Shown here: positions 1 to 61,540 of the stretch, one piece after another
Numbering within the stretch: position 1 is the first letter of the stretch
Layout of the letters: each line of letters begins with the position of its first letter
Source: Luteibacter sp.
GTDB lineage: Bacteria > Pseudomonadota > Gammaproteobacteria > Xanthomonadales > Rhodanobacteraceae
Direction of reading: 5' to 3'
DNA: 61,540 nucleotides
Assembly: GCF_009912395.1 (NCBI RefSeq)
Contig: NZ_WNDO01000032.1
Span: 1 to 61,540, forward strand
Program-made: the position numbers and the translations under genes
Notes under the pieces: model-generated
Told to the model about the DNA's origin: nothing
Databases searched by the model: none
What the model saw: the letters and a program-made list of their open reading frames with translations, nothing else

Positions 1-292
1 GCGCGAGCACCGCGCCCTGTTGGAGCAATACGCTTTGATCGCCAGCATGAGTGCCAGAGGCAACTGCTACGACAACGCAGCAATGGAGAGTTGGAACCAC
101 AGTCTGAAGGTCGAGGCCATCCATGGTGAACACCTCGCCACACGGGAGCAGGCCAAGGCTCATGTGTTTGACTACATTGAGGTTGACTACAATCGGATCC
201 GGCTGCACTCGACCCTGGGCTACCTCAGCCCAGAGCAGTACGAGCTGGCCAATGTCGCTTAGATAGGTGTCCGTAAATCAGGGGCAAGATCA
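1..292 (+). mobile_element. IS3-family insertion sequence, right end (partial, cut by window edge)
   Basis: The first 292 bases hold the 3' part of an IS3-type transposase gene and the terminal sequence after it. The same 292 bases recur, reverse-complemented and without a mismatch I could see, at 61249-61540. The shared block stops at 292 with the dinucleotide CA, as expected of IS3-family ends (TG...CA); beyond it the two flanks differ, which fixes the element boundary. The rest of the element lies outside the window. No target duplication can be tested because only one side of each copy is visible. Confidence 0.85.
2..262 (+). CDS. IS3-family transposase OrfB, C-terminal part (5' end outside window)
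   Basis: The reading frame is open to the left edge of the window and ends at TAG 260-262, so this is a C-terminal fragment of about 86 residues. It contains the typical end of an IS3 OrfB integrase (rve) core: SARGNCYDNAAMES with the catalytic glutamate of the DDE triad, then the HVFDYIEVDYNRIRLHSTLGY block and a final SPEQYE. The first two catalytic aspartates would lie upstream, outside the window. A TTG at 20 in the same frame is only an apparent start. The protein catalyses transposition of its own element. Confidence 0.9.
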   Translation, partial: REHRALLEQYALIASMSARGNCYDNAAMESWNHSLKVEAIHGEHLATREQAKAHVFDYIEVDYNRIRLHSTLGYLSPEQYELANVA

Positions 293-397
293 GGGGCACC
301 ACCTTTGACACCATCGGGCACAGGCCGTGCGGCGGCGCTGTTCCGCGAACTGGCCTATCGCGCCGAACGCGCCAACTCGCTGAAAACGATGTCACCC
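293..397. other. Short unassigned stretch between IS end and dusB
   Basis: These 105 bases separate the IS end from the dusB stop codon. On the plus strand they read without a stop as a protein-like segment (GRAAALFRELAYRAERAN...), and the frame runs on into the antisense of dusB to 646, so it has no natural end here. It may be the tail of a gene cut by the insertion, or chance coding in GC-rich DNA. I recognise no family. Confidence 0.3.
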
Positions 398-1384
398 TTA
401 GGCCGCGAGCGACACGCCCGCGGCCAACGCGTCGAAGTACTCGCGCGTAAGGCGCAGCTGCGTATCGGCATCCTCGGCACGATTCACGACATGACGGAAC
501 GCCGCGTTCTCGGGACGGTCCTTCGCATACCAACCCAGGTGCTTGCGCGCGATGCGCACGCCCATGACCTCGCCGTAAAACGCGTAGAGGTGTTCGAGAT
601 GTCCGAGGAGGATGTCACGGACCTCGGTCGGCGTGGGCTCCGGTAGAAACCCGCCGGTTTTCAGGTGATGCGCGATCTCGCGGAAGATCCAGGGACGACC
701 CTGCGCACCGCGGCCGATCATCACCGCGTCGGCGCCGGTGACGGCGAGAACTTCCCGGGCCTTCGCCGGGGTGATGATGTCGCCGTTGGCGAGCACGGGG
801 ATCGAGACGCTCGCCTTCACGGCGGCGATGGTCGCGTATTCGGCATCGCCTTCGTACTTGTCGGCGCGCGTGCGGCCATGCACGGCGAGCGCGGCGATGC
901 CAGCGTCTTGCGCGATGCGCGCGATGGTCAGGGCGTTGCGATGATCGCGGTCCCAGCCGGTACGGATCTTCAGTGTCACCGGGATGTCCACCGCCGCGAC
1001 CACGGCGTGGAGGATGCGGCCCACCAGCGGCTCGTCCTGCAACAGCGCGGAGCCCGACCACACATTGCAGACCTTCTTGGCCGGGCAGCCCATGTTGATG
1101 TCGACGATCTGCGCGCCATTGTCGGCGTTGTAGCGCGCTGCCTCGGCGAGCATGCCGGGGTCGTAGCCGGCGATCTGTACGCTGATCGGCTCCGGCTCGC
1201 CGTCGTGGTCCATGCGGCGCAGCGACTTGCGCGTATTCCACAGGCGGGGATCGGCGGTGGTCATCTCGGACACAGCCAGGCCGGCCCCCATGCGCTTGCA
1301 CAGGAGACGGAAGGGCTTGTCGGTGACGCCGGCCATGGGGGCGAGCACCACGGCCGGGGCGATGGAATGGGGACCGATGAACAT
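398..1384 (-). CDS. dusB: tRNA-dihydrouridine synthase DusB
   Basis: The 328-residue FMN enzyme reduces specific uridines in the D-loop of tRNA to dihydrouridine with NADPH. The N-terminal VVLAPMAGVTDKPFR segment is the family hallmark that binds FMN. It is followed by the MGCP motif near residue 98, the catalytic cysteine at about 106 in KVCNVWSGSAL, the HGRTR motif near 180, and the phosphate-binding GADAVMIGRGAQGRPW stretch. The length is normal for DusB and both ends are intact. In many gammaproteobacteria dusB is followed by fis; here only 105 bases separate its stop from an IS end, so downstream neighbours may have been displaced. Confidence 0.93.
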   Translation of the reverse strand: MFIGPHSIAPAVVLAPMAGVTDKPFRLLCKRMGAGLAVSEMTTADPRLWNTRKSLRRMDHDGEPEPISVQIAGYDPGMLAEAARYNADNGAQIVDINMGCPAKKVCNVWSGSALLQDEPLVGRILHAVVAAVDIPVTLKIRTGWDRDHRNALTIARIAQDAGIAALAVHGRTRADKYEGDAEYATIAAVKASVSIPVLANGDIITPAKAREVLAVTGADAVMIGRGAQGRPWIFREIAHHLKTGGFLPEPTPTEVRDILLGHLEHLYAFYGEVMGVRIARKHLGWYAKDRPENAAFRHVVNRAEDADTQLRLTREYFDALAAGVSLAA

Positions 1385-1517
1385 GCGGGCATTTTACGCC
1401 AGCCGGGTCGCAAGATCCTTCGGACAGGCCCGGGCGGTGCGTTTCTGCCGGAAATTCCATCCAAGAGCGGCGCCCCCCGACTAGGCTAGGCTAAGCGACC
1501 CTTACGCGAGATAGCCC

Positions 1518-2159
1518 ATGTTCCGCCTGATCGCCGCCGCGACCACGATCGCGCTTTCCGCCTCTCTCGCCCATGCCGGGGAGGTCCGCGTCCAGGTCGT
1601 GGACGTGGACGGCCACCCGGTGGCCGATGCCGTCGTGAGCCTCAGTCCGGTCGACAAGGCGCCGCGGGCTGTCCATGCCGTCACCCGAAACGTGGATCAG
1701 AAGGCACAGACCTTCATTCCCTACGTCACGGCGCTGCACCCCGGCGACAGCGTCGTGTTCCGCAATAGCGACGATATCGACCACCAGGTCTACTCGGTGT
1801 CCGACATCGCCCGTTTCGAATTCGTGCTGGACACGGGTGAATCGTCCAAACCACTCAAAGTGGACAAGACGGGCGTTGCCGCGGTCGGCTGCAATATCCA
1901 CGACCGCATGCTGACCTACCTATACGTGACCAAGGATCCCGACGTGGTGGTGACCGACGCGAAGGGCGAAGCCCGCATGGAAGGCGTACCCGCCGGCCAC
2001 TACACGGCGCACGCCTGGCATCCGCAGTTGCGCCCGGCGATCACCCTGCCGATCCAGGATGTGATGGTCGGGGCCGATGGCGGTTCCGTGCGCTTCATCG
2101 TCGCGCCCTTGCTGCCCGACCCCCGCACCGCGATGGACCACATGTCCATGGGGTCCTGA
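1518..2159 (+). CDS. Periplasmic cupredoxin-like protein (amicyanin-type copper site)
   Basis: The 213-residue protein starts with a Sec signal peptide ending at about ALA-20 (SLAHA). It then has a beta-rich cupredoxin domain of the sort annotated as methylamine utilization protein. The type I copper ligands are present: His89 in DDIDHQ, then Cys125, His128 and Met131 in GCNIHDRM. The C-x2-H-x2-M spacing is that of amicyanin rather than plastocyanin. It probably binds copper in the periplasm and carries electrons or senses redox state. No methylamine dehydrogenase genes are nearby. It ends seven bases before a membrane GGDEF-EAL gene, so the two are very likely co-transcribed and may form one sensing unit. 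Confidence 0.8.
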   Translation: MFRLIAAATTIALSASLAHAGEVRVQVVDVDGHPVADAVVSLSPVDKAPRAVHAVTRNVDQKAQTFIPYVTALHPGDSVVFRNSDDIDHQVYSVSDIARFEFVLDTGESSKPLKVDKTGVAAVGCNIHDRMLTYLYVTKDPDVVVTDAKGEARMEGVPAGHYTAHAWHPQLRPAITLPIQDVMVGADGGSVRFIVAPLLPDPRTAMDHMSMGS

Positions 2160-2166
2160 GCCCTCC

Positions 2167-4503
2167 ATGCGGCTACCGGGTTTCCGCACGCGCCTGGCGA
2201 TGTTCTTCGTCGCCACGCTGATCGTCGTCCAGGGCCTGACCGCCGGTCTGGCCTACGAGGTCGCGCGCCGGCACCTGCTGGCCGAGGGCGGCAGGCAGCT
2301 CACCGCCAATGCGGACGCCTTCGTGGCGCAGATGAACGACCTGTCCGAGCGCGTGGCCTCCGGCGTGCAGATCATGTCGCTGGACTATGCGCTGCGCTCG
2401 GCGATCGGCACGCGGGACCGCGGCACGATCCTCTCGGTACTTCGTAACCACGGCCATCGCGTCGGCGCCGCCCGGATGCAGCTGATCGGGCTGGACGGCC
2501 TGGTGCAGATGGACTCCACCACCACCGCCGGCGACGGCAAGCCGTTCGCCTTCCCCGAATTGGTCGCCAGCGCCTACGACGGTCATGCGGCGTCGGTCGC
2601 GACAGTCGGTGGCAAGGCCTACTGGGTCGTGGTGGTGCCGATCTACGCCCCCCAGCCGGTCGGCCTGGTGGCGGCAAGCATTCCGCTCGACGACGCCCTC
2701 GTGGCGCATATGCAGCAACTGTCGGCGCTGCCGCGCGACGTCGAATTGGTCGCCCGTGACGACGACGGCGCGTACAAGGCGATTGCGCATGGCGATTCGC
2801 GCCCGGAACTCACCGCGAGTTTCGTCGAGCGCGGCGAAGACCTGCCGCGCCATCCCACCGTGACGCGGATGGGCGGCCGTGAGTACCTCGCGCTGGCGCA
2901 GGCCCTGCGGCAACCCACGGCCAGCGGCTCGGTGCTGGCGGTGATGGGATACTCGCTCGACGACGCGATGCGGCCCTACAAGGCGATCTGGAGTGCGTGG
3001 TTGGGCCTGCTGGCGTTGGGACTGGTCAGCGGCCTGATCGCGTCCTGGCTCGTGGCGCGTGGTGTATCACGTCCGCTCGAAGCCCTGGCCGAAGCGGCCC
3101 GGCGCATCGCTGGCGGCGATTACCAGGGCACACCTTCCATTCGGCGGCGCGACGAAATTGGCGACCTGGCGCAGGCGTTTCGGACCATGGGCGATGCCGT
3201 CCACGAGCGCGAGCGCCGCATCCGCCATCAGGCGATGCACGACCCCGTCACCGGTCTGCCCAACCGCGCGGCGGCCGAAACGGCAATCGACGCGGACCTT
3301 GCGCAGGCTCCCCTGCGTGGCGGCGCGTTGCTGGTCGTCGGCGTGAACCGCCTGCCGGATATCGTGAAGACACTGGGCCACGCTATCGCGGATCGCCTCA
3401 TGGCCGATGCCGGCCAGCGCGTGCGTTCGGTGGCGGGCGAGGCGATGGTGGCGCGCGTCACCGATACCCAGTTCGCGGTCTGGTTGTGCGGTGGCGACAG
3501 CACGGGTGCCGTGGGCGTCGCGCGCCGCGTCGTGAAGGTGCTGGGCGAGCCGTACCAGGAAGCCCAGGTTTCGATGGATATCGGCCCGGCGGTCGGGATC
3601 GCGCTCGCTCCGGATCATGGCGAGCATGCCTCAGCCCTGTTGCGCCGCGCGGAGGTCGCCGAATTCGCCGCGATCGGCTCGAACGCCGGCGTGGACATCT
3701 ACGATCCGTGCACCGATCCGCATCGTCCCGAGCGCCTTTCGCTGATGAGCGACCTGCGCGACGCCATCGACGATGACGCGCTGGAACTGTGGTTCCAGCC
3801 GAAGCGGAACCTGCTCGATGGCCGCATCGACGCCGCCGAGGCCCTCGTCCGCTGGCATCGTCCCGGTCACGGCATGGTGCCGCCCGACCAGTTCATCGGC
3901 GTCGCCGAGGAAACCGGCAACGTCCGCCGGGTGACCCGCTGGGTGCTGGCGCGCGGCATCGCCCAGGCCGCGCAACTGCACCGCGAAGGGCGCGAGATGA
4001 AGGTATGGCTGAACCTCTCCGCCCACGACATCGGTGACACCGGCCTGCCCGAGCGCGTGGCCGAGTTGCTGGCACGTCACGAACTGCCGCCTTCGGCGAT
4101 CGCCCTGGAAGTGACCGAAAGCGCGGTGATCGGCGAACCCGAGGTGGCGCTCGACGTGCTGCGTCGCTTCGCGGACATGGGCATCGACGTGGTGATCGAC
4201 GATTTCGGCATCGGCCAGACCTCGTTCGCCTACCTTCGCCGCCTGCCGGTGACCGAACTCAAGATCGACCGCATGTTCGTCCGCCAGCTCGGCCAGGACG
4301 TCACCGACCGCACCATCGTCCGCGCCCTGGTCGAACTGGGCCACCGCTTGGGCTTCCGGGTAACGGCCGAAGGCGTGGAGGACGAGGGCAGCCTCGACTA
4401 CCTCGCTGACGTCGGCTGCGACCACGCCCAGGGCTATTTCATCGGCCGCCCCATGCCGTTCCGCGACCTTTGCAGCTTCTACGATGCGCAGACCGTGGCG
4501 TAA
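2167..4503 (+). CDS. Membrane c-di-GMP phosphodiesterase (sensor-HAMP-degenerate GGDEF-EAL)
   Basis: A 778-residue inner-membrane protein. TM1 is at about 13-30, a periplasmic sensor region runs to about 270, TM2 is at about 275-297, and HAMP follows. A GGDEF domain at about 350-520 has lost its active-site motif (VTDTQFAV where GGDEF should be), and an EAL domain fills the C-terminus. The EAL domain keeps EALVRW near 558, the asparagine of NLS, the glutamate of EVTES, DDFG near 678, KIDR and the late AEGVED glutamate, so it should hydrolyse c-di-GMP while the GGDEF is regulatory at most. The frame is open upstream to 2077, but ATG 2167, just before MRLPGFRTRL and TM1, avoids overlap with the cupredoxin gene. 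The periplasmic part could read the cupredoxin; that is inference. Confidence 0.88.
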   Translation: MRLPGFRTRLAMFFVATLIVVQGLTAGLAYEVARRHLLAEGGRQLTANADAFVAQMNDLSERVASGVQIMSLDYALRSAIGTRDRGTILSVLRNHGHRVGAARMQLIGLDGLVQMDSTTTAGDGKPFAFPELVASAYDGHAASVATVGGKAYWVVVVPIYAPQPVGLVAASIPLDDALVAHMQQLSALPRDVELVARDDDGAYKAIAHGDSRPELTASFVERGEDLPRHPTVTRMGGREYLALAQALRQPTASGSVLAVMGYSLDDAMRPYKAIWSAWLGLLALGLVSGLIASWLVARGVSRPLEALAEAARRIAGGDYQGTPSIRRRDEIGDLAQAFRTMGDAVHERERRIRHQAMHDPVTGLPNRAAAETAIDADLAQAPLRGGALLVVGVNRLPDIVKTLGHAIADRLMADAGQRVRSVAGEAMVARVTDTQFAVWLCGGDSTGAVGVARRVVKVLGEPYQEAQVSMDIGPAVGIALAPDHGEHASALLRRAEVAEFAAIGSNAGVDIYDPCTDPHRPERLSLMSDLRDAIDDDALELWFQPKRNLLDGRIDAAEALVRWHRPGHGMVPPDQFIGVAEETGNVRRVTRWVLARGIAQAAQLHREGREMKVWLNLSAHDIGDTGLPERVAELLARHELPPSAIALEVTESAVIGEPEVALDVLRRFADMGIDVVIDDFGIGQTSFAYLRRLPVTELKIDRMFVRQLGQDVTDRTIVRALVELGHRLGFRVTAEGVEDEGSLDYLADVGCDHAQGYFIGRPMPFRDLCSFYDAQTVA

Positions 4504-4555
4504 ACCCGATCGCGGCGTACGATGTACGGCATCGTCGAACGGGTCGGGGGATCGG

Positions 4556-5710
4556 GTGGATCAGGACGTCTGGGAACGGAAATACCATCTCGCACTGGAA
4601 CGGATGGAGCGTGACGAACACGATTTCCGCCAGGTCGAGGAAAACCTGCGCCGGCTCGCGCTGCGTCTCGCGCTGCTCGCCCGTGGTCAGAGTACCGATG
4701 CCGACGCCTTGCTCGACCGTCTCACGTCCAGCCTTCACGCCGCATCCTCGGGCGAATCGCTCGATCCCCTGCTGGACGATCTCAGCGCCGTGGTCGCGGC
4801 CCTGGACGTGCCGCGTGGCGCCGACGATCCCGATAGCGTCGCGGCTCTGCGCGAGGACATCGCGCGTCTCCAGGACCTTCTGGCCGAAGTCGGGACGCGC
4901 CTGGGCGACGTGACCCGCTTCCTCGCCGGTGGCATGCGCGAGGCGGAGGAGGGCGAAGACCAGACACGCTCGCTCGACGCCCGCGTGCACGTGGAGATGA
5001 AGCTGCTGGAAGAACAGGTGGCGGCGGCCACCGACTTGTCGGGCCTGCGTGCGCAGGTCAGCGAGCGGCTGTCGATGATCGACGTGCATTTCCGCGAGCA
5101 CCGCGAGCGTGAGGACGCACGACTGGCGGCCTATCGCGACGGCGCGCGACGCATGCGTCATCGCGTCGAAGAGCTGGAAACGCAGGCCACCACCCTGCAG
5201 GACTCGTTGCGTCGCGAGCACGAACGTGCCCTGACCGATCCGCTCACGGAGTTGCCGAACCGGCTGGCCTGGGAACGTCGCATGGAGGATGTCGAAAGCG
5301 ACGTGCGCGCTGGTGGCATGGCCTGCCTTGCCGCCTTCGATATCGATCACTTCAAGGCGATCAACGATACCTATGGCCACGCGGCGGGCGACGCCGTGCT
5401 GCGTATCGTGGGGCGGACTCTGGCCCAGATTCTCGGCGACGACACCTTCGTAGCCCGTTACGGTGGCGAGGAATTCGTCGTGGTGTTCGTGGGCCGTGAT
5501 ACCGATGCTGCGCTGGCGTCCTCCGTGGCCCTGTGCGCGGCGGTGGCGAAGCTGGCTTTCCACGCTGGCGGCAAGCCGGTGACCGTGACGATGTCGGGCG
5601 GTATCACGCGATTCGACGCACGCGATACCGCCATCACCGCTTTCGAACGGTCCGATCGCGCCCTTTACGCGGCCAAGCGCGCGGGACGCGATCGCTGCCT
5701 GGTGGGCTGA
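4556..5710 (+). CDS. Cytoplasmic diguanylate cyclase with long helical N-terminus
   Basis: About 384 residues from GTG 4556, which follows a purine-rich GGGGG ribosome site; upstream in-frame starts would place it inside the preceding stop region. The first ~220 residues are charged and heptad-like, predicted coiled coil, with no membrane segment. The C-terminal GGDEF domain has FDIDHFK metal ligands and an intact GGEEF at 303-307, so it should make c-di-GMP. The product-inhibition RxxD motif is absent at the expected place upstream of GGEEF, suggesting weak feedback control. It lies 52 bases after the phosphodiesterase gene in the same direction, giving a synthesis/degradation pair. Confidence 0.88.
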   Translation: MDQDVWERKYHLALERMERDEHDFRQVEENLRRLALRLALLARGQSTDADALLDRLTSSLHAASSGESLDPLLDDLSAVVAALDVPRGADDPDSVAALREDIARLQDLLAEVGTRLGDVTRFLAGGMREAEEGEDQTRSLDARVHVEMKLLEEQVAAATDLSGLRAQVSERLSMIDVHFREHREREDARLAAYRDGARRMRHRVEELETQATTLQDSLRREHERALTDPLTELPNRLAWERRMEDVESDVRAGGMACLAAFDIDHFKAINDTYGHAAGDAVLRIVGRTLAQILGDDTFVARYGGEEFVVVFVGRDTDAALASSVALCAAVAKLAFHAGGKPVTVTMSGGITRFDARDTAITAFERSDRALYAAKRAGRDRCLVG

Positions 5711-5716
5711 TCGGGG

Positions 5717-5971
5717 TCAGTCGCGACGGGCGAGCAGCAACCCAACGAGGATGCCGACGCCGAAACCACCCAGGATGGCGCCGAGCGGACGCTCGGCGAC
5801 GGCCTCGCGGACGGTTTCCACCGCTTCGCCGGCCTTGGCCTGCACGCGGCCGGCGGTTTCGCGCACCGCGCCTTCGGCCTCGAGGTCGTGATCGCCCGTG
5901 AGGGCGCCGGCGGCACGCTGCACACGGCCACCGATGGTATTGGCGGCACCGCGGATCTGGTCTTCGTTCAT
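5717..5971 (-). CDS. CsbD-like stress protein with C-terminal membrane/glycine zipper segment
   Basis: An 84-residue protein starting at MNEDQIRGAANTIGG, preceded by a strong GGAGAGG ribosome site. The N-terminal 55 residues are a CsbD-type amphipathic repeat (GxxxxxAGxxTGD...). The end, LGAILGGFGVGILVGLLLARRD, is one glycine-rich membrane helix like those of the DUF883/ElaB group that anchor to membrane or ribosomes. Such proteins accumulate in stationary phase or general stress; the exact role is unknown. A longer frame reaches 6028 but lacks a ribosome site. The gene converges on the diguanylate cyclase with only six bases between stops. Confidence 0.8.
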   Translation of the reverse strand: MNEDQIRGAANTIGGRVQRAAGALTGDHDLEAEGAVRETAGRVQAKAGEAVETVREAVAERPLGAILGGFGVGILVGLLLARRD

Positions 5972-6113
5972 GGTCCTCTCCTCGCTGGGTTGACGATCGG
6001 CAGACGTTGCCGGGAAGGGGGTGCACATTCCGTCAAGCCGACGCGTTCACCGTGTCCATGCGGCGACGCGTCATAATGGGCTCTTCGTTCGCCACAGGGG
6101 TGCTACCCGACCC

Positions 6114-8711
6114 ATGGAAGCCACGACTCACCCGACGCCGCTCGGCGCCGCCGCGCAGCCTGAAGCCACCGTGGAACGGGGCGAGGCGCGCTTTACCGTG
6201 CTGTCCCCACGCCTGATCCGCCTGGAGTGGAGCGCGGACCGCCAGTTCCGTGACGGCCGCACGCAGGTGGTCGTCCACCGCGCGGTCGACGTACCGCCGT
6301 TCACGCTCAGCGAGGACGACACGGCGCTGGAGATCGACACCGGCACGCTGCGTCTTCGTTACGAGAAGGGCCCAGGCCGCTTCACGGCCGGCAATCTCGC
6401 GATCCTGGTCCGCCGTCCTTCGGGCGATGCCACCTGGCATCCGGGCGACACCCAGGGCGACAACCTTGGCGGTACCTATCGCACCCTCGACCGCTACGAC
6501 GGCGACACCTGGCAGGACGGCAGCAAGCTGCCGCTGGAAGAGGGGCTCATCGCGCGCGATGGCTGGCACGTCGTGGACGACACCGCCGGCTTCGGTATCG
6601 ACGACGAGGGCTGGGTGGTGGATCCACCGCGCGGCGAGCGCCAGGACTTGTATTTCTTCGGTTACGGGCACGACTACCGCGCCGCCCTGGCCGACTTTGC
6701 CGCCATCGCGGGTCCGCAGCCGATGCCGCCGCGCTTCGTCTTCGGTTACTGGTGGTCACGTTACTGGAACTACTCCGACGAGGAACTGCGCATCCTCGGT
6801 GCCCGCTTCGAGAAAGAGCGCATCCCGCTCGACGTGCTGGTGCTGGACATGGACTGGCACACCACCCCGGGCCTCTCGTTGCGGCCCGGGCACGAACATC
6901 GCGACGTGTTCGGCGAACAATCCGGCTGGACCGGCTACACGTTCAATCGCAGCCTGTTTCCCGATCCGGCCGCGTTCATGCGCTGGGCGCGTGGAGAGAA
7001 GCTGCGCATTACCCTGAACCTGCATCCCGCGTCGGGCGTCATGCCCCACGAAGAGAAATACGAGGCGATGGGCAAGGCGCTGTCGTGGGACACCTCCACG
7101 CGCGAACCCATTCCCTTCGAAGGCGCGTCGCAGCCGTACATGCGCGCGCTGTTTGACACCATTCTGCACCCGCTGGAACGGCAGGGCGTGGATTTCTGGT
7201 GGCTGGACTGGCAGCAGTGGCCGGAGTCGAAGGCCTTTCCCGGCCTGTCCAACACCTGGTGGCTGAACCATGTGTTCTTCACCGAGATGCAGCGCGATGG
7301 CGACCGGCGTGGCCTGATCTACCATCGCTGGGGCGGGCTCGGTAACCATCGCTACCCGATCGGATTCTCCGGCGACAGCGTGATCTCCTGGACATCGCTG
7401 GCGTTCCAGCCGCATTTCACGGCGATGGCGTCGAACGTGCTTTACGGCTACTGGAGCCACGACATCGGCGGCCACACCTTCCACAAGCAGATTCCACGAC
7501 CGGAGCGGCACCTCGATCCCGAGTTGTACGCGCGCTGGATGCAGTTGGGCGTGTTCAGCCCCGTCTTGCGCACGCATTCGGCGAAGGAAGCCAGTCTGCA
7601 CAAGGAATCCTGGCATTTCGGGCCGCCGTACGGCGACGCGATCTTCGCGGCGATCCGCCTGCGCTACCAGCTGGCGCCCTACATCTACGGCGCCGCCCGC
7701 GCGGCGTACGACACGGGTACCTCCATCGTCCGGCCGATGTACTACCACTGGCCGGAGCATGAGGAAGCCTACGGGCATCCGTCGCAGTACATGTTCGGCG
7801 ACGACATCCTCGTCGCACCGGTCACGCTGCCGGTGGGCGACGATGGTACGGCGGCTTTCGCCGTCTGGTTGCCCCCGGGGCTCTGGTATAGCCGTGACGG
7901 CGCGGAAGCCTACGAGGGCGGCCAGGTGCTGGAGCGTAACTATGCGCTGGAGGAAATGCCGATCTTCGTGCGCCCCGGTAGCGTGGTGCCGCTGTATCCC
8001 GAAGGCCTGCGCGATCTGGCGAGCGTGCCGGCGTCGCTGATCCTTCAGGTGTTCCCCGGCGACGAGGGCCATGCGTCGCTCTACGACGACGATGGCGCGA
8101 CGCAAGGTTACCAGCGTGGCGAGTTCGCCCGTACCACCGTGCGCAGCCGCCGTGGTGATCGTGCGCATCGCGTGCATATCGATGCGATGGACGGGCATTA
8201 CCCGGGACGACCGACGACGCGTTCGTACGTGGTGGAACTTCTGGATGCCGGTATCCCGGAGAGTGTCGAGGTGAATGGCCGTGCACTTCCGTACAGCGCG
8301 ACCGCCGCCCCCGGCACGTGGCTGTTCGACACGGCGTCGCTATGCATCCGCATCGACCTGGGCGAGGCATCCGTCGACATGGCGCACGATGTCGTCGCGC
8401 GTTTTGCACCCGAGCACGCCTTGCCGCGCGGGTTGCTGCATCGCATGCGGCGTGCTGCGCATGCGGTGAGTTATCTCAAGCAGGTGTGGGGCGATATCTC
8501 CGCGCTGCCCGATGACGTGGACCTGGCCGGGCAGGCGGCGCGTGTGCTCGCCTACGCGGTGGAGGAGGGCGACGACGAGGGCCGGGCAGAGCGGTTCACC
8601 CAGGGCGTGCGGGCCTTCGAGGCACGTTTCCTTGCCTTGCCCAACAGCGTGGACGCGACGCCGATCGACGACGCGTTCAAGCGCACCTTCGCCGACCTGC
8701 TGGGACGTTAA
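6114..8711 (+). CDS. GH31-family alpha-glycosidase with unusual nucleophile motif
   Basis: An 865-residue protein with the GH31 plan: N-terminal beta-sandwich (galactose-mutarotase-like), a TIM barrel from about residue 205, then C-terminal beta domains and an extra helical tail of about 130 residues. LDVLVLDMDWH, WSHDIGGH and FWWLDWQQW are GH31 barrel strands. The likely nucleophile is Asp365 in WLDWQQ, where most GH31 enzymes have DxNE, and the acid/base is probably Asp421 in FSGDS. No signal peptide is evident, so it is probably cytoplasmic and acts on an alpha-linked gluco- or related oligosaccharide. ATG 6114 is preferred over the longer frame from 6021, which would begin in the divergent promoter region. 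Three bases separate it from the ABC transporter operon. Confidence 0.82.
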   Translation: MEATTHPTPLGAAAQPEATVERGEARFTVLSPRLIRLEWSADRQFRDGRTQVVVHRAVDVPPFTLSEDDTALEIDTGTLRLRYEKGPGRFTAGNLAILVRRPSGDATWHPGDTQGDNLGGTYRTLDRYDGDTWQDGSKLPLEEGLIARDGWHVVDDTAGFGIDDEGWVVDPPRGERQDLYFFGYGHDYRAALADFAAIAGPQPMPPRFVFGYWWSRYWNYSDEELRILGARFEKERIPLDVLVLDMDWHTTPGLSLRPGHEHRDVFGEQSGWTGYTFNRSLFPDPAAFMRWARGEKLRITLNLHPASGVMPHEEKYEAMGKALSWDTSTREPIPFEGASQPYMRALFDTILHPLERQGVDFWWLDWQQWPESKAFPGLSNTWWLNHVFFTEMQRDGDRRGLIYHRWGGLGNHRYPIGFSGDSVISWTSLAFQPHFTAMASNVLYGYWSHDIGGHTFHKQIPRPERHLDPELYARWMQLGVFSPVLRTHSAKEASLHKESWHFGPPYGDAIFAAIRLRYQLAPYIYGAARAAYDTGTSIVRPMYYHWPEHEEAYGHPSQYMFGDDILVAPVTLPVGDDGTAAFAVWLPPGLWYSRDGAEAYEGGQVLERNYALEEMPIFVRPGSVVPLYPEGLRDLASVPASLILQVFPGDEGHASLYDDDGATQGYQRGEFARTTVRSRRGDRAHRVHIDAMDGHYPGRPTTRSYVVELLDAGIPESVEVNGRALPYSATAAPGTWLFDTASLCIRIDLGEASVDMAHDVVARFAPEHALPRGLLHRMRRAAHAVSYLKQVWGDISALPDDVDLAGQAARVLAYAVEEGDDEGRAERFTQGVRAFEARFLALPNSVDATPIDDAFKRTFADLLGR

Positions 8712-8714
8712 GCA

Positions 8715-9614
8715 TTGCGTCGCGTCCTGTTCGCCATCCTGTGCCTGGTCGCCGTTTCCGTCCAGGCGCAGACACCCGTGCGCGTGGGTTCGAAGGCCGA
8801 TAACGAGGGCGCGGTGCTGGGCCAGATCGTCGTGCAGGTGCTCAAGCACGAAGGTATCCCGGTGATGGACCGTACGCAGCTCGGGCCGACATCGATCGTC
8901 CGGCGCGCGCTGCTCAACGGCGATCTCGATATCTATCCGGAGTACACGGGCAACGCGGGGTTCTTCTTCCATCGCGAGACCGATCCCGCGTTTCGCGATG
9001 CGGCGCGAGCCCATGCGCTGGCCGCCTCGCTGGACCTGGCCGCGAACCGGTTGGTGTGGTTGCGTGCGGCCCCGGCGGACAACCATTGGGCGATCGGCGT
9101 GCGCGGCGATGTCGCGCGTGCAGCGGGCCTGAAGACGCTGGATGATTTTTCCCGCTGGGTGCGTTCGGGCAGCGATGTCTATCTCGCCGGCTCGGCGGAG
9201 TTCGTGGAAAGCGATGCCGCGTTGCCCGCCTTCCAGTCTGCCTACGGATTCCGCCTGCGCGGCGACCAGTTGCTGGTGCTGGCCGGTGGCGATACCTCGG
9301 CCACGATCAAGGCGGCGGCGGAGGGCACCTCAGGCGTGAACGCGAGCATGGTCTATTCGACCGACGGTGCGCTGGCGGTGACGGGCCTGGTGGTGCTGGA
9401 CGATCCGCGTCATGTGGAAATGGTCTATCAGCCCGCGCCCGTGGTTCGCGAAGAGGTGTTGCGGCGCTATCCGCGGATGCGCGAGGCGCTGGACAAGGCG
9501 TTTGGTTCGCTGACCGTGGACGTGTTGCGCCGACTCAATGCGCGAACCCAGATCGATGGCGAGGACGCGGCGAAGGTCGCGGCGGACTACCTTCGCGACG
9601 AGGTGTCGTTATGA
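8715..9614 (+). CDS. osmF: OsmF/YehZ-type periplasmic osmolyte-binding protein
   Basis: A 299-residue solute-binding protein of an ABC importer for betaine-like compounds. It begins with a TTG codon three bases after the GH31 stop and has a Sec signal peptide (LFAILCLVAVSVQAQ). The mature protein starts VRVGSKADNEGAVLGQ and contains LNGDLDIYPEYTGN, a signature of the OpuAC/OsmF family. In E. coli and Salmonella the homologous YehZ/OsmU systems are osmotically and stationary-phase regulated, and the E. coli one has low affinity for glycine betaine. The stop overlaps the next start (ATGA). The substrate cannot be read from sequence. Confidence 0.87.
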   Translation: MRRVLFAILCLVAVSVQAQTPVRVGSKADNEGAVLGQIVVQVLKHEGIPVMDRTQLGPTSIVRRALLNGDLDIYPEYTGNAGFFFHRETDPAFRDAARAHALAASLDLAANRLVWLRAAPADNHWAIGVRGDVARAAGLKTLDDFSRWVRSGSDVYLAGSAEFVESDAALPAFQSAYGFRLRGDQLLVLAGGDTSATIKAAAEGTSGVNASMVYSTDGALAVTGLVVLDDPRHVEMVYQPAPVVREEVLRRYPRMREALDKAFGSLTVDVLRRLNARTQIDGEDAAKVAADYLRDEVSL

Positions 9615-10741
9615 CGACGGATGTACGCAAGGCGCCCTTCCTGCCGGTCGCGGTGCTTTGTTGTCTCGGTTTCGCAGCGGTGTGGCTGCCTTTCCTGCAT
9701 GTCGCGCCCAATCGCCTGCTGAGCGGCGTGGCGCGCAGTCCCCACGAGATCGTGCTGGCTGTCGCGTGGCTGGCAGTGGCGGGGCTCGCGTGGTTCATTC
9801 GTTCGCGGACGCTGGCGATCGCCTGTGTATCCGCCATGGTGGTCGCGTTGCCCTGGCTGGCGGGCCATGACGCCGGGCGCCTGCTCGACGGCGCGGCGCC
9901 CACGTCGCGCGTGCAGACCGGTGCGGGATTCTGGACGATGTGGCTGGCCGCTGGCCTGTTGCTGCTGGATCGCCTTCGCGGCTTGTCGCTGCGCTGGCGC
10001 GCCGCGACCTGGGCCGCGATAGCACTCGCCGTGCTATCCCTTGCCATGGGCGGTGCGTTCGGCGATATCGCCATCGTGCGTGAGTACCGCGCGCAACGAG
10101 GCGTTTTCATCGATGCGTTCTGGACGCACGTCGCGCTTTCCGGAACGACCTTGCTACTGGCCCTGGCGATCGGTTTGCCACTGGGCGCTTGGGCGTGGCG
10201 AGCGAAGCGTGCGGGTGGCGTGTTGCTGGGCGTGTTTTCTTTCCTCCAGACCGTTCCGTCGCTGGCGTTGTTCGCTTTGCTGATCGGCCCGTTCGCATGG
10301 CTCGCGCGCGCATGGCCGGCGCTGGGCGCGCTCGGCTTTGGCGGAACCGGCGCCGCGCCGGCCGTGTTCGCGCTGGTGCTCTATGCCTTGCTGCCGGTGC
10401 TGCGCTACACGGTGACGGGGCTCGATGCCGCGCCCGCCGACGCGCGCGACGCGGCGCGCGGTCTGGGCATGAGTCGTTGGCACGTGCTGGCGCGTATCCA
10501 GGTGCCCTTGGGCCTGCCGGTGTTGCTGTCCGGGCTGCGCATCGTGGCGGTACAGACCGTGGGCCTCGCCGCCGTCGCGTCGCTGATCGGTGCGGGCGGG
10601 TTAGGGCGTTTCGTTTTCCTAGGCATCGGGCAGGGGGCCACCGACATGGTGTTGCTTGGGACGCTGGCGATCATCGCGCTGGCTTTTGCGATGGACCTGC
10701 TGTTCCAGGGGCTGCATGCCCTGGCGGAGGTGCGGGCATGA
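9611..10741 (+). CDS. yehY: YehY-type ABC transporter permease
   Basis: A 376-residue polytopic membrane protein. The N-terminal half has about four or five hydrophobic helices (from PVAVLCCLGFAAVWLPF) that act as an extra membrane domain, and the C-terminal half is a BPD_transp_1 permease with the coupling-helix region DARDAARGLGMSRWHVL. The long form with the added N-terminal helices is typical of YehY and unlike the short partner permease encoded two genes later. It overlaps the binding-protein gene by four bases and the ATPase gene by four bases, so translation is probably coupled. Confidence 0.86.
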   Translation: MTTDVRKAPFLPVAVLCCLGFAAVWLPFLHVAPNRLLSGVARSPHEIVLAVAWLAVAGLAWFIRSRTLAIACVSAMVVALPWLAGHDAGRLLDGAAPTSRVQTGAGFWTMWLAAGLLLLDRLRGLSLRWRAATWAAIALAVLSLAMGGAFGDIAIVREYRAQRGVFIDAFWTHVALSGTTLLLALAIGLPLGAWAWRAKRAGGVLLGVFSFLQTVPSLALFALLIGPFAWLARAWPALGALGFGGTGAAPAVFALVLYALLPVLRYTVTGLDAAPADARDAARGLGMSRWHVLARIQVPLGLPVLLSGLRIVAVQTVGLAAVASLIGAGGLGRFVFLGIGQGATDMVLLGTLAIIALAFAMDLLFQGLHALAEVRA

Positions 10742-11667
10742 TCGTCTTCGAAGGCGTCGGCAAGCGTTTCGGCGGACGCTCGGTGATCGATGGACTCGAC
10801 CTGCGTATCGAGGATGGCGAGTTCTTCGTGTTGGTCGGACCCTCCGGTTCGGGCAAGTCGACCTTGCTGCGCATGGTCAATCGATTGGTGACGCCGGACA
10901 GCGGTCGCATCCTGGTGGACGGTGACGATGTGGCCTCGGTGGATGTCGAGCAATTGCGTCGCGGTATCGGCTACGCCATCCAGTCGGTGGGATTGTTTCC
11001 GCACCGGACCGTGGGAGAGAACATCGCCACGGTGCCACGCCTGCTCGGCTGGTCGAAGCGCGACATCGACGCGCGGGTCGACGAACTGCTCGCCCTGCTG
11101 CGGCTCGACGACCCCGGCATCGCCGATCGCTATCCGCGCACGCTCTCCGGTGGCCAGCAGCAACGCGTCGGCGTCGCGCGCGCGCTCGCTGCGCGTCCGC
11201 GCATCGTGCTGATGGACGAACCCTTCGGCGCGCTCGATCCGCTCACCCGCGAATCGCTGCAATCTGCCCTGCGCACGATCCAGCGCGATACGGCGACGAC
11301 GATCCTGTTCGTTACCCACGACATGGACGAGGCCTTCGGGCTGGGCGATCGCGTCGGCCTCATGCTCGACGGCCATCTCGTGCAGGTGGGTACGCCGCTC
11401 GAATTGATCCGGCAGCCGGCGGACGAGCGCGTGCGTGAGTTCGTCGGCGGTTCGCGGGCGCGTCTTCGCGAACTGGCGATCCGGCCGGTGCGTGAGCGAA
11501 TGCGCAACGAGATCGCCAGCGGTGGCGCCGCGGTGGATATCGACGCGAGCCTCCAGGACGCCCTCGGCGCGATGCTCGCGCAAGGACGGGACCGACTGCG
11601 GGTAGAAGAGAAGGGTCGTGTCGTCGGCAGCATCGCGTTGGCCGACCTGGTCGAGCGTCGCGGGTGA
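10738..11667 (+). CDS. yehX: YehX-type ABC transporter ATP-binding protein
   Basis: A 309-residue ATPase. Walker A is GPSGSGKST at 34-42, with the Q-loop in IQSVGLF, the signature LSGGQQQR, Walker B IVLMDEP and the H-loop THD. After the nucleotide-binding domain comes a C-terminal extension with a single CBS-like half (VDIDASLQDALGAML...) as in the OpuA/ProV/YehX branch, where CBS modules can respond to ionic strength or nucleotides. The start ATG overlaps the yehY stop; a much longer in-frame opening upstream is not coding for this protein. It energises import through the two permeases beside it. Confidence 0.88.
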   Translation: MIVFEGVGKRFGGRSVIDGLDLRIEDGEFFVLVGPSGSGKSTLLRMVNRLVTPDSGRILVDGDDVASVDVEQLRRGIGYAIQSVGLFPHRTVGENIATVPRLLGWSKRDIDARVDELLALLRLDDPGIADRYPRTLSGGQQQRVGVARALAARPRIVLMDEPFGALDPLTRESLQSALRTIQRDTATTILFVTHDMDEAFGLGDRVGLMLDGHLVQVGTPLELIRQPADERVREFVGGSRARLRELAIRPVRERMRNEIASGGAAVDIDASLQDALGAMLAQGRDRLRVEEKGRVVGSIALADLVERRG

Positions 11668-12374
11668 GGGCGATCCTGCCCCTGTGCATCCTCGTGGCCT
11701 TGCTGCTGGTGCTTCCGCACGCGGGGCCATGGTTCCATGCGTGGATGCCGACGCTGTCGCATCCGTTGTATGCGCGTACGTCGTTCCATGCGCTCACCTT
11801 CGCCCATCTGGGACTCGTGTTCGCGGCGACCTTGGTGGCCACCGTGCTGGGCCTGTCGCTGGGCATCGTCGCGACGCGGCCGTTCGGGCGCTCTCTGTTG
11901 CCCACGGTGCGCGCCGTGGCCGTGATCGGACAGACCTTCCCGCCGGTGGCGGTACTGGCCATCGCGGTGCCATTGCTCGGCTTCGGTGCGGCGCCGACCT
12001 TCCTGGCGCTGGTGCTCTACGGCGTGCTGCCGGTGCTCGGGCAGACCGTCGCCGGACTCGACGCCGTGCCACCCGCTGCGCTGCATGCGGCGGACGGCAT
12101 GGGCTACGGCCGGTGGCGGCGGCTGTTGGAGGTGGAATTGCCCCTGGCGGCCGGGCCGATCATGGCCGGCATCCGTCTTTCGGCCATCGTCAGCATCGGC
12201 ACGGCGACCATCGGCTCGGCGGTTGGCGCGACGACGCTGGGTTCGCCCATCGTGGAAGGGCTGGTCGGCAACAATCCGGCGTATGTGATCCAGGGTTCGC
12301 TGCTGGTCGGTGCGTTGGCGTTGTCGGTGGATGGTTTGCTGGGCGCGTTCGAACGCTACGTACGCCGCCTGTAG
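11664..12374 (+). CDS. yehW: YehW-type ABC transporter permease
   Basis: A 236-residue membrane protein with about six helices and the EAA-like coupling segment LHAADGMGYGRWRRL. It starts at GTG 11664, overlapping the ATPase stop by four bases, and completes the osmF-yehY-yehX-yehW order known from the E. coli yeh operon. Its TAG stop codon (12372-12374) is contributed by the first bases of a REP palindrome, so insertion of that repeat may have set the present C-terminus (ending YVRRL). Confidence 0.86.
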   Translation: MRAILPLCILVALLLVLPHAGPWFHAWMPTLSHPLYARTSFHALTFAHLGLVFAATLVATVLGLSLGIVATRPFGRSLLPTVRAVAVIGQTFPPVAVLAIAVPLLGFGAAPTFLALVLYGVLPVLGQTVAGLDAVPPAALHAADGMGYGRWRRLLEVELPLAAGPIMAGIRLSAIVSIGTATIGSAVGATTLGSPIVEGLVGNNPAYVIQGSLLVGALALSVDGLLGAFERYVRRL

Positions 12375-12396
12375 GAGCGCGCAAGCGCGCTCCTAC
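12371..12396. repeat. REP palindrome, perfect 26-base form
   Basis: GTAGGAGCGCGC, a two-base AA loop, then the exact complement GCGCGCTCCTAC. It lies between the converging yehW and M13 peptidase genes, overlaps the yehW stop codon, and should fold into a 12-bp hairpin in either transcript. It is one of eight REP loci in this window. Confidence 0.9.
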
Positions 12397-12408
12397 AAGT
12401 GGGATGAC

Positions 12409-14460
12409 TTACCAGATCTTCACGCGCTGCGCCGGATCCAGGTACAGCTTCTGCTCGGCCTGCGGCTTGAACGCGTCGTACCAGGCGTCCAGGTTGCGCA
12501 CGGTCTGCGCGCGGAACTGGCCCGGCGCGTGACCGTCGCCGATCACCTGCTGGCGCATCGCCGCGTCGCGGGTCTTCTCGCGCCAGCTCTGCGCGAAGGC
12601 GAGGAAGAAGCGCTGGTCGCCGGTCAGGCCGTCGATCACCGGAGCCGGCTTACCGCCCAGGCTTTCCTTATAGGCGGCATAGGAGATCGCCAGGCCGGAC
12701 ACGTCCGCGATGTTCTCGCCCAGCGTTTGCTGGCCGTTGACGTGCAGGCCCGGTAACGGCTCGTACTGGTCGAACTGCTTCACCAGGCGCTGGCCCGCTT
12801 CCTTGAAGTGCTTCTGGTCGGCGTCGGTCCACCAGTTGGCGAGGCGACCCTGGGCGTCGAACTCCGCGCCGGTGTTGTCGAAGCTGTGGCTGATTTCGTG
12901 GCCGATCACGGCGCCGATGGAGCCGTAGTTGGACGCGGCGTCGGCCTTGGGATCGAAGAACGGCGCTTCCAGGATCGCGGCGGGGAAGTTCAGTGCGTTC
13001 TGCAATGGCAGGTTCACCGCGTTTACCGTCTGCGGGGTCATCCACCACTCGTCGCGGTCCACCGGCTTGCCGAGTTTGGCGAGCTGGTGGTGGTACTCGG
13101 CGAGGTTGGCGCGCTGGTGGTTGCCCAGGGCGTCGTCCGGCCGGATTTCAAGACCGGCGTAGCTGCGCCAGGTATCCGGGTAGCCCACGCCGACCTTGAT
13201 GGTGGCGATCTTCGCCTTGGCCTTCTGCTTGGTGGCCGGGCTCATCCAGTCGAGCGTATCGACGCGCTGGTCGAAGGCCTTCAGCAGGTTCTTCACCATG
13301 TCCTGCACTTCGGCGCGCGAGGAGGCGGGGAAGTACTTCTTCACGTAGATCTGGCCCACGGCGTCGCCGAGGTCGCCGTCGAGCACGCTGAGGCCGCGCT
13401 TCCAGCGATCGCGCTGCTTCGGCGTGCCGGTGAGCGTCTTGCCGTAGAACTCGAACGACAGGTCGTCGAACGCCTTGGGCAGCACGAAGGTGACTTCGCT
13501 GATGGTGTGGTAGCGCAGCCATGCCTTCCAGGTGTCCAGCGGCTCGCTGGCGACCAGCGCGGCGAACTTCGTCACCGTGGCCGGCTGCCAGACGATAAAC
13601 GTGGGCTGGTCATCGAGCTGGGCGGCCTTGAAGTAGGCATCCCAGTCGATGCCCGGGGCATTCGTCGCGAACTCGGTGCGCTTCCACGGATTGTTGGCCT
13701 TGTGGATGTCCTCGCTCTCCACGATGGAGGCCTGGGCTTCGGCGAGCTTGGTTTCCAGGGCGACGATGGCCTTGGCCTTCGCGGCGGCATCGGGCGTGCC
13801 GGCCTTGGCGAGCACGGCCTGGACGAAGGCGGCGTACTTGGTCCGCGCCTCCACCATATCCTTGTCGTTCTTCAGGTAGTAATCGCGGTTGGGCATGCCC
13901 AGGCCGCCTTGAAGCAGATAGGGGTAGTTCTTCGAGGGATCTTCCAGGCCTTGCGCCACGAACAGGCCGAGCAGGTGGCCGGTGTCGAGGTTGGTGGCGT
14001 TGATCGGGTCCACGTCGGCGCGCAGCTGGGCGCCCAACGCGGTGGACAGGGTCTGCTTGTCGGCGATGGCGTCGATCTTCGCCAGCGCAGGTTCGAGCGG
14101 CTTCAGCCCGGCCTTCTCGATGCCGGCCTGGTCCATGAAGGCCTTGTAGTAGTCGGCGATCAGGCGCTCGTTGCTGCCTTGGGGGGCGTTGGCGGCGGCC
14201 GCTTCCTTCACGAGGTCGGCATTGCGCTTCTCGGCCTTCTGGAACACCTGCAGGAAGATGCCGGTGCTGGCGCGATCGGCCGGGATCTGGGCCGTCTTCT
14301 TCCAGTTTCCGTTGGCGTATCCGTCGAAATCGTCGCCGGGCTTCACGGCATGGTCGATGCCCTTGAGGTCCACGCCCGAGGGCTGGTCGGCCGCCGCGAC
14401 GGTGGACGTGGCCAGCGCGCAGGCGATGGCGGTGACGAGTAGCCGGTGGATGGTGGCCAT
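12409..14460 (-). CDS. M13-family zinc metallopeptidase (PepO/neprilysin type)
   Basis: A 683-residue secreted or periplasmic oligopeptidase. The signal peptide is LLVTAIACALATSTVAAAD. The catalytic domain has the zinc motif HEISH near residue 519 in VIGHEISHSFDNTGAEFD and the second zinc glutamate in ENIADVSG near 580. It ends in PAQRVKIW, like other bacterial M13 enzymes. Length and both ends are normal. Members cleave peptides shorter than about 40 residues; the natural substrate here is unknown. It faces the yehW gene tail to tail and is divergent from the UndA-like gene, with a 213-base shared upstream region. Confidence 0.9.
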   Translation of the reverse strand: MATIHRLLVTAIACALATSTVAAADQPSGVDLKGIDHAVKPGDDFDGYANGNWKKTAQIPADRASTGIFLQVFQKAEKRNADLVKEAAAANAPQGSNERLIADYYKAFMDQAGIEKAGLKPLEPALAKIDAIADKQTLSTALGAQLRADVDPINATNLDTGHLLGLFVAQGLEDPSKNYPYLLQGGLGMPNRDYYLKNDKDMVEARTKYAAFVQAVLAKAGTPDAAAKAKAIVALETKLAEAQASIVESEDIHKANNPWKRTEFATNAPGIDWDAYFKAAQLDDQPTFIVWQPATVTKFAALVASEPLDTWKAWLRYHTISEVTFVLPKAFDDLSFEFYGKTLTGTPKQRDRWKRGLSVLDGDLGDAVGQIYVKKYFPASSRAEVQDMVKNLLKAFDQRVDTLDWMSPATKQKAKAKIATIKVGVGYPDTWRSYAGLEIRPDDALGNHQRANLAEYHHQLAKLGKPVDRDEWWMTPQTVNAVNLPLQNALNFPAAILEAPFFDPKADAASNYGSIGAVIGHEISHSFDNTGAEFDAQGRLANWWTDADQKHFKEAGQRLVKQFDQYEPLPGLHVNGQQTLGENIADVSGLAISYAAYKESLGGKPAPVIDGLTGDQRFFLAFAQSWREKTRDAAMRQQVIGDGHAPGQFRAQTVRNLDAWYDAFKPQAEQKLYLDPAQRVKIW

Positions 14461-14673
14461 GGAAGCTCCTTGGGGTGGAAAAGGTCGCCCACGATAGACC
14501 CGCTACCCACCCTCGTGTCCATGACCGATGGCACCCCCGTATCCGGCAAGTCGTGACGGGGGATGTGCCCTAATGATCGTCCGGCCCCGCAATGGGGACC
14601 GGCTGGGCGGGCCGCGGGTCGCCCCGGTCCGCCCGGACCTTCCAATGGCAAAGATCTTTAGGGAGATCGCCTT

Positions 14674-15450
14674 ATGAACGCTCGTTTCGAACTTACCGGT
14701 CCGCAGATGGACATCACCAGCTACCCGACCTGGGCCCAGGACATGGTGTCCTCCTGTGAAGACGCCCGCGCGGCCATCGTCCGCCACGACATGTGGTCGG
14801 CGATGGTCGAGGCCACGCTGGATCCGCAGACCACCCGCAACTTCATGGTGGGGGTGTGGCCCGTGATCGAACGCTTCCCCGGCTATATGTCCCATAGCCT
14901 GCTCAAGACCCGTTACGGCCGCAGCCCGGGCGACGATCTCGCCCGCCGCTGGCTGGTCCGCAACATTCGCGTGGAGCAGAACCATGCCGAGTACTGGCTC
15001 AACTGGGCCGAATCGGCGGGGGTGTCCCGCGAGGAGGTCCTGGGCGGCGAGCCGCCGAAGGGTTCCCAGGCCCTGGCCGACTGGTGCGAGGAAGTGTCCC
15101 GGCACGATTCGCTGGCCGCGGGCATGGCCGCTACCAACTATGCGGTGGAAGGAGCCACCGGTGATTGGTCGCAGATTGTCTACGAAAGCAAGGCCTATGC
15201 GGAAAGTCTGCCGATTTCCGGCCGAAAAGCCGGTCTGCGCTGGCTTCAGCTCCATGCCGCGTATGACGATACCCATCCGTGGGAGGCGTTGGAAATTGTC
15301 TGCACGCTGCTGGGGAGCAATCCGCCAGTGGACCAGATCGAGCACGTGAAGGAATGCGTTCGCCGCAGCTACGTCGCCATGACGGTGACGCTGGATCGTT
15401 GCATGGATGGCATCCTCTCCATCCGCAAGTTGAACGAGGCGGCCGCGTAA
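14674..15450 (+). CDS. undA: UndA-like non-heme iron fatty acid decarboxylase (1-alkene forming)
   Basis: A 258-residue all-helical protein of the heme-oxygenase-like diiron (HDO) superfamily, the group often annotated as TenA/PqqC-like. It closely resembles Pseudomonas UndA, which decarboxylates medium-chain fatty acids such as lauric acid to terminal alkenes such as 1-undecene with O2. The six likely iron ligands are Glu101 and His104 (VEQNHAEYW), Glu159 (NYAVEGATG), and His194, Asp198 and His201 (HAAYDDTHPWEALEI); these are the positions I recall for UndA. The N-terminal TGPxMDxxSYPTWAQ block also matches. The start ATG follows a clear AGGGAGA ribosome site. Thiaminase activity is unlikely because no TenA cysteine is apparent. 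The next gene, 59 bases on, is a c-di-GMP protein. Family assignment is firm; the reaction in this organism is inferred. Confidence 0.8.
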   Translation: MNARFELTGPQMDITSYPTWAQDMVSSCEDARAAIVRHDMWSAMVEATLDPQTTRNFMVGVWPVIERFPGYMSHSLLKTRYGRSPGDDLARRWLVRNIRVEQNHAEYWLNWAESAGVSREEVLGGEPPKGSQALADWCEEVSRHDSLAAGMAATNYAVEGATGDWSQIVYESKAYAESLPISGRKAGLRWLQLHAAYDDTHPWEALEIVCTLLGSNPPVDQIEHVKECVRRSYVAMTVTLDRCMDGILSIRKLNEAAA

Positions 15451-15509
15451 CTCGATAGTTGCAAGCAAAGTAGCGCAATATCACGAATAGTTTGAGGTAG
15501 AGGGATTCG

Positions 15510-18257
15510 ATGCGACGCATTGAGGCCAGTCAACAACGACCACTGGCACGGCGCCTGAGGCCCTTGGCCTATGCGCTTGTGGCGGTCGTGTGCCTCATCC
15601 TCACCCTGACGTGGGTCGCGCTACAGACCCAGGTGACTCTCGCCGGTTTTCTCAACGGCGAGAGTCTTTGGTCGAAAGCCCAGAAGCAGGCGGTCATCGA
15701 CCTGGACGATTACGCCCAGCATGGGCGTGCTGACGACCTCAATGGTTTCAAGCGTAACTATGCGGTGCTGATGGCCGATCGCTCCGCGCGCGATGCCATC
15801 GCCAGCGGTCATTTTTCGCATGCGGAGGTGGAGGACGACTTCGCCCGTGGCGGGGTCATCCCCGAGGCCATCCCCGGCATGGTCTTCATCTTCGAACATT
15901 TCTCCGGCATGCCTTACGTGCGCGAGGCCATTACGGAGTGGCATTCGGTCGACGATAGTCTCGCCGAACTGGACGGTATCGCGGAGCGGCTGGAGCACGG
16001 ATACAACGCCGGTACGCTGACCGCGCAGGACATCGAGGAAGAGCGTGCGCACATCGGTGCGCTGAACCGTTTCATCGAGCCACGCGCCAAGGCGTTCTCG
16101 CTCGACATCGCCAACGGCGCCTCGTGGCTGGGCAGGGTGCTTTTCTTCACCGTGCTCGGCGTGGCCGCGCTCGCTTCGGCACTGTGGATGCGTCTGGCGA
16201 GTCGCATCCTCGCCGGTATCCGTGGCACCGAGGAACGCTACAGCCTGCTATTCGACAGCGCCGCCGACGCCATCTTCATGGTGGACGAGGAAACCGGCCG
16301 CATCCTCGACGCCAATCGACGCGCGGCGAGCTGGATCGGCTGCTCGCGACACGAACTCACCGGCATCCAGTTGTCGAGCCTGTTCGTCGACGGCACCGCG
16401 TATTCCGGCGTGGGTACCTTGCGTGGCGTCGAGGGCAAGACGCGACCGGTGGAAACGCAGAGCAGCCTCGTGGTGTGGGGATCGCGCCAGGTCTGCCAGG
16501 CCATCGTGCGCGACATCTCCGATCGCGTCGCGATGGAGCAGGAGCGCAAGATCGCCGCCGAAGCGCTGGCGAGCATCGCGGAAGGCGTGATCATCGCCGA
16601 CGCCGAGCGCCGCGTGACCACCGCCAACGCGGCGCATACGAAGCTCACCGGTATTCCCGTGCAAGCGTTGCGCAAGACGCAGTTCGACGCGACGCGCACG
16701 CTGCCCGATGGCCGTCCGCTGCCTGCATCGCTGTGGGAAAACATCGCCGCCGGCGACAACTGGCTCGGCGAAGTGGAAAGCCGCCGTGCTGATGGCAGCA
16801 CGTATCCCGAGCTGATGAGCATCAGCACGATCCGCGACGCGGAAGGCAAGCCGCAGCATTACGTCGCGGTGGTGTCCGACATCACCGCGCGCAAGGCCGA
16901 TCGCCAGCGCCTGCAGCACATGGCCACGCACGATCCGCTGACGGGTCTGGTCACGCGCTCCGAATTCGAGCGGCTCTGTGCCGAGGCGATCACGCGCGCC
17001 GCCCACGAGCGCGGCGCGGTCGCGGTGCTGTTCGTCGACCTCGACGCGTTCAAGGTCATCAACGACAGCTATAGCCATGCCACGGGCGACGCCCTGCTCA
17101 TGCGCGTGGCCGAGCGCATCCGCGCGCAGCTGTCGCCGCACGACGTGGCGGGTCGCATCGGTGGCGACGAATTCACCATCCTGCTGGCAGACCTGCGTTC
17201 GCGCGAGGAAGCCCTGGTCACCGCGGAAGCCTTGCTGGCCGCGTTGGCGCGCCCCTTCGACCTGGGCGACTACGAGCTGTTCGTCAGCGCCAGCATCGGC
17301 ATCGCGGGTTATCCCCTGGACGGCAACGACCCGGTCACCCTCATCGCGAACGCCGACGCGGCGATGTATGTGGCGAAGACGGAAGAACGCAACGCGTTGC
17401 GTTTCTACACGCCCAAGATGCACGCCGACGCGCGGCGCCGCCTGAAGCTTGCTTCGGAGTTGCGCCAGGCGCTTGTCCGTAACGAATTCCAGTTGCTCTA
17501 CCAGCCCAGCGTCGAGATCCGCAGCGGGCGGATCGTGGCGGTGGAAGCCCTGATCCGCTGGCGGCATCCCGAGTGCGGCAGTGTGCCGCCGGACGAGTTC
17601 ATCCCCATCGCCGAAAGCCTGGGCCTGATCCGCCAGATCGACGAATGGGTCATGGAAACGGCGTGCCGCCAGTTGGTGGTCTGGGACGAACTTCGCCTGC
17701 CGCCGTTGCGCGTGGCGGTGAATGTCTCCGCCGGCTCATTCGCCCATCCGGAATTCCTACCGGGCGTCGAGCATGCCCTGGCGAAGACGGGCGTGCCGGC
17801 CAACCGCTTGCTCATCGAACTGACCGAAAGCGCGATCCTTCGACTTGGCGAGGATACCGAGCGCACGATGCTGGCCCTGCACAAGCATGGTGTGGCCGTG
17901 GCGATCGACGACTTCGGCACGGGGTACTCCTCGCTGGCCTACCTGAAGCTGCCGGCCGTGGCCTATCTGAAGATCGACCGTTCCTTCATCACCGGCCTGC
18001 CGACCAATGGCAACGACGTGGCGATCACCGAGGCGATGCTCGCCATCGCCCGCAGCCTCGACCTGCACACCATCGCCGAAGGCATCGAGACTGAGCCCCA
18101 GCACGACTTCCTGCTGAAGGCGGGCTGCCAGGAAGGGCAGGGCTTCCTGTACTCGCGGCCGCTGCCGCCGGACGAGATCGAGCGCCTGCTGGCGCCGCGG
18201 GCTTCCACGGCGGCAAACAAGCGCCTGTCCCTGGTGCCACCCAAGCGGGCCTCCTGA
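15510..18257 (+). CDS. Membrane PAS-PAS-GGDEF-EAL c-di-GMP turnover protein
   Basis: A 915-residue inner-membrane protein. TM1 is at about 22-43, a helical periplasmic region of about 160 residues follows, and TM2 is at about 207-228. Two PAS domains run at about 242-350 and 352-465. A GGDEF domain with intact RIGGDEF near 551 and an EAL domain with VEALIRW near 677, DDFGTGYSS near 799, KIDR and AEGIE complete it. Both catalytic sets look complete, so it could make and break c-di-GMP, with direction set by the PAS or periplasmic input. ATG 15510 follows the purine-rich GAGGTAGAGGG. It sits 59 bases after the undA-like gene in the same direction and may share its transcript. Confidence 0.88.
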   Translation: MRRIEASQQRPLARRLRPLAYALVAVVCLILTLTWVALQTQVTLAGFLNGESLWSKAQKQAVIDLDDYAQHGRADDLNGFKRNYAVLMADRSARDAIASGHFSHAEVEDDFARGGVIPEAIPGMVFIFEHFSGMPYVREAITEWHSVDDSLAELDGIAERLEHGYNAGTLTAQDIEEERAHIGALNRFIEPRAKAFSLDIANGASWLGRVLFFTVLGVAALASALWMRLASRILAGIRGTEERYSLLFDSAADAIFMVDEETGRILDANRRAASWIGCSRHELTGIQLSSLFVDGTAYSGVGTLRGVEGKTRPVETQSSLVVWGSRQVCQAIVRDISDRVAMEQERKIAAEALASIAEGVIIADAERRVTTANAAHTKLTGIPVQALRKTQFDATRTLPDGRPLPASLWENIAAGDNWLGEVESRRADGSTYPELMSISTIRDAEGKPQHYVAVVSDITARKADRQRLQHMATHDPLTGLVTRSEFERLCAEAITRAAHERGAVAVLFVDLDAFKVINDSYSHATGDALLMRVAERIRAQLSPHDVAGRIGGDEFTILLADLRSREEALVTAEALLAALARPFDLGDYELFVSASIGIAGYPLDGNDPVTLIANADAAMYVAKTEERNALRFYTPKMHADARRRLKLASELRQALVRNEFQLLYQPSVEIRSGRIVAVEALIRWRHPECGSVPPDEFIPIAESLGLIRQIDEWVMETACRQLVVWDELRLPPLRVAVNVSAGSFAHPEFLPGVEHALAKTGVPANRLLIELTESAILRLGEDTERTMLALHKHGVAVAIDDFGTGYSSLAYLKLPAVAYLKIDRSFITGLPTNGNDVAITEAMLAIARSLDLHTIAEGIETEPQHDFLLKAGCQEGQGFLYSRPLPPDEIERLLAPRASTAANKRLSLVPPKRAS

Positions 18258-18327
18258 CCGCCGGCCTTCGGATCGTCACGGGCGTCCCCATATGATGGGG
18301 CATCCGCTTTCCGTAAGAGGCAACGCC

Positions 18328-19002
18328 GTGTCCGACCGCGACTCCATCGTTTTCCTGTTCGACGTCGACAACACCCTGATCGACAACGACCGTTTCAGCG
18401 CCGACCTCGCCGCCCGGCTCGAACACGAGTTCGGCACGGATGGCCGCGAGCGCTACAACGCCATCGACAAGGAGATTCGCGGCCAAGTGGGCTACGCCGA
18501 TTATCTGGGCGTCTTGCAGCGCCTGCGCGGGCAGCGCAGCGAGCGCTCCTTCATGGAGATGTCGTTCTTCCTGCTCGACTACCCCTTCGAGCAGCGTCGC
18601 TTCCCGGGCGTGCTGGAAGCCATCGACCACCTGCGCACGCTGGGTCGTCCGGTGATCATGTCTGACGGCGATACCGTGTTCCAGCCGCGCAAGATCCGTC
18701 GCGCGGGGCTATGGGAAGCCTTCCGCGAGGACGTGCTGATCTACGTGCACAAGGAAGAGATGCTCGACGACATGCAGGCCCGCTACCCGGCTGACCACTA
18801 CGTGATGGTCGATGACAAGCCGCGCATCCTCGTGGCACTGAAGAAGCTGCTGGGCGATCGCGTGACCACGGTGTTCGTAAAGCAGGGGCACTATGCGGCG
18901 GCGGCGGGCAAGGACCTGGAAGACACGCCGCCGGACATCACGGTGGACACCGTCGCCGACCTGGCGAAGCTGGGGCGCGAGGCATTTTTCGCTACCGCTT
19001 GA
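18328..19002 (+). CDS. HAD-superfamily hydrolase
   Basis: About 224 residues from GTG 18328, which has an AAGAGG ribosome site; an earlier in-frame ATG at 18292 lacks one. HAD motif I is FLFDVDNTLIDND with the nucleophile and acid aspartates, motif II is the IMSDGD segment near 110, and motif IV is YVMVDDKPR. The helical cap between motifs I and II suggests a small-molecule phosphatase or dehalogenase-like enzyme. The substrate is not identifiable. A REP lies 22 bases after the stop, between it and the convergent yraN gene. Confidence 0.75.
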   Translation: MSDRDSIVFLFDVDNTLIDNDRFSADLAARLEHEFGTDGRERYNAIDKEIRGQVGYADYLGVLQRLRGQRSERSFMEMSFFLLDYPFEQRRFPGVLEAIDHLRTLGRPVIMSDGDTVFQPRKIRRAGLWEAFREDVLIYVHKEEMLDDMQARYPADHYVMVDDKPRILVALKKLLGDRVTTVFVKQGHYAAAAGKDLEDTPPDITVDTVADLAKLGREAFFATA

Positions 19003-19023
19003 TATCAAGGACGCTTACGCATT

Positions 19024-19045
19024 GTAGGAGCGCGCTTGCGCGCGA
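19024..19045 (+). repeat. REP element, single
   Basis: A 22-base REP starting GTAGGAGCGCGCTTGC and ending GCGCGA. It sits between the convergent HAD hydrolase and yraN genes. The 8-base GCGCGCTTGCGCGC core can fold on itself. Confidence 0.88.
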
Positions 19046-19060
19046 CAGGCCAGGTCGCGA

Positions 19061-19435
19061 TCACCAATCCCCATCGAACGCCCCCCGCACCCACTCCATG
19101 CGCTCACCCTCAAACCCCACCACATCGAACCGGCACGGCCGTCGCGCATCGAGCGGCCTCCCCGTCAGCCAGATATGCGCGGCGCTGACGATGCGCCGTC
19201 GCTTGGCGGTCGTGACGGACGCCAGCGCTCCGCCGAACGCGGCACCACGCCGGTAGCGCACCTCGACGAAGACGACGACCTCTCCCTCGCGCATCACGAG
19301 GTCGATCTCGCCGTGTCGACAAAGAAAGTTGGCCTGGACCAGGCGCAGGCCACGCGCCTGCAGAAACGAAAGCGCCGCGCCTTCGAAGCGGTCTCCGAGG
19401 GCGCGGCGCGGGGTGGTGGTGCGGGGTGGTTTCAA
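19061..19435 (-). CDS. yraN: YraN family (UPF0102) endonuclease-like protein
   Basis: A 124-residue small protein with the restriction-endonuclease-like fold of UPF0102. It shows GDRFEGAALSFLQARGL at the N-terminus, then the metal-binding GEIDLVMREG and VVVFVEVRYR, where the E-x-K position carries arginine, a variant I believe is common in this family. Biochemical role is unsettled; members are linked to DNA processing. The gene follows lpoA by 29 bases on the same strand, matching the lpoA-yraN order of enterobacteria. Confidence 0.88.
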   Translation of the reverse strand: MKPPRTTTPRRALGDRFEGAALSFLQARGLRLVQANFLCRHGEIDLVMREGEVVVFVEVRYRRGAAFGGALASVTTAKRRRIVSAAHIWLTGRPLDARRPCRFDVVGFEGERMEWVRGAFDGDW

Positions 19436-19464
19436 CGCGGACTCCTGTCCGCGCCGGCGGGAGA

Positions 19465-21282
19465 TCAGCCGCCGCCGCTCTCGACGGTGGGGGCCGTGGC
19501 CGGCGCTTCGAGTTCGAGGCTACCCGCGACCGGGCGGGCCACGCCGTCGGTGAAGCGCGCCCAGATGAGTACGCGACGCACGCGACCGAATTCGTCGGCG
19601 ACCAATTGACCGGTGGCGCCCGGCAGATAGCTGCCGGGGTGGCCGCGCATCCAGTCGATGTACGGCACCAGGCCCCACGCATCCATGCCGAAGGCGAACA
19701 GGCGTGCGGCGACACCCCGCGTGGCCGGGATCGCGCTGGCGAGATCCGCGCGATGCGGCAGACCCGGTTGCGCGTCGAACAGCCACGGCGCGTCGCAGAA
19801 CTCCACGCCTTCCAGGTCGCGATCCGTGGTGGGATCGTCGCTACCCGCGTACACGTGAGAGGTGGCGAAAACTGGTTCGGTGTTGCGGGTCAGGCGTAGC
19901 TGGGGCATCAGCAGGCGGGCCTGCTGCGGCTTCATGCTGATGAACACACCGCCGTCGGTATCGCCTTCCGGCGTGGCGCCGATGCCTGCGCCGGAGAGCT
20001 GCGAGGCGAAGTCGATGCTGTTGGCGTCCAGCGTGACCTGTCCGGCCAGCTTGCCGCCGCGCGCCTGCCACTCAGCCTTGAAGGCATTGCCGGCGCGGCG
20101 GGCGAAGTCGTCGGTGGACACGATCACCACGGCCGAGTGCAGGCCGCGATCGGCCATGTGATCGGCGACCTGGGCGCCTTCGGTTTCCGGCAGCAGGCCG
20201 AACTCATTGGCGCCGGACGGCGGCAGGTTCTTGTTGTCGTTGGGGTAGTTCAGCGTGAGCATCGGCGCGGGCAGGGCGCCCTTGGCGAAGATCGCGGAGA
20301 CGCCATCGCGGTTCAGCGGTCCGACCACGAAGCGGGCGCCTTCGGACACGGCCTTGTCGTAGGCGGCCACGGCATGGGTGGCGTCGTTGCCGGAGTCGTA
20401 GACCACCACTTCCGGGCGGGGCGCGTTGGTGTGCGCGGCGTCGATGTAGTTGGCGAAGAAGCCGTCGCGGATGGCGGCCCCCGCACCCGCGAGCGGGCCG
20501 GTCAGCGGCAGCAGCAGGGCGACCTTGGTCGGCACCTTGTAGCCTTCGCGCACACCCTTGTCGCCGGTCACGGTGCCCACGGCCTGGTCGAGCACCGCGG
20601 GCGAGCGGGTGGCGCTGCCCAACTGGGTCTGGGCTTCCATCACCCAGGGTCGCAGCGGATCGTTCGCCGGTAGCGTCGCGCCACGCGTGGCGAGCGGCTG
20701 CGCACCCAGGCTGGTCAGGATCGCGAGGATTTCCTTGCGGTTCTGTTCGCGGTCGATACCGCGCAACTGGCCGTCGAGGTCGACACGCGTCTGCGCCGCG
20801 CTCCAGGGATCGCCGGAGGCTACCTGCGCACGGGCGCGCAGTTCGGCAAGGCGTTGTTCGATCTGCGGGGACACGCGCGACGACGGCTTGCCGGTGAGCG
20901 ACAGGGCGGTCGCCGGGTCGCCCTTCTTGAGAGCGAGTTCCGCGCGGATGGCGTCGAAGCGAAGGGCATCCTCGCCTTCCAGGCGCGAGCGGCGGATATC
21001 GCCGAGCACGGGCGCGGCGCGCTCCAGGGCACCTTCCTGGCGATACGACTCGGCCGCGAGCAGGCGGAAGTAGTCGCGATGCGTGGCGTCCTGGTCGGCC
21101 AGGGCCAGATAGGCCTGCGCGGCCTGGTCGAACTGGCCCTTCGTGTAGAGCGCCTGCGCGGCTTGCGTCGCCTCGCCGCTGGGTGCCGTGCCATGTGGCT
21201 GGGTCGTGCCACCCGGGGTCACGCAGCCGGCAAGGCCGGCGGACAGCAGGAGGCCGAGGGTGGTGGCGCGCATCGCTCGCAT
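19465..21282 (-). CDS. lpoA: LpoA-type outer-membrane lipoprotein activator of PBP1a
   Basis: A 605-residue lipoprotein with lipobox LAGC (Cys20). The N-terminal half is TPR-like (AQALYTKGQFDQAAQAYLAL...). The C-terminal half is a periplasmic-binding-protein-like LppC domain (KVALLLPLTGPLAGAGAAIRDGFFANY...). In E. coli LpoA spans the periplasm and stimulates transpeptidation by PBP1a. The ATG at 21282 has an AAAGGAAA ribosome site at good spacing, unlike the second ATG nine bases on. The gene lies between rsmI and yraN, all on the minus strand; in E. coli rsmI is divergent from lpoA. Confidence 0.88.
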   Translation of the reverse strand: MRAMRATTLGLLLSAGLAGCVTPGGTTQPHGTAPSGEATQAAQALYTKGQFDQAAQAYLALADQDATHRDYFRLLAAESYRQEGALERAAPVLGDIRRSRLEGEDALRFDAIRAELALKKGDPATALSLTGKPSSRVSPQIEQRLAELRARAQVASGDPWSAAQTRVDLDGQLRGIDREQNRKEILAILTSLGAQPLATRGATLPANDPLRPWVMEAQTQLGSATRSPAVLDQAVGTVTGDKGVREGYKVPTKVALLLPLTGPLAGAGAAIRDGFFANYIDAAHTNAPRPEVVVYDSGNDATHAVAAYDKAVSEGARFVVGPLNRDGVSAIFAKGALPAPMLTLNYPNDNKNLPPSGANEFGLLPETEGAQVADHMADRGLHSAVVIVSTDDFARRAGNAFKAEWQARGGKLAGQVTLDANSIDFASQLSGAGIGATPEGDTDGGVFISMKPQQARLLMPQLRLTRNTEPVFATSHVYAGSDDPTTDRDLEGVEFCDAPWLFDAQPGLPHRADLASAIPATRGVAARLFAFGMDAWGLVPYIDWMRGHPGSYLPGATGQLVADEFGRVRRVLIWARFTDGVARPVAGSLELEAPATAPTVESGGG

Positions 21283-21445
21283 CGCGGTTTCCTTTGGTAA
21301 CGCGGGAGGCGCCCTCCGGCGCCGAAACGCCCCGGATCATAGCCCATCGCTTCGCGAGGCCGGCGTGATCCGGCGCCGTTTATGCTGCGACAGGTAGGTG
21401 GTTATTCATCAGGTGCGAAGGGTTCCCGCGACACCGCTTCGTTGG

Positions 21446-21472
21446 CTTCTCGCCGCTGAAGCGGCTCCCACG
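21446..21472 (-). repeat. REP element of a second class
   Basis: Read on the minus strand it begins GTGGGAGCCGCTTCAGCGGC and continues into GAGAAGC. The core GCCGCT-GA-AGCGGC (21452-21465) is a 6-bp hairpin. It resembles the other REP class seen in pseudomonads and xanthomonads, distinct from the GTAGGAGCGCGC class elsewhere in the window. It lies in the 200-base gap between lpoA and rsmI, where I see no gene. Confidence 0.65.
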
Positions 21473-21482
21473 GGGTTCGGCG

Positions 21483-22310
21483 TCAGGCGCCGTAGAGCGC
21501 CTTGCGTGGCGCGCCGGTGATCGCGGCGGCCAGTTTTGCCGCCTTGGCGGGCGGCAGTTCGTCCTTGAGGATGCCGAACACGCGAAGGCCTTCGGCCAGG
21601 CGTTCGTCCTCGCCGGCTTCGCGTCCGGCGACCATCACCACGAACTCGCCCTTCTGCTGGTTGGGATCAGCGGTGACGCGCGGCACCAGTTCGCCCAGTG
21701 GCGCACCCAGCACGGTTTCGAACAGCTTGGTCAGCTCGCGGGCCATCACCGCCTCGCGATCCGCGCCGAATACGTCACGCATGTCTTCCAGACATTCGAC
21801 GATGCGATGCGACGACTCATAGAAGATGAGGGTGCGCGACTCGCCGGCCAGCTCGGACAGCCGCGACCGCCGCGCGCCGCCCTTGGCCGGGAGGAATCCC
21901 TCGAAGATGAAGCGGTCGCTGGGTAGTCCGGCAACCGACAGCGCCGCCACGACCGCACTGGGACCCGGCACCGGACTGGCCTTCAGGCCGGCGGCGCGCA
22001 CCGCGCGGACCAGACGGAAGCCGGGGTCGCTGATCAGCGGCGTGCCGGCATCCGACACGAGGGCGACGTCTTCACCCGCCCGGATGCGTTCGACCAGGGC
22101 ATCCACGGCCGTACGCTCGTTATGGTCGTGCAGCGCCACCAGCGGTGTGTCGATGCCCAGGTGGATGAGCAGCGGACGCGTATGCCGGGTGTCCTCCGCG
22201 GCGATCACGGCCACCTTGCGCAGGGTCTCGATGGCGCGCGCGCTGATGTCGTCGCGGTTGCCGATGGGCGTGGCGACGACGTGCAGGGTGCCGGGGCGAG
22301 GCTGGGACAT
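21483..22310 (-). CDS. rsmI: 16S rRNA (cytidine-1402-2'-O)-methyltransferase RsmI
   Basis: A 275-residue SAM-dependent methylase of the tetrapyrrole-methylase fold. It has the N-terminal LHVVATPIGNRDDISARA, AAEDTRHTRPLL near 37, and the SAM-site segment LVSDAGTPLISDPG near 84-97, all characteristic of RsmI. It methylates the ribose of C1402 in the decoding centre together with RsmH, whose gene is 1.3 kb away in the dcw cluster. It is divergent from rnpB, sharing a short upstream region of about 58 bases. Confidence 0.93.
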   Translation of the reverse strand: MSQPRPGTLHVVATPIGNRDDISARAIETLRKVAVIAAEDTRHTRPLLIHLGIDTPLVALHDHNERTAVDALVERIRAGEDVALVSDAGTPLISDPGFRLVRAVRAAGLKASPVPGPSAVVAALSVAGLPSDRFIFEGFLPAKGGARRSRLSELAGESRTLIFYESSHRIVECLEDMRDVFGADREAVMARELTKLFETVLGAPLGELVPRVTADPNQQKGEFVVMVAGREAGEDERLAEGLRVFGILKDELPPAKAAKLAAAITGAPRKALYGA

Positions 22311-22355
22311 CGGAATTTCCGCGTTGACTGGCCGCTCATTCTAGCCAGCATGGCT

Positions 22356-22361
22356 TATAAT
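22356..22361 (+). promoter_or_regulatory. -10 box of the rnpB promoter
   Basis: A perfect TATAAT lies eight bases before the folded 5' end of RNase P RNA. No good -35 is visible at 16-18 bases; a TTGACT is present at 22324 but at a 26-base spacing, so it is probably not the partner. Confidence 0.6.
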
Positions 22362-22368
22362 CGGAGGT

Positions 22369-22730
<362 letters not shown>

Positions 22731-22741
22731 TTTCATTCTGT

Positions 22742-22777
22742 CGCGATCGGGGCACTTCGGTGCCCCGATCGCGTTTT
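22742..22777 (+). terminator. Rho-independent terminator of rnpB
   Basis: A 14-bp GC-rich stem (CGCGATCGGGGCAC / GTGCCCCGATCGCG) with a TTCG tetraloop, followed by TTTT. Confidence 0.9.
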
Positions 22778-22803
22778 CGTCGTCGGGTTGCGGCGAGCAT
22801 CCA

Positions 22804-22825
22804 TCGCGCGCAAGCGCGCTCCTAC
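22804..22825 (-). repeat. REP element, single, inverted
   Basis: The 22-base GTAGGAGCGCGC-class REP on the minus strand, ending CGCGCTCCTAC on the plus strand. It lies just after the rnpB terminator. Confidence 0.88.
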
Positions 22826-23035
22826 AAGAGGATGTCGACGCCGATGGTTGGGTGGGATGCGATTTCCTGGCATTCGTTCAGTCTCCACGCCATTTTCACG
22901 TCGCCCCGCCCCTCGTCGCGCAGAGCCATCCGTCAAAAAATCCTCGCGATTCAACCACCTTCGGTTGCTTTCTGAGAAATGGCTGGAATTGGTCATGAAT
23001 GGAAGCTTTCTCCTTGATTCACAAGAAAAAATTCC

Positions 23036-23064
23036 TTGACAGTCTCAAGGGGCGAGACTATCGT
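23036..23064 (+). promoter_or_regulatory. Sigma-70 promoter of mraZ / dcw cluster
   Basis: TTGACA at 23036-23041 and TATCGT at 23059-23064, separated by exactly 17 bases. It is the best promoter visible ahead of the tightly packed dcw genes and overlaps the first MraZ-type repeat. Confidence 0.75.
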
Positions 23065-23098
23065 GGGCTCCAGTGTGAAATCGTGGGATTTAGTGGGG
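23064..23098 (+). promoter_or_regulatory. MraZ-box: TGGGN repeats at 10-base period
   Basis: TGGGC at 23064, a degenerate TGTGA at 23074, TGGGA at 23084 and TGGGG at 23094, all ten bases apart. MraZ is known to bind TGGGN repeats separated by five bases upstream of its own gene and repress the cluster. The array begins at the -10 box and covers the transcription start, which suits autorepression. Confidence 0.65.
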
Positions 23099-23110
23099 TA
23101 GCCCTCAGTC

Positions 23111-23557
23111 ATGTTTCAAGGCGAAACCGCCATCACGGTCGACGACAAAGGTCGTCTGACGATTCCGACCTCGTATCGGGATCTGGTGGCCGACGCCTGC
23201 GCAAACCGACTGGTGATTACCTACAACCCCTTCGAGTCGGGATCCCTGTGGATTTTCCCGTACGCGGAGTGGGAGCAGGTCCGCGACCAGGTCAATGCCC
23301 TGTCCAGCGTCAAGGCTGTCCACCGTGCGTTGCAGATGAAGCTGGTGGGTGCTGCCGCGATCGTCGAGCCCGACGGTGCGGCCCGTGTCCTCTTGCCAGC
23401 CAGTCAGCGCGCCGCGGCGGGCATAGAAAAAAAAGCCGTACTGCTGGGCATGGGCAACAAGTTCGAGCTTTGGAGCGAACAGGCCCACCTCGCCAAGATC
23501 CGGCAGACGATCAGCGAGGACGAGGTCAGCGACGACATGGCGGAACTGCGGTTGTAA
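23111..23557 (+). CDS. mraZ: Transcriptional regulator MraZ
   Basis: A 148-residue DNA-binding protein made of two SpoVT/AbrB-like halves ([23 protein letters not shown] and the RVLLPASQR region), each with the D-x-K-G-R/R core typical of MraZ. It forms a ring-shaped oligomer that binds TGGGN repeats and represses the dcw operon. The repeats lie directly upstream. It is the first gene of the cluster and is followed by rsmH after 43 bases. Confidence 0.95.
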
Positions 23558-23600
23558 CGACGAACTGAATTTCTAAGTAGTGGCGTAACGGGAGCGGGAT

Positions 23601-24530
23601 GTGGTGACGGCGGGGCGCGAAGTACACATCCCGGTGATGCTCGACGAAGCGGTGGAGGGCCTCGCCTTGCGCGAGAACGGGCGCTATCTGGACGGAACCT
23701 TTGGTCGGGGCGGTCACGCCCGGGCCATTCTGGACCGTCTGTCCGCCGACGGTCGCCTCTACCTCATGGACCGCGACCCGACCGCCATCGCCGTAGCCGA
23801 AGCCGGGCTCGCCACCGATCCGCGCGTGTCCCTACGCCACGACAACTTCGCCACGATGGGCGAATGGGCGGCCCTCGAAGGCGGCCTCGACGGCATCCTG
23901 CTCGACCTGGGCGTCTCCTCGCCGCAGCTCGACGATGCCAGCCGTGGCTTCAGCTTCATGGCTGATGCGCCGCTGGACATGCGCATGGACACCACGCGCG
24001 GCATCAGCGCCGCCGACTTCCTGGCCGAGGCCGACGAGGCCGAAATCGCCGACGTGCTGTGGACCTTCGGCGAAGAGCGCTTCAGTCGTCGCATCGCCAA
24101 GGTCATCGTGGAGCGTCGCGCCACCGCGCCGATCGCCCGCACCGGCGAACTCGCCGAACTGGTCGCCCGTTGCGTCGGTCGCCGCGAGCCGGGCAAGAAT
24201 CCCGCGACCCGCACCTTTCAGGCGCTGCGCATCCGCGTGAACGCCGAACTCGAATCCGTGCAGCGTGGCCTCGACGCCGCGCTCGAACTGCTCAAGGTGG
24301 GTGGTCGCCTGTCGGTCATCAGCTTCCATTCGCTGGAAGACCGCACCGTCAAGCAGTTCATCCGTTCGCACGAAGGCCGCGTGCAGGGCAATCGCCGCGC
24401 ACCGCCCACCGAAGCCAAGGCTGCGCGCCTGAAGCCGGTCGGCAAGGCCATCTTCCCGTCCGATGCCGAAGTCGCCGCGAACCCGCGTTCGCGTTCCGCC
24501 GTGCTGCGCGTGGCGGAGAAACTCGCATGA
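23601..24530 (+). CDS. rsmH: 16S rRNA (cytosine-1402-N4)-methyltransferase RsmH
   Basis: A 309-residue SAM methyltransferase with [13 protein letters not shown] at the start, the SAM-binding [12 protein letters not shown] near 35, [10 protein letters not shown] near 100 and the typical end [12 protein letters not shown]. It modifies C1402 together with RsmI. Translation starts at GTG 23601 or the adjacent GTG 23604. Its stop overlaps the ftsL start by four bases. Confidence 0.94.
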
Positions 24531-24799
24531 AGGTCTTCGGCGCGTTCTGCCTCACGATCCTGCTGCTGGCGGTCATCGCCAGCGCGATCGGTGTGGTGTG
24601 GACGCGTCACGAGAGCCGCATCCTGTTCGTCGAGCTGTCCCGCCTGCAAAGCCAGAAGGACGATCTTGGCGTCGAATACGGTCGTCTCGAACTGGAGCAA
24701 GCCACCTACGCCGAGCCCAGCCGCATCGATGCGGAAGCCCGCGCCCGCCTCGGCATGTACACGCCGAAGCAGCAGGACATCCAGCTGGTGCGCCGATGA
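24527..24799 (+). CDS. ftsL: Cell division protein FtsL
   Basis: A 90-residue bitopic membrane protein with a short cytoplasmic start, one helix ([19 protein letters not shown]), and a periplasmic coiled coil ([29 protein letters not shown]). It forms the FtsQLB complex and activates FtsWI at the septum. The ATG overlaps the rsmH stop and its own stop overlaps the ftsI start, both ATGA-type. Confidence 0.92.
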
Positions 24800-26601
24800 G
24801 GGCCCGCTACGGCAAGCCCGTGGTGCCGAGCCGCCGCCGCGGCCAGGGACCGAGCCCGCGCAAGCGCATGACCGTGATGGTGGCCTTGCTCTGCATCGCC
24901 GCGTCCGGCCTCGTCGTGCGTGCGTTCGATCTCCAGGTGGTGCGCAAGCAGTTCTACCAGGACCAGGGCGATGCGCGCTTCCTGCGCGAAATGCCCATCG
25001 CTGTGTCGCGCGGCACCATCTTCGATCGCAACGGCGAGCCACTTGCCGTGTCGACGCCGGTCGCCTCGATCTGGGCCAACCCGCCCGAGGTGCTCGAAAA
25101 CGCCGATCGCATCCCGGAGCTGGCGCATGCGTTGCACGTGGACGCCGACGACCTCAAGCAGAAGATCGAGGCGCGCGCCGACAAGGAATTCATGTACATC
25201 GCCCGCCAGATGCGTCCCGAGGACGCGCAGGCGGTCGTCGACCTGAAGATTCCCGGCATCGCCTCCCAGCGCGAATACCGTCGCTATTACCCGTCGGGTG
25301 CGGTGAACAGCCATATTCTCGGCTTCACCAATATCGACGACCACGGCCAGGAAGGCCTGGAACTCGCTTTCGACGAATGGCTGGCCGGCAAGCCGGGCGC
25401 CAAGCGCGTCATCCGTGACCGCATGGGTCATGTGGTGGAGGACGTCGAGCTGGTGCGCGAGCCGCAGCCGGGCCGTGATCTCACGCTGTCGATCGACCGC
25501 CGCATTCAGTACCTCGCCTACAGCGCCCTCAAGGACGCTCTGGAAAAGAACAAGGCCGACTCCGGCTCGATCGTGGTGATGGATGTCCACACCGGCGAAG
25601 TGCTGGGCATGGCCAACCTGCCGTCGTTCAATCCGAACGCCGTGCGTGGCAGCACCCCGCAGGAGCGCCGCAACCGCGCCGTCACCGACGTGGTGGAGCC
25701 GGGCTCCACGATGAAGGCGTTCACGATGGCCGCCGCGCTCACCAGCGGCAAGTACACCCCCACCTCGCCGCTGATCGAGACCTCGCCGGGTACCTGGATG
25801 ATGGGTGGCCACCCGGTGCGCGACACGCATAACTGGGGCACGCTCACCCCGACCGGCGTCATCACCAAGTCGTCGAACGTCGGTGCGGCCAAGATCGCGA
25901 TGACGCTGGACACCGATTTCCTCTACGGCATCTACAAGTCGTTCGGCATCGGCAACAGCACGGGCAGTGGCTTCCCCGGCGAGGCCTCCGGCTACCTGCC
26001 GGTGGGCCGTACCTGGAAGCCCATCGAGAAGTCGCGCCTGGCCTACGGTTACAACCTCAACGTGACGCCGCTGCAGCTGGCCACCGGCTACGCCGCCATC
26101 GGCAATGGCGGCCAGTACCGCGCGCCGTCGTTCATCAAGGGCGCCGACAACCCGCCCAATCAGGTTGTCACCCCCGAAGTGGCCCATGAACTCGTGCGCA
26201 TGCTCGAGACCGTGGTCGCCCCGGGCGGCACCGGCTACGGCTTCGCCTCCGTGGCCAACTACAGCGTGGCCGGCAAGACCGGTACCTCGCACAAGAACTC
26301 CGCTGGCGGTTACTACGCCAACAACTACATTTCGCTGTTCGTGGGCATGATCCCGGCCAGCGCACCCCGCATCGTCACCGTCGTGGTCATCAACGACCCG
26401 AAGGGCGGCCGCTACTACGGCGGCTCGGTCGCCGGACCGGCCTTCGTCCAGGTGATGCAGGGCGCGGTGCGCCTGCTGGACATTCCACCGGACAACGTCG
26501 GTCGCTGGTACGCCGGTGGCCCGAGCCAGGGTGGCATGATCAGTACGAACAACGCACCGCCACAAGCGGACGACAGCGCGGCGGAAGAGGTGGTCCCATG
26601 A
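24796..26601 (+). CDS. ftsI: Septal transpeptidase FtsI (PBP3)
   Basis: A 601-residue class B penicillin-binding protein. A basic cytoplasmic tail precedes one membrane helix (MTVMVALLCIAASGLVVRAF), then the pedestal domain (AVSRGTIFDRNGEPLAVS), then the transpeptidase domain. Active-site motifs are STMK (VEPGSTMKAF) near 308, SSN in KSSNVG near 358 and KTGT near 495. It cross-links septal peptidoglycan with the glycosyltransferase FtsW. It overlaps ftsL and murE by four bases each. Confidence 0.95.
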   Translation: MRARYGKPVVPSRRRGQGPSPRKRMTVMVALLCIAASGLVVRAFDLQVVRKQFYQDQGDARFLREMPIAVSRGTIFDRNGEPLAVSTPVASIWANPPEVLENADRIPELAHALHVDADDLKQKIEARADKEFMYIARQMRPEDAQAVVDLKIPGIASQREYRRYYPSGAVNSHILGFTNIDDHGQEGLELAFDEWLAGKPGAKRVIRDRMGHVVEDVELVREPQPGRDLTLSIDRRIQYLAYSALKDALEKNKADSGSIVVMDVHTGEVLGMANLPSFNPNAVRGSTPQERRNRAVTDVVEPGSTMKAFTMAAALTSGKYTPTSPLIETSPGTWMMGGHPVRDTHNWGTLTPTGVITKSSNVGAAKIAMTLDTDFLYGIYKSFGIGNSTGSGFPGEASGYLPVGRTWKPIEKSRLAYGYNLNVTPLQLATGYAAIGNGGQYRAPSFIKGADNPPNQVVTPEVAHELVRMLETVVAPGGTGYGFASVANYSVAGKTGTSHKNSAGGYYANNYISLFVGMIPASAPRIVTVVVINDPKGGRYYGGSVAGPAFVQVMQGAVRLLDIPPDNVGRWYAGGPSQGGMISTNNAPPQADDSAAEEVVP

Positions 26602-28091
26602 CCATGCGCCTCGCGGATCTTCTCGACGGTTTCGCCGACGCCCCGGGTGTCGGCGAAATTCTCGTTTCCGGGCTCTCGCTCGATTCGCGTGCCATCGTCG
26701 AAGGCAACGCCTTCGTCGCGCTGCGCGGCACGAAGGGCCACGGCATGGACTTCGCCGCCAAAGCGGTGGAGCAGGGCGCGTCCGTCATCCTCGCCGAAGC
26801 GCCGTTCGACGCCGTCGATCCGGGCGTGCCAGTGGTGACGGTGAAGGGCCTTCGCGAGAAGACGGGGCGCATCGCCGCCCGCTTCTACGGTTCGCCGTCG
26901 CAGCCCCTGCAGGTCATCGGCGTCACCGGCACCAACGGCAAGACCTCGACCGTGCAGCTCATCACGCAGGCGCTGGCCTTCCTCGGTCGCAAGCCGGCGT
27001 CGGTGGGCACGCTGGGCGCGGGCATGCATGGCGCCGTCGTCGAAGGCGAGCGCACCACGCCGGACGCGATCAGCATGCAGTCGCTGTTCGCGGACTTCCG
27101 CGAAGCCGGCGCCACGCACGTCGCGATGGAAGTGTCCTCGCACGCGCTGGAGCAGGGGCGGGTGAACGCCGTCGCCTTCGACGTGGCCGTGTTCACCAAC
27201 CTCACGCGCGACCATCTCGACTACCACGGCACGATGGAAGCCTACGGCGCGGCCAAGGCGAAGCTGTTTGCCTTCGAGGGTCTACGCGCGGCGGTGATCA
27301 ACATCGACGACGCGTTCGGCCTGAAGCTGGCCAAGGGCCTGCCGGAAGGCGTGGCGAAGCTGCGTACCTCGATGGCCCACGAGGCCACCGAGAAGGACGC
27401 CGAGATCCGCGCGGACATCATCGTCACGTTGGCCAAGGGCCTGTCCTTCAATCTCAACACCCCGTGGGGCATGCGCACCGTGCGCAGCGCACTGCTGGGT
27501 CGCTTCAACGTCGCCAACCTGCTCGCCGTCGCGGCGGTGCTGGGCGCGCTGGGCGAACCGTTCGACCGCATCCATGCCGCGCTGGAATCGCTCCAGCCCG
27601 TCAACGGACGCATGAGCCGCCTCGGCGGCGACGGTAAGAAGCCGCTGGTGGTCGTGGATTACTCGCACACGCCGGACGCCTTGAAGCAGGCGCTGCTGGC
27701 ACTGCGTTCGCACACCAAGGGTCGACTCATCTGCGTCTTCGGCGCCGGTGGCGACCGCGACCAGGGCAAGCGCCCGATCATGGCCGGCATCGCCGAGCGC
27801 CTCGCCGACGTGGTGATCGTCACCGACGACAACCCGCGCAGCGAGGACGGCGACACCATCGTCGCCCAGATCGTGGCCGGCTTCGCCCACCCCGACACCG
27901 TCATGGTGGAGCGCGACCGCGCCTCCGCCATCGCCCTGGCCCTGTCCGATGCGAAGGCCGACGACGTCGTGCTGATCGCCGGCAAGGGTCACGAAACCTA
28001 TCAGGAAGGTCCGCAGGGCAAGCAGCCCTTCGACGACCTCGCCGTCGCCCGCGAGGCGATGGCATCCAGCACCAAGGGAGCCCGCGCATGA
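26598..28091 (+). CDS. murE: UDP-MurNAc-tripeptide synthetase MurE (meso-DAP adding)
   Basis: A 497-residue ATP-dependent ligase that adds the third stem amino acid to UDP-MurNAc-L-Ala-Glu. The P-loop GVTGTNGKTS is near 110. The DDNPRSED segment near 413 carries the DNPR motif that selects meso-diaminopimelate rather than lysine, consistent with a Gram-negative wall. The substrate-binding N-domain, central ATPase and C-domain are complete. It overlaps both neighbours by four bases. Confidence 0.95.
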   Translation: MTMRLADLLDGFADAPGVGEILVSGLSLDSRAIVEGNAFVALRGTKGHGMDFAAKAVEQGASVILAEAPFDAVDPGVPVVTVKGLREKTGRIAARFYGSPSQPLQVIGVTGTNGKTSTVQLITQALAFLGRKPASVGTLGAGMHGAVVEGERTTPDAISMQSLFADFREAGATHVAMEVSSHALEQGRVNAVAFDVAVFTNLTRDHLDYHGTMEAYGAAKAKLFAFEGLRAAVINIDDAFGLKLAKGLPEGVAKLRTSMAHEATEKDAEIRADIIVTLAKGLSFNLNTPWGMRTVRSALLGRFNVANLLAVAAVLGALGEPFDRIHAALESLQPVNGRMSRLGGDGKKPLVVVDYSHTPDALKQALLALRSHTKGRLICVFGAGGDRDQGKRPIMAGIAERLADVVIVTDDNPRSEDGDTIVAQIVAGFAHPDTVMVERDRASAIALALSDAKADDVVLIAGKGHETYQEGPQGKQPFDDLAVAREAMASSTKGARA

Positions 28092-29452
28092 TGCGCCTTT
28101 CCGCCGTCGCCCTCTGGACTCGCGGCCGCCTGCATGGCGCCGATGTCGAGGTCACCGGCTTTTCCATCGATACCCGTACCCTCAAGGCCGGCGATCTGTT
28201 CGTGGCCCTGCCGGGCGAGCGCGTGGACGGCCACGATTTCGTGGCCATGGCCGCCGAGCGTGGCGCCATCGCCGCGCTGGTCACCCGTCCCGTGGACGCG
28301 CCGATCGCCCAGGTCATCGTCGACGACACCCAGCTCGCGCTGGGCGACCTGGCCAGCGCGGTGCGTGCCCAGAGCAATGTCCGCGTCATCGGCATCACGG
28401 GCTCCAATGGCAAGACCACGGTGAAGACGCTTACGGCGTCGATCCTGTCGCGCCACGGCCGCACCCACGTCAACGCTGGCAACTTCAACAACGAGCTGGG
28501 CATGCCGCTGACCCTGCTGGGCATGCCGGCGGACACGCGCTACGCCGTGCTCGAAATGGGTGCGGGCAAGCCGGGCGACATCGACTATCTCGCCGCCATC
28601 GCGCGGCCCGATATCGGCCTCGTCAATTCCATCGCGCCTGCCCATCTTGAGCGCATGGGAACCATCGAAGGCGTCGCCGAGACCAAGGGGGCGCTGTACC
28701 AGGCGCTGCCGCCCGACGGCGTCGCGATCATCAATGCGGACGACGAGCGCTTCGCCGGTTTCTTCGCCGGCCTGGCTGGTTCGCGTCGCACGCTTCGCTA
28801 TGCCCTGACCCATCGTGCTGACATCGGCGCCGATATCGTCGAGGAACGCATCGACGGTACGCATTTCGTGCTCTCGACGCCGCACGGCGACGGCGACGTG
28901 CACCTGCCGCTGGCGGGTCGCCACAACGTTGCGAACGCCCTGGCCGCCGCCTCCATCGCCATCGCGCTGGACGTGCCGGTGGAAACCATCGTCGAGGGTC
29001 TTGAGCAGGTGCCGCGTGTCGCGGGCCGCCTCAACCTCGAGCCGATGCCGGGCGGCTGGACGCTGATCGACGACAGCTACAACGCGAACCCGGGTTCCGC
29101 CGCCGCCGCCATCGACACCTTGTCGCTGGCCGAGGGCGAGCGCTGGCTGATCCTCGGCGACATGGCCGAACTGGGCCCCGACGCCGTGAAGATGCACGCC
29201 GACACCGGTCGCCTGGCCCACCAGCGTGGTATCGACCGCCTGCTGGCGACCGGGGCGAAGAGCGCCGCGGCGGTGGAAGCCTTCGGCGAAGGCGCCCATC
29301 ACTTCGATACGCAGGACGCCCTGATCGCGGCCGCGTGCCACGACATCCACCAGGGCGTCACCGTCCTGGTGAAGGGGTCGCGCTCCTCCGGTATGGAGCG
29401 AGTCGCGGCAGCGATGAAGAAACACGCTGAAGGAGCATCCCATGCTGCTTGA
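28088..29452 (+). CDS. murF: UDP-MurNAc-pentapeptide synthetase MurF
   Basis: A 454-residue ligase that adds D-Ala-D-Ala to the UDP-MurNAc-tripeptide. Motifs are [12 protein letters not shown] near 107, [16 protein letters not shown], the [10 protein letters not shown] segment and the [10 protein letters not shown] motif near 323 that is typical of MurF. It overlaps mraY by 11 bases. Confidence 0.95.
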
Positions 29453-30524
29453 ACTGGCGGAATGGATGGCTCGGCACTTCACGTCGCTGCATCTTTTCCA
29501 GTACATCACCTTCCGCGCGATCATGGCGGCGCTCACCGCGCTGGCCGTGTCGCTGCTGCTCGGTCCGGCGATGATCCGCAAGCTCGCCGCCCTCAAGGCG
29601 GGGCAGGTGGTGCGTAGCGACGGTCCGCAGACCCATCTTTCCAAGGCCGGCACGCCCACGATGGGCGGCACGCTGATCCTGTTCGCCATCGGCATCTCGA
29701 CGCTGCTGTGGGCCGACCTCGGCAACCGCTATGTCTGGGTCGTGCTGCTGGTGACGCTGCTGTTCGGCGCGATCGGCTTCTACGACGACTACCGCAAGCT
29801 GGTGTTGAAGGATAGCCGCGGCCTCGCCAGCCGCTGGAAGTACTTCTGGCAGTCGGTGTTCGGCCTCGCCGCCGCGGTGTTCCTGTACCAGACCCACCAG
29901 CTTCCGGCCGAGACAGCGCTGTACGTGCCGCTGTTCAAGCAGGTGGCGATCCCGCTCGGCGTGCTCTTCGTCGTGGTGGGCTACTTCATCATCGTCGGCT
30001 TCTCCAATGCGGTGAACCTTACCGACGGCCTCGACGGCCTGGCGATCATGCCGAGCGTGCTGGTCTCCGGCGCGCTGGGCATCTTCGCCTACCTCGCCGG
30101 CAACAAGCTGTTCTCCGAGTACCTCGGTATCCCGGCGATTCCGGGTGCGGGCGAGTTGGCGATCTTCTGCAGCGCGCTGTCCGGCGCGGGGCTCGGCTTC
30201 CTCTGGTTCAACACCTATCCGGCCCAGGTTTTCATGGGCGACGTCGGTGCGCTGGCCATCGGCGCCGCGCTCGGCTGCGTCGCGCTGATCGTGCGCCAGG
30301 AGATCGTGCTGCTGGTGATGGGCGGCGTCTTCGTCATGGAGACCGCCTCGGTGATGCTCCAGGTCGCCAGCTTCAAGCTGCGCGGCAAGCGGATCTTCCG
30401 CATGGCGCCGATCCACCACCACTTCGAACTGAAGGGCTGGCCCGAACCCCGGGTCATCGTGCGTTTCTGGATCATCAGCGTCGTGCTGGTGCTCATTGGT
30501 CTGGCTACCTTGAAGGTGCGCTGA
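29442..30524 (+). CDS. mraY: Phospho-MurNAc-pentapeptide translocase MraY
   Basis: A 360-residue enzyme with about ten membrane helices that transfers phospho-MurNAc-pentapeptide to undecaprenyl phosphate, giving lipid I. The catalytic motifs are FYDDYRK near 109, [13 protein letters not shown] near 188, [11 protein letters not shown] near 263, and [11 protein letters not shown] near 325. It has its own GAAGGAG ribosome site inside murF. Only six bases separate it from ftsW, where murD usually stands. Confidence 0.95.
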
Positions 30525-30530
30525 GAAATC

Positions 30531-31751
30531 ATGTTCGGCTTCGGCAACAAGCAGGCACAGCGCCGGCAGGGCCCGCGGGGGAGTTTCGACCTCCCGCTGC
30601 TCGTGGCCGCGCTCGCGCTCGCCACGATGGGCGTGGTGATGGTCACCTCCGCCTCCATCGCCGTGGCCGACGGCTCGCACGTGGGCGCGTTCTACTACCT
30701 CAAGAAACACCTGAGCTTCCTGGCGCTTGGCTTCGTGCTGGCCGGTGTCGCCATGCGCACGGAACTGAAGACGATCGAGAAGCACAGCACGCTGCTGCTG
30801 CTCGTCGGCATCTGCATCCTGCTGCTGGTGTTCGTGCCGGGCTTCGGCATGCGCATCAACGGTGCGCGCCGCTGGATCAACCTGTTCGTCACCAGCTTCC
30901 AGCCGGTGGAAGCGGTGAAGCTGATCCTTGTGGCCTATCTGGCCAGCTACCTCGTGCGCCATCGCGAAGGCGTGGAATACGAACTGTTCGGCGTGGTGAA
31001 GCCGATCGCCGTGGCCGGTTTCATGGTGCTCCTGCTGCTGGCCCAGCCCGACTTCGGTTCGGCGGCCCTCGTGGTCGCCACCACGGTCGGCATGGTCTGG
31101 CTGGCCGGTGCCCGCATGCGCAACCTCGTGCTGCTGGCGATGCCGCTGATCCCGCTGCTGATCTACGCCACCACCGCCGAGGACTACCGCATCAAGCGCC
31201 TCACCTCCTTCCTCGATCCGTGGAAGGACCCGTTCAATGACGGTTTCCAGCTCACCCAGGCGCTCATCGCGGTGGGTCGTGGCGAATGGACCGGTGTGGG
31301 TCTGGGCTCCAGCGTGCAGAAGCTGTTCTACCTGCCCGAGGCGCATACCGACTTCATCCTGGCCGTGCTCGCCGAAGAGCTGGGCCTGGCCGGCATCGTG
31401 GTCGTGATCGGGCTCTACATCGTGCTCGTCGGGCGTGGACTGTATATCGGCCTCAAGGGCGTCGAGCTCGGCCAGCGTTTCTCGGGCTACGTGGCCTACG
31501 GCATCTCGCTGATGATGGGTTTCCAGGCGATGGTATCCATCGGCGTGAATCTCGGTGTGCTTCCCACCAAGGGTCTGACGCTGCCCTTGATCAGCTCCGG
31601 CGGTTCGTCGGTGCTGATGACCTGCGCGATGGTCGGTGTGCTGCTGCGCGCCACCTTCGAGATCAACCGCGCCGAGGATGCGCGCCAGTCCGCTGTGCGC
31701 CAGCCGGCGAACGCGGTGCCGACCTCGGCTCCGGCGGGAGGCATGGCATGA
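30531..31751 (+). CDS. ftsW: Septal peptidoglycan glycosyltransferase FtsW
   Basis: A 406-residue SEDS-family protein with about ten helices. It contains NGARRWINLF near 107, the large loop with the catalytic aspartate region, LAEELGLAGIV and the closing LTLPLISSGGSS. It polymerises lipid II at the septum with FtsI. The stop overlaps the murG start (ATGA). Confidence 0.94.
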   Translation: MFGFGNKQAQRRQGPRGSFDLPLLVAALALATMGVVMVTSASIAVADGSHVGAFYYLKKHLSFLALGFVLAGVAMRTELKTIEKHSTLLLLVGICILLLVFVPGFGMRINGARRWINLFVTSFQPVEAVKLILVAYLASYLVRHREGVEYELFGVVKPIAVAGFMVLLLLAQPDFGSAALVVATTVGMVWLAGARMRNLVLLAMPLIPLLIYATTAEDYRIKRLTSFLDPWKDPFNDGFQLTQALIAVGRGEWTGVGLGSSVQKLFYLPEAHTDFILAVLAEELGLAGIVVVIGLYIVLVGRGLYIGLKGVELGQRFSGYVAYGISLMMGFQAMVSIGVNLGVLPTKGLTLPLISSGGSSVLMTCAMVGVLLRATFEINRAEDARQSAVRQPANAVPTSAPAGGMA

Positions 31752-32829
31752 GCGCCCCCGTCCTGATCATGGCCGGCGGCACCGGTGGCCACATCTTCCC
31801 GGGTCTGGCCGTGGCCGACGAGCTGCGTTCGCGTGGCGTGCCGGTGGCTTGGCTCGGCGCCGAAGGCGGCATGGAGACGCGTGTCGTGCCGGCGCACGGT
31901 CTCGACCTGCACACGATCAAGGTCGGTGGCCTGCGCGGCAAGGGCATGAAGACCCGACTGCTCGCCCCGGTGATGCTGGTGCGTGCGTTGTTCGAATCGC
32001 TGGCGTTGCTGCGCAAGCTCAAGCCCCGCTGCGTGCTGTCGATGGGCGGCTACGTCGCGGGTCCGGCTGGCGTGGCCGCGAAGCTGGCGGGCATTCCGCT
32101 GGTGGTGCACGAGCAGAACGCCGTCGCCGGCTTCACCAATCGCAAGCTCGCTTCGTTCGCGAAGCGCGTGCTCACCGGTTTCCCCAACGTGCTGCCGAAC
32201 GGCGAGTGGGTGGGTAATCCGGTGCGCGCCCGCATCGCCGCCGTGCCGGCTCCCTTCGAGCGCCTGGCCGGTCGCGACGGTGCGCCGCGCCTGCTCGTGC
32301 TGGGCGGCAGCCTCGGCGCCCGCACGCTCAACGCCGTACTGCCCAAGGCCCTGGCCCGCATGGCGGCAACGGGCGCCATGGTGCCCGAGGTGGTCCACCA
32401 GACCGGTGAGCGCAACCTGCAGGAAACACTCGACGCCTATACCGCTGCCGGCAGCGCCGCGAACATCGTGGCCTTCATCGAAGACATGGCCGGCGCTTAC
32501 GAATGGGCCGACCTCGTGCTTTGCCGCGCCGGCGCGCTGACCGTCGCCGAACTGTGCGCCGCCGGCCAGGAAGCCGTGCTGGTGCCGTTCCCGTTCGCGG
32601 TTGACGACCACCAGACCGCCAACGCCCGCGCGATGGTCGACGTGGGTGGTGCACGCATCGTCGCCGACGGCGCGTTGTCCAGCCACGAATCGCCGGACAT
32701 GCTGGCGAAGCTGCTCGACGAACTGCTCGTCGACCGCAACCGCATCCTTTCCGCCGCCAATGCGTCACGCACGCTGGCCAAACCCGACGCTGCATCAACG
32801 ATTGCCCGTCACTGCATGGAGGTATCCGC

Positions 32830-32833
<4 letters not shown>
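31748..32833 (+). CDS. murG: Lipid II synthase MurG (GlcNAc transferase)
   Basis: A 361-residue peripheral membrane GT-B glycosyltransferase that adds GlcNAc to lipid I. The glycine-rich [16 protein letters not shown] opens the protein, [13 protein letters not shown] follows near 120, and the [13 protein letters not shown] donor-site loop and [15 protein letters not shown] complete the signature. ATG 31748 overlaps the ftsW stop; longer upstream frames are not coding. Confidence 0.95.
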
Positions 32834-34268
<1,435 letters not shown>

Positions 34269-34269
<1 letters not shown>

Positions 34270-35234
34270 TGAGCACCACCCGTTTCCCGCGCCTGGTCAC
34301 CGATCCCGCCCAATTCGGGCGCGTGGCGGTGGTCTACGGTGGCAATTCCGCCGAGCGCGAGGTGTCGCTGAATTCCGGCAAGGGCGTGCTGGACGCACTG
34401 CGCGCCGGTGGCGTCGACGCGCATCCGATCGACGGCATTCCGGCGTTGCTCGACGCCGTACGCGCCGGACACTTCGCGCGCGTGTTCAACATCCTGCACG
34501 GCGCGGGCGGTGAGAACGGCGAGCTGCAGGGCGCGCTTCAGTCGCTCGGCGTGCCGTATACCGGTTCGGGCGTGCTGGGTTCGGCGCTGTCGCTCGACAA
34601 GATTCGCGCCAAGCAGGTCTGGCAGGCGTTGGGCCTGCCGACTCCGAAGTTCCGCGCGCTGCCGCGCGGTGCCGATGTGCACGCCGCCGCGCGCGAGGTG
34701 GGCTTCCCGCTAATCGTGAAGCCCGCCTGGGAAGGTTCCAGCGTCGGTGTCACGCGCGTTTTCAAGGAGTCCGACCTGGACGCCGCCGTGGAACTGGCGC
34801 ACCGCTATCCCGGCGATCTGCTGATGGAAACGCTGATCGAAGGTGACGCGCACGAGGGCGGCGAGTTCACCGTCGGCATCCTGGGTCGCGAAGTGTTGCC
34901 CACGATCAAGATCGTGCCGGCAACCGAGTACTACGATTACAACGCCAAGTACGTCGCCGACGATACGCAGTACATCTGCCCCGGCCTTTCCGGTTACGCC
35001 GAGGAGGAGATGCGCGCGCTCGCGTTGCGCGCCTTCGACGCCGTGGACTGTTTCGGCTGGGGTCGCGTGGATATCATGCGCGACCGTCACGGCAAGAACT
35101 GGCTGCTCGAGGTGAACACCGCCCCGGGCATGACCTCGCACTCGCTCGTGCCGAAGGCTGCCGCCGTCGCAGGCCTGGATTACCCGGCCCTGTGCTGGCG
35201 CGTCCTGGAAACCTCCATGGAAAGGAGGGCATGA
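34269..35234 (+). CDS. ddlB: D-alanine-D-alanine ligase
   Basis: About 321 residues in the ATP-grasp fold. It has [17 protein letters not shown] near the start, [12 protein letters not shown] near 78, [15 protein letters not shown] near 148 and the metal-binding [13 protein letters not shown] near 283. It makes the dipeptide used by MurF. ATG 34269 overlaps the murC TGA; a GTG one codon earlier (34266) is an alternative. ftsQ follows after four bases. Confidence 0.94.
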
Positions 35235-35238
35235 AGAG

Positions 35239-35979
35239 ATGAAGGGAGCCGCTGCCACGCGGATCGTCGCCTGGGGCATCGCCATCACCTTGGTGGTGTT
35301 GCCCATTGTCGGCGTGATGCAGGGCTGGTTTGCCGCCAATCGTTGGCCGGTGACGCAGCTGAAGGTCGAGGCGGAGTTCACGCACGTCAGTGCGGAACAG
35401 ATCCGCGCGGCCGTGCTGCCCAGTCTTGGCAAAGGCTTCTTTGCAACCAATCTGGAAAACGTGCGCCGCTCGATCGGTGGCCTGCCCTGGGTGGAGTCGG
35501 TGGAAGTGCGCAAGCGCTGGCCCGACACGCTGCTGGTGCGCATCTACGAGCGTCAGCCGTTCGCGCGCTGGAACGGTACTCGCCTGATCAGCCGCCAGGG
35601 CCAGGTGTTCGACGCGCCGGGTGCCGACCAGATGGGCGATCTGCCACGTCTGTCGGGACCGGACTCGCGGCTGGCCGAGGTGGTGAGTTTCTACGCCCAG
35701 GCACGCAAGGCCTTCGAAGGTCGCGCGCAGATGTCGGTGGTGGGTGTCAGCTTGTCCGAACGCGGCAGCTGGAGCGCCATCACCGAAAGCGGCGCGGAGA
35801 TCGTGATCGGCGACCGCGAACAGGCGGACCGCCGTCTCGCGCGTTTCCTCGACGTCTACCCGCAACTCCTTTCAGGTCATCGTGGCGGATTCGCCTACGC
35901 CGACCTGCGTTACACCAACGGATTCGCTATCCGGTGGCCGCCACAGGAAAACACGGCCACCCCAAAGGTCGGAAGCTGA
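35239..35979 (+). CDS. ftsQ: Cell division protein FtsQ
   Basis: A 246-residue bitopic protein with one helix (VAWGIAITLVVLPIVGVM), a POTRA domain (WPVTQLKVEAEFTHVSAEQIRAAV), then the FtsQ beta domain (LPWVESVEVRKRWPDTLLVRIYERQPFARW). It nucleates the FtsQLB complex at the septum. It is preceded by GAAGGGA-type purines and lies eight bases before ftsA. Confidence 0.93.
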   Translation: MKGAAATRIVAWGIAITLVVLPIVGVMQGWFAANRWPVTQLKVEAEFTHVSAEQIRAAVLPSLGKGFFATNLENVRRSIGGLPWVESVEVRKRWPDTLLVRIYERQPFARWNGTRLISRQGQVFDAPGADQMGDLPRLSGPDSRLAEVVSFYAQARKAFEGRAQMSVVGVSLSERGSWSAITESGAEIVIGDREQADRRLARFLDVYPQLLSGHRGGFAYADLRYTNGFAIRWPPQENTATPKVGS

Positions 35980-35987
35980 GCTAATAC

Positions 35988-37223
35988 ATGAGAAACAAGA
36001 ACGACAAACAGCTCGTCGTCGGCCTCGACATCGGAACCTCCAAGGTCGTCGCGATCGTCGGCGAGTACGAGCCCGGTGAACCGATCGAAGTGATCGGCAT
36101 CGGCACCCACGTCTCGCGCGGCATGAAGCGCGGCTCCGTCGTGGACATCGAATCGACCGTGCACTCGATCCAGCGCGCGGTGGAAGAGGCCGAGCTGATG
36201 GCCGGCTGCGACATCCGCTCGGTGTATGCCTCTATCTCGGGCAGCCACCTGGAAACCCGCAACTCGCACGGCACCGCGGCGATCCGCGACCGCGAAGTGA
36301 TGGCGGCCGACCTCGAGCAGGTGCTGGAGGCGGCGAGCGCCGTCGCGATCCCGGCTGACCGCAAGGTGCTCTACAAGGAGTCGCAGGAATACCGCATCGA
36401 CGGCCAGGACGGCATTCGCCATCCGGTCGGCATGAGCGGCGTGCGCCTGGAAGCCAGCGTGCACCTGGTCACCGGTGCCGCCAGTTCCGTGCAGAACATC
36501 TCCAAGTGCATCCAGCGTTGCGGCCTGTCGGTGGACGAACTCGTCCCCGCTGCCGTCGCCAGCGCCAAGGCCGTGCTGACCGAAGACGAACTGGAGCTGG
36601 GCGTGTGCCTGGTCGACATCGGCGCGGGTACCACGGACATCGCGATCTACACCCAGGGCGCGATCCGCTACACCAAGTCGCTGCCGGTGGGCGGTGACCA
36701 GGTCACCAACGACATCGCCTATGGCGTGCACACGCCGACCGCGCATGCCGAGGAGATCAAGATCAAGTACGCCTGCGCGCTGGCCCAGCTGGCCCACGCG
36801 GAGGAAACCATCCAGGTGCCCAGCGTCGGCGATCGCCCGCCGCGTCGCCTTGCCCGGCAGGCGCTCGCGCAGTCGGTGCAGGCGCGCTACGAGGAAATCT
36901 TCGAGATGGTGCAGGACGAACTGCGTCGCTCGGGCTACGAGAGCCTGGTCGCTGCGGGCATCGTGCTGACCGGTGGCGCCGCCCGTATGGAAGGCGCCCT
37001 CGAACTGGCCGAGGAAATTTTTCACAAGATGGTCCGTATCGGCGTGCCACAGCACGTCTCGGGCCTGGGCGACGTGGTTTCCAGCGAACTGCATTCCACG
37101 GGCGTGGGCCTCCTGCTGCACGGCTCGCGCGCCAGTGGAGGCAATCGTCAGATGAGTTCCGCCGTCGGCAACGTCGGCAACATGGTCGAGAAGTTCCGCA
37201 GCTGGTTCAGCAAGAACTTCTGA
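35988..37223 (+). CDS. ftsA: Cell division protein FtsA
   Basis: A 411-residue actin-like ATPase that tethers FtsZ to the membrane. It opens with LVVGLDIGTSKVVAIVGE, contains the 1C domain, the phosphate-2 loop VDIGAGTTDIAIY near 207 and the adenosine motif GIVLTGGAARMEG near 323. The end MVEKFRSWFSKNF is the amphipathic membrane-targeting helix. Confidence 0.95.
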   Translation: MRNKNDKQLVVGLDIGTSKVVAIVGEYEPGEPIEVIGIGTHVSRGMKRGSVVDIESTVHSIQRAVEEAELMAGCDIRSVYASISGSHLETRNSHGTAAIRDREVMAADLEQVLEAASAVAIPADRKVLYKESQEYRIDGQDGIRHPVGMSGVRLEASVHLVTGAASSVQNISKCIQRCGLSVDELVPAAVASAKAVLTEDELELGVCLVDIGAGTTDIAIYTQGAIRYTKSLPVGGDQVTNDIAYGVHTPTAHAEEIKIKYACALAQLAHAEETIQVPSVGDRPPRRLARQALAQSVQARYEEIFEMVQDELRRSGYESLVAAGIVLTGGAARMEGALELAEEIFHKMVRIGVPQHVSGLGDVVSSELHSTGVGLLLHGSRASGGNRQMSSAVGNVGNMVEKFRSWFSKNF

Positions 37224-37352
37224 CCAAACGCTTCATCGGCGCCCAAAGGATGGGGGGCGCCGGGGCATAAGGACGGCCCGCCGCTCGCGATCGACAGGAG
37301 TCGGTCACGGGACATAAACCAAAAAAACTAAAAGTTCTGCGGAGGACGGGAA

Positions 37353-38549
37353 ATGTTCGAACTAATCGAAAAGCTGGCACCGAATGCGGTCATCAAGGTC
37401 ATCGGCGTGGGTGGTGGCGGCGGCAACGCCGTGGCCCACATGGTGAACTCCAACATCGAAGGCGTCGAATTCGTCGTCGCCAACACCGACGCGCAGGCCA
37501 TGAAGAGCTGCGGCGGTCGCACGCACCTGCAGCTCGGTGGCAACGTCACCAAGGGCCTGGGCGCGGGCGCCAACCCGGAAGTCGGCCGTCAGGCCGCGCT
37601 GGAAGATCGTGAGCGCATCGAGGACATGCTCGAAGGCGCCGACATGGTCTTCATCACCTGCGGTATGGGCGGTGGCACCGGTACCGGCGCCGCGCCGGTC
37701 GTCGCCCAGCTCGCGAAGGAGAAGGGCATCCTGACGGTCGCCGTCGTGACCAAGCCGTTCCCCTTCGAAGGCCGTCGCCGCATGCAGGTCGCCCTGAAGG
37801 GCATCGAAGACCTGTCGCAGCACGTCGACTCGCTGATCACCGTGCCGAACGAGAAGCTGCTCTCGGTGCTGGGTCGCGAAGTCACCCTGCTCAACGCCTT
37901 CAAGGCCGCCAATGACGTCCTTCTGGGCGCCGTCCAGGGCATCGCCGACCTGATCACGGCCCCGGGCCTGATCAACGTCGACTTTGCCGACGTGCGCACG
38001 GTCATGAGCGAGATGGGCATGGCGATGATGGGCTCCGGCACCGCCCGCGGCGACGACCGCGCGCAGGCCGCCGCCGAATCGGCCATCAACAACCCGCTGC
38101 TGGAAGACGTCAACCTGGCCGGCGCCTGCGGCATCCTGGTGAACGTCACCGCCGGTCCGAATCTCACCATGCGTGAGTTCGACGAGATCGGTCGCGTGAT
38201 CCACGACTTCGCCTCGGAAGACGCGACCGTCGTGATCGGCACCTCGCTGGATCCGGACATGCAGGACGACGTCCGCGTCACCGTGGTGGCCACCGGCCTG
38301 AACCGCGGTATCGTCGCCGCCAAGCAGCCGGTCCGCCAGCCGGTGCAGCAGCAGGTCGAGATGCGCCAGCGTCCGCGTCCGGTCGTGCTGCGCACGGGCA
38401 CGGGCAACGAAGTGGTCGACTACGCTCAGTCCGAGCCGGTCCCGTCGGTCTCCTCGCGCGCTGAACCGGCTCAGCAGCCGGCCAAGAGCCAGGAACCGGC
38501 GATCGACTACCTCGACATCCCGGCCTTCCTGCGTCGCCAGGCGGACTGA
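37353..38549 (+). CDS. ftsZ: Cell division GTPase FtsZ
   Basis: A 398-residue tubulin-like GTPase that forms the Z-ring. The sequence shows [17 protein letters not shown] near 15-31, the G-box [11 protein letters not shown] near 106, the T7-loop [11 protein letters not shown] near 207, a variable linker rich in Q/P, and the conserved C-terminal peptide [13 protein letters not shown] that binds FtsA and other partners. It has a strong GCGGAGGACGGG ribosome site. The 129-base gap from ftsA contains an A-rich stretch (37317-37331) and may hold an extra promoter, though I see no clear -35/-10 pair. Confidence 0.96.
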
Positions 38550-38882
38550 TCGCGTCAGCCAAACGCTCCAAGGCACGTTAAGGAAAACGTGAGGACGACC
38601 CGGCACGATGCCGGGCCGCCCGTCGCCCCATCGCCGCTCCCGTCCGGGCGGTGGGGCGACGCCGTGCCGCCTTGAAGGCAACCCGGGAGAAAATTCAATG
38701 AGTTGCAAGTAATTGATGCGTCGCGCAATTCTGTCGCACGAGCGATGAGAACTGTTCTCAGAAAAAACTGAAGCCTCGGTGAAAGGATGGTTGAGCTGTA
38801 CTGTCCGGTTTGTTTATTCCGAGGTTAAGACTGTGTTAGCATGTACGTTACTCAGGCTGCTGCCAGCAAGGTTCGACACAAC
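38550..38882. promoter_or_regulatory. Structured ftsZ-lpxC intergenic region
   Basis: This 333-base gap has no gene. It contains a 7-bp hairpin (38599-38615, CCCGGCA with a 3-base loop), a 15-bp hairpin with one G-T wobble (38621-38661, 11-base loop), and a perfect 15-base palindrome TGAGAACTGTTCTCA (38746-38760). AT-rich sequence before lpxC includes TAGCAT at 38837, a possible -10. Neither hairpin has a U-tract, so they are not standard terminators; they could protect the 3' end of the dcw mRNA or attenuate. The palindrome looks like a dimeric repressor site. lpxC probably has its own promoter here. Confidence 0.55.
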
Positions 38883-39794
38883 ATGATTAAGCAGCGCACG
38901 CTCAAGAACATCATTCGCGCCACCGGCGTCGGCCTCCATACCGGCGACAAGGTCTACATGACGCTTCGTCCGGCGGCGCCCAATACGGGCATCGTGTTCC
39001 GCCGCGTCGACCTCAATCCGCCGGTCGAGCTCAAGTCTCGCCCGGAGAACGTCGGCGATACGCGCCTGTCCACCACGCTTATCCATGGCGATGTCCGCGT
39101 TTCCACCGTGGAGCACCTGCTCTCGGCGATGGCCGGCCTCGGCATCGACAACGCCTACGTCGACCTGTCGGCCCCTGAAGTCCCCATCATGGACGGCAGC
39201 GCGGGCCCCTTCGTCTTCCTCATCCAGTCCGCTGGTATCGAGGAACAGGACGCCGCCAAGCGTTTCATCCGTATCAAGAAGCCGATCATCGTCGAAGACG
39301 GTGACAAGTGGGCGAAGCTCGAGCCGTTCGACGGCTTCAAGGTGGGCTTCTCGGTCGAGTTCGACCACCCGCTCTTCAACAAGCGCAATTCCCAGGCCGA
39401 GATGGATTTCTCGACCACCTCGTTCGTGAAGGAAGTAAGCCGCGCCCGCACCTTCGGCTTCATGCGCGATATCGAAGCCCTGCGTGAGCGCAACCTCACC
39501 CTCGGCGGCTCGATGGACAACGCCGTGGTCCTCGACGACTACCGCGTGCTGAACGAAGACGGCCTCCGTTACGACAACGAGTTCGTCAAGCACAAGATCC
39601 TCGACGCCATCGGCGATATCTACATGCTGGGCCACAGCCTGATCGGTGCCTACTCGGCGCACAAGTCGGGTCACGAGCTCAACAACAAGCTGCTCCGTCG
39701 CCTGATGGCTGATGCCACCGCGTGGGAAGAAGTCAGCTTCAAGGATCCGGCCAAGGCGCCGATCTCGTACGCACACCCGGCCCAGGCTGTCTGA
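38883..39794 (+). CDS. lpxC: UDP-3-O-acyl-GlcNAc deacetylase LpxC
   Basis: A 303-residue zinc deacetylase for the committed step of lipid A synthesis. It starts [11 protein letters not shown], the usual N-terminus; a frame beginning 14 codons earlier lacks family similarity. The zinc ligands are His79-like in TVEHLLSAM and the His/Asp pair in HKILDAIGD near 238, and the general base region and [10 protein letters not shown] are present. It ends the dcw-linked run and is followed by a strong terminator. Confidence 0.95.
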
Positions 39795-39816
39795 TACGCC
39801 CGGTTCCGAGGTAAGC

Positions 39817-39846
39817 AAAAAGGCCGCGAGCGATCGCGGCCTTTTT
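39817..39846. terminator. Bidirectional Rho-independent terminator after lpxC
   Basis: An 8-bp stem GGCCGCGA/TCGCGGCC with GCGA loop, flanked by AAAAA on the left and TTTTT on the right, so it can work for lpxC and for the convergent hydrolase gene. Confidence 0.92.
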
Positions 39847-39854
39847 ATTTGTCT

Positions 39855-39880
39855 GTAGGAGCGCGCAAGCGCGCTCCTAC
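39855..39880. repeat. REP palindrome, perfect 26-base form
   Basis: Same sequence as the copy at 12371-12396: 12-bp arms GTAGGAGCGCGC around an AA loop. It lies between the lpxC terminator and the convergent hydrolase stop. Confidence 0.9.
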
Positions 39881-39884
39881 ACAT

Positions 39885-40946
39885 TTAAAGCGACGTGACA
39901 TCCCTTACCGCGTCGGCGAATGCCTTCGGCGCCTCCTGCGGCAGGTTATGTCCGATGCCGCCGGTGATCGTACGGTGCGCGTACTTGCCGGTGAACTTGC
40001 TCGCATAGGCCGACGGTTCCGGGTGCGGTGCGCCGTTGGCGTCGCCTTCCAGGGTGATCGTCGGGATGGCGATCGTGGGGGCGGTGGCCAGCCTGGCCTC
40101 CAGTGCGTCGTACTTCGATTCACCTTCGACGATCCCCAGGCGCCAACGGTAGTTGTGGACGACGACGTCGACATGATCCGGATTGTCGAAGGCGACCGCC
40201 GAGCGGTCGAAGGTGGCGTCGTCGAAGGCCCATTTCGGCGAGGCGGTATGCCAGATCAGGCGGGCGAACTCCTTGCGGTTCGTTTCATAGCCGAGGCGGC
40301 CGCGTTCCGTGGCGAAGTAGAACTGGTACCACCACGACAGCTCGGCCTGGGGCGGAAGCGGCGCGGCGCCGGCTTTCTGGTTGCCGATGAGATAGCCGCT
40401 GACGGAAACCAGGGCCTCGCAGCGCTCGGGCCAGAGGGCCGCGACGATGTCGGCGGTGCGGGCGCCCCAGTCGAAGCCGGCGACGACCGCTTTCGGGATC
40501 TTCAGCGCGTCCATCAAGGCAATGACATCCACGGCAACGACCGACTGTTGGCCATTGCGCATGGTGTCCGGCGACAGGAATCGCGTGCTGCCGTAGCCAC
40601 GCAGGTAGGGCACGATCACCCGATATCCCGAGGCGGCCAGTGCGGGAGCGACGTCGTCGAAGGCATGGATGTCGTAAGGCCAGCCGTGCAGGAGGATGGC
40701 GACGCGGCCGTTCGAGGGGCCGAGTTCGGCATAGCCGATATCGAGCACGCCGGCCTTGATCTGGCGGATAGGGCCGAGTCCGTTGCCGGCGGGCAGGGCG
40801 GTTGGAGCCGAGGGAGTCCGCGTCGCCGCGAACGCCTTGCCGATGTCGAGCAGGCCGAGCGGTACGGCCGCCGTGAGGGCGGCAGCGAAACCCATGAAGC
40901 GGCGGCGCTGGGTATTGGCGGGTGAGTTATCGCGTACGTCGTTCAT
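39885..40946 (-). CDS. Exported alpha/beta hydrolase, epoxide-hydrolase-like (Asp nucleophile)
   Basis: A 353-residue enzyme with a probable twin-arginine signal (RRRFMGFAAALTAAVPLG) and therefore folded before export. The hydrolase fold has an oxyanion HGWP at 87-90, the nucleophile elbow GFDWGAR with Asp159, where esterases have Ser, and a late His in GGIGHNLP near 334. Aspartate at the elbow is typical of epoxide hydrolases and haloalkane dehalogenases. The substrate is unknown. It lies 27 bases downstream of the thioredoxin-like gene, so the two are probably one operon. It interrupts the usual lpxC-dciA-secA neighbourhood. Confidence 0.8.
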   Translation of the reverse strand: MNDVRDNSPANTQRRRFMGFAAALTAAVPLGLLDIGKAFAATRTPSAPTALPAGNGLGPIRQIKAGVLDIGYAELGPSNGRVAILLHGWPYDIHAFDDVAPALAASGYRVIVPYLRGYGSTRFLSPDTMRNGQQSVVAVDVIALMDALKIPKAVVAGFDWGARTADIVAALWPERCEALVSVSGYLIGNQKAGAAPLPPQAELSWWYQFYFATERGRLGYETNRKEFARLIWHTASPKWAFDDATFDRSAVAFDNPDHVDVVVHNYRWRLGIVEGESKYDALEARLATAPTIAIPTITLEGDANGAPHPEPSAYASKFTGKYAHRTITGGIGHNLPQEAPKAFADAVRDVTSL

Positions 40947-40973
40947 GGCGTGGTCCTTAAGAAGGAGAGATGT

Positions 40974-42047
40974 TCAGCCGAAGGTGAAGGCGTAGGCGGA
41001 AGCGCCTGCGTCGATGAACTGGATGACGAACGTGTGTTCCCCGGTGTCCCCGGCCTGCCGCACGAGTTGGTAGAGGCGCGTCTCGCCGATCGTGCCATTG
41101 CCCTGGCCGTCGGTGTCGGTCCCGTGGGCGGCGCCCGGAGCCTTGCCATCGAGCAGGACACGGAAGCGCAGCGGCTTGCCATCCTTGCCGGGGGCGAGCA
41201 CGAGGTGCAGGTCACGCGTGCGGAAGCGGTAGGTGATGGTGCCGCCCTCGCGATCCACCGTGGCGCAGTCACCATGGACCGTCCAGTCGCCGGTGAGGCC
41301 CCACTGGTTCAGGCGCGGTCGCCCGACCGAATAGTGCTGGCGGCGGTTTTCCGCAAAGCCTTCGGGTGAGGCGAAGCCCTCGGCCTTGTCGTAGCCGACG
41401 TAGGTTTCATCGGAAGCGACCCCGGCGGGGTCCGGAGCGACCTCGGTTCCCTTGGCTCGCGGAACGACGAGGCCTTCATCGGCCTTGCGCTGCCCGGCGG
41501 CTTCGGCGAGCAAGTCCTGGATGGCACGCTCCGAGGTGTCGTAGTCACCCTCGCCGTACTGGTGGTGACGGATGCGGCCGTTGGCGTCGACAAAGTAGAG
41601 CGCCGGCCAGAAGCGATTGTGGAAGGCACCCCAGATGGCGTGGTCGCTATCCACGGCGACGGGATAGGTGATGCCGAAGCGCGCGATGGCCTGGCGGATG
41701 TTGGCCTCGTCGCCCTCGAAGTCGAACTCGGGGGTGTGGACGCCGATGACGACCAGGCCTTGGTCCTTGTACTTGTCGGCCCAGGCGCGGACGTAGGGAA
41801 TGGTGCGGATGCAGTTGATGCAGGAATAGGTCCAGAAATCGACCAGGACGACCTTGCCGCGAAGGCTCTCCGACGTCAGCGGTGCGCTGTTGAGCCAATC
41901 CGTGGCGCCGGCCAGCGAAGGCAGGGCGCCCTGGATGGGAAGCGTGCTCCGGTAGGCGTCACTCGCGTTGGCGGCAGAGGCGATCACGACGCCAGCGGTC
42001 AGGACAGCGCGCGAGACGGTGTGGCGAAATATCTTGGAAAGCGACAT
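40974..42047 (-). CDS. Periplasmic thioredoxin-like (TlpA/DipZ C-terminal type) protein
   Basis: About 357 residues from ATG 42047, which has a GAGGGG ribosome site; a frame from 42086 is also open. An N-terminal signal segment (SRAVLTAGVVIASAANA) is followed by an AhpC/TSA-type thioredoxin domain with the redox pair Cys76/Cys79 in YSCINCIRTIP. A C-terminal beta-sandwich of about 150 residues resembles the extracytoplasmic end of DipZ. No CcdA-like membrane domain is fused or nearby, so its electron donor is unclear. It may reduce disulfides or sense peroxide in the periplasm and is co-transcribed with the exported hydrolase. Confidence 0.8.
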   Translation of the reverse strand: MSLSKIFRHTVSRAVLTAGVVIASAANASDAYRSTLPIQGALPSLAGATDWLNSAPLTSESLRGKVVLVDFWTYSCINCIRTIPYVRAWADKYKDQGLVVIGVHTPEFDFEGDEANIRQAIARFGITYPVAVDSDHAIWGAFHNRFWPALYFVDANGRIRHHQYGEGDYDTSERAIQDLLAEAAGQRKADEGLVVPRAKGTEVAPDPAGVASDETYVGYDKAEGFASPEGFAENRRQHYSVGRPRLNQWGLTGDWTVHGDCATVDREGGTITYRFRTRDLHLVLAPGKDGKPLRFRVLLDGKAPGAAHGTDTDGQGNGTIGETRLYQLVRQAGDTGEHTFVIQFIDAGASAYAFTFG

Positions 42048-42215
42048 GGCGAGGCCCCTCGGAGGCAGGTCCGGAATGCCTTGCATGAGACCGCGCCGAT
42101 GTATCCCCGGTGTTTTTGGCCGGGCGCCGATATGTACCGGAATGTAGCGATCAGGCCACCGAGCCCGCCTGTCGCGAGTGCGTCGGGTCTGTCGAATTTA
42201 TGTGCAATTTAGGTG

Positions 42216-42246
42216 TTCGACCGCTTCATGCGTGCTATAAAGTTCG
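42216..42246 (-). promoter_or_regulatory. Possible ECF-sigma-type promoter for the thioredoxin/hydrolase operon
   Basis: On the minus strand CGAACTT (42240-42246) is followed by GGTCGAA (42216-42222) with 17 bases between. GAACTT and a GTCnAA-like -10 are features of RpoE/AlgU promoters, but the gap is about two to three bases longer than usual. The gene starts about 170 bases downstream. Confidence 0.25.
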
Positions 42247-42304
42247 CCGCCCTGGCCTGGCCAGGGGCGCTCGCTGCGAGGCGAGAAGTCACGTAAGCGA
42301 TTGA

Positions 42305-42763
42305 TTAGTCTTGTTCTTCGGCCTGGGAGGCCAGTCCAAGGAAGAGGTCCCGCAACGTGGGATCGGAAAGTGTCGCGGCGACGGTCCGAAGGTGTCGGGC
42401 GGCCGTGGTGGAAAGCGGTTTGTGCAGGTCGGGGACTTCCTCCTCGACCGGCAGGGGGGCCACTTTCACGGCCACCGCGAAGGCCATCGCGCCCATGTCG
42501 CGGGCGGCGTCGAGGATCTGCGTCTGGTACAGGCGCACCCGGGATGCCCAGGCCGACGAGGGCGCAAGGAAGACGAGCCTGCCGTCGCGCAGGTCCGCAA
42601 AACGGACCTGGTCACGCAGCGGTTGGGGCAGCGTCGCGCGCAACTGGTGGTCCAGTCCGTCGAGTTCGCGGGCCCGTTTGGCCAGCGAGGCGACAGGGCC
42701 CACTTCCGCGATGGACTTGAGTCCACGCGTGGAGCGGCGGGGCGGCTGGTACGGCGGTGGCAT
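42305..42763 (-). CDS. dciA: DUF721 protein, DciA-like helicase loader
   Basis: A 152-residue protein of the DUF721 family. DciA is the ancestral bacterial factor that helps load the replicative helicase DnaB in species lacking DnaC. The KH-like core runs from about 25 to 105 (LDHQLRATLPQPLRDQVRFADLRDG, then LVFLAPSSAWASRVRLYQ), with a basic N-terminus and a disordered acidic tail. Its position between the lpxC region and secA is usual for xanthomonads. Its ATG overlaps in opposite direction with an ATG of the M23 gene. The 220 bases downstream hold no gene. Confidence 0.82.
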   Translation of the reverse strand: MPPPYQPPRRSTRGLKSIAEVGPVASLAKRARELDGLDHQLRATLPQPLRDQVRFADLRDGRLVFLAPSSAWASRVRLYQTQILDAARDMGAMAFAVAVKVAPLPVEEEVPDLHKPLSTTAARHLRTVAATLSDPTLRDLFLGLASQAEEQD

Positions 42764-42794
42764 GGACCGGCTTCAACGATTCGATGTGGAACGT

Positions 42795-43718
42795 ATGCAG
42801 ATCATACTCGTGTCACGTGGCCAGAAAGGGCCGAAAACACTGGATCTCACCTGCCGGCGCCTGCGCTGCAAGGTGGCGGTCATGGCAGTGGGCGGTTTCC
42901 TCGGGGTCGCCGGTGTCGGTGCCGCGCTGGCCCTGGCCTTCTCCGGGTCGCATGGCCGGCCGTCGTCGGTCGCGGTGCAAGGCAGCCCGGAAACGCAAGC
43001 GGCGACCGCTCGCGCGGATGCGCAGCGCGAACTGAACGCCCTGGCAGTCAAGCTCGGCCAGCTTCAGGCCCAGTCGATCCGTCTCAACGCCCTCGGCGAA
43101 CGGCTGACCCAGGCGGGCAAGCTCGACGACGGCGAATTCAACTTCGGCGAGGAGCCGCCCCAGGGCGGCCCCGAGATCGCGCCGTCGGGCGACCTCGGCG
43201 CGTACGCCAAGCCGGATGCCCTGGGCAAGGACATCGACCAGCTGTCCGGCCAGTTCGACGCCCAGCAGGCGCAGCTGGAAGCCCTCCACGACATGCTCCT
43301 GGATCGCAAGATCGAGTCGAGCCTGCGCCCCACCGGCATGCCGGTGAACGGGTACATCTCGTCCTTCTTCGGTGGCCGGCCCGACCCGTTCAGCGGGCAT
43401 GCCGCCCGCCATACCGGCATCGACATCGCCGCGCCGAAGGGTACGCCGGTGACGGCGGTCGCCGAAGGCATGGTCACCTTTGCGGGTCAGCGAAATGGCT
43501 ATGGCGATGTCGTCGAAATCGACCACGGCAACGGCTACATGACGCGTTACGCCCACAACAGCGCCATCCTGGCCAAGCCCGGCCAGCACGTGCGGGTGGG
43601 TGACGAGATCGCCCGGGCAGGCTCCACGGGTCGTTCGACCGGGTCCCACGTCCATTTCGAGGTCTGGTACCACGACCGCGTCGTCAATCCGCTGGCGTAC
43701 GTCCGCAGCCACCGCTGA
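42795..43718 (+). CDS. Membrane-anchored M23 (LytM-type) peptidase or EnvC-like activator
   Basis: About 307 residues from ATG 42795 (MQIILVSRG); an in-frame ATG at 42762 is possible but would overlap the divergent dciA start. One membrane helix (KVAVMAVGGFLGVAGVGAALALAF) near 30-52 is followed by a coiled-coil stalk and a C-terminal LytM domain. The LytM zinc residues appear intact: HTGIDIAAP with the first His and Asp, and HVHFEVW near the end, so it could be an active endopeptidase that cuts peptidoglycan cross-links. Peptidases of this kind commonly stand just upstream of secA in xanthomonads. Confidence 0.85.
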   Translation: MQIILVSRGQKGPKTLDLTCRRLRCKVAVMAVGGFLGVAGVGAALALAFSGSHGRPSSVAVQGSPETQAATARADAQRELNALAVKLGQLQAQSIRLNALGERLTQAGKLDDGEFNFGEEPPQGGPEIAPSGDLGAYAKPDALGKDIDQLSGQFDAQQAQLEALHDMLLDRKIESSLRPTGMPVNGYISSFFGGRPDPFSGHAARHTGIDIAAPKGTPVTAVAEGMVTFAGQRNGYGDVVEIDHGNGYMTRYAHNSAILAKPGQHVRVGDEIARAGSTGRSTGSHVHFEVWYHDRVVNPLAYVRSHR

Positions 43719-43780
43719 AAGGCTTGAAACCGTGACGGGGTGCCGCCACCCCGGTGAAAGCCCGGGGCGGCCGTACGTAG

Positions 43781-43786
43781 TATGAT
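43781..43786 (+). promoter_or_regulatory. Possible -10 box upstream of secA
   Basis: TATGAT lies 67 bases before the secA start in the 134-base gap after the M23 gene. No clear -35 stands 17 bases upstream, so this is weak evidence for a separate secA promoter. Confidence 0.3.
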
Positions 43787-43852
43787 CGTTCCTTCATGCC
43801 GGCCGTCCTGAGGGCGAACGGCGATTTCTTTCGTTTCTGATCCGGATGATCG

Positions 43853-46570
43853 ATGTTCAATCGTGCCCTGACGAGCATTTTCGGAAGCCGTAACGACCGC
43901 GTGCTGCGCGACCTCTCCAAGACGGTCAAGCGCATCAACGCCCTCGAGCCGGAGTACGAAAAGCTTTCCGACGACGCCCTGCGCGGCAAGACCGACGAGT
44001 TCCGCCAGCGCCTGGCCGCCGGCGAGACCCTCGACAAGCTGCTGCCGGAAGCCTTCGCGACCACCCGCGAGGCCGCCAAGCGCGTACTCGGCATGCGCCA
44101 CTACGACGTCCAGATGATCGGCGGCATGGTCCTGCATTCCGGTCGTATCGCCGAAATGCGCACCGGCGAAGGCAAGACCCTGGTCGGTACGCTTCCGGTG
44201 TACCTCAACGCGCTGGAAGGCAAGGGCGTCCACGTCGTCACGGTCAACGACTACTTGGCCCGCCGCGACTCGGCCCTCATGGGCAAGCTGTACAACTTCC
44301 TCGGCCTCACGGTCGGCGTCGTGTACCCGGGCATGGACCACGCCGACAAGCGCGGCGCCTACGCGTCCGACATCACCTACGGTACGAACAACGAATTCGG
44401 TTTTGACTACCTGCGCGACAACATGGCGCTCAGCAAGGAACAGCGCCATCAGCGCGGCCTGCACTACGCCATCGTCGACGAGGTCGACTCCATCCTGATC
44501 GATGAGGCGCGTACGCCGCTCATCATCTCCGGCCCCGCCGAGGATTCCCCGCAGTTGTACATCGCGGTGAACAAGGTGGTGCCAGGCCTCATCCGCCAGG
44601 AGAAGGAAGACTCGGCCGGCGACTACTTTGTCGACGAGAAGCAGAAACAGGTGCACATGTCCGAAGAGGGTATGGAGCACGCCGAGCAGCTTCTTCGCCA
44701 GGCTGGCGTCATCGAGCCGGACAGCGGCCTGTACGACTCCAAGAACCTCGCGGTCGTGCATCACCTGAACGCGGCCCTGCGCGCCAACGCCATCTACCAG
44801 CGTGACGTCGACTACATCGTCCGCGACGGCGAGGTCATCATCGTCGACGAGTTCACCGGCCGTACGCTGGCTGGTCGTCGCTGGTCCGATGGTCTGCACC
44901 AGGCCGTGGAAGCGAAGGAAGGCGTGCCCATTCAGCGCGAGAACCAGACGCTGGCGACGGTCACGTTCCAGAATCTGTTCCGCATGTACAAGAAGCTGGC
45001 CGGCATGACCGGTACGGCCGACACCGAAGCCTACGAATTCCAGAGCGTCTACGGCCTCGAGGTGGTGGTGATCCCCACCCACAAGCCGATGGTGCGCGTG
45101 GACAACCCGGACGCCATGTTCCTCGGTCCGGACGCCAAGTTCAAGGCGGTCATCGACGACATCAAGGCCTGTAACGAGCGCGGCCAGCCCGTGCTGGTGG
45201 GTACCGCGTCCATCGACGTGTCCGAACTGGTCTCGGGGCTGCTCAAGAAAGAACGCATCCCGCACGAGGTGCTCAACGCGAAGCAGCATGAGCGCGAAGC
45301 GCACATCATCGCCCAGGCGGGCGCGCCGGGTGCGGTCACCATCGCCACCAACATGGCCGGCCGCGGCACCGATATCGTGCTTGGCGGCAGCCTCGAGGCC
45401 GCGCTCGCCGCGTTGCCGGAAACGGCGACCGACGCCGATCGCGAGAAAGCCAAGGCCGACTGGAAGATCGTCCACGACCAGGTGCTCGCCGCAGGTGGTT
45501 TGCATATCATCGGTACCGAGCGCCACGAGTCGCGTCGTATCGACAACCAGCTACGTGGCCGCTCCGGCCGCCAGGGCGACCCGGGTTCCTCGCGCTTCTA
45601 TCTGTCGCTGCAGGACAACCTCATGCGCATCTTTGGCGGCGAGCGCATCGGCCGCTGGATGCAGATGTTCGGCATGAAGGAAGACGAGGCGCTGGAAGAT
45701 CGCCTGATCACGCGCCAGATCGAAAAGGTGCAGCGCAAGGTCGAACAGCACAACTTCGACATCCGCAAGAACCTCCTCGATTTCGACGACGTCGCCAACG
45801 ACCAGCGCAAGGTGATCTACGCCCAGCGTGACGAACTGCTGGAGCTGGAAGACATCTCCGACATGGTCGGCGATATCCGCCTCGACGTGGTCGAGAGCGT
45901 AGTCCGTCGCTTCGTGCCGGCCGACAGCATCGACGACCAGTGGGATGTCGCCGGTCTCGACCGCGAGTTGGCCAGCGAACTGAATCTTCGTCTCGACCTG
46001 CCGAAGTGGGTGGAGGAGAAGAAGGACGTCGATGCCGAAGGCATCCTCGAGCACGTCCGCCAGGCGGTCGACGAGCTGTTCGCCGAAAAGGAAACCCAGA
46101 TTGGCGGCGAGACCATGCGTTCGCTCGAGAAGCACGTGATGCTCTCGGTGGTGGACAACGCCTGGAAGGAACACCTCGCCAGCATGGATTACCTGCGCCA
46201 GGGCATCTATCTGCGCGGTTACGCGCAGAAGCAGCCGAAGCAGGAGTTCAAGCGCGAGTCCTTCGAACTGTTCTCCGAAATGCTCGACCGCATCAAGAGC
46301 GAAGTGGTGCAGATGCTCGCCCGCATCCGTATCCGCAGCGAAGACGAAGTGCTGGCCATGGAGGCCGAGCAGCAGCGTGCCGCCGAGTCGCAGCACCTGC
46401 AGTTCCAGCACGCCGATGCGCAGGCCGCGGGTCAGCCCGACGGTGGCGCTGATACCGAGCGTGCCGCGCTGGCGCCGGTGTTCAGCGAGGCGCCCAAGGT
46501 CGGTCGCAACGATCCCTGTCCGTGCGGCTCTGGCAAGAAGTACAAGCACTGCCACGGTCAGCTGAGCTGA
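43853..46570 (+). CDS. secA: Preprotein translocase ATPase SecA
   Basis: A 905-residue motor that drives secretory proteins through SecYEG. It has Walker [10 protein letters not shown] near 102-110, the DEVD box in [15 protein letters not shown], the preprotein cross-linking domain, the second nucleotide-binding fold with [11 protein letters not shown], the helical scaffold and wing domains, and a C-terminal zinc module [14 protein letters not shown] near 889 that binds SecB. The ends and length are normal. It is followed by a strong terminator and a REP. Confidence 0.97.
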
Positions 46571-46574
46571 TACG

Positions 46575-46601
46575 AAAAACCCGCCGAAAGGCGGGTTTTT
46601 T
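46575..46601. terminator. Rho-independent terminator after secA
   Basis: AAAAA, stem CCCGCC with GAAA loop and GGCGGG, then TTTTTT. The A-tract on the left makes it usable for the convergent apaH operon too. Confidence 0.92.
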
Positions 46602-46623
46602 ATTGGGGCGTGATGATCCGCCC

Positions 46624-46645
46624 GTAGGAGCGCGCTTGCGCGCGA
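46624..46645 (+). repeat. REP element, single
   Basis: A 22-base GTAGGAGCGCGC-class REP between the secA terminator and the apaH stop at a convergent junction. Confidence 0.88.
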
Positions 46646-46657
46646 TCAGGCCTGGCC

Positions 46658-47509
46658 TCAGTCTCCGCCACCCTTGGGCTTATGCCGATGCGGCTCGGCT
46701 TGCACGGTGATGTACTCAGGCTCCTCGGTGTCCAGGCGCAATGCCGTGAGCTGGCCACCCCATACGCAGCCGGTATCGATGGCATACACGCCAAGCCCGG
46801 CGAAGCGCCCCAGCGCTGACCAGTGACCGCACACGATCTTCGTATCGCGACGACGCATGCCCGGCACCTCGAACCATGGATACATCCCTGGCTTCTGCGT
46901 ACCCGGCGTGCCCTTGCCCTCGAAGTCGATACGGCCGTTCACGTCGCAGTAGCGCATGCGGGTAAGGGTATTGATGGTGGCGCGATGACGTTCCACGCCC
47001 TGCAGGCGGTTGTTCCAGCCTGGCGGGCGATTGCCGAACAGGTTCTTCAGCAGGCGCTGGTGGCGCGGGCCACTCAGCTCGCGCTCGACTTCCATTGCGG
47101 CACGCTGGGCTTGTCGCAGCGTCCACAGTGGCGCGAGCCCGGCATGGATCATCGTCCAACCGAGGGTCTCGTCGTGATGCAGAAGCTTCTGCATGCGCAG
47201 CCATTCGAGCAGCACCGGTGCATCGTCGGCGAACAACACCTCGCGCAGTTCTGGATTGACGCGCGCCTGCGCATCTTCGCGCCGCTGGCCGATGGCCAGC
47301 AGGGAAAGGTCGTGGTTGCCGAGCGTGATGACGCTCTGCTCGCGCAGCGAATGGATGAGGCGCAGTGTGGCGAGGGACTCGCCGCCGCGATTCACCAGGT
47401 CGCCGCAGAACCAGAGGCGGTCGTTTGCCGGGTCGAAGCGGATCTTCTCCAGCAGGCGCTGCAGTTCCGGGTAGCAACCCTGGACGTCGCCGATCGCATA
47501 AATGGCCAT
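46658..47509 (-). CDS. apaH: Symmetrical diadenosine tetraphosphatase ApaH
   Basis: A 283-residue metallophosphatase that splits Ap4A into two ADP and also decaps Np4-capped RNA. Metal motifs are IGDVQGC near 6, FCGDLVNRGGES near 35, LGNHD near 63 and IHAGLAP near 121. Late CGHWSALGRFAG and DTGCVWGG complete the family. Last gene of the lptD-surA-pdxA-rsmA-apaG-apaH run. Confidence 0.94.
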   Translation of the reverse strand: MAIYAIGDVQGCYPELQRLLEKIRFDPANDRLWFCGDLVNRGGESLATLRLIHSLREQSVITLGNHDLSLLAIGQRREDAQARVNPELREVLFADDAPVLLEWLRMQKLLHHDETLGWTMIHAGLAPLWTLRQAQRAAMEVERELSGPRHQRLLKNLFGNRPPGWNNRLQGVERHRATINTLTRMRYCDVNGRIDFEGKGTPGTQKPGMYPWFEVPGMRRRDTKIVCGHWSALGRFAGLGVYAIDTGCVWGGQLTALRLDTEEPEYITVQAEPHRHKPKGGGD

Positions 47510-47557
47510 CAGTCGAGTCGCTCCATGGCGTGGTATGGGCTTTCCATGGATGGGTTC

Positions 47558-47941
47558 CTAGTGGAGCGTGCGCGGAATCGAAAGCACGAAGGCGGGGATC
47601 TTCGCATCGAAATGGGTGCCGTCGTCGGCCACCATCCGGTAGCTGCCTTCCATCGTGCCAACGGAGGTTTCCAGCACGGCACCCGAGGTGTACTCATACG
47701 AGTCACCCGGACGCATCCACGGCTGTTCTCCGACCACGCCATCGCCACGGACCTCCTCGACCTTACCGTTGGCGTCGGTGATGACCCAGTGGCGGGTCAG
47801 CAACTGCGCGCCCGTGTCGCCGGCATTGTGCAGGGTGATCGTATAGGCGAACACGTAGCGGTTGTCCGCCGGCTGCGACTGGTCGGGGATGAAGCGGGTT
47901 TCGACCTCCACGTCGATCGTGTAGGGAGTCTTGGAATTCAT
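47558..47941 (-). CDS. apaG: ApaG (Co2+/Mg2+ efflux-associated, DUF525)
   Basis: A 127-residue single-domain fibronectin-III-like protein starting MNSKTPYTIDVEV; a longer frame reaching 48052 overlaps rsmA and is not supported. It shows FAYTITLHNAG, the HWVITDANGKVEEV block, the glycine motif GDGVVGEQPWMRPG and SGAVLETSVGTMEGSY. Exact role is unclear though deletion affects cobalt tolerance in Salmonella. It stands between rsmA and apaH in the conserved order. Confidence 0.93.
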   Translation of the reverse strand: MNSKTPYTIDVEVETRFIPDQSQPADNRYVFAYTITLHNAGDTGAQLLTRHWVITDANGKVEEVRGDGVVGEQPWMRPGDSYEYTSGAVLETSVGTMEGSYRMVADDGTHFDAKIPAFVLSIPRTLH

Positions 47942-47993
47942 GCACCGATTGTCCGGGACGGGGAAGAGGCGGGCAAGCCCGCCTTTCGTCCGT

Positions 47994-48773
47994 TCACATG
48001 GCGTTGGCGAGCGTGACGAAGTCGCCGGGAGCCAGCGTTTCGGCGCGGGCACGTGGATCGATGCCCAGGTCGCGGATCGTCGCTTCGTCCACGAGGCCCT
48101 TCAGCGTGTTCGAGAGCGTCTTGCGTCGCATGGCGAAGGCGGCCTTCACGACGGCGTGGATCTTCGCTGGATCGCCTTTGGGAAGCTGTTCCGGCGGAAG
48201 GGGGACAAGCCGGACGACGGCGGAATCCACCTTCGGCGGCGGCCGGAACGCGCCCGGGGGCACGGTAAACAGCGGCGTCACCTTACAGGCAAGCTGCAGC
48301 ATGACGCTGAGGCGCCCGTAAACCTTGCTACCCGGCTCGGCGGCCATGCGGTCCACCACTTCCTTTTGCAGCATGAAATGCATGTCCTGGATGGTGGACG
48401 CATGCTCTACGCAATGAAAGAGGATGGGGCTGGAAATGTAGTAAGGCAGGTTGCCGGCAATACGCAGGCGCTCTGCGCCGAGTTCGCGGGCAAGCGCCGT
48501 GAAATCGACCTTCAGCACGTCCGAGTGCACGATGCGCAGCTCACCGATGGACGCAGCGCGTTCCTGAAGACCGGGGATGAGGTCGGTATCCAGTTCGATC
48601 GCGGTCATCTTCTTCGCGACGGCGAGCAGGGGCATCGTCATCGCACCTTCGCCAGGACCGATCTCGACGACGGTATCGCCGTCCTTCGGGCTGATGGAAG
48701 ACACGATGCGCTCGATGTAGCACTTCTCATGAAGGAAGTGCTGGCCGAAACTTTTCTTGGGACGTGCGTTCAT
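47994..48773 (-). CDS. rsmA: 16S rRNA (adenine-1518/1519-N6) dimethyltransferase RsmA (KsgA)
   Basis: A 259-residue SAM enzyme that dimethylates two adenines in helix 45 and acts as a late checkpoint in 30S assembly. The SAM-binding VEIGPGEGAMT is near 37-47 and the catalytic NLPYYISSPIL near 111. The C-terminal helical domain is complete. Its start overlaps the pdxA stop by four bases. Confidence 0.95.
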   Translation of the reverse strand: MNARPKKSFGQHFLHEKCYIERIVSSISPKDGDTVVEIGPGEGAMTMPLLAVAKKMTAIELDTDLIPGLQERAASIGELRIVHSDVLKVDFTALARELGAERLRIAGNLPYYISSPILFHCVEHASTIQDMHFMLQKEVVDRMAAEPGSKVYGRLSVMLQLACKVTPLFTVPPGAFRPPPKVDSAVVRLVPLPPEQLPKGDPAKIHAVVKAAFAMRRKTLSNTLKGLVDEATIRDLGIDPRARAETLAPGDFVTLANAM

Positions 48774-49765
48774 GCGTGGGCCCCGCGACGGGCGAGGTCG
48801 ATGGCGAGCCGCGTCGCGGCGAACAGGCTGGCGGGATCGGCCCGGCCGGTACCGGCCAGGTCGAGCGCCGTGCCGTGATCGACGGACGTGCGGATGAAAG
48901 GGAGGCCGAGGGTGACGTTGACCGTGCGGTCGAACGCCTCGCTCTTGAGTACGGGGAGCGCCTGGTCGTGATACATCGCCAGCACGGCGTCGTAGCGCTC
49001 GCGCATGGCGGGCACGAAGGCGGTGTCGGCGGGTAGCGGGCCCAGGAGGTCCATGCCGTCGTCGCGCAGGCGATCGAGCAGCGGGATGATCGTGTCCAGT
49101 TCCTCGCGGCCCATGTGGCCGCCTTCGCCCGCATGCGGGTTCAGGCCCAGCACGGCGATGCGCGGACGGGCGATGCCGAAACGATCGACGAGCGCGTCGC
49201 GCACGATGCGCAGCGTGCGCTCCAGCAGCGGCGCAGTGACCGCTGCCGGCACGGCGGATAGGGGTAAGTGGGTGGTGGCCAGGGTGACTCGCAGTTCCGG
49301 GCTGGCCAGCATCATCACCACCTCGGCGGCGGCGCGCTCGGCGAAGAATTCGGTGTGGCCGCTGAAGGGGATGCCAGCCTCGTTGATGCTGGATTTCTGC
49401 ACCGGTCCCGTGACCACGGCATCGAAACTGCCGTCGAGGCAGCCTTCGGCGGCCAGTGCGAGCATATCGAGCACGTGCCGCGCATTGGCCGGGTCGGGCT
49501 GGCCGAAGCGCGCTTCGCTACCCAGCGGCACATGCCGCAGACGGATACTGCCCGGGGAGCGTTCGGTGAGGCGGCTACCGTCGTCGTCGAGGATCTGAAG
49601 CGACAGGCCGCAGACAGCGGCAGCCCGCTCGAGCAGTCCCCGGTCGGTGACGGCGATGAGATCGGCGGGTAGATCGCTCGCTGCAAGTCGGGCGAGCAAT
49701 TCGGGACCGACCCCCGCGGGCTCACCGGCGGTGACGGCGAGCCTGGGCAGGGTGGTCGCGTTCAT
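48770..49765 (-). CDS. pdxA: 4-hydroxythreonine-4-phosphate dehydrogenase PdxA
   Basis: A 331-residue zinc- and NAD-dependent enzyme of the DXP-dependent vitamin B6 route. It has LAVTAGEPAGVGPELLAR near 8, VTGPVQKSSINEAGIPFSGHTEF near 137-159 with a metal His, LNPHAGEGGHMGREE near 208 and the MYHDQALPVLKS motif near 270. surA follows upstream with six bases between, so the genes are co-transcribed. Confidence 0.95.
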   Translation of the reverse strand: MNATTLPRLAVTAGEPAGVGPELLARLAASDLPADLIAVTDRGLLERAAAVCGLSLQILDDDGSRLTERSPGSIRLRHVPLGSEARFGQPDPANARHVLDMLALAAEGCLDGSFDAVVTGPVQKSSINEAGIPFSGHTEFFAERAAAEVVMMLASPELRVTLATTHLPLSAVPAAVTAPLLERTLRIVRDALVDRFGIARPRIAVLGLNPHAGEGGHMGREELDTIIPLLDRLRDDGMDLLGPLPADTAFVPAMRERYDAVLAMYHDQALPVLKSEAFDRTVNVTLGLPFIRTSVDHGTALDLAGTGRADPASLFAATRLAIDLARRGAHA

Positions 49766-49771
49766 ATGGGC

Positions 49772-51148
49772 TTACGGTGTGCTGGTCGACGCCTGCTTGT
49801 CGTCCGGATCCTTCAGTTCCGGCGCGACCACCCTCACGTAGGACTGCGAGCGCAGATCGCGCAGGAAGTTCTCGTAGGCTTCGTCGGCCTTGCGATTGCC
49901 GATGGCCTGGCGAGCCTGGTCGCGCTGGAGCTGGTCGGTGAGATCGCTCTGGCGGGTGCCCAAGCGCTGCAGCACGATCCAGCCGGCATCGGTCTGGATG
50001 GGATGCGAGATCTCGTTGTCCTTCAGCTGGTCGATGTTGTTCGAGATGGCGGCGCCCCAGGCGTCCTTCGCGAACCAGCCCATGTCACCACCACTATTGG
50101 CCGTGGTGTTGTCCTTGGACTCGTCCTTGGCCAGCTTGGCAAAGTCTTCGTGCTTGTCGGCGACGCGGGTGTAGATGTCCTGCGCCTTCTTTTCGGCCTG
50201 CTCCGGGGTGACGATTTCGGACGGCTTGATGAGGATCTGGCGAGCGTGGTATTCGGTGACGATCTGGCGGCCCGGGGCGCGGGTTTCCACGAGCTTCAGG
50301 ATATGGAAGCCCGTGGGGCCACGCAGCGCGGCGGTGGTCTCGCCGGGCTTTAGGCCCGCGACGGCGTCGGCGAAGGCCGGCGGCACTTCGTCGAGACGGC
50401 GCCAGCCGAGGTCGCCGCCATCGAGGGCGTCCTGGGCATCGGAGAAGCGGATGGCCGCGGCATTGAAGTCCATGCCGCCCTTGATCGCCTTGAGGGCATT
50501 CTCGGCCTTGGCCTGCGCGGCGGCGATGTCTTCGGCGCTGGCGTTGGCGGGCGTGCCGATCTGGATGTGGGCCAGATGCACTTCGCCGGCCTTGTAGGTC
50601 GGGCTGGCGAGGAAATTGTTCACTTCGGAATCGGTAACCGAGACCTGGTCGCGCACGATGCTCTCGTGAAGCTTCTGGGCGACGATCTGGTCGGACAGCT
50701 GCTGGCGGAACGCCGCGAAGCTGTAGCCGTCCTGCTGGACCGCGCCACGGAGCTGGTCCGGGGTCATCTTGTTCTGCTGGGCCACGTTGGCCACGGCCTG
50801 GTCGACATCCTGGTCGGAGACCTTGATGTTCTGGTCGTTGGCCTTGGAGACCTGCAGCTTCATGAGGACGAGGCGATCCAGTACCTGGCGGGCAAGGACG
50901 TCCTTCGGCGGCAACTGCTCCGGGTTGGCGGCGTACTGGCGGACGATGGCGTTGATGGCCTCGTTCAGCTCGCTCTGCAGGATGACGTCGTCTTCCACCA
51001 CCGCGACGATGCGGTCCAGGGAGCCGTTGCCGATATCCGCGCTACCCGGCGTGGCCGGTTGGGCGGCCGGCATGAGCTGGGCGTGGGCGGAAGGAACGGC
51101 CACCAGGATGGAGGCGGCGAGCAGGGAGTAGGCGAGGATCTGCTTCAT
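49772..51148 (-). CDS. surA: Periplasmic chaperone and peptidyl-prolyl isomerase SurA
   Basis: A 458-residue chaperone that escorts outer-membrane proteins, including LptD, to the BAM complex. The signal peptide is MKQILAYSLLAASILVAVPSAHA; the long open frame upstream is antisense to lptD's end and not coding. The N-domain (GSLDRIVAVVEDDVILQSELNEA) is followed by two parvulin (PpiC) domains near 190-290 and 300-400. Order lptD-surA-pdxA-rsmA-apaG-apaH is as in E. coli. Confidence 0.95.
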   Translation of the reverse strand: MKQILAYSLLAASILVAVPSAHAQLMPAAQPATPGSADIGNGSLDRIVAVVEDDVILQSELNEAINAIVRQYAANPEQLPPKDVLARQVLDRLVLMKLQVSKANDQNIKVSDQDVDQAVANVAQQNKMTPDQLRGAVQQDGYSFAAFRQQLSDQIVAQKLHESIVRDQVSVTDSEVNNFLASPTYKAGEVHLAHIQIGTPANASAEDIAAAQAKAENALKAIKGGMDFNAAAIRFSDAQDALDGGDLGWRRLDEVPPAFADAVAGLKPGETTAALRGPTGFHILKLVETRAPGRQIVTEYHARQILIKPSEIVTPEQAEKKAQDIYTRVADKHEDFAKLAKDESKDNTTANSGGDMGWFAKDAWGAAISNNIDQLKDNEISHPIQTDAGWIVLQRLGTRQSDLTDQLQRDQARQAIGNRKADEAYENFLRDLRSQSYVRVVAPELKDPDDKQASTSTP

Positions 51149-51179
51149 CGAGTAAGGATGCCCGGGGCCGTTGCCCCAC

Positions 51180-53705
51180 TTATTGATAGCCAAGGATAGC
51201 ACGGCGCAGGTAGGAGCCCGATTGTGGGTTGAGCGAGCCCAAGCCCTTGAATTCCACCTCGAACATGATCGCGTTGGCCGTGGATCGGGTGTAGTCGTGC
51301 ACGTAGTGGCGGCCGAGCACGCGGAAGGCGGCGCAGCAGCTGTCGTACTCGACACCGATCGCGGCGTCCAGGGTGCGATGGGAGTAGGTGAAGGTGTTGA
51401 ACGGCTGCCCGTTATTGAACCCGGCCACCGTGACCGGAACGACGTCGCGGCGGGCGAAGACCCAGCGGGCCAGCGCACGCCAGCGCTCGGACACCGGGTA
51501 GACCACGGACGTGTCGAATTGTTCCATCACGTTCCGCCGGTAGCGGTACGAGAAGTTCACGATGCCGTCGCCCAGGATGCGTCGCTGGAGCTGGATGGTG
51601 GCCAGATCGGTATCGCGACCCTGGGTGAACGGCAGGCCCTGATCGCTGTAGTACGGGCTGGCCTTCTTGTTCGGGTTCCACTGGTAAGAGGCGTTCATGC
51701 GCCACTTGTCGTTGAACTGAACGGCGAGCTGGGCCACGTAGTCCGACTTGTCGAACGTGGTAGGCGCGGTGAATGGCGAGGCTTGTACGCGCTGGTCGCG
51801 GAAATAATGGATCTGGCCGATGCTGGCCGACAGTCGTTCGACGCCCTTGTCGTCCAGCAGGCGTGTGGTCAGGGCCGCCGTCAGGTTGTTGGCGTCCATC
51901 TGGCGGTCGGCGCCGGAGAAGCGATTGGTGGTGAACAACTGCCAGAAGTCGAAAGACATCTCGCTGGTATCGAACAGTGGCAGGTTGTTCTGGTTTCGGT
52001 ATGGCACGTACAGGTAATACAGGCGCGGTTCGAGCGTCTGCGTGTAGCTGTTCCCGAACAGGCTTGTCTGGCGGTCGAAGATCAGGCCGGTGTCCAGGCT
52101 GGCGATGGGCAGGGAGCGCGAGGGGCTTTGCTGGGTATAGTTGTAATGCTGGTAGTCGCTGTCCAGTTTGTAGGCGGTATAGCGATATTCCAGGCGTGGT
52201 CGAATGAACCAGGAGGCCCCAGAGAAATCGGCGGCTACATAGGGAGCAAGGTCGAGACGGTTGCCGTCCACCTGGCCCGGGAACGGATTCGCCACGGGCG
52301 CCTTGTCGATCTTACGAAACGCCACGGCCTCGCTGTCGATACCCACGTCCAGCCAGTTGTTCGCCGGGAAGCTCAGGTTGAACGTGGCGCGCGGCCACCG
52401 ACGATAGGGCACGACATAGTTTGGCAGGCCCGCGTCGACGTTCTGGTAGTCGTCCACGCCCAGCGATGCGCTCCAGTACTTGCCTCCCTTGGAAACATAG
52501 GCGGTGGAGCTGAGCAGACCCGTGGCCGAGCTATACAGATCGTTGCTGAAGTCGCGGAAGTACTGGTTATCCGAGGCGTGGTTGATGTTTGCGCCGAAAT
52601 GGAAGCCCGCGCCCAGGTCGGTCGAATTGGTCACCTGGACCAGGTAACGCTGCTTGGACCCGTCGCGATCGCTGGTGTGACTGATGTCGTCATCCGGGCC
52701 CTTGTCGTGGGCCATGTACTGCGCATAGAACGTGCCGTTCGACTTTGGCAGCAAATAGCGGAACTCGCCGCCCAGCATGAAGCCGCGGTCGGAGTAGTAC
52801 CTGGGATCGAGCGTAGCGTCGTAGTTCGGCGCGAGGTTCAGGTAGTACGGCGTGGACAGGTACACGCCCGAATGACTTGACGAGCCGAAGGTCGGGTACA
52901 GGAAGCCGCTCTTGCGCCGGTCGTCCAGCGGGAACGTGAAGTACGGCAGATACATGATCGGCACGTTCTTGAAGCGCAAGGTGCCGCTTCGTGCCACGCC
53001 GACGCCGGTTTCCTTGTTGAGGTTCATCGTCTTGGCGCGGAACTCCCACATGCGGCTGCCGACGTCGCAGGTCGAGTACGACGCCATGCGGAAACGGCCG
53101 TGCTGCGGGTCCATCACGGTGGCATGTTCGGCCACGCCGTTGCCGCGCGATTGCAGCAACTGGTAACGCACATGCTCGGCCTCGCCCTGGTTGGGCGTGG
53201 TGGTGCCGGTCATGCGATCCGCGGAGACCAGCATGCCGGCCTCCTGGTAGCGCACGTTGCCTTCGGCGTCGTACGCGGTGGAGTCCGAGTTGTAGGTGAC
53301 GTCGTCGGCGCGCAGGACCTGGTCCGCGCGCTCTAGGCGAACGCCGCCGGTCATGTGGTAGACGTTCGGTTCCGGGCTTTCGACCTTGACGCCGCTCTTG
53401 CCCTCGTCGTCGATACCCGAGTGGACATCTGTCGGCGACGTGTCGCGCAACGTGGTGTCCTTGGTGATCGCCGGCTCGTAGAAACTCAGCATCGCGTTCG
53501 GACGGCACAGCGCGTAGCTGACCGGTCGCGGCGGGCAGATGAACGAGCCCAGCGGGCAGGTCTCGGCCACAGGCTGGGTCGACCCCGCCTGGATCGTGTT
53601 CTTGGGTGTCTTGGCCTGCACGCCCATGGCGGTGCCGGCGATGACGAGGGCGACGGCGGTCGCCAGCAGGCGGCGTTGAGGCAGGATGCTGATGCGTGAC
53701 GTCAC
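51180..53705 (-). CDS. lptD: LPS-assembly protein LptD
   Basis: About 841 residues from GTG 53705 (MTSRISILPQRRLL), giving a clean signal peptide ending VQA; a TTG at 53738 is an alternative. The OstA-like periplasmic domain (EPNVYHMTGGVRLERADQVLRADDVTYNSD...) precedes a 26-strand barrel that inserts LPS into the outer leaflet with LptE. Cysteines needed for the interdomain disulfides are visible: three near the mature N-terminus (CPLGSFICPP and ALC) and the adjacent pair DSCC near the C-terminus. First gene of its operon, 31 bases before surA. Confidence 0.94.
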   Translation of the reverse strand: MTSRISILPQRRLLATAVALVIAGTAMGVQAKTPKNTIQAGSTQPVAETCPLGSFICPPRPVSYALCRPNAMLSFYEPAITKDTTLRDTSPTDVHSGIDDEGKSGVKVESPEPNVYHMTGGVRLERADQVLRADDVTYNSDSTAYDAEGNVRYQEAGMLVSADRMTGTTTPNQGEAEHVRYQLLQSRGNGVAEHATVMDPQHGRFRMASYSTCDVGSRMWEFRAKTMNLNKETGVGVARSGTLRFKNVPIMYLPYFTFPLDDRRKSGFLYPTFGSSSHSGVYLSTPYYLNLAPNYDATLDPRYYSDRGFMLGGEFRYLLPKSNGTFYAQYMAHDKGPDDDISHTSDRDGSKQRYLVQVTNSTDLGAGFHFGANINHASDNQYFRDFSNDLYSSATGLLSSTAYVSKGGKYWSASLGVDDYQNVDAGLPNYVVPYRRWPRATFNLSFPANNWLDVGIDSEAVAFRKIDKAPVANPFPGQVDGNRLDLAPYVAADFSGASWFIRPRLEYRYTAYKLDSDYQHYNYTQQSPSRSLPIASLDTGLIFDRQTSLFGNSYTQTLEPRLYYLYVPYRNQNNLPLFDTSEMSFDFWQLFTTNRFSGADRQMDANNLTAALTTRLLDDKGVERLSASIGQIHYFRDQRVQASPFTAPTTFDKSDYVAQLAVQFNDKWRMNASYQWNPNKKASPYYSDQGLPFTQGRDTDLATIQLQRRILGDGIVNFSYRYRRNVMEQFDTSVVYPVSERWRALARWVFARRDVVPVTVAGFNNGQPFNTFTYSHRTLDAAIGVEYDSCCAAFRVLGRHYVHDYTRSTANAIMFEVEFKGLGSLNPQSGSYLRRAILGYQ

Positions 53706-53853
53706 GGGCTCGGTCTTATCCGTTCGAAAGGGCGCCAAAGTAGCAGAATCGTCGACGACGCCGCACGCTGGCGCGCCCCCCTGGCGCTACGTCCCCTGCG
53801 GCCTCAAGGCCCCTGGAAGCCGTTCGACGCCAAGAGCTTACATGGTCCGGGCC

Positions 53854-54414
53854 TCAGCCGCGTGGGCGCCGTTCATGTTGCCAGAGCACTTCGCCATGGC
53901 CGCTGCGCCGCGCCAGCACGCGGGCCAGCACGAACAACAGGTCCGACAGTCTGTTCAGGTAACCGACGGCTTCCGGACGCACGTCTTCGATGCGTGCGAG
54001 CGCCACGACCTCGCGCTCGGCGCGGCGGCAGATCGTGCGGGCGAGGTGGCATGTCGCGGCGGCCATGCCACCGCCGGGCAGAATGAAGTCCTTCAGCGCG
54101 GGCAGGTCGGTGTTGAAGCCATCGAGCACGGTTTCCAGACGAGTGACGTCGTCCGCCTGGACCATCGCCATGCCGGGGATGCACAGCTCGCCACCCAGGT
54201 CGAACAGCTCATGCTGGACCTGGACCAGCACCTCGCGGATATCCGCATCGACACCATCGGCGGCGATCACCATGCCGATCGCGCTGTTCAGCTCGTCCAC
54301 GGTGCCGTAGGCGGCCACGCGAGGCGCGTCCTTCCCGGTGCGGCTGCCATCGCCAAGGCCAGTGCTGCCGTCGTCGCCGGTCCGGGTGTAGATCTTCGTC
54401 AGTCGATTGCCCAT
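53854..54414 (-). CDS. PduO-type cob(I)alamin adenosyltransferase
   Basis: A 186-residue five-helix bundle that makes adenosylcobalamin from ATP and cob(I)alamin. It begins RLTKIYTRTGDDGSTGLGDGSR, the ATP-binding segment of the family. YGTVDELNSAIG, FILPGGGMAAATCHLARTICRRAER and YLNRLSDLLFVLAR follow, with the conserved Arg and Asn. A much longer open frame through this region to 56778 is antisense to the next two genes. It is divergent from ubiH with an 84-base gap. Confidence 0.93.
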   Translation of the reverse strand: MGNRLTKIYTRTGDDGSTGLGDGSRTGKDAPRVAAYGTVDELNSAIGMVIAADGVDADIREVLVQVQHELFDLGGELCIPGMAMVQADDVTRLETVLDGFNTDLPALKDFILPGGGMAAATCHLARTICRRAEREVVALARIEDVRPEAVGYLNRLSDLLFVLARVLARRSGHGEVLWQHERRPRG

Positions 54415-54498
54415 GTCGGGGATTCTATCGATCGCCTGGGCACTGCGGCAGGCGGCCGCAGCGAGGGCACCTTCACGCGACGGCGTTATCATCGCGGC

Positions 54499-55707
54499 AT
54501 GACTTCCCCAGACCCCATCCTCATCGTCGGCGGCGGCCTCGTGGGGGCCAGCCTCGCCATCGCCCTGGACTCGGCCGGCATCCCCGCCGTGCTCGTGGAA
54601 GCCGCTGCGCCCCGCGTGGACGACCAGCCCAGCTACGACGAACGCAACCTCGCCCTGGCCCGGGCGACGGTCAACGGCCTCAAGGCCATCGGGGTGTGGG
54701 AATTTGCCGAGACTCGGGCGACGCCCATCGTGCATATTCATACGAGCCGCGCCGGAGATTTCGGCAGCGTGCGTATGGATGCCGCTGAGGAGGGCGTGGA
54801 TGCCCTGGGTTGGACGCTTCCGGCCCGTGAACTCGGCGCCGCCCTGCTGCGCCGGCTCGATCGCTGCAAGCTGCTTACCCGTCTCGCCCCGGCCCGCGTG
54901 GAGCGAATCGAATCCACGGAGGGCGGCTGGCGGGTCACGGTGACCACGCCCGAAGGCAGCGTGGAGCGCACGACGCCCCTGCTGGTCGGCGCCGACGGCA
55001 CCACGTCCGGTATCCGCGCTCAGTTGGGCATCGGTACTCGCGACCACGATTACCGCCAGGCCTTGTTCGTCAGCACCATGACGTCGGAGCGCGATCCGCG
55101 CGGCCGCGCCTACGAACGTTTCACCGATGAAGGCCCGGTCGCCGTGCTGCCGCTGGCGGACCGGCGCATCGGCCTCGTGCTGACCGTCGACGCTGCGCAG
55201 GCGGCCGAGGTGGCCGCCATGGACGACACGGCCTTCGCCGCCTTCGCCCAGGAGCGTTTCGGCTGGCGCCTCGGTCGCCTGAGCCGGCCCGGCAAGCGCT
55301 CTCCGTACCCCATCCGTCGCGTGGCGGCCGAGGCCATCGTCGCCGACCGCGCCGTGCTGGTCGGCAACGCCGCGCAAACGGTGCATCCGATCGGCGCCCA
55401 AGGCTTCAACCTGGGCCTGCGCGACGCCCTGACCCTGGCCGAACTGGTTGCGCAGGCGCCGGACGTCGGCGCCCCGACCCTGCTGGCCGAGTACGCGCGG
55501 CGTCGCGAGGCGGATCGCGAGGGCACCATGGCGATGAGCCACGGCCTGGTCCGTCTCGCCTGCCTGGAGCAGCCGTTTCTCGGGCCGGTCCGGTCGCTCG
55601 CCATGTTGGCCTTGGATCGCATTCCGCCGCTGCGCCATGCGATGAGCCGGCGAGGCATGGGTTTCCGTGCCAATGCGCCGTTCGCCGTGAGGGAGAAGAC
55701 GCCGTGA
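54499..55707 (+). CDS. ubiH: UbiH-type 2-octaprenyl-6-methoxyphenol hydroxylase
   Basis: A 402-residue FAD monooxygenase of ubiquinone synthesis. The dinucleotide fold ILIVGGGLVGASLAIAL opens the protein, the DG motif is VGADGTTSGIR near 168, and the second FAD motif is VLVGNAAQTVHPIGAQGFNLGLRD near 288. ATG 54499 gives the normal N-terminus; a longer upstream frame is not coding. It overlaps the next hydroxylase gene by four bases. Confidence 0.87.
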   Translation: MTSPDPILIVGGGLVGASLAIALDSAGIPAVLVEAAAPRVDDQPSYDERNLALARATVNGLKAIGVWEFAETRATPIVHIHTSRAGDFGSVRMDAAEEGVDALGWTLPARELGAALLRRLDRCKLLTRLAPARVERIESTEGGWRVTVTTPEGSVERTTPLLVGADGTTSGIRAQLGIGTRDHDYRQALFVSTMTSERDPRGRAYERFTDEGPVAVLPLADRRIGLVLTVDAAQAAEVAAMDDTAFAAFAQERFGWRLGRLSRPGKRSPYPIRRVAAEAIVADRAVLVGNAAQTVHPIGAQGFNLGLRDALTLAELVAQAPDVGAPTLLAEYARRREADREGTMAMSHGLVRLACLEQPFLGPVRSLAMLALDRIPPLRHAMSRRGMGFRANAPFAVREKTP

Positions 55708-56909
55708 CCGACTGGAAGGAATCGCCCCGCCGTCGTGGTGGTCTGCTCGATGTCGCCATCGTGGGTGGCGGCATGGTCGGTGCCACCGCCGCGCTCGCGC
55801 TGGCGCGCGCCGGTTTCTCGGTGGCCCTCGTGGATGCCCGCGAACCGGCCCCCTGGTCCGCGGCCGACGAACCCGACCTGCGCGTCGTCGGCCTCGCGCC
55901 CTCGTCCATCGCGCTGCTCGACGGTCTCGGTGTGTGGTCGCGTATCCGCGACGCCCGCGCCTCGGCCTATGAGCGCATGGTGGTGTGGGATGCCGAGAAC
56001 GGCGCCACCATCCATTTCGACGCCGCCGACGAAGGTCGCGACGTGCTCGGCTACATCGTCGAGAACAACCTCGTACAGGCCACGGTGTGGCATGCCCTGG
56101 ACGACACCGGTGTGCGCCGTGTCGTTCCGGGCGAAGTGGTGGGTTACTCGTTACGCGAAGACCGCGCCCAGCTCGACCTCGCCGACGGCCAGGTGCTGGC
56201 CGCACGACTCGTCGTCGCCGCCGACGGTGCCGATTCTGCGCTTCGCGCCATGGCCGGCATCGATACCCACGGACGCGATTACGGCCAGCGCGGCGTCGTC
56301 GCCCATGTGGAAACGACGCGTCCGCACGAACGTACCGCTTGGCAGCGTTTTCTCCCGACCGGTCCGCTCGCCTTCCTGCCGATGGCTGATGGACGGTGTT
56401 CCATCGTGTGGTCGTTGCCCGAGGAAGAAGCACAACGCGTGCTCGCCCTCGACGACGATGCGTTCCGTGCGGAGCTGGGTGTCGCCAGCGACTTCCGTCT
56501 CGGCCCCATTGGCGCGATGACCCGTCGTGTCGGTTTCCCGTTGCGCCTGAAGCTGGCCGACCGTTACGAATCCGGCCGCCTCGTCCTGCTCGGCGACGCC
56601 GCGCATACGGTGCATCCGCTGGCCGGGCAGGGCGTGAATCTCGGCTTGCGCGACGTAACCGAACTGCGCGACACGCTGGTCGCCGCCCGCGACGCCGGCC
56701 GTGATATCGCCGCCACGCACGTGCTTCGTCGCTATGCACGTCGCCGTCGCAGCGCCGACGGCATGGACGCATGGTCATTCGACACGCTCGGCCGCATCTA
56801 TTCGTGGAAGGCGGCCCCGCTGGTCGCCGCCCGCGGCCTGGGCATCCGCCTCCTCGAACGCCTCACCCCGCTGAAACGCCAACTCACCCGCCACGCCGCG
56901 GGCCTATGA
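55704..56909 (+). CDS. UbiI/UbiH-family FAD hydroxylase of ubiquinone synthesis
   Basis: A 401-residue paralogue of the preceding gene, starting at GTG 55704 on its stop codon. It has LDVAIVGGGMVGATAALALARAG, VAADGADSALR near 172 and VLLGDAAHTVHPLAGQGVNLGLRD near 295. The GDAAHTVHPLAGQG form is typical of UbiH/UbiF/UbiI enzymes. Which ring carbon (C1, C5 or C6) it hydroxylates cannot be told from sequence alone; pairing with UbiH suggests UbiI or UbiF. Confidence 0.83.
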   Translation: MTDWKESPRRRGGLLDVAIVGGGMVGATAALALARAGFSVALVDAREPAPWSAADEPDLRVVGLAPSSIALLDGLGVWSRIRDARASAYERMVVWDAENGATIHFDAADEGRDVLGYIVENNLVQATVWHALDDTGVRRVVPGEVVGYSLREDRAQLDLADGQVLAARLVVAADGADSALRAMAGIDTHGRDYGQRGVVAHVETTRPHERTAWQRFLPTGPLAFLPMADGRCSIVWSLPEEEAQRVLALDDDAFRAELGVASDFRLGPIGAMTRRVGFPLRLKLADRYESGRLVLLGDAAHTVHPLAGQGVNLGLRDVTELRDTLVAARDAGRDIAATHVLRRYARRRRSADGMDAWSFDTLGRIYSWKAAPLVAARGLGIRLLERLTPLKRQLTRHAAGL

Positions 56910-56939
56910 AGGCCCGTTACGCTGCGTGGCTATGACCAT

Positions 56940-57005
56940 GTAGGAGCGCGCTTGCGCGCGACGGGTGCTCGCGACAAACCCCATCGCGCGCAAGCGCGCT
57001 CCTAC
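56940..57005. repeat. REP pair in inverted orientation (BIME-like)
   Basis: A 22-base REP on the plus strand (56940-56961), a 22-base spacer, then the exact inverted copy (56984-57005). The arms can pair to form a long hairpin. It lies between the hydroxylase gene and the dienelactone hydrolase gene, upstream of the latter. Confidence 0.92.
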
Positions 57006-57067
57006 AGGACTATCTCCTGGCCTCGTGGCCTTCTATGCTCCGGCCATCGTCCCAGGGAGATACACCC

Positions 57068-57859
57068 ATGCGTCGTTCGTTGCTTGCCTTGTCCCTTGTG
57101 GTTTTCGGCTGCGCGGGAAGCGCGCATGCCGCGATGGTTGCCAAGCCCGTCCAGTGGACGGAGCAGGGTGTCACCTATAAGAGCTTCCTCGTCTACGACG
57201 ACGCGGTGAAGGCCAAGCGTCCCGGCCTCGTGATGGTGCCCAACTGGTTCGGCGTGAACGACATGGCCGTGGCCAAGGCCAAGGAGATCGCCGGCAAGGA
57301 CTACGTGATCCTGCTCACCGACATGTACGGTGAAAACGTCCGTCCGAAGAACGCCGACGAAGCTGGTGCGGCGGTAAAGCCGCTCTACGCCGATCGCAAA
57401 ATCATGCGCGACCACGTGACACGCGCGCTCCAGGAACTGAAGGCGCAAGAAAAGACCGCACCGATCGATCCGGCCAAACTCGCAGCCATCGGTTTCTGCT
57501 TCGGCGGCTCGGCCGTGCTCGACCTGGCCCGCACCGGTGCAGACGTGGCGGCAGTGGTGAGCTTCCACGGCCTGCTCAGCACCGACGACAAACTGCCCAG
57601 CGACATCCACGCCTCCGTGCTCGCACTCAACGGTGCGGACGACCAGGGCGTGCCGCCGGAACAGCGCCAGGCGTTCGAAAAGGAAATGACCACCGCGAAG
57701 GCCGACTGGGTCTCCGCCGACTTCGGCAACACGGTGCATTGCTTCACGGAAAAGGAAGCCACCGACGCGACAGGCAACTGCCGCTACAACGGCAAGACGG
57801 CGAAACGCGCCTATGCCGCGATGCGCGCGTGGCTGACGGAAGCCTTCGCCGCCAAATAG
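57068..57859 (+). CDS. Exported dienelactone-hydrolase-family protein
   Basis: About 263 residues from ATG 57068, which begins a signal peptide (LLALSLVVFGCAGSAHA); a frame from 57035 is open but lacks a ribosome site, whereas CCCAGGGAGA precedes ATG 57068. The mature protein has the DLH fold: VPNWFGVNDM, the nucleophile Cys144 in GFCFGGSAVL, an Asp in NGADDQGV and a His in TVHCFT, giving a Cys-Asp-His triad. The hydrolysed ester or lactone is unknown, and no aromatic-degradation genes are near. The gene is bracketed by REP pairs on both sides. Confidence 0.82.
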   Translation: MRRSLLALSLVVFGCAGSAHAAMVAKPVQWTEQGVTYKSFLVYDDAVKAKRPGLVMVPNWFGVNDMAVAKAKEIAGKDYVILLTDMYGENVRPKNADEAGAAVKPLYADRKIMRDHVTRALQELKAQEKTAPIDPAKLAAIGFCFGGSAVLDLARTGADVAAVVSFHGLLSTDDKLPSDIHASVLALNGADDQGVPPEQRQAFEKEMTTAKADWVSADFGNTVHCFTEKEATDATGNCRYNGKTAKRAYAAMRAWLTEAFAAK

Positions 57860-57864
57860 GTCAA

Positions 57865-57907
57865 TCGCGCAAGCGCGCTCCTATTGTAGGAGCGCGCTTG
57901 CGCGCGA
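57865..57907. repeat. REP pair in inverted orientation, opposite arrangement
   Basis: An inverted REP shortened by two to three bases (57865-57883) followed two bases later by a complete plus-strand REP (57886-57907). The order is the reverse of the pair at 56940-57005. It separates the converging hydrolase and ispB genes. Confidence 0.88.
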
Positions 57908-57924
57908 TCCCCTCACCGTATCCT

Positions 57925-58923
57925 TTAGAACCGCCGCTCCACGGAATAATCCGCCAACGCCATCAACGCATCGCGATGCGCCGAAGGCGCCAGCACCGCC
58001 AACGCGTCCTTTGCAGCAAGCGCATGAGCAGCCGCCGTGGCATGCGTACGCTCCAACGCCCCCGAGTCGCGAATGGACGCAACGATGCGATCCAGCGAAT
58101 CCAGCCCGCCATGTTCGATCGCATGGCGCAGCGACGCGAGCTGCTCGGCATCGGCCGACTGCATCGCATAGATCAGCGGCAACGTCGGCTTGCCCTCGGC
58201 GAGGTCGTCGCCGATGTTCTTGCCCAGCGTCTCAGCGTCGGAAACGTAGTCGAGTAGGTCATCGGCAATCTGGAACGCGTAGCCCAGTTCCATGCCGTAG
58301 CGACGCAGCGCGCTGGTCTGCGTATCGTCGAGACCGCCGAGCACGCCACCCAGCTCCGTGGCCGCGGCGAACAGCACGGCCGTCTTGCGCTCGATCACTG
58401 CGAGGTAGGCGGCCTCGTCCACGTCGGCGTTACCGATGTTGAGCAACTGCAACACCTCGCCTTCGGCGATGGTGTTCGTGGTGTCGGCGAGGATGCGCAT
58501 GATGCGCATGTCGTCCAGTTCCACCATCAGCTGGAACGAACGCGAGTAGAGGAAGTCGCCCACCAGCACGCTGGCCGCGTTGCCCCACAGGGCGTTGGCC
58601 GTCTTGCGGCCGCGACGCATGTCGGACTCGTCCACCACGTCGTCGTGCAGCAGGGTGGAGGTGTGGATGAATTCGATGATCGCCGCGAGCTTCGCGTGCT
58701 CCTTGCCCTGGTAACCGGCCGCGCCGGCCGCCAGCACATGGAGCATGGGCCGCAGGCGCTTGCCGCCGCCGGCGATGATGTGGTCGGCGATGTGGTTGAT
58801 CAGCACCACGTCCGAGGCCAAGCGGCTGCGGATCAGGGCGTCGACCTGCGCCATGTCGCTGGCGGCGAGGGCGCGGACGCCTGCGAAATCGATAGGGGTC
58901 TGGCTTTCGGCGAGGGAATGCAT
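57925..58923 (-). CDS. ispB: Octaprenyl diphosphate synthase IspB
   Basis: A 332-residue trans-polyprenyl synthase that builds the C40 side chain of ubiquinone. The first aspartate-rich motif is LLHDDVVDESDMRRG near 92 and the second is QIADDLLDYVSD near 222. FQLMVELDDMR and the GGGKRLRPML segment near 53 are also typical. It is divergent from the MFS gene, with facing TATAAT boxes. Confidence 0.93.
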   Translation of the reverse strand: MHSLAESQTPIDFAGVRALAASDMAQVDALIRSRLASDVVLINHIADHIIAGGGKRLRPMLHVLAAGAAGYQGKEHAKLAAIIEFIHTSTLLHDDVVDESDMRRGRKTANALWGNAASVLVGDFLYSRSFQLMVELDDMRIMRILADTTNTIAEGEVLQLLNIGNADVDEAAYLAVIERKTAVLFAAATELGGVLGGLDDTQTSALRRYGMELGYAFQIADDLLDYVSDAETLGKNIGDDLAEGKPTLPLIYAMQSADAEQLASLRHAIEHGGLDSLDRIVASIRDSGALERTHATAAAHALAAKDALAVLAPSAHRDALMALADYSVERRF

Positions 58924-58959
58924 GGTGCCCGTTGTGGTGTGTGCGGCAAATCAGCCCAC

Positions 58960-58965
58960 ATTATA
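58960..58965 (-). promoter_or_regulatory. -10 box of ispB
   Basis: TATAAT on the minus strand, 37 bases before the ispB start. No consensus -35 is seen at the expected distance. Confidence 0.5.
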
Positions 58966-58996
58966 GGCATGAGCCCGTCACGGGGCGGTCGATCCG

Positions 58997-59002
58997 TATA
59001 AT
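58997..59002 (+). promoter_or_regulatory. -10 box of the MFS gene
   Basis: TATAAT on the plus strand, 45 bases before the preferred GTG start. It stands back to back with the ispB box, 31 bases apart. No consensus -35 is seen. Confidence 0.5.
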
Positions 59003-59046
59003 CGAAGTCCGTTGTCGCCCTGGTGCGCCGTGACCGGAACCCGTCG

Positions 59047-60243
59047 GTGAACAAACTCAGTCGACTTGAGCTGCGCAGCGCGCTCACGCTGGCGGCCGTC
59101 ATCAGCCTCCGTCTGTTCGGGCTGTTCCTCATCCTGCCCGTCTTTTCCGTGTATGCCCGTGGCATGCCGGACGCCACGCCCTGGCTGATCGGCCTCGCCC
59201 TGGGCGTCTACGGCATCGGCCAGATGTGCCTCCAGGTGCCCCTGGGCCTGCTCTCGGACCGGATCGGCCGCAAGCCGGCCATCACCCTGGGGCTTGCCGT
59301 TTTCGCCATTGGCGGCGTCGTGGCCGCCACCTCGAACACCCTCACCGGCATCGCCCTGGGCCGTGCCCTGCAAGGCATGGGCGCGGTGGCCGGCGCCGGC
59401 AGCGCGCTGGTTGCCGACCTCACTCGCGAGGATCGTCGCAGCAAGGCCATGGGCATCATCGGCATCTCCATCGGCCTCTCCTTCCTGCTGGCGCTGATCC
59501 TCGGGCCGCCGCTGGAAGCCGTGTCCGGCCTGGGCGGCCTGTTCGGCCTGACCTCGATCCTCGCCCTGCTGGCGATGATTCTGCTCTGGTGGCTGGTGCC
59601 CACCCCCGAGATCCAGCGGACCACGGGCGGCAGCACCTGGCGCGACCTGCGCACTATGCTGGTCGATCCGCAGATGCTGCTGCTCAACGGCTCGGTCTTC
59701 TTCCTCCATGCCCTGCTCACGGCCAGCTTCGTAGGCCTGCCGCTGCTACTGACCGACACCTGGAAGCTGGCGGTGTCCGACCAGTGGAAGCTCTACCTGC
59801 CCGTGATGCTGGTGGCGGCCCTGGTCATGGGCGGCCTGCTGCCGCGCACCCGGGAGATCGGCCAGAGCACTCGGATGATCGTCGGCTGCGTGCTCGCGCT
59901 GGGCGTGGCTCTGGCGGGCATGGCGGTCACGGCCAGCCATATCGCGTTCCTGGGCGTCGCCGTGACCTTGTTCTTCGCCGCGTTCAACCTGCTGGAGGCC
60001 GCGTTGCCCAGCCTGGTCTCCCGCCTGGCGCCGACGCCTCTGCGCGGTGCGGCCATGGGCGCCTACTCATCGAGTCAGTTCTTCGGCGCCTTCGTCGGCG
60101 GCGCCCTGGGCGGCATCGCCCTGGGCCACCTGGGTGTGCAGGGCGTGTTCGTCGCCTCCGCCGCCGCCACCCTGGCCTGGCTGCCCCTGACGCTGTGGGG
60201 CACCCGGCGCATCGCCGGCTCGGTCGTCCAGCCCGTCGGCTAG
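59047..60243 (+). CDS. Major facilitator superfamily transporter
   Basis: About 398 residues from GTG 59047 (MNKLSRLELRSAL); GTG 59023 is also in frame but would leave almost no leader after the predicted transcription start. Twelve hydrophobic helices are apparent. The MFS motif A between TM2 and TM3 is GLLSDRIGRKP, and motif C-like glycines (GAGSALVADL, LGPPLEAVSG) point to an H+ antiporter of the drug-efflux type. The substrate is unknown. It lies upstream of ssb with a 163-base gap that contains a GC-rich hairpin near 60366-60380. Confidence 0.87.
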   Translation: MNKLSRLELRSALTLAAVISLRLFGLFLILPVFSVYARGMPDATPWLIGLALGVYGIGQMCLQVPLGLLSDRIGRKPAITLGLAVFAIGGVVAATSNTLTGIALGRALQGMGAVAGAGSALVADLTREDRRSKAMGIIGISIGLSFLLALILGPPLEAVSGLGGLFGLTSILALLAMILLWWLVPTPEIQRTTGGSTWRDLRTMLVDPQMLLLNGSVFFLHALLTASFVGLPLLLTDTWKLAVSDQWKLYLPVMLVAALVMGGLLPRTREIGQSTRMIVGCVLALGVALAGMAVTASHIAFLGVAVTLFFAAFNLLEAALPSLVSRLAPTPLRGAAMGAYSSSQFFGAFVGGALGGIALGHLGVQGVFVASAAATLAWLPLTLWGTRRIAGSVVQPVG

Positions 60244-60406
60244 AGCGCGAAGCCGCCCACGCCAAGGCCCGGGCGACACCGTTTGATCCGGAGGCGGCCA
60301 TCGCCCAAACTACACGGTCCGAACGGTCACCCGCGCCCTGGCGCCGGCGGGACATCGGCAGCGCCCCGGGCCCGGGGCCAAAAGACACGCATTACGAGGG
60401 ATATCC

Positions 60407-61027
60407 ATGGCACGCGGCATCAACAAGGTCATCATCGTCGGCAACCTCGGCGCGGACCCCGAAGTCCGTTACACCGGCAGCGGCACGGCGATCACCTCGC
60501 TGCGCATCGCCACGTCCGAGAACTGGACCGACAAGCAGAGCGGCGAGCGCCAGGAACGCACCGAATGGCATCGCGTCAAGCTGTTCGGCAAGCTGGCGGA
60601 AATCGCCGGCGAATACCTGAAGAAGGGCCGCCAGGTCTACATCGAGGGCTCCCTGCGCACCGACAAGTACACCGACAAGGACGGCGTCGAGCGCTTCAGC
60701 ACCGACATCGTCGCCAACGAGATGCAGATGCTCGGCGGCCAGGGTGCCGGCGGTGAAGGTGGCGGTGGTGGCGGCTTCGGCGGCGGCCAGGGCGGCAACC
60801 GTCCGCAGCAGTCGCGCGGCGGCCAGGGTGGCGGCGCGGGTGGCGGTGGCAACAACTGGGGCGGCGGTGGCGGCCAGCAGCGCAGCGGCGGTGGTGGTGG
60901 TGGCGGTAACTTCGGCGGCGGTTCGCGCGGTGGTGACGACTACGGCCAGCAGCGTGGCGGTGGTCAGCAGCAGCGTTCGGCTCCGCCGGCGAACGAAGGC
61001 TTTGATGACGACGATATTCCGTTCTAG
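60407..61027 (+). CDS. ssb: Single-stranded DNA-binding protein
   Basis: A 206-residue SSB. The OB-fold takes residues 1-110 ([41 protein letters not shown]), followed by a very glycine-rich linker of about 85 residues and the acidic tip DDDDIPF that recruits repair and replication partners. The start has a strong ACGAGGGAT ribosome site. The linker is low-complexity GGC/GGT-rich DNA (about 60740-60990) and so a possible site of slippage. A terminator follows. Confidence 0.96.
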
Positions 61028-61065
61028 ACAACACATGTTGTGAATAGTTGATTTAATTTGAGAAG

Positions 61066-61091
61066 GCCCTTGCTCTTGCAAGGGCTTTTTT
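61066..61091 (+). terminator. Rho-independent terminator of ssb
   Basis: An 8-bp stem GCCCTTGC/GCAAGGGC with TCTT loop followed by TTTTTT. Confidence 0.93.
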
Positions 61092-61171
61092 CTTGTATTC
61101 AATTATTTATGTTTGAAAACAATGAATTGAGATGCTGCACGTCCTGAAAGGGTTGAGAACGAGTACGCGTC

Positions 61172-61281
61172 GTGTATCAGACAGCGGTCCGTGTTCTTGC
61201 AGGCGGCGAACGAGTGCTCTTCCTGCTCGATGGCCAGGGCTACCCCCTTGATCTTGCCCCTGATTTACGGACACCTATCTA
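61172..61281 (+). pseudogene. Start of an integrase-like gene cut by the IS
   Basis: From GTG 61172 the frame reads VYQTAVRVLAGGERVLFL and on to LLDGQGYPLD, at which point the IS end begins (61249); a few IS-derived codons follow and TAA ends it at 61281. The R-x-L-x-x-GER...LLDGQG pattern is like the N-terminus of some tyrosine-type site-specific integrases. Only about 26 native codons are visible, so the family is a tentative reading. The preceding 80 bases are AT-richer than the rest of the window. Confidence 0.35.
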
Positions 61282-61540
61282 AGCGACATTGGCCAGCTCG
61301 TACTGCTCTGGGCTGAGGTAGCCCAGGGTCGAGTGCAGCCGGATCCGATTGTAGTCAACCTCAATGTAGTCAAACACATGAGCCTTGGCCTGCTCCCGTG
61401 TGGCGAGGTGTTCACCATGGATGGCCTCGACCTTCAGACTGTGGTTCCAACTCTCCATTGCTGCGTTGTCGTAGCAGTTGCCTCTGGCACTCATGCTGGC
61501 GATCAAAGCGTATTGCTCCAACAGGGCGCGGTGCTCGCGC
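61249..61540 (-). mobile_element. IS3-family insertion sequence, right end (partial, cut by window edge)
   Basis: Inverted copy of the left-hand IS fragment, identical over all 292 bases compared. It begins TGATCTTGCCCC at 61249, the complement of the CA-ending terminus at 292. The element points inward, so the two copies form inverted repeats at the ends of the window. Confidence 0.85.
61279..61539 (-). CDS. IS3-family transposase OrfB, C-terminal part (5' end outside window)
   Basis: Identical at the protein level to the fragment at 2-262, with the GNCYDNAAMES catalytic glutamate region and the RLHSTLGYLSPEQYE end. The reading frame is open to the right edge, so the N-terminal two thirds lie outside the window. 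Confidence 0.9.
   Translation of the reverse strand, partial: REHRALLEQYALIASMSARGNCYDNAAMESWNHSLKVEAIHGEHLATREQAKAHVFDYIEVDYNRIRLHSTLGYLSPEQYELANVA

Follow-up and report, generated by a model that had tools for sequence, protein, structure and literature searches.

The alkene-forming UndA of Pseudomonas has C10–C14 acids as substrates (PMC12344977), and its set of three histidine and three carboxylate ligands (3H/3C) is described as the motif of the heme-oxygenase-like diiron oxidases (HDOs) (PMC13108848; PMC11363339), with Trp190 of UndA and its role numbered in PMC13108848. In Pseudomonas, undA is associated with rbdA; PMC10614000 credits this observation to Rui et al. 2014 and also connects undA with the maturation of biofilms. 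For RbdA, the description is that of a phosphodiesterase tied to dispersion, with a putative sensor in the periplasm (PMC10294637). For Pseudomonas, a claim that the undA–rbdA link is new was rejected, as it is already published (PMC10614000 citing Rui et al.). UndA homologues of Acinetobacter have also been reported (PMC6410514 citing Rui et al. 2014), and the novelty that the original prediction saw in a UndA outside Pseudomonas does not hold. The Luteibacter homologue described here is very probably a genuine UndA, that is, a non-heme diiron oxidase of the heme-oxygenase fold that would convert acids to terminal alkenes and whose native substrates would be mainly iso-branched. Its identity as UndA is well supported by sequence, a predicted model and neighbourhood, and its activity is a prediction.

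The window (the whole stretch of DNA analysed, 61,540 nucleotides) belongs to the 5.39-Mb genome of a soil bacterium, a Luteibacter, so the term xanthomonad used in the original prediction is right at the level of the order. The predicted open reading frame of 258 residues is present as claimed, begins with ATG and is intact (Table 1). The closest named locus in the relatives search, from which records of the window's own genome may have been excluded, is that of L. anthropi (94%). The undA homologue is the single PF14518 match in its own genome and scores 47.7 bits against a cut-off of 28.9, while TENA_THI-4 reaches 17.9, under its cut-off of 22, and NCBIfam gives only a CADD-type match below cut-off. 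It had been anticipated that automatic annotation would call the protein TenA-like and miss UndA. Among the matches listed (the best 120 rows in each of two homologue searches, many of them unnamed and with abbreviated names), the source names indeed read TenA, PQQ biosynthesis protein C or iron-containing redox enzyme, and none reads UndA; the second search mostly returned the same family again. A scan of the intergenic stretch that would hold the undA promoter gave no sigma-70-type match, and a terminator scan at the undA locus gave matches at chance level.

Table 1 Features of the undA locus in the window (positions of the whole stretch).
Feature	Position	Strand	Basis or remark
undA homologue, 258 aa, predicted heme-oxygenase-like diiron oxidase	14674..15450	+	ORF, homology, alignments, fold model
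Intergenic stretch from the divergently oriented M13 peptidase gene to undA; expected site of the undA promoter	14461..14673	.	promoter scan
rbdA-like gene, 915 aa, PAS + GGDEF + EAL	15510..18257	+	domain search, motif scan
RbdA-type sensor region, ESxWSKxQK motif	15510..16241	+	homology to proteins beside undA
HAD-type hydrolase gene	18292..19002	+	34 bases after rbdA-like gene

A phmmer search of the PDB returned 3oql, the P. syringae homologue (E 9.2e-83), 4wwj, P. fluorescens UndA (5.2e-76), and 6p5q (9e-76); up to E 0.1 nothing was found beyond UndA-family sequences and two CADD/4-aminobenzoate synthase sequences at E 0.004 (CADD 1rcw, 0.0036). Residues 4–245 of the Luteibacter protein align with both Pseudomonas proteins over 242 columns without a gap, at 44% identity to the Pf-5 enzyme and 48% to that of P. 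syringae, and Glu101, His104, Glu159, Trp190, His194, Asp198 and His201 coincide with the same residues in both. The numbers that we take to be those of the UndA iron ligands follow from the same alignment register as Trp190. The predicted six-ligand iron site in the UndA register is therefore recovered without a shift, and the three sequence blocks cited with it are found in the protein. All seven residues are invariant in the 36 rows of a broader alignment (A5), which comprises the window protein, 27 of the 80 loci examined (the best 80 of 160 relatives), six Pseudomonas-type rows and two distant ones. A profile search with A5 gave UndA chains at E ~1e-117, CADD at 3e-8 and the best TenA-like chain at 0.017; none of its 34 matches up to E 10 was a PqqC chain. 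The AlphaFold2 model (pLDDT 92.8) matched UndA-family chains at ranks 1–7 in the PDB (TM 0.88–0.94 by query), and among the best 50 matches listed CADD scored 0.69–0.73 and TenA, PqqC and BesC chains 0.56–0.72. The protein combines a modelled heme-oxygenase fold with the 3H/3C set in the UndA register and Trp190, and shows neither the TENA_THI-4 score above cut-off nor the lack of metal site that would mark a TenA or PqqC relative.

In a tree of 35 chosen rows, which contains no CADD or TenA outgroup, the Rhodanobacteraceae fall on one side of a branch with support of 98/100, Pseudomonas with 93/80 and Burkholderiaceae with 88/81, and the three together are split from a group of Acinetobacter, G268 and G600 at 100/100. 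Support for the branch order among the three is only 62/32; three rows are long-branched, with a warning from the program about long branches that adjoin. The distant UndA-like group (G268, A. baumannii and G600; L112 1474–2211, L119 5980–6732 and L210 4176–4952) is 31–36% identical to the window protein and keeps the six ligands and W190 in all three rows.

By analogy with Pseudomonas UndA, the Luteibacter protein would be loaded with iron and follow the same chemistry. The carboxylate of a medium-chain fatty acid would bind Fe1, activation of O2 would give a peroxo-diferric species, and CO2 would be released by oxidation at C3–H or at the carboxylate, to leave a terminal alkene one carbon shorter, with a reductant required for repeated turnovers. 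By the criterion applied here, 24 positions differ between the 28 Rhodanobacteraceae rows and the six Pseudomonas rows. Position 102, beside the ligands, is leucine in Pseudomonas and glutamine in the Luteibacter protein. In the C-terminal helix, position 239 is phenylalanine in all six Pseudomonas rows and threonine, leucine, serine, glycine or phenylalanine in 9, 14, 2, 2 and 1 of the 28 Rhodanobacteraceae rows (threonine in the window protein), and position 235 is tyrosine in 6/6 versus serine in 21/28. This helix may line the chain end or the substrate channel, and because it differs from that of Pseudomonas the substrate may differ as well.

The rbdA-like gene starts 59 bases past the undA stop on the same strand. 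Its product has an intact GGDEF motif and, by pattern scan, EALIR and the other scanned EAL motifs, which make it a candidate c-di-GMP phosphodiesterase. The helical N-terminal region, for which the sensor model is all-helical (pLDDT 87.2), probably consists of membrane helices and a periplasmic sensor. The motif of this sensor is common to the P. aeruginosa, Caballeronia M1242 and Burkholderia ambifaria proteins adjoining their undA genes, and E51, S52, W54, K56, Q58 and K59 are among the invariant residues of an 18-row sensor alignment. The N-terminal part aligns with the EAL protein beside undA of P. aeruginosa (L114) at 25.6% identity (E 2.6e-19) over 293 columns, some of them within the PAS region, and with the Caballeronia M1242 and B. 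ambifaria proteins at E 1e-13 and 5e-10. The L114 gene is presumably rbdA, from its place beside undA. The Luteibacter neighbour thus shows an RbdA-type sensor together with PAS-GGDEF-EAL and adjoins undA. The L114 record is classed as a plasmid of 847 kb (p2014S05-249-1); hppD and arfB lie close to undA there, and the content looks like that of a chromosome.

Two other genes of the locus were rejected as parts of the unit. The HAD-type hydrolase gene is near the pair in seven of the nine Luteibacter loci L031–L039 and in none of L040–L120, L001–L030 being too short to show it, and it was matched only in Luteibacter. The M13 peptidase matches at 67–100% in Luteibacter loci and elsewhere only at 40–52% in L068, L105 and L107. 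About 9 kb upstream of undA, the window also carries a GGDEF/EAL protein of 808 aa (2077–4503, +) followed by a GGDEF protein of 408 aa (4484–5710, +), for which no UndA link was seen. Four genes at 8715–12374 (+) resemble, by their translations, an osmoprotectant (glycine betaine type) ABC uptake system with binding protein, two permeases and ATPase.

An rbdA-like gene lies downstream of undA on the same strand in each of the 80 loci examined, at an inferred gap of 60–377 bases (median 90) that is overstated where the UndA tail is unaligned. The same pair was found in a further 30 loci from the genus and family surveys, whose organisms overlap with the 80-locus set. Beyond Luteibacter, most of the other genes that surround the pair in the window are not conserved. 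The Pseudomonas-type loci (L114; L153–L160), Caballeronia M1242 and B. ambifaria show the opposite order, with the rbdA-type gene first; in five of these loci (L153–L157) another GGDEF match lies at the other side of undA, on the opposite strand. By these queries, no RbdA-type neighbour was found within 6 kb of UndA in Caballeronia SBC1 (L115), nor beside the Methylibium UndA piece; on the C. zhejiangensis plasmid, tblastn found only a C-terminal piece of an EAL gene beside undA (L117, about 5572–5973), and L113 is cut by a contig end. In the distant group, G268 has a GGDEF-EAL gene upstream of its UndA-like gene, the reading frame downstream in G600 is read as PAS-GGDEF-EAL from its translation and tblastn, and the neighbour in A. 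baumannii is a divergent diguanylate cyclase.

The two genes were also compared genome by genome. In a phylum sample of 398 genomes, profile searches found the RbdA-type sensor (E ≤ 1e-6) in 45, UndA (E ≤ 1e-10) in 11, the window's own genome included, and both in 10, and in all ten the two lie within 3 kb of each other by coordinates. Among the relatives, 34/34 genomes with UndA have the sensor, and 4 of the 27 without UndA have one, at 24–35% identity. From these counts the sensor is more widespread than UndA, and UndA mostly adjoins the sensor. Genome G034 (L213, L214) carries two undA/rbdA-like pairs in different places, as though the whole unit had been duplicated. Around RbdA-type genes without UndA (ORFs around 19 places, together with the UndA place of G600), recurrent neighbours were found only within one genus code (three g397 and two g225 loci). 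The RbdA-type gene next to undA points to a single response served by both the formation of alkenes and the turnover of c-di-GMP, in which UndA would be coupled to c-di-GMP. The occurrence of the pair in opposite gene orders makes a link between 1-alkenes and c-di-GMP directly testable outside Pseudomonas.

Genome searches found the undA homologue in all 23 genomes of the genus, in 11/14 from other genera of Rhodanobacteraceae and in 0/24 from other families of the same order. A survey of the family gave 166 of 233 genomes and 20 of 26 genera, which makes UndA a common trait of Rhodanobacteraceae. An even sample of the class contained a UndA match in 4/369 genomes, the window's own counted and one match being a 75-residue piece at a contig end. 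Another of the four, G318, of another family by its code, has a UndA of 61% identity with an adjoining rbdA-like gene. The 12 plasmid records with UndA are from Pseudomonas, Caballeronia, Burkholderia, Acinetobacter and Methylibium, and the Methylibium plasmid RPME01 (L120 5001–5309) holds a piece of the UndA gene only.

The likely product can be approached from the lipids of the genus. Luteibacter fatty acids, including those of medium chain, are mostly iso-branched (PMC9965599). For five species, the table of that source gives in the C10–C14 range iso-C11:0 (3.6–4.7%), iso-C11:0 3-OH (1.6–4.2%), iso-C12:0 3-OH (to 1.0%), iso-C13:0 (not detected to 0.5%), iso-C13:0 3-OH (1.2–3.2%), iso-C14:0 (to 1.1%, in L. 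yeojuensis), straight C14:0 (0.1–0.5% in three of the five species) and one unknown peak, and it has no row for C10:0 or C12:0 (lauric acid). For L. yeojuensis, free iso-C13:0 is entered as 'not detected/not reported' and the 3-OH form at 2.4%. Since straight C14:0 is tabled, straight alkenes are possible too. A headspace study of a dozen or so strains describes 10-methyl-1-undecene as specific to 'Dyella yeojuensis' (PMC9330711), a compound named by NIST library match only in a data set in which peaks under 2% were ignored. In the text of that study, 'undecene' occurs only inside 10-methyl-1-undecene, no 1-undecene is mentioned for its three P. aeruginosa strains, and emission of the branched compound is not mentioned for Dyella japonica. 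'Dyella yeojuensis' is Luteibacter yeojuensis in the NCBI taxonomy. The headspace strain is represented here by strain SU11 of the same species, whose locus (L034) has an intact UndA of 86% identity with the same ligands and T239, next to an intact rbdA-like gene; the D. japonica locus L100 has undA and an rbdA-like gene as well.

Iso-C13:0 has a main chain of twelve carbons, like laurate, and its loss of CO2 and two hydrogens yields 10-methyl-1-undecene, C12H24. The enzyme would convert iso-C13:0 to this alkene and iso-C11:0 to 8-methyl-1-nonene. Judging from the Luteibacter lipid composition and the one published volatile, the native substrates would be mainly iso-branched acids. Because the acids are iso-branched, lauric acid has no row and 10-methyl-1-undecene is reported from a Luteibacter species, a branched 1-alkene is the probable native product and 1-undecene, by the lipid table, an unlikely one. 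A connection of 10-methyl-1-undecene with UndA was not found in open-licence PMC text on undecene with Luteibacter, Dyella or Rhodanobacter. The volatile has no known enzyme in that text, and undA is its likely gene. The L. yeojuensis strain reported to emit it drew C. elegans in one study. We tentatively propose that Rhodanobacteraceae UndA is a branched-chain 1-alkene synthase, forming 10-methyl-1-undecene and 8-methyl-1-nonene in Luteibacter, and that with the RbdA-type sensor it constitutes an alkene/c-di-GMP module kept across Pseudomonas, Burkholderiaceae and Rhodanobacteraceae, in which the volatile or its fatty-acid precursor would be produced or sensed as a signal for biofilm dispersal. 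The protein may also provide an iso-branched alkene synthase for comparison with Pseudomonas UndA.

Other readings of the protein were weighed against a genuine UndA. The database names, among the matches listed, and the common fold superfamily would fit a metal-free relative of TenA or PqqC, a reading that is ruled out for practical purposes by the TENA_THI-4 score below cut-off, the profile search, with its zero PqqC chains and its best TenA-like chain at 0.017, and the complete 3H/3C site. On this point alignment, Pfam and profile search agree with the original assignment to the UndA family. A diiron oxidase of the UndA fold that now acts on another substrate or catalyses another reaction, such as the oxidation of a lipid or a signal molecule, and that emits no alkene is improbable. 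HDOs with the same ligand set do catalyse very different reactions (PMC13108848), the identity to the tested enzyme of 44% counts against the UndA reading, and the 24 differing positions include position 102 near the ligands, with divergence in the C-terminal helix. However, functionally different HDOs, those compared with AetD, share less than 11% (PMC10654658) where the identity here is 44–48%, Trp190 and the RbdA-type neighbour are retained, and a fitting alkene is reported from a Luteibacter species.

Two further alternatives concern the volatile and the gene pair and leave UndA membership aside. It is possible, though we think it unlikely, that the 10-methyl-1-undecene of L. yeojuensis was misnamed or comes from another enzyme such as an UndB-like desaturase, and that UndA makes little of it or another alkene. 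The identification by library match, the D. japonica genome locus with undA in a species not said to emit the compound, and three PF00487 (fatty-acid-desaturase-type) matches in G014, taken as L. yeojuensis SU11, are consistent with such a source. The compound nevertheless corresponds exactly to iso-C13:0 less CO2 and two hydrogens; of the desaturase ORFs in G014 and in the window's own genome (G000), one in each reads, by our assessment, as an acyl desaturase, and the other two in each genome match DesA/DesB-type models far under their cut-offs when the matched stretches (L224, L225, L227 and L228) are compared. A P450 search gave no match in G014, so no OleT-type enzyme was found there, and three matches in G000. 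Doubtful, too, is the reading that undA and the c-di-GMP gene are paired by chance or purely by inheritance, with no functional link. One inherited event could account for the pair within Rhodanobacteraceae, a UndA match is absent from 35 of the 45 genomes in which the RbdA-type sensor was found, and L115 has UndA without such a neighbour by these queries. This is countered by the two gene orders, undA first in Rhodanobacteraceae and rbdA-type first in Pseudomonas and Burkholderiaceae, by the other c-di-GMP-type genes that adjoin the distant UndA-like group in 3/3 cases, by the two pairs that G034 carries by coordinates, and by the outside genes, most of which are not conserved beyond Luteibacter. 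With ~24 GGDEF/EAL genes in the genome, we estimate that roughly 1% of genes would have such a neighbour by chance.

Among known systems, DtpC of Acinetobacter baumannii (PMC13232832) also has an HDO domain with six predicted ligands, but their spacing differs (E143, H153, H232) and the protein has a protective role in drying; it most likely lies outside UndA. CADD, the self-sacrificing 4-aminobenzoate synthase, belongs to the same HDO superfamily and has the same kind of metal site, at about 20% identity, a profile E of 3e-8 and TM 0.69–0.73. The neighbour shares the ESxWSKxQK motif, PAS, GGDEF and EAL with P. aeruginosa RbdA (L114), whereas it is 915 rather than 818 aa long, has one more PAS region and shows 31% identity in the GGDEF-EAL part. 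P. syringae PSPTO1738 (3oql, 'TenA homolog') is the closest solved chain, with 48% identity and the same ligands. P. fluorescens Pf-5 UndA (4wwj, 4wwz, 4wx0 and 6p5q) has the same fold, six iron ligands, W190 and, in its genus, an rbdA-type neighbour. In contrast to Pseudomonas, where rbdA precedes undA, Luteibacter has undA followed by the rbdA-like gene, different residues in the C-terminal helix, and lipids that are mostly iso-branched, with no lauric acid row.
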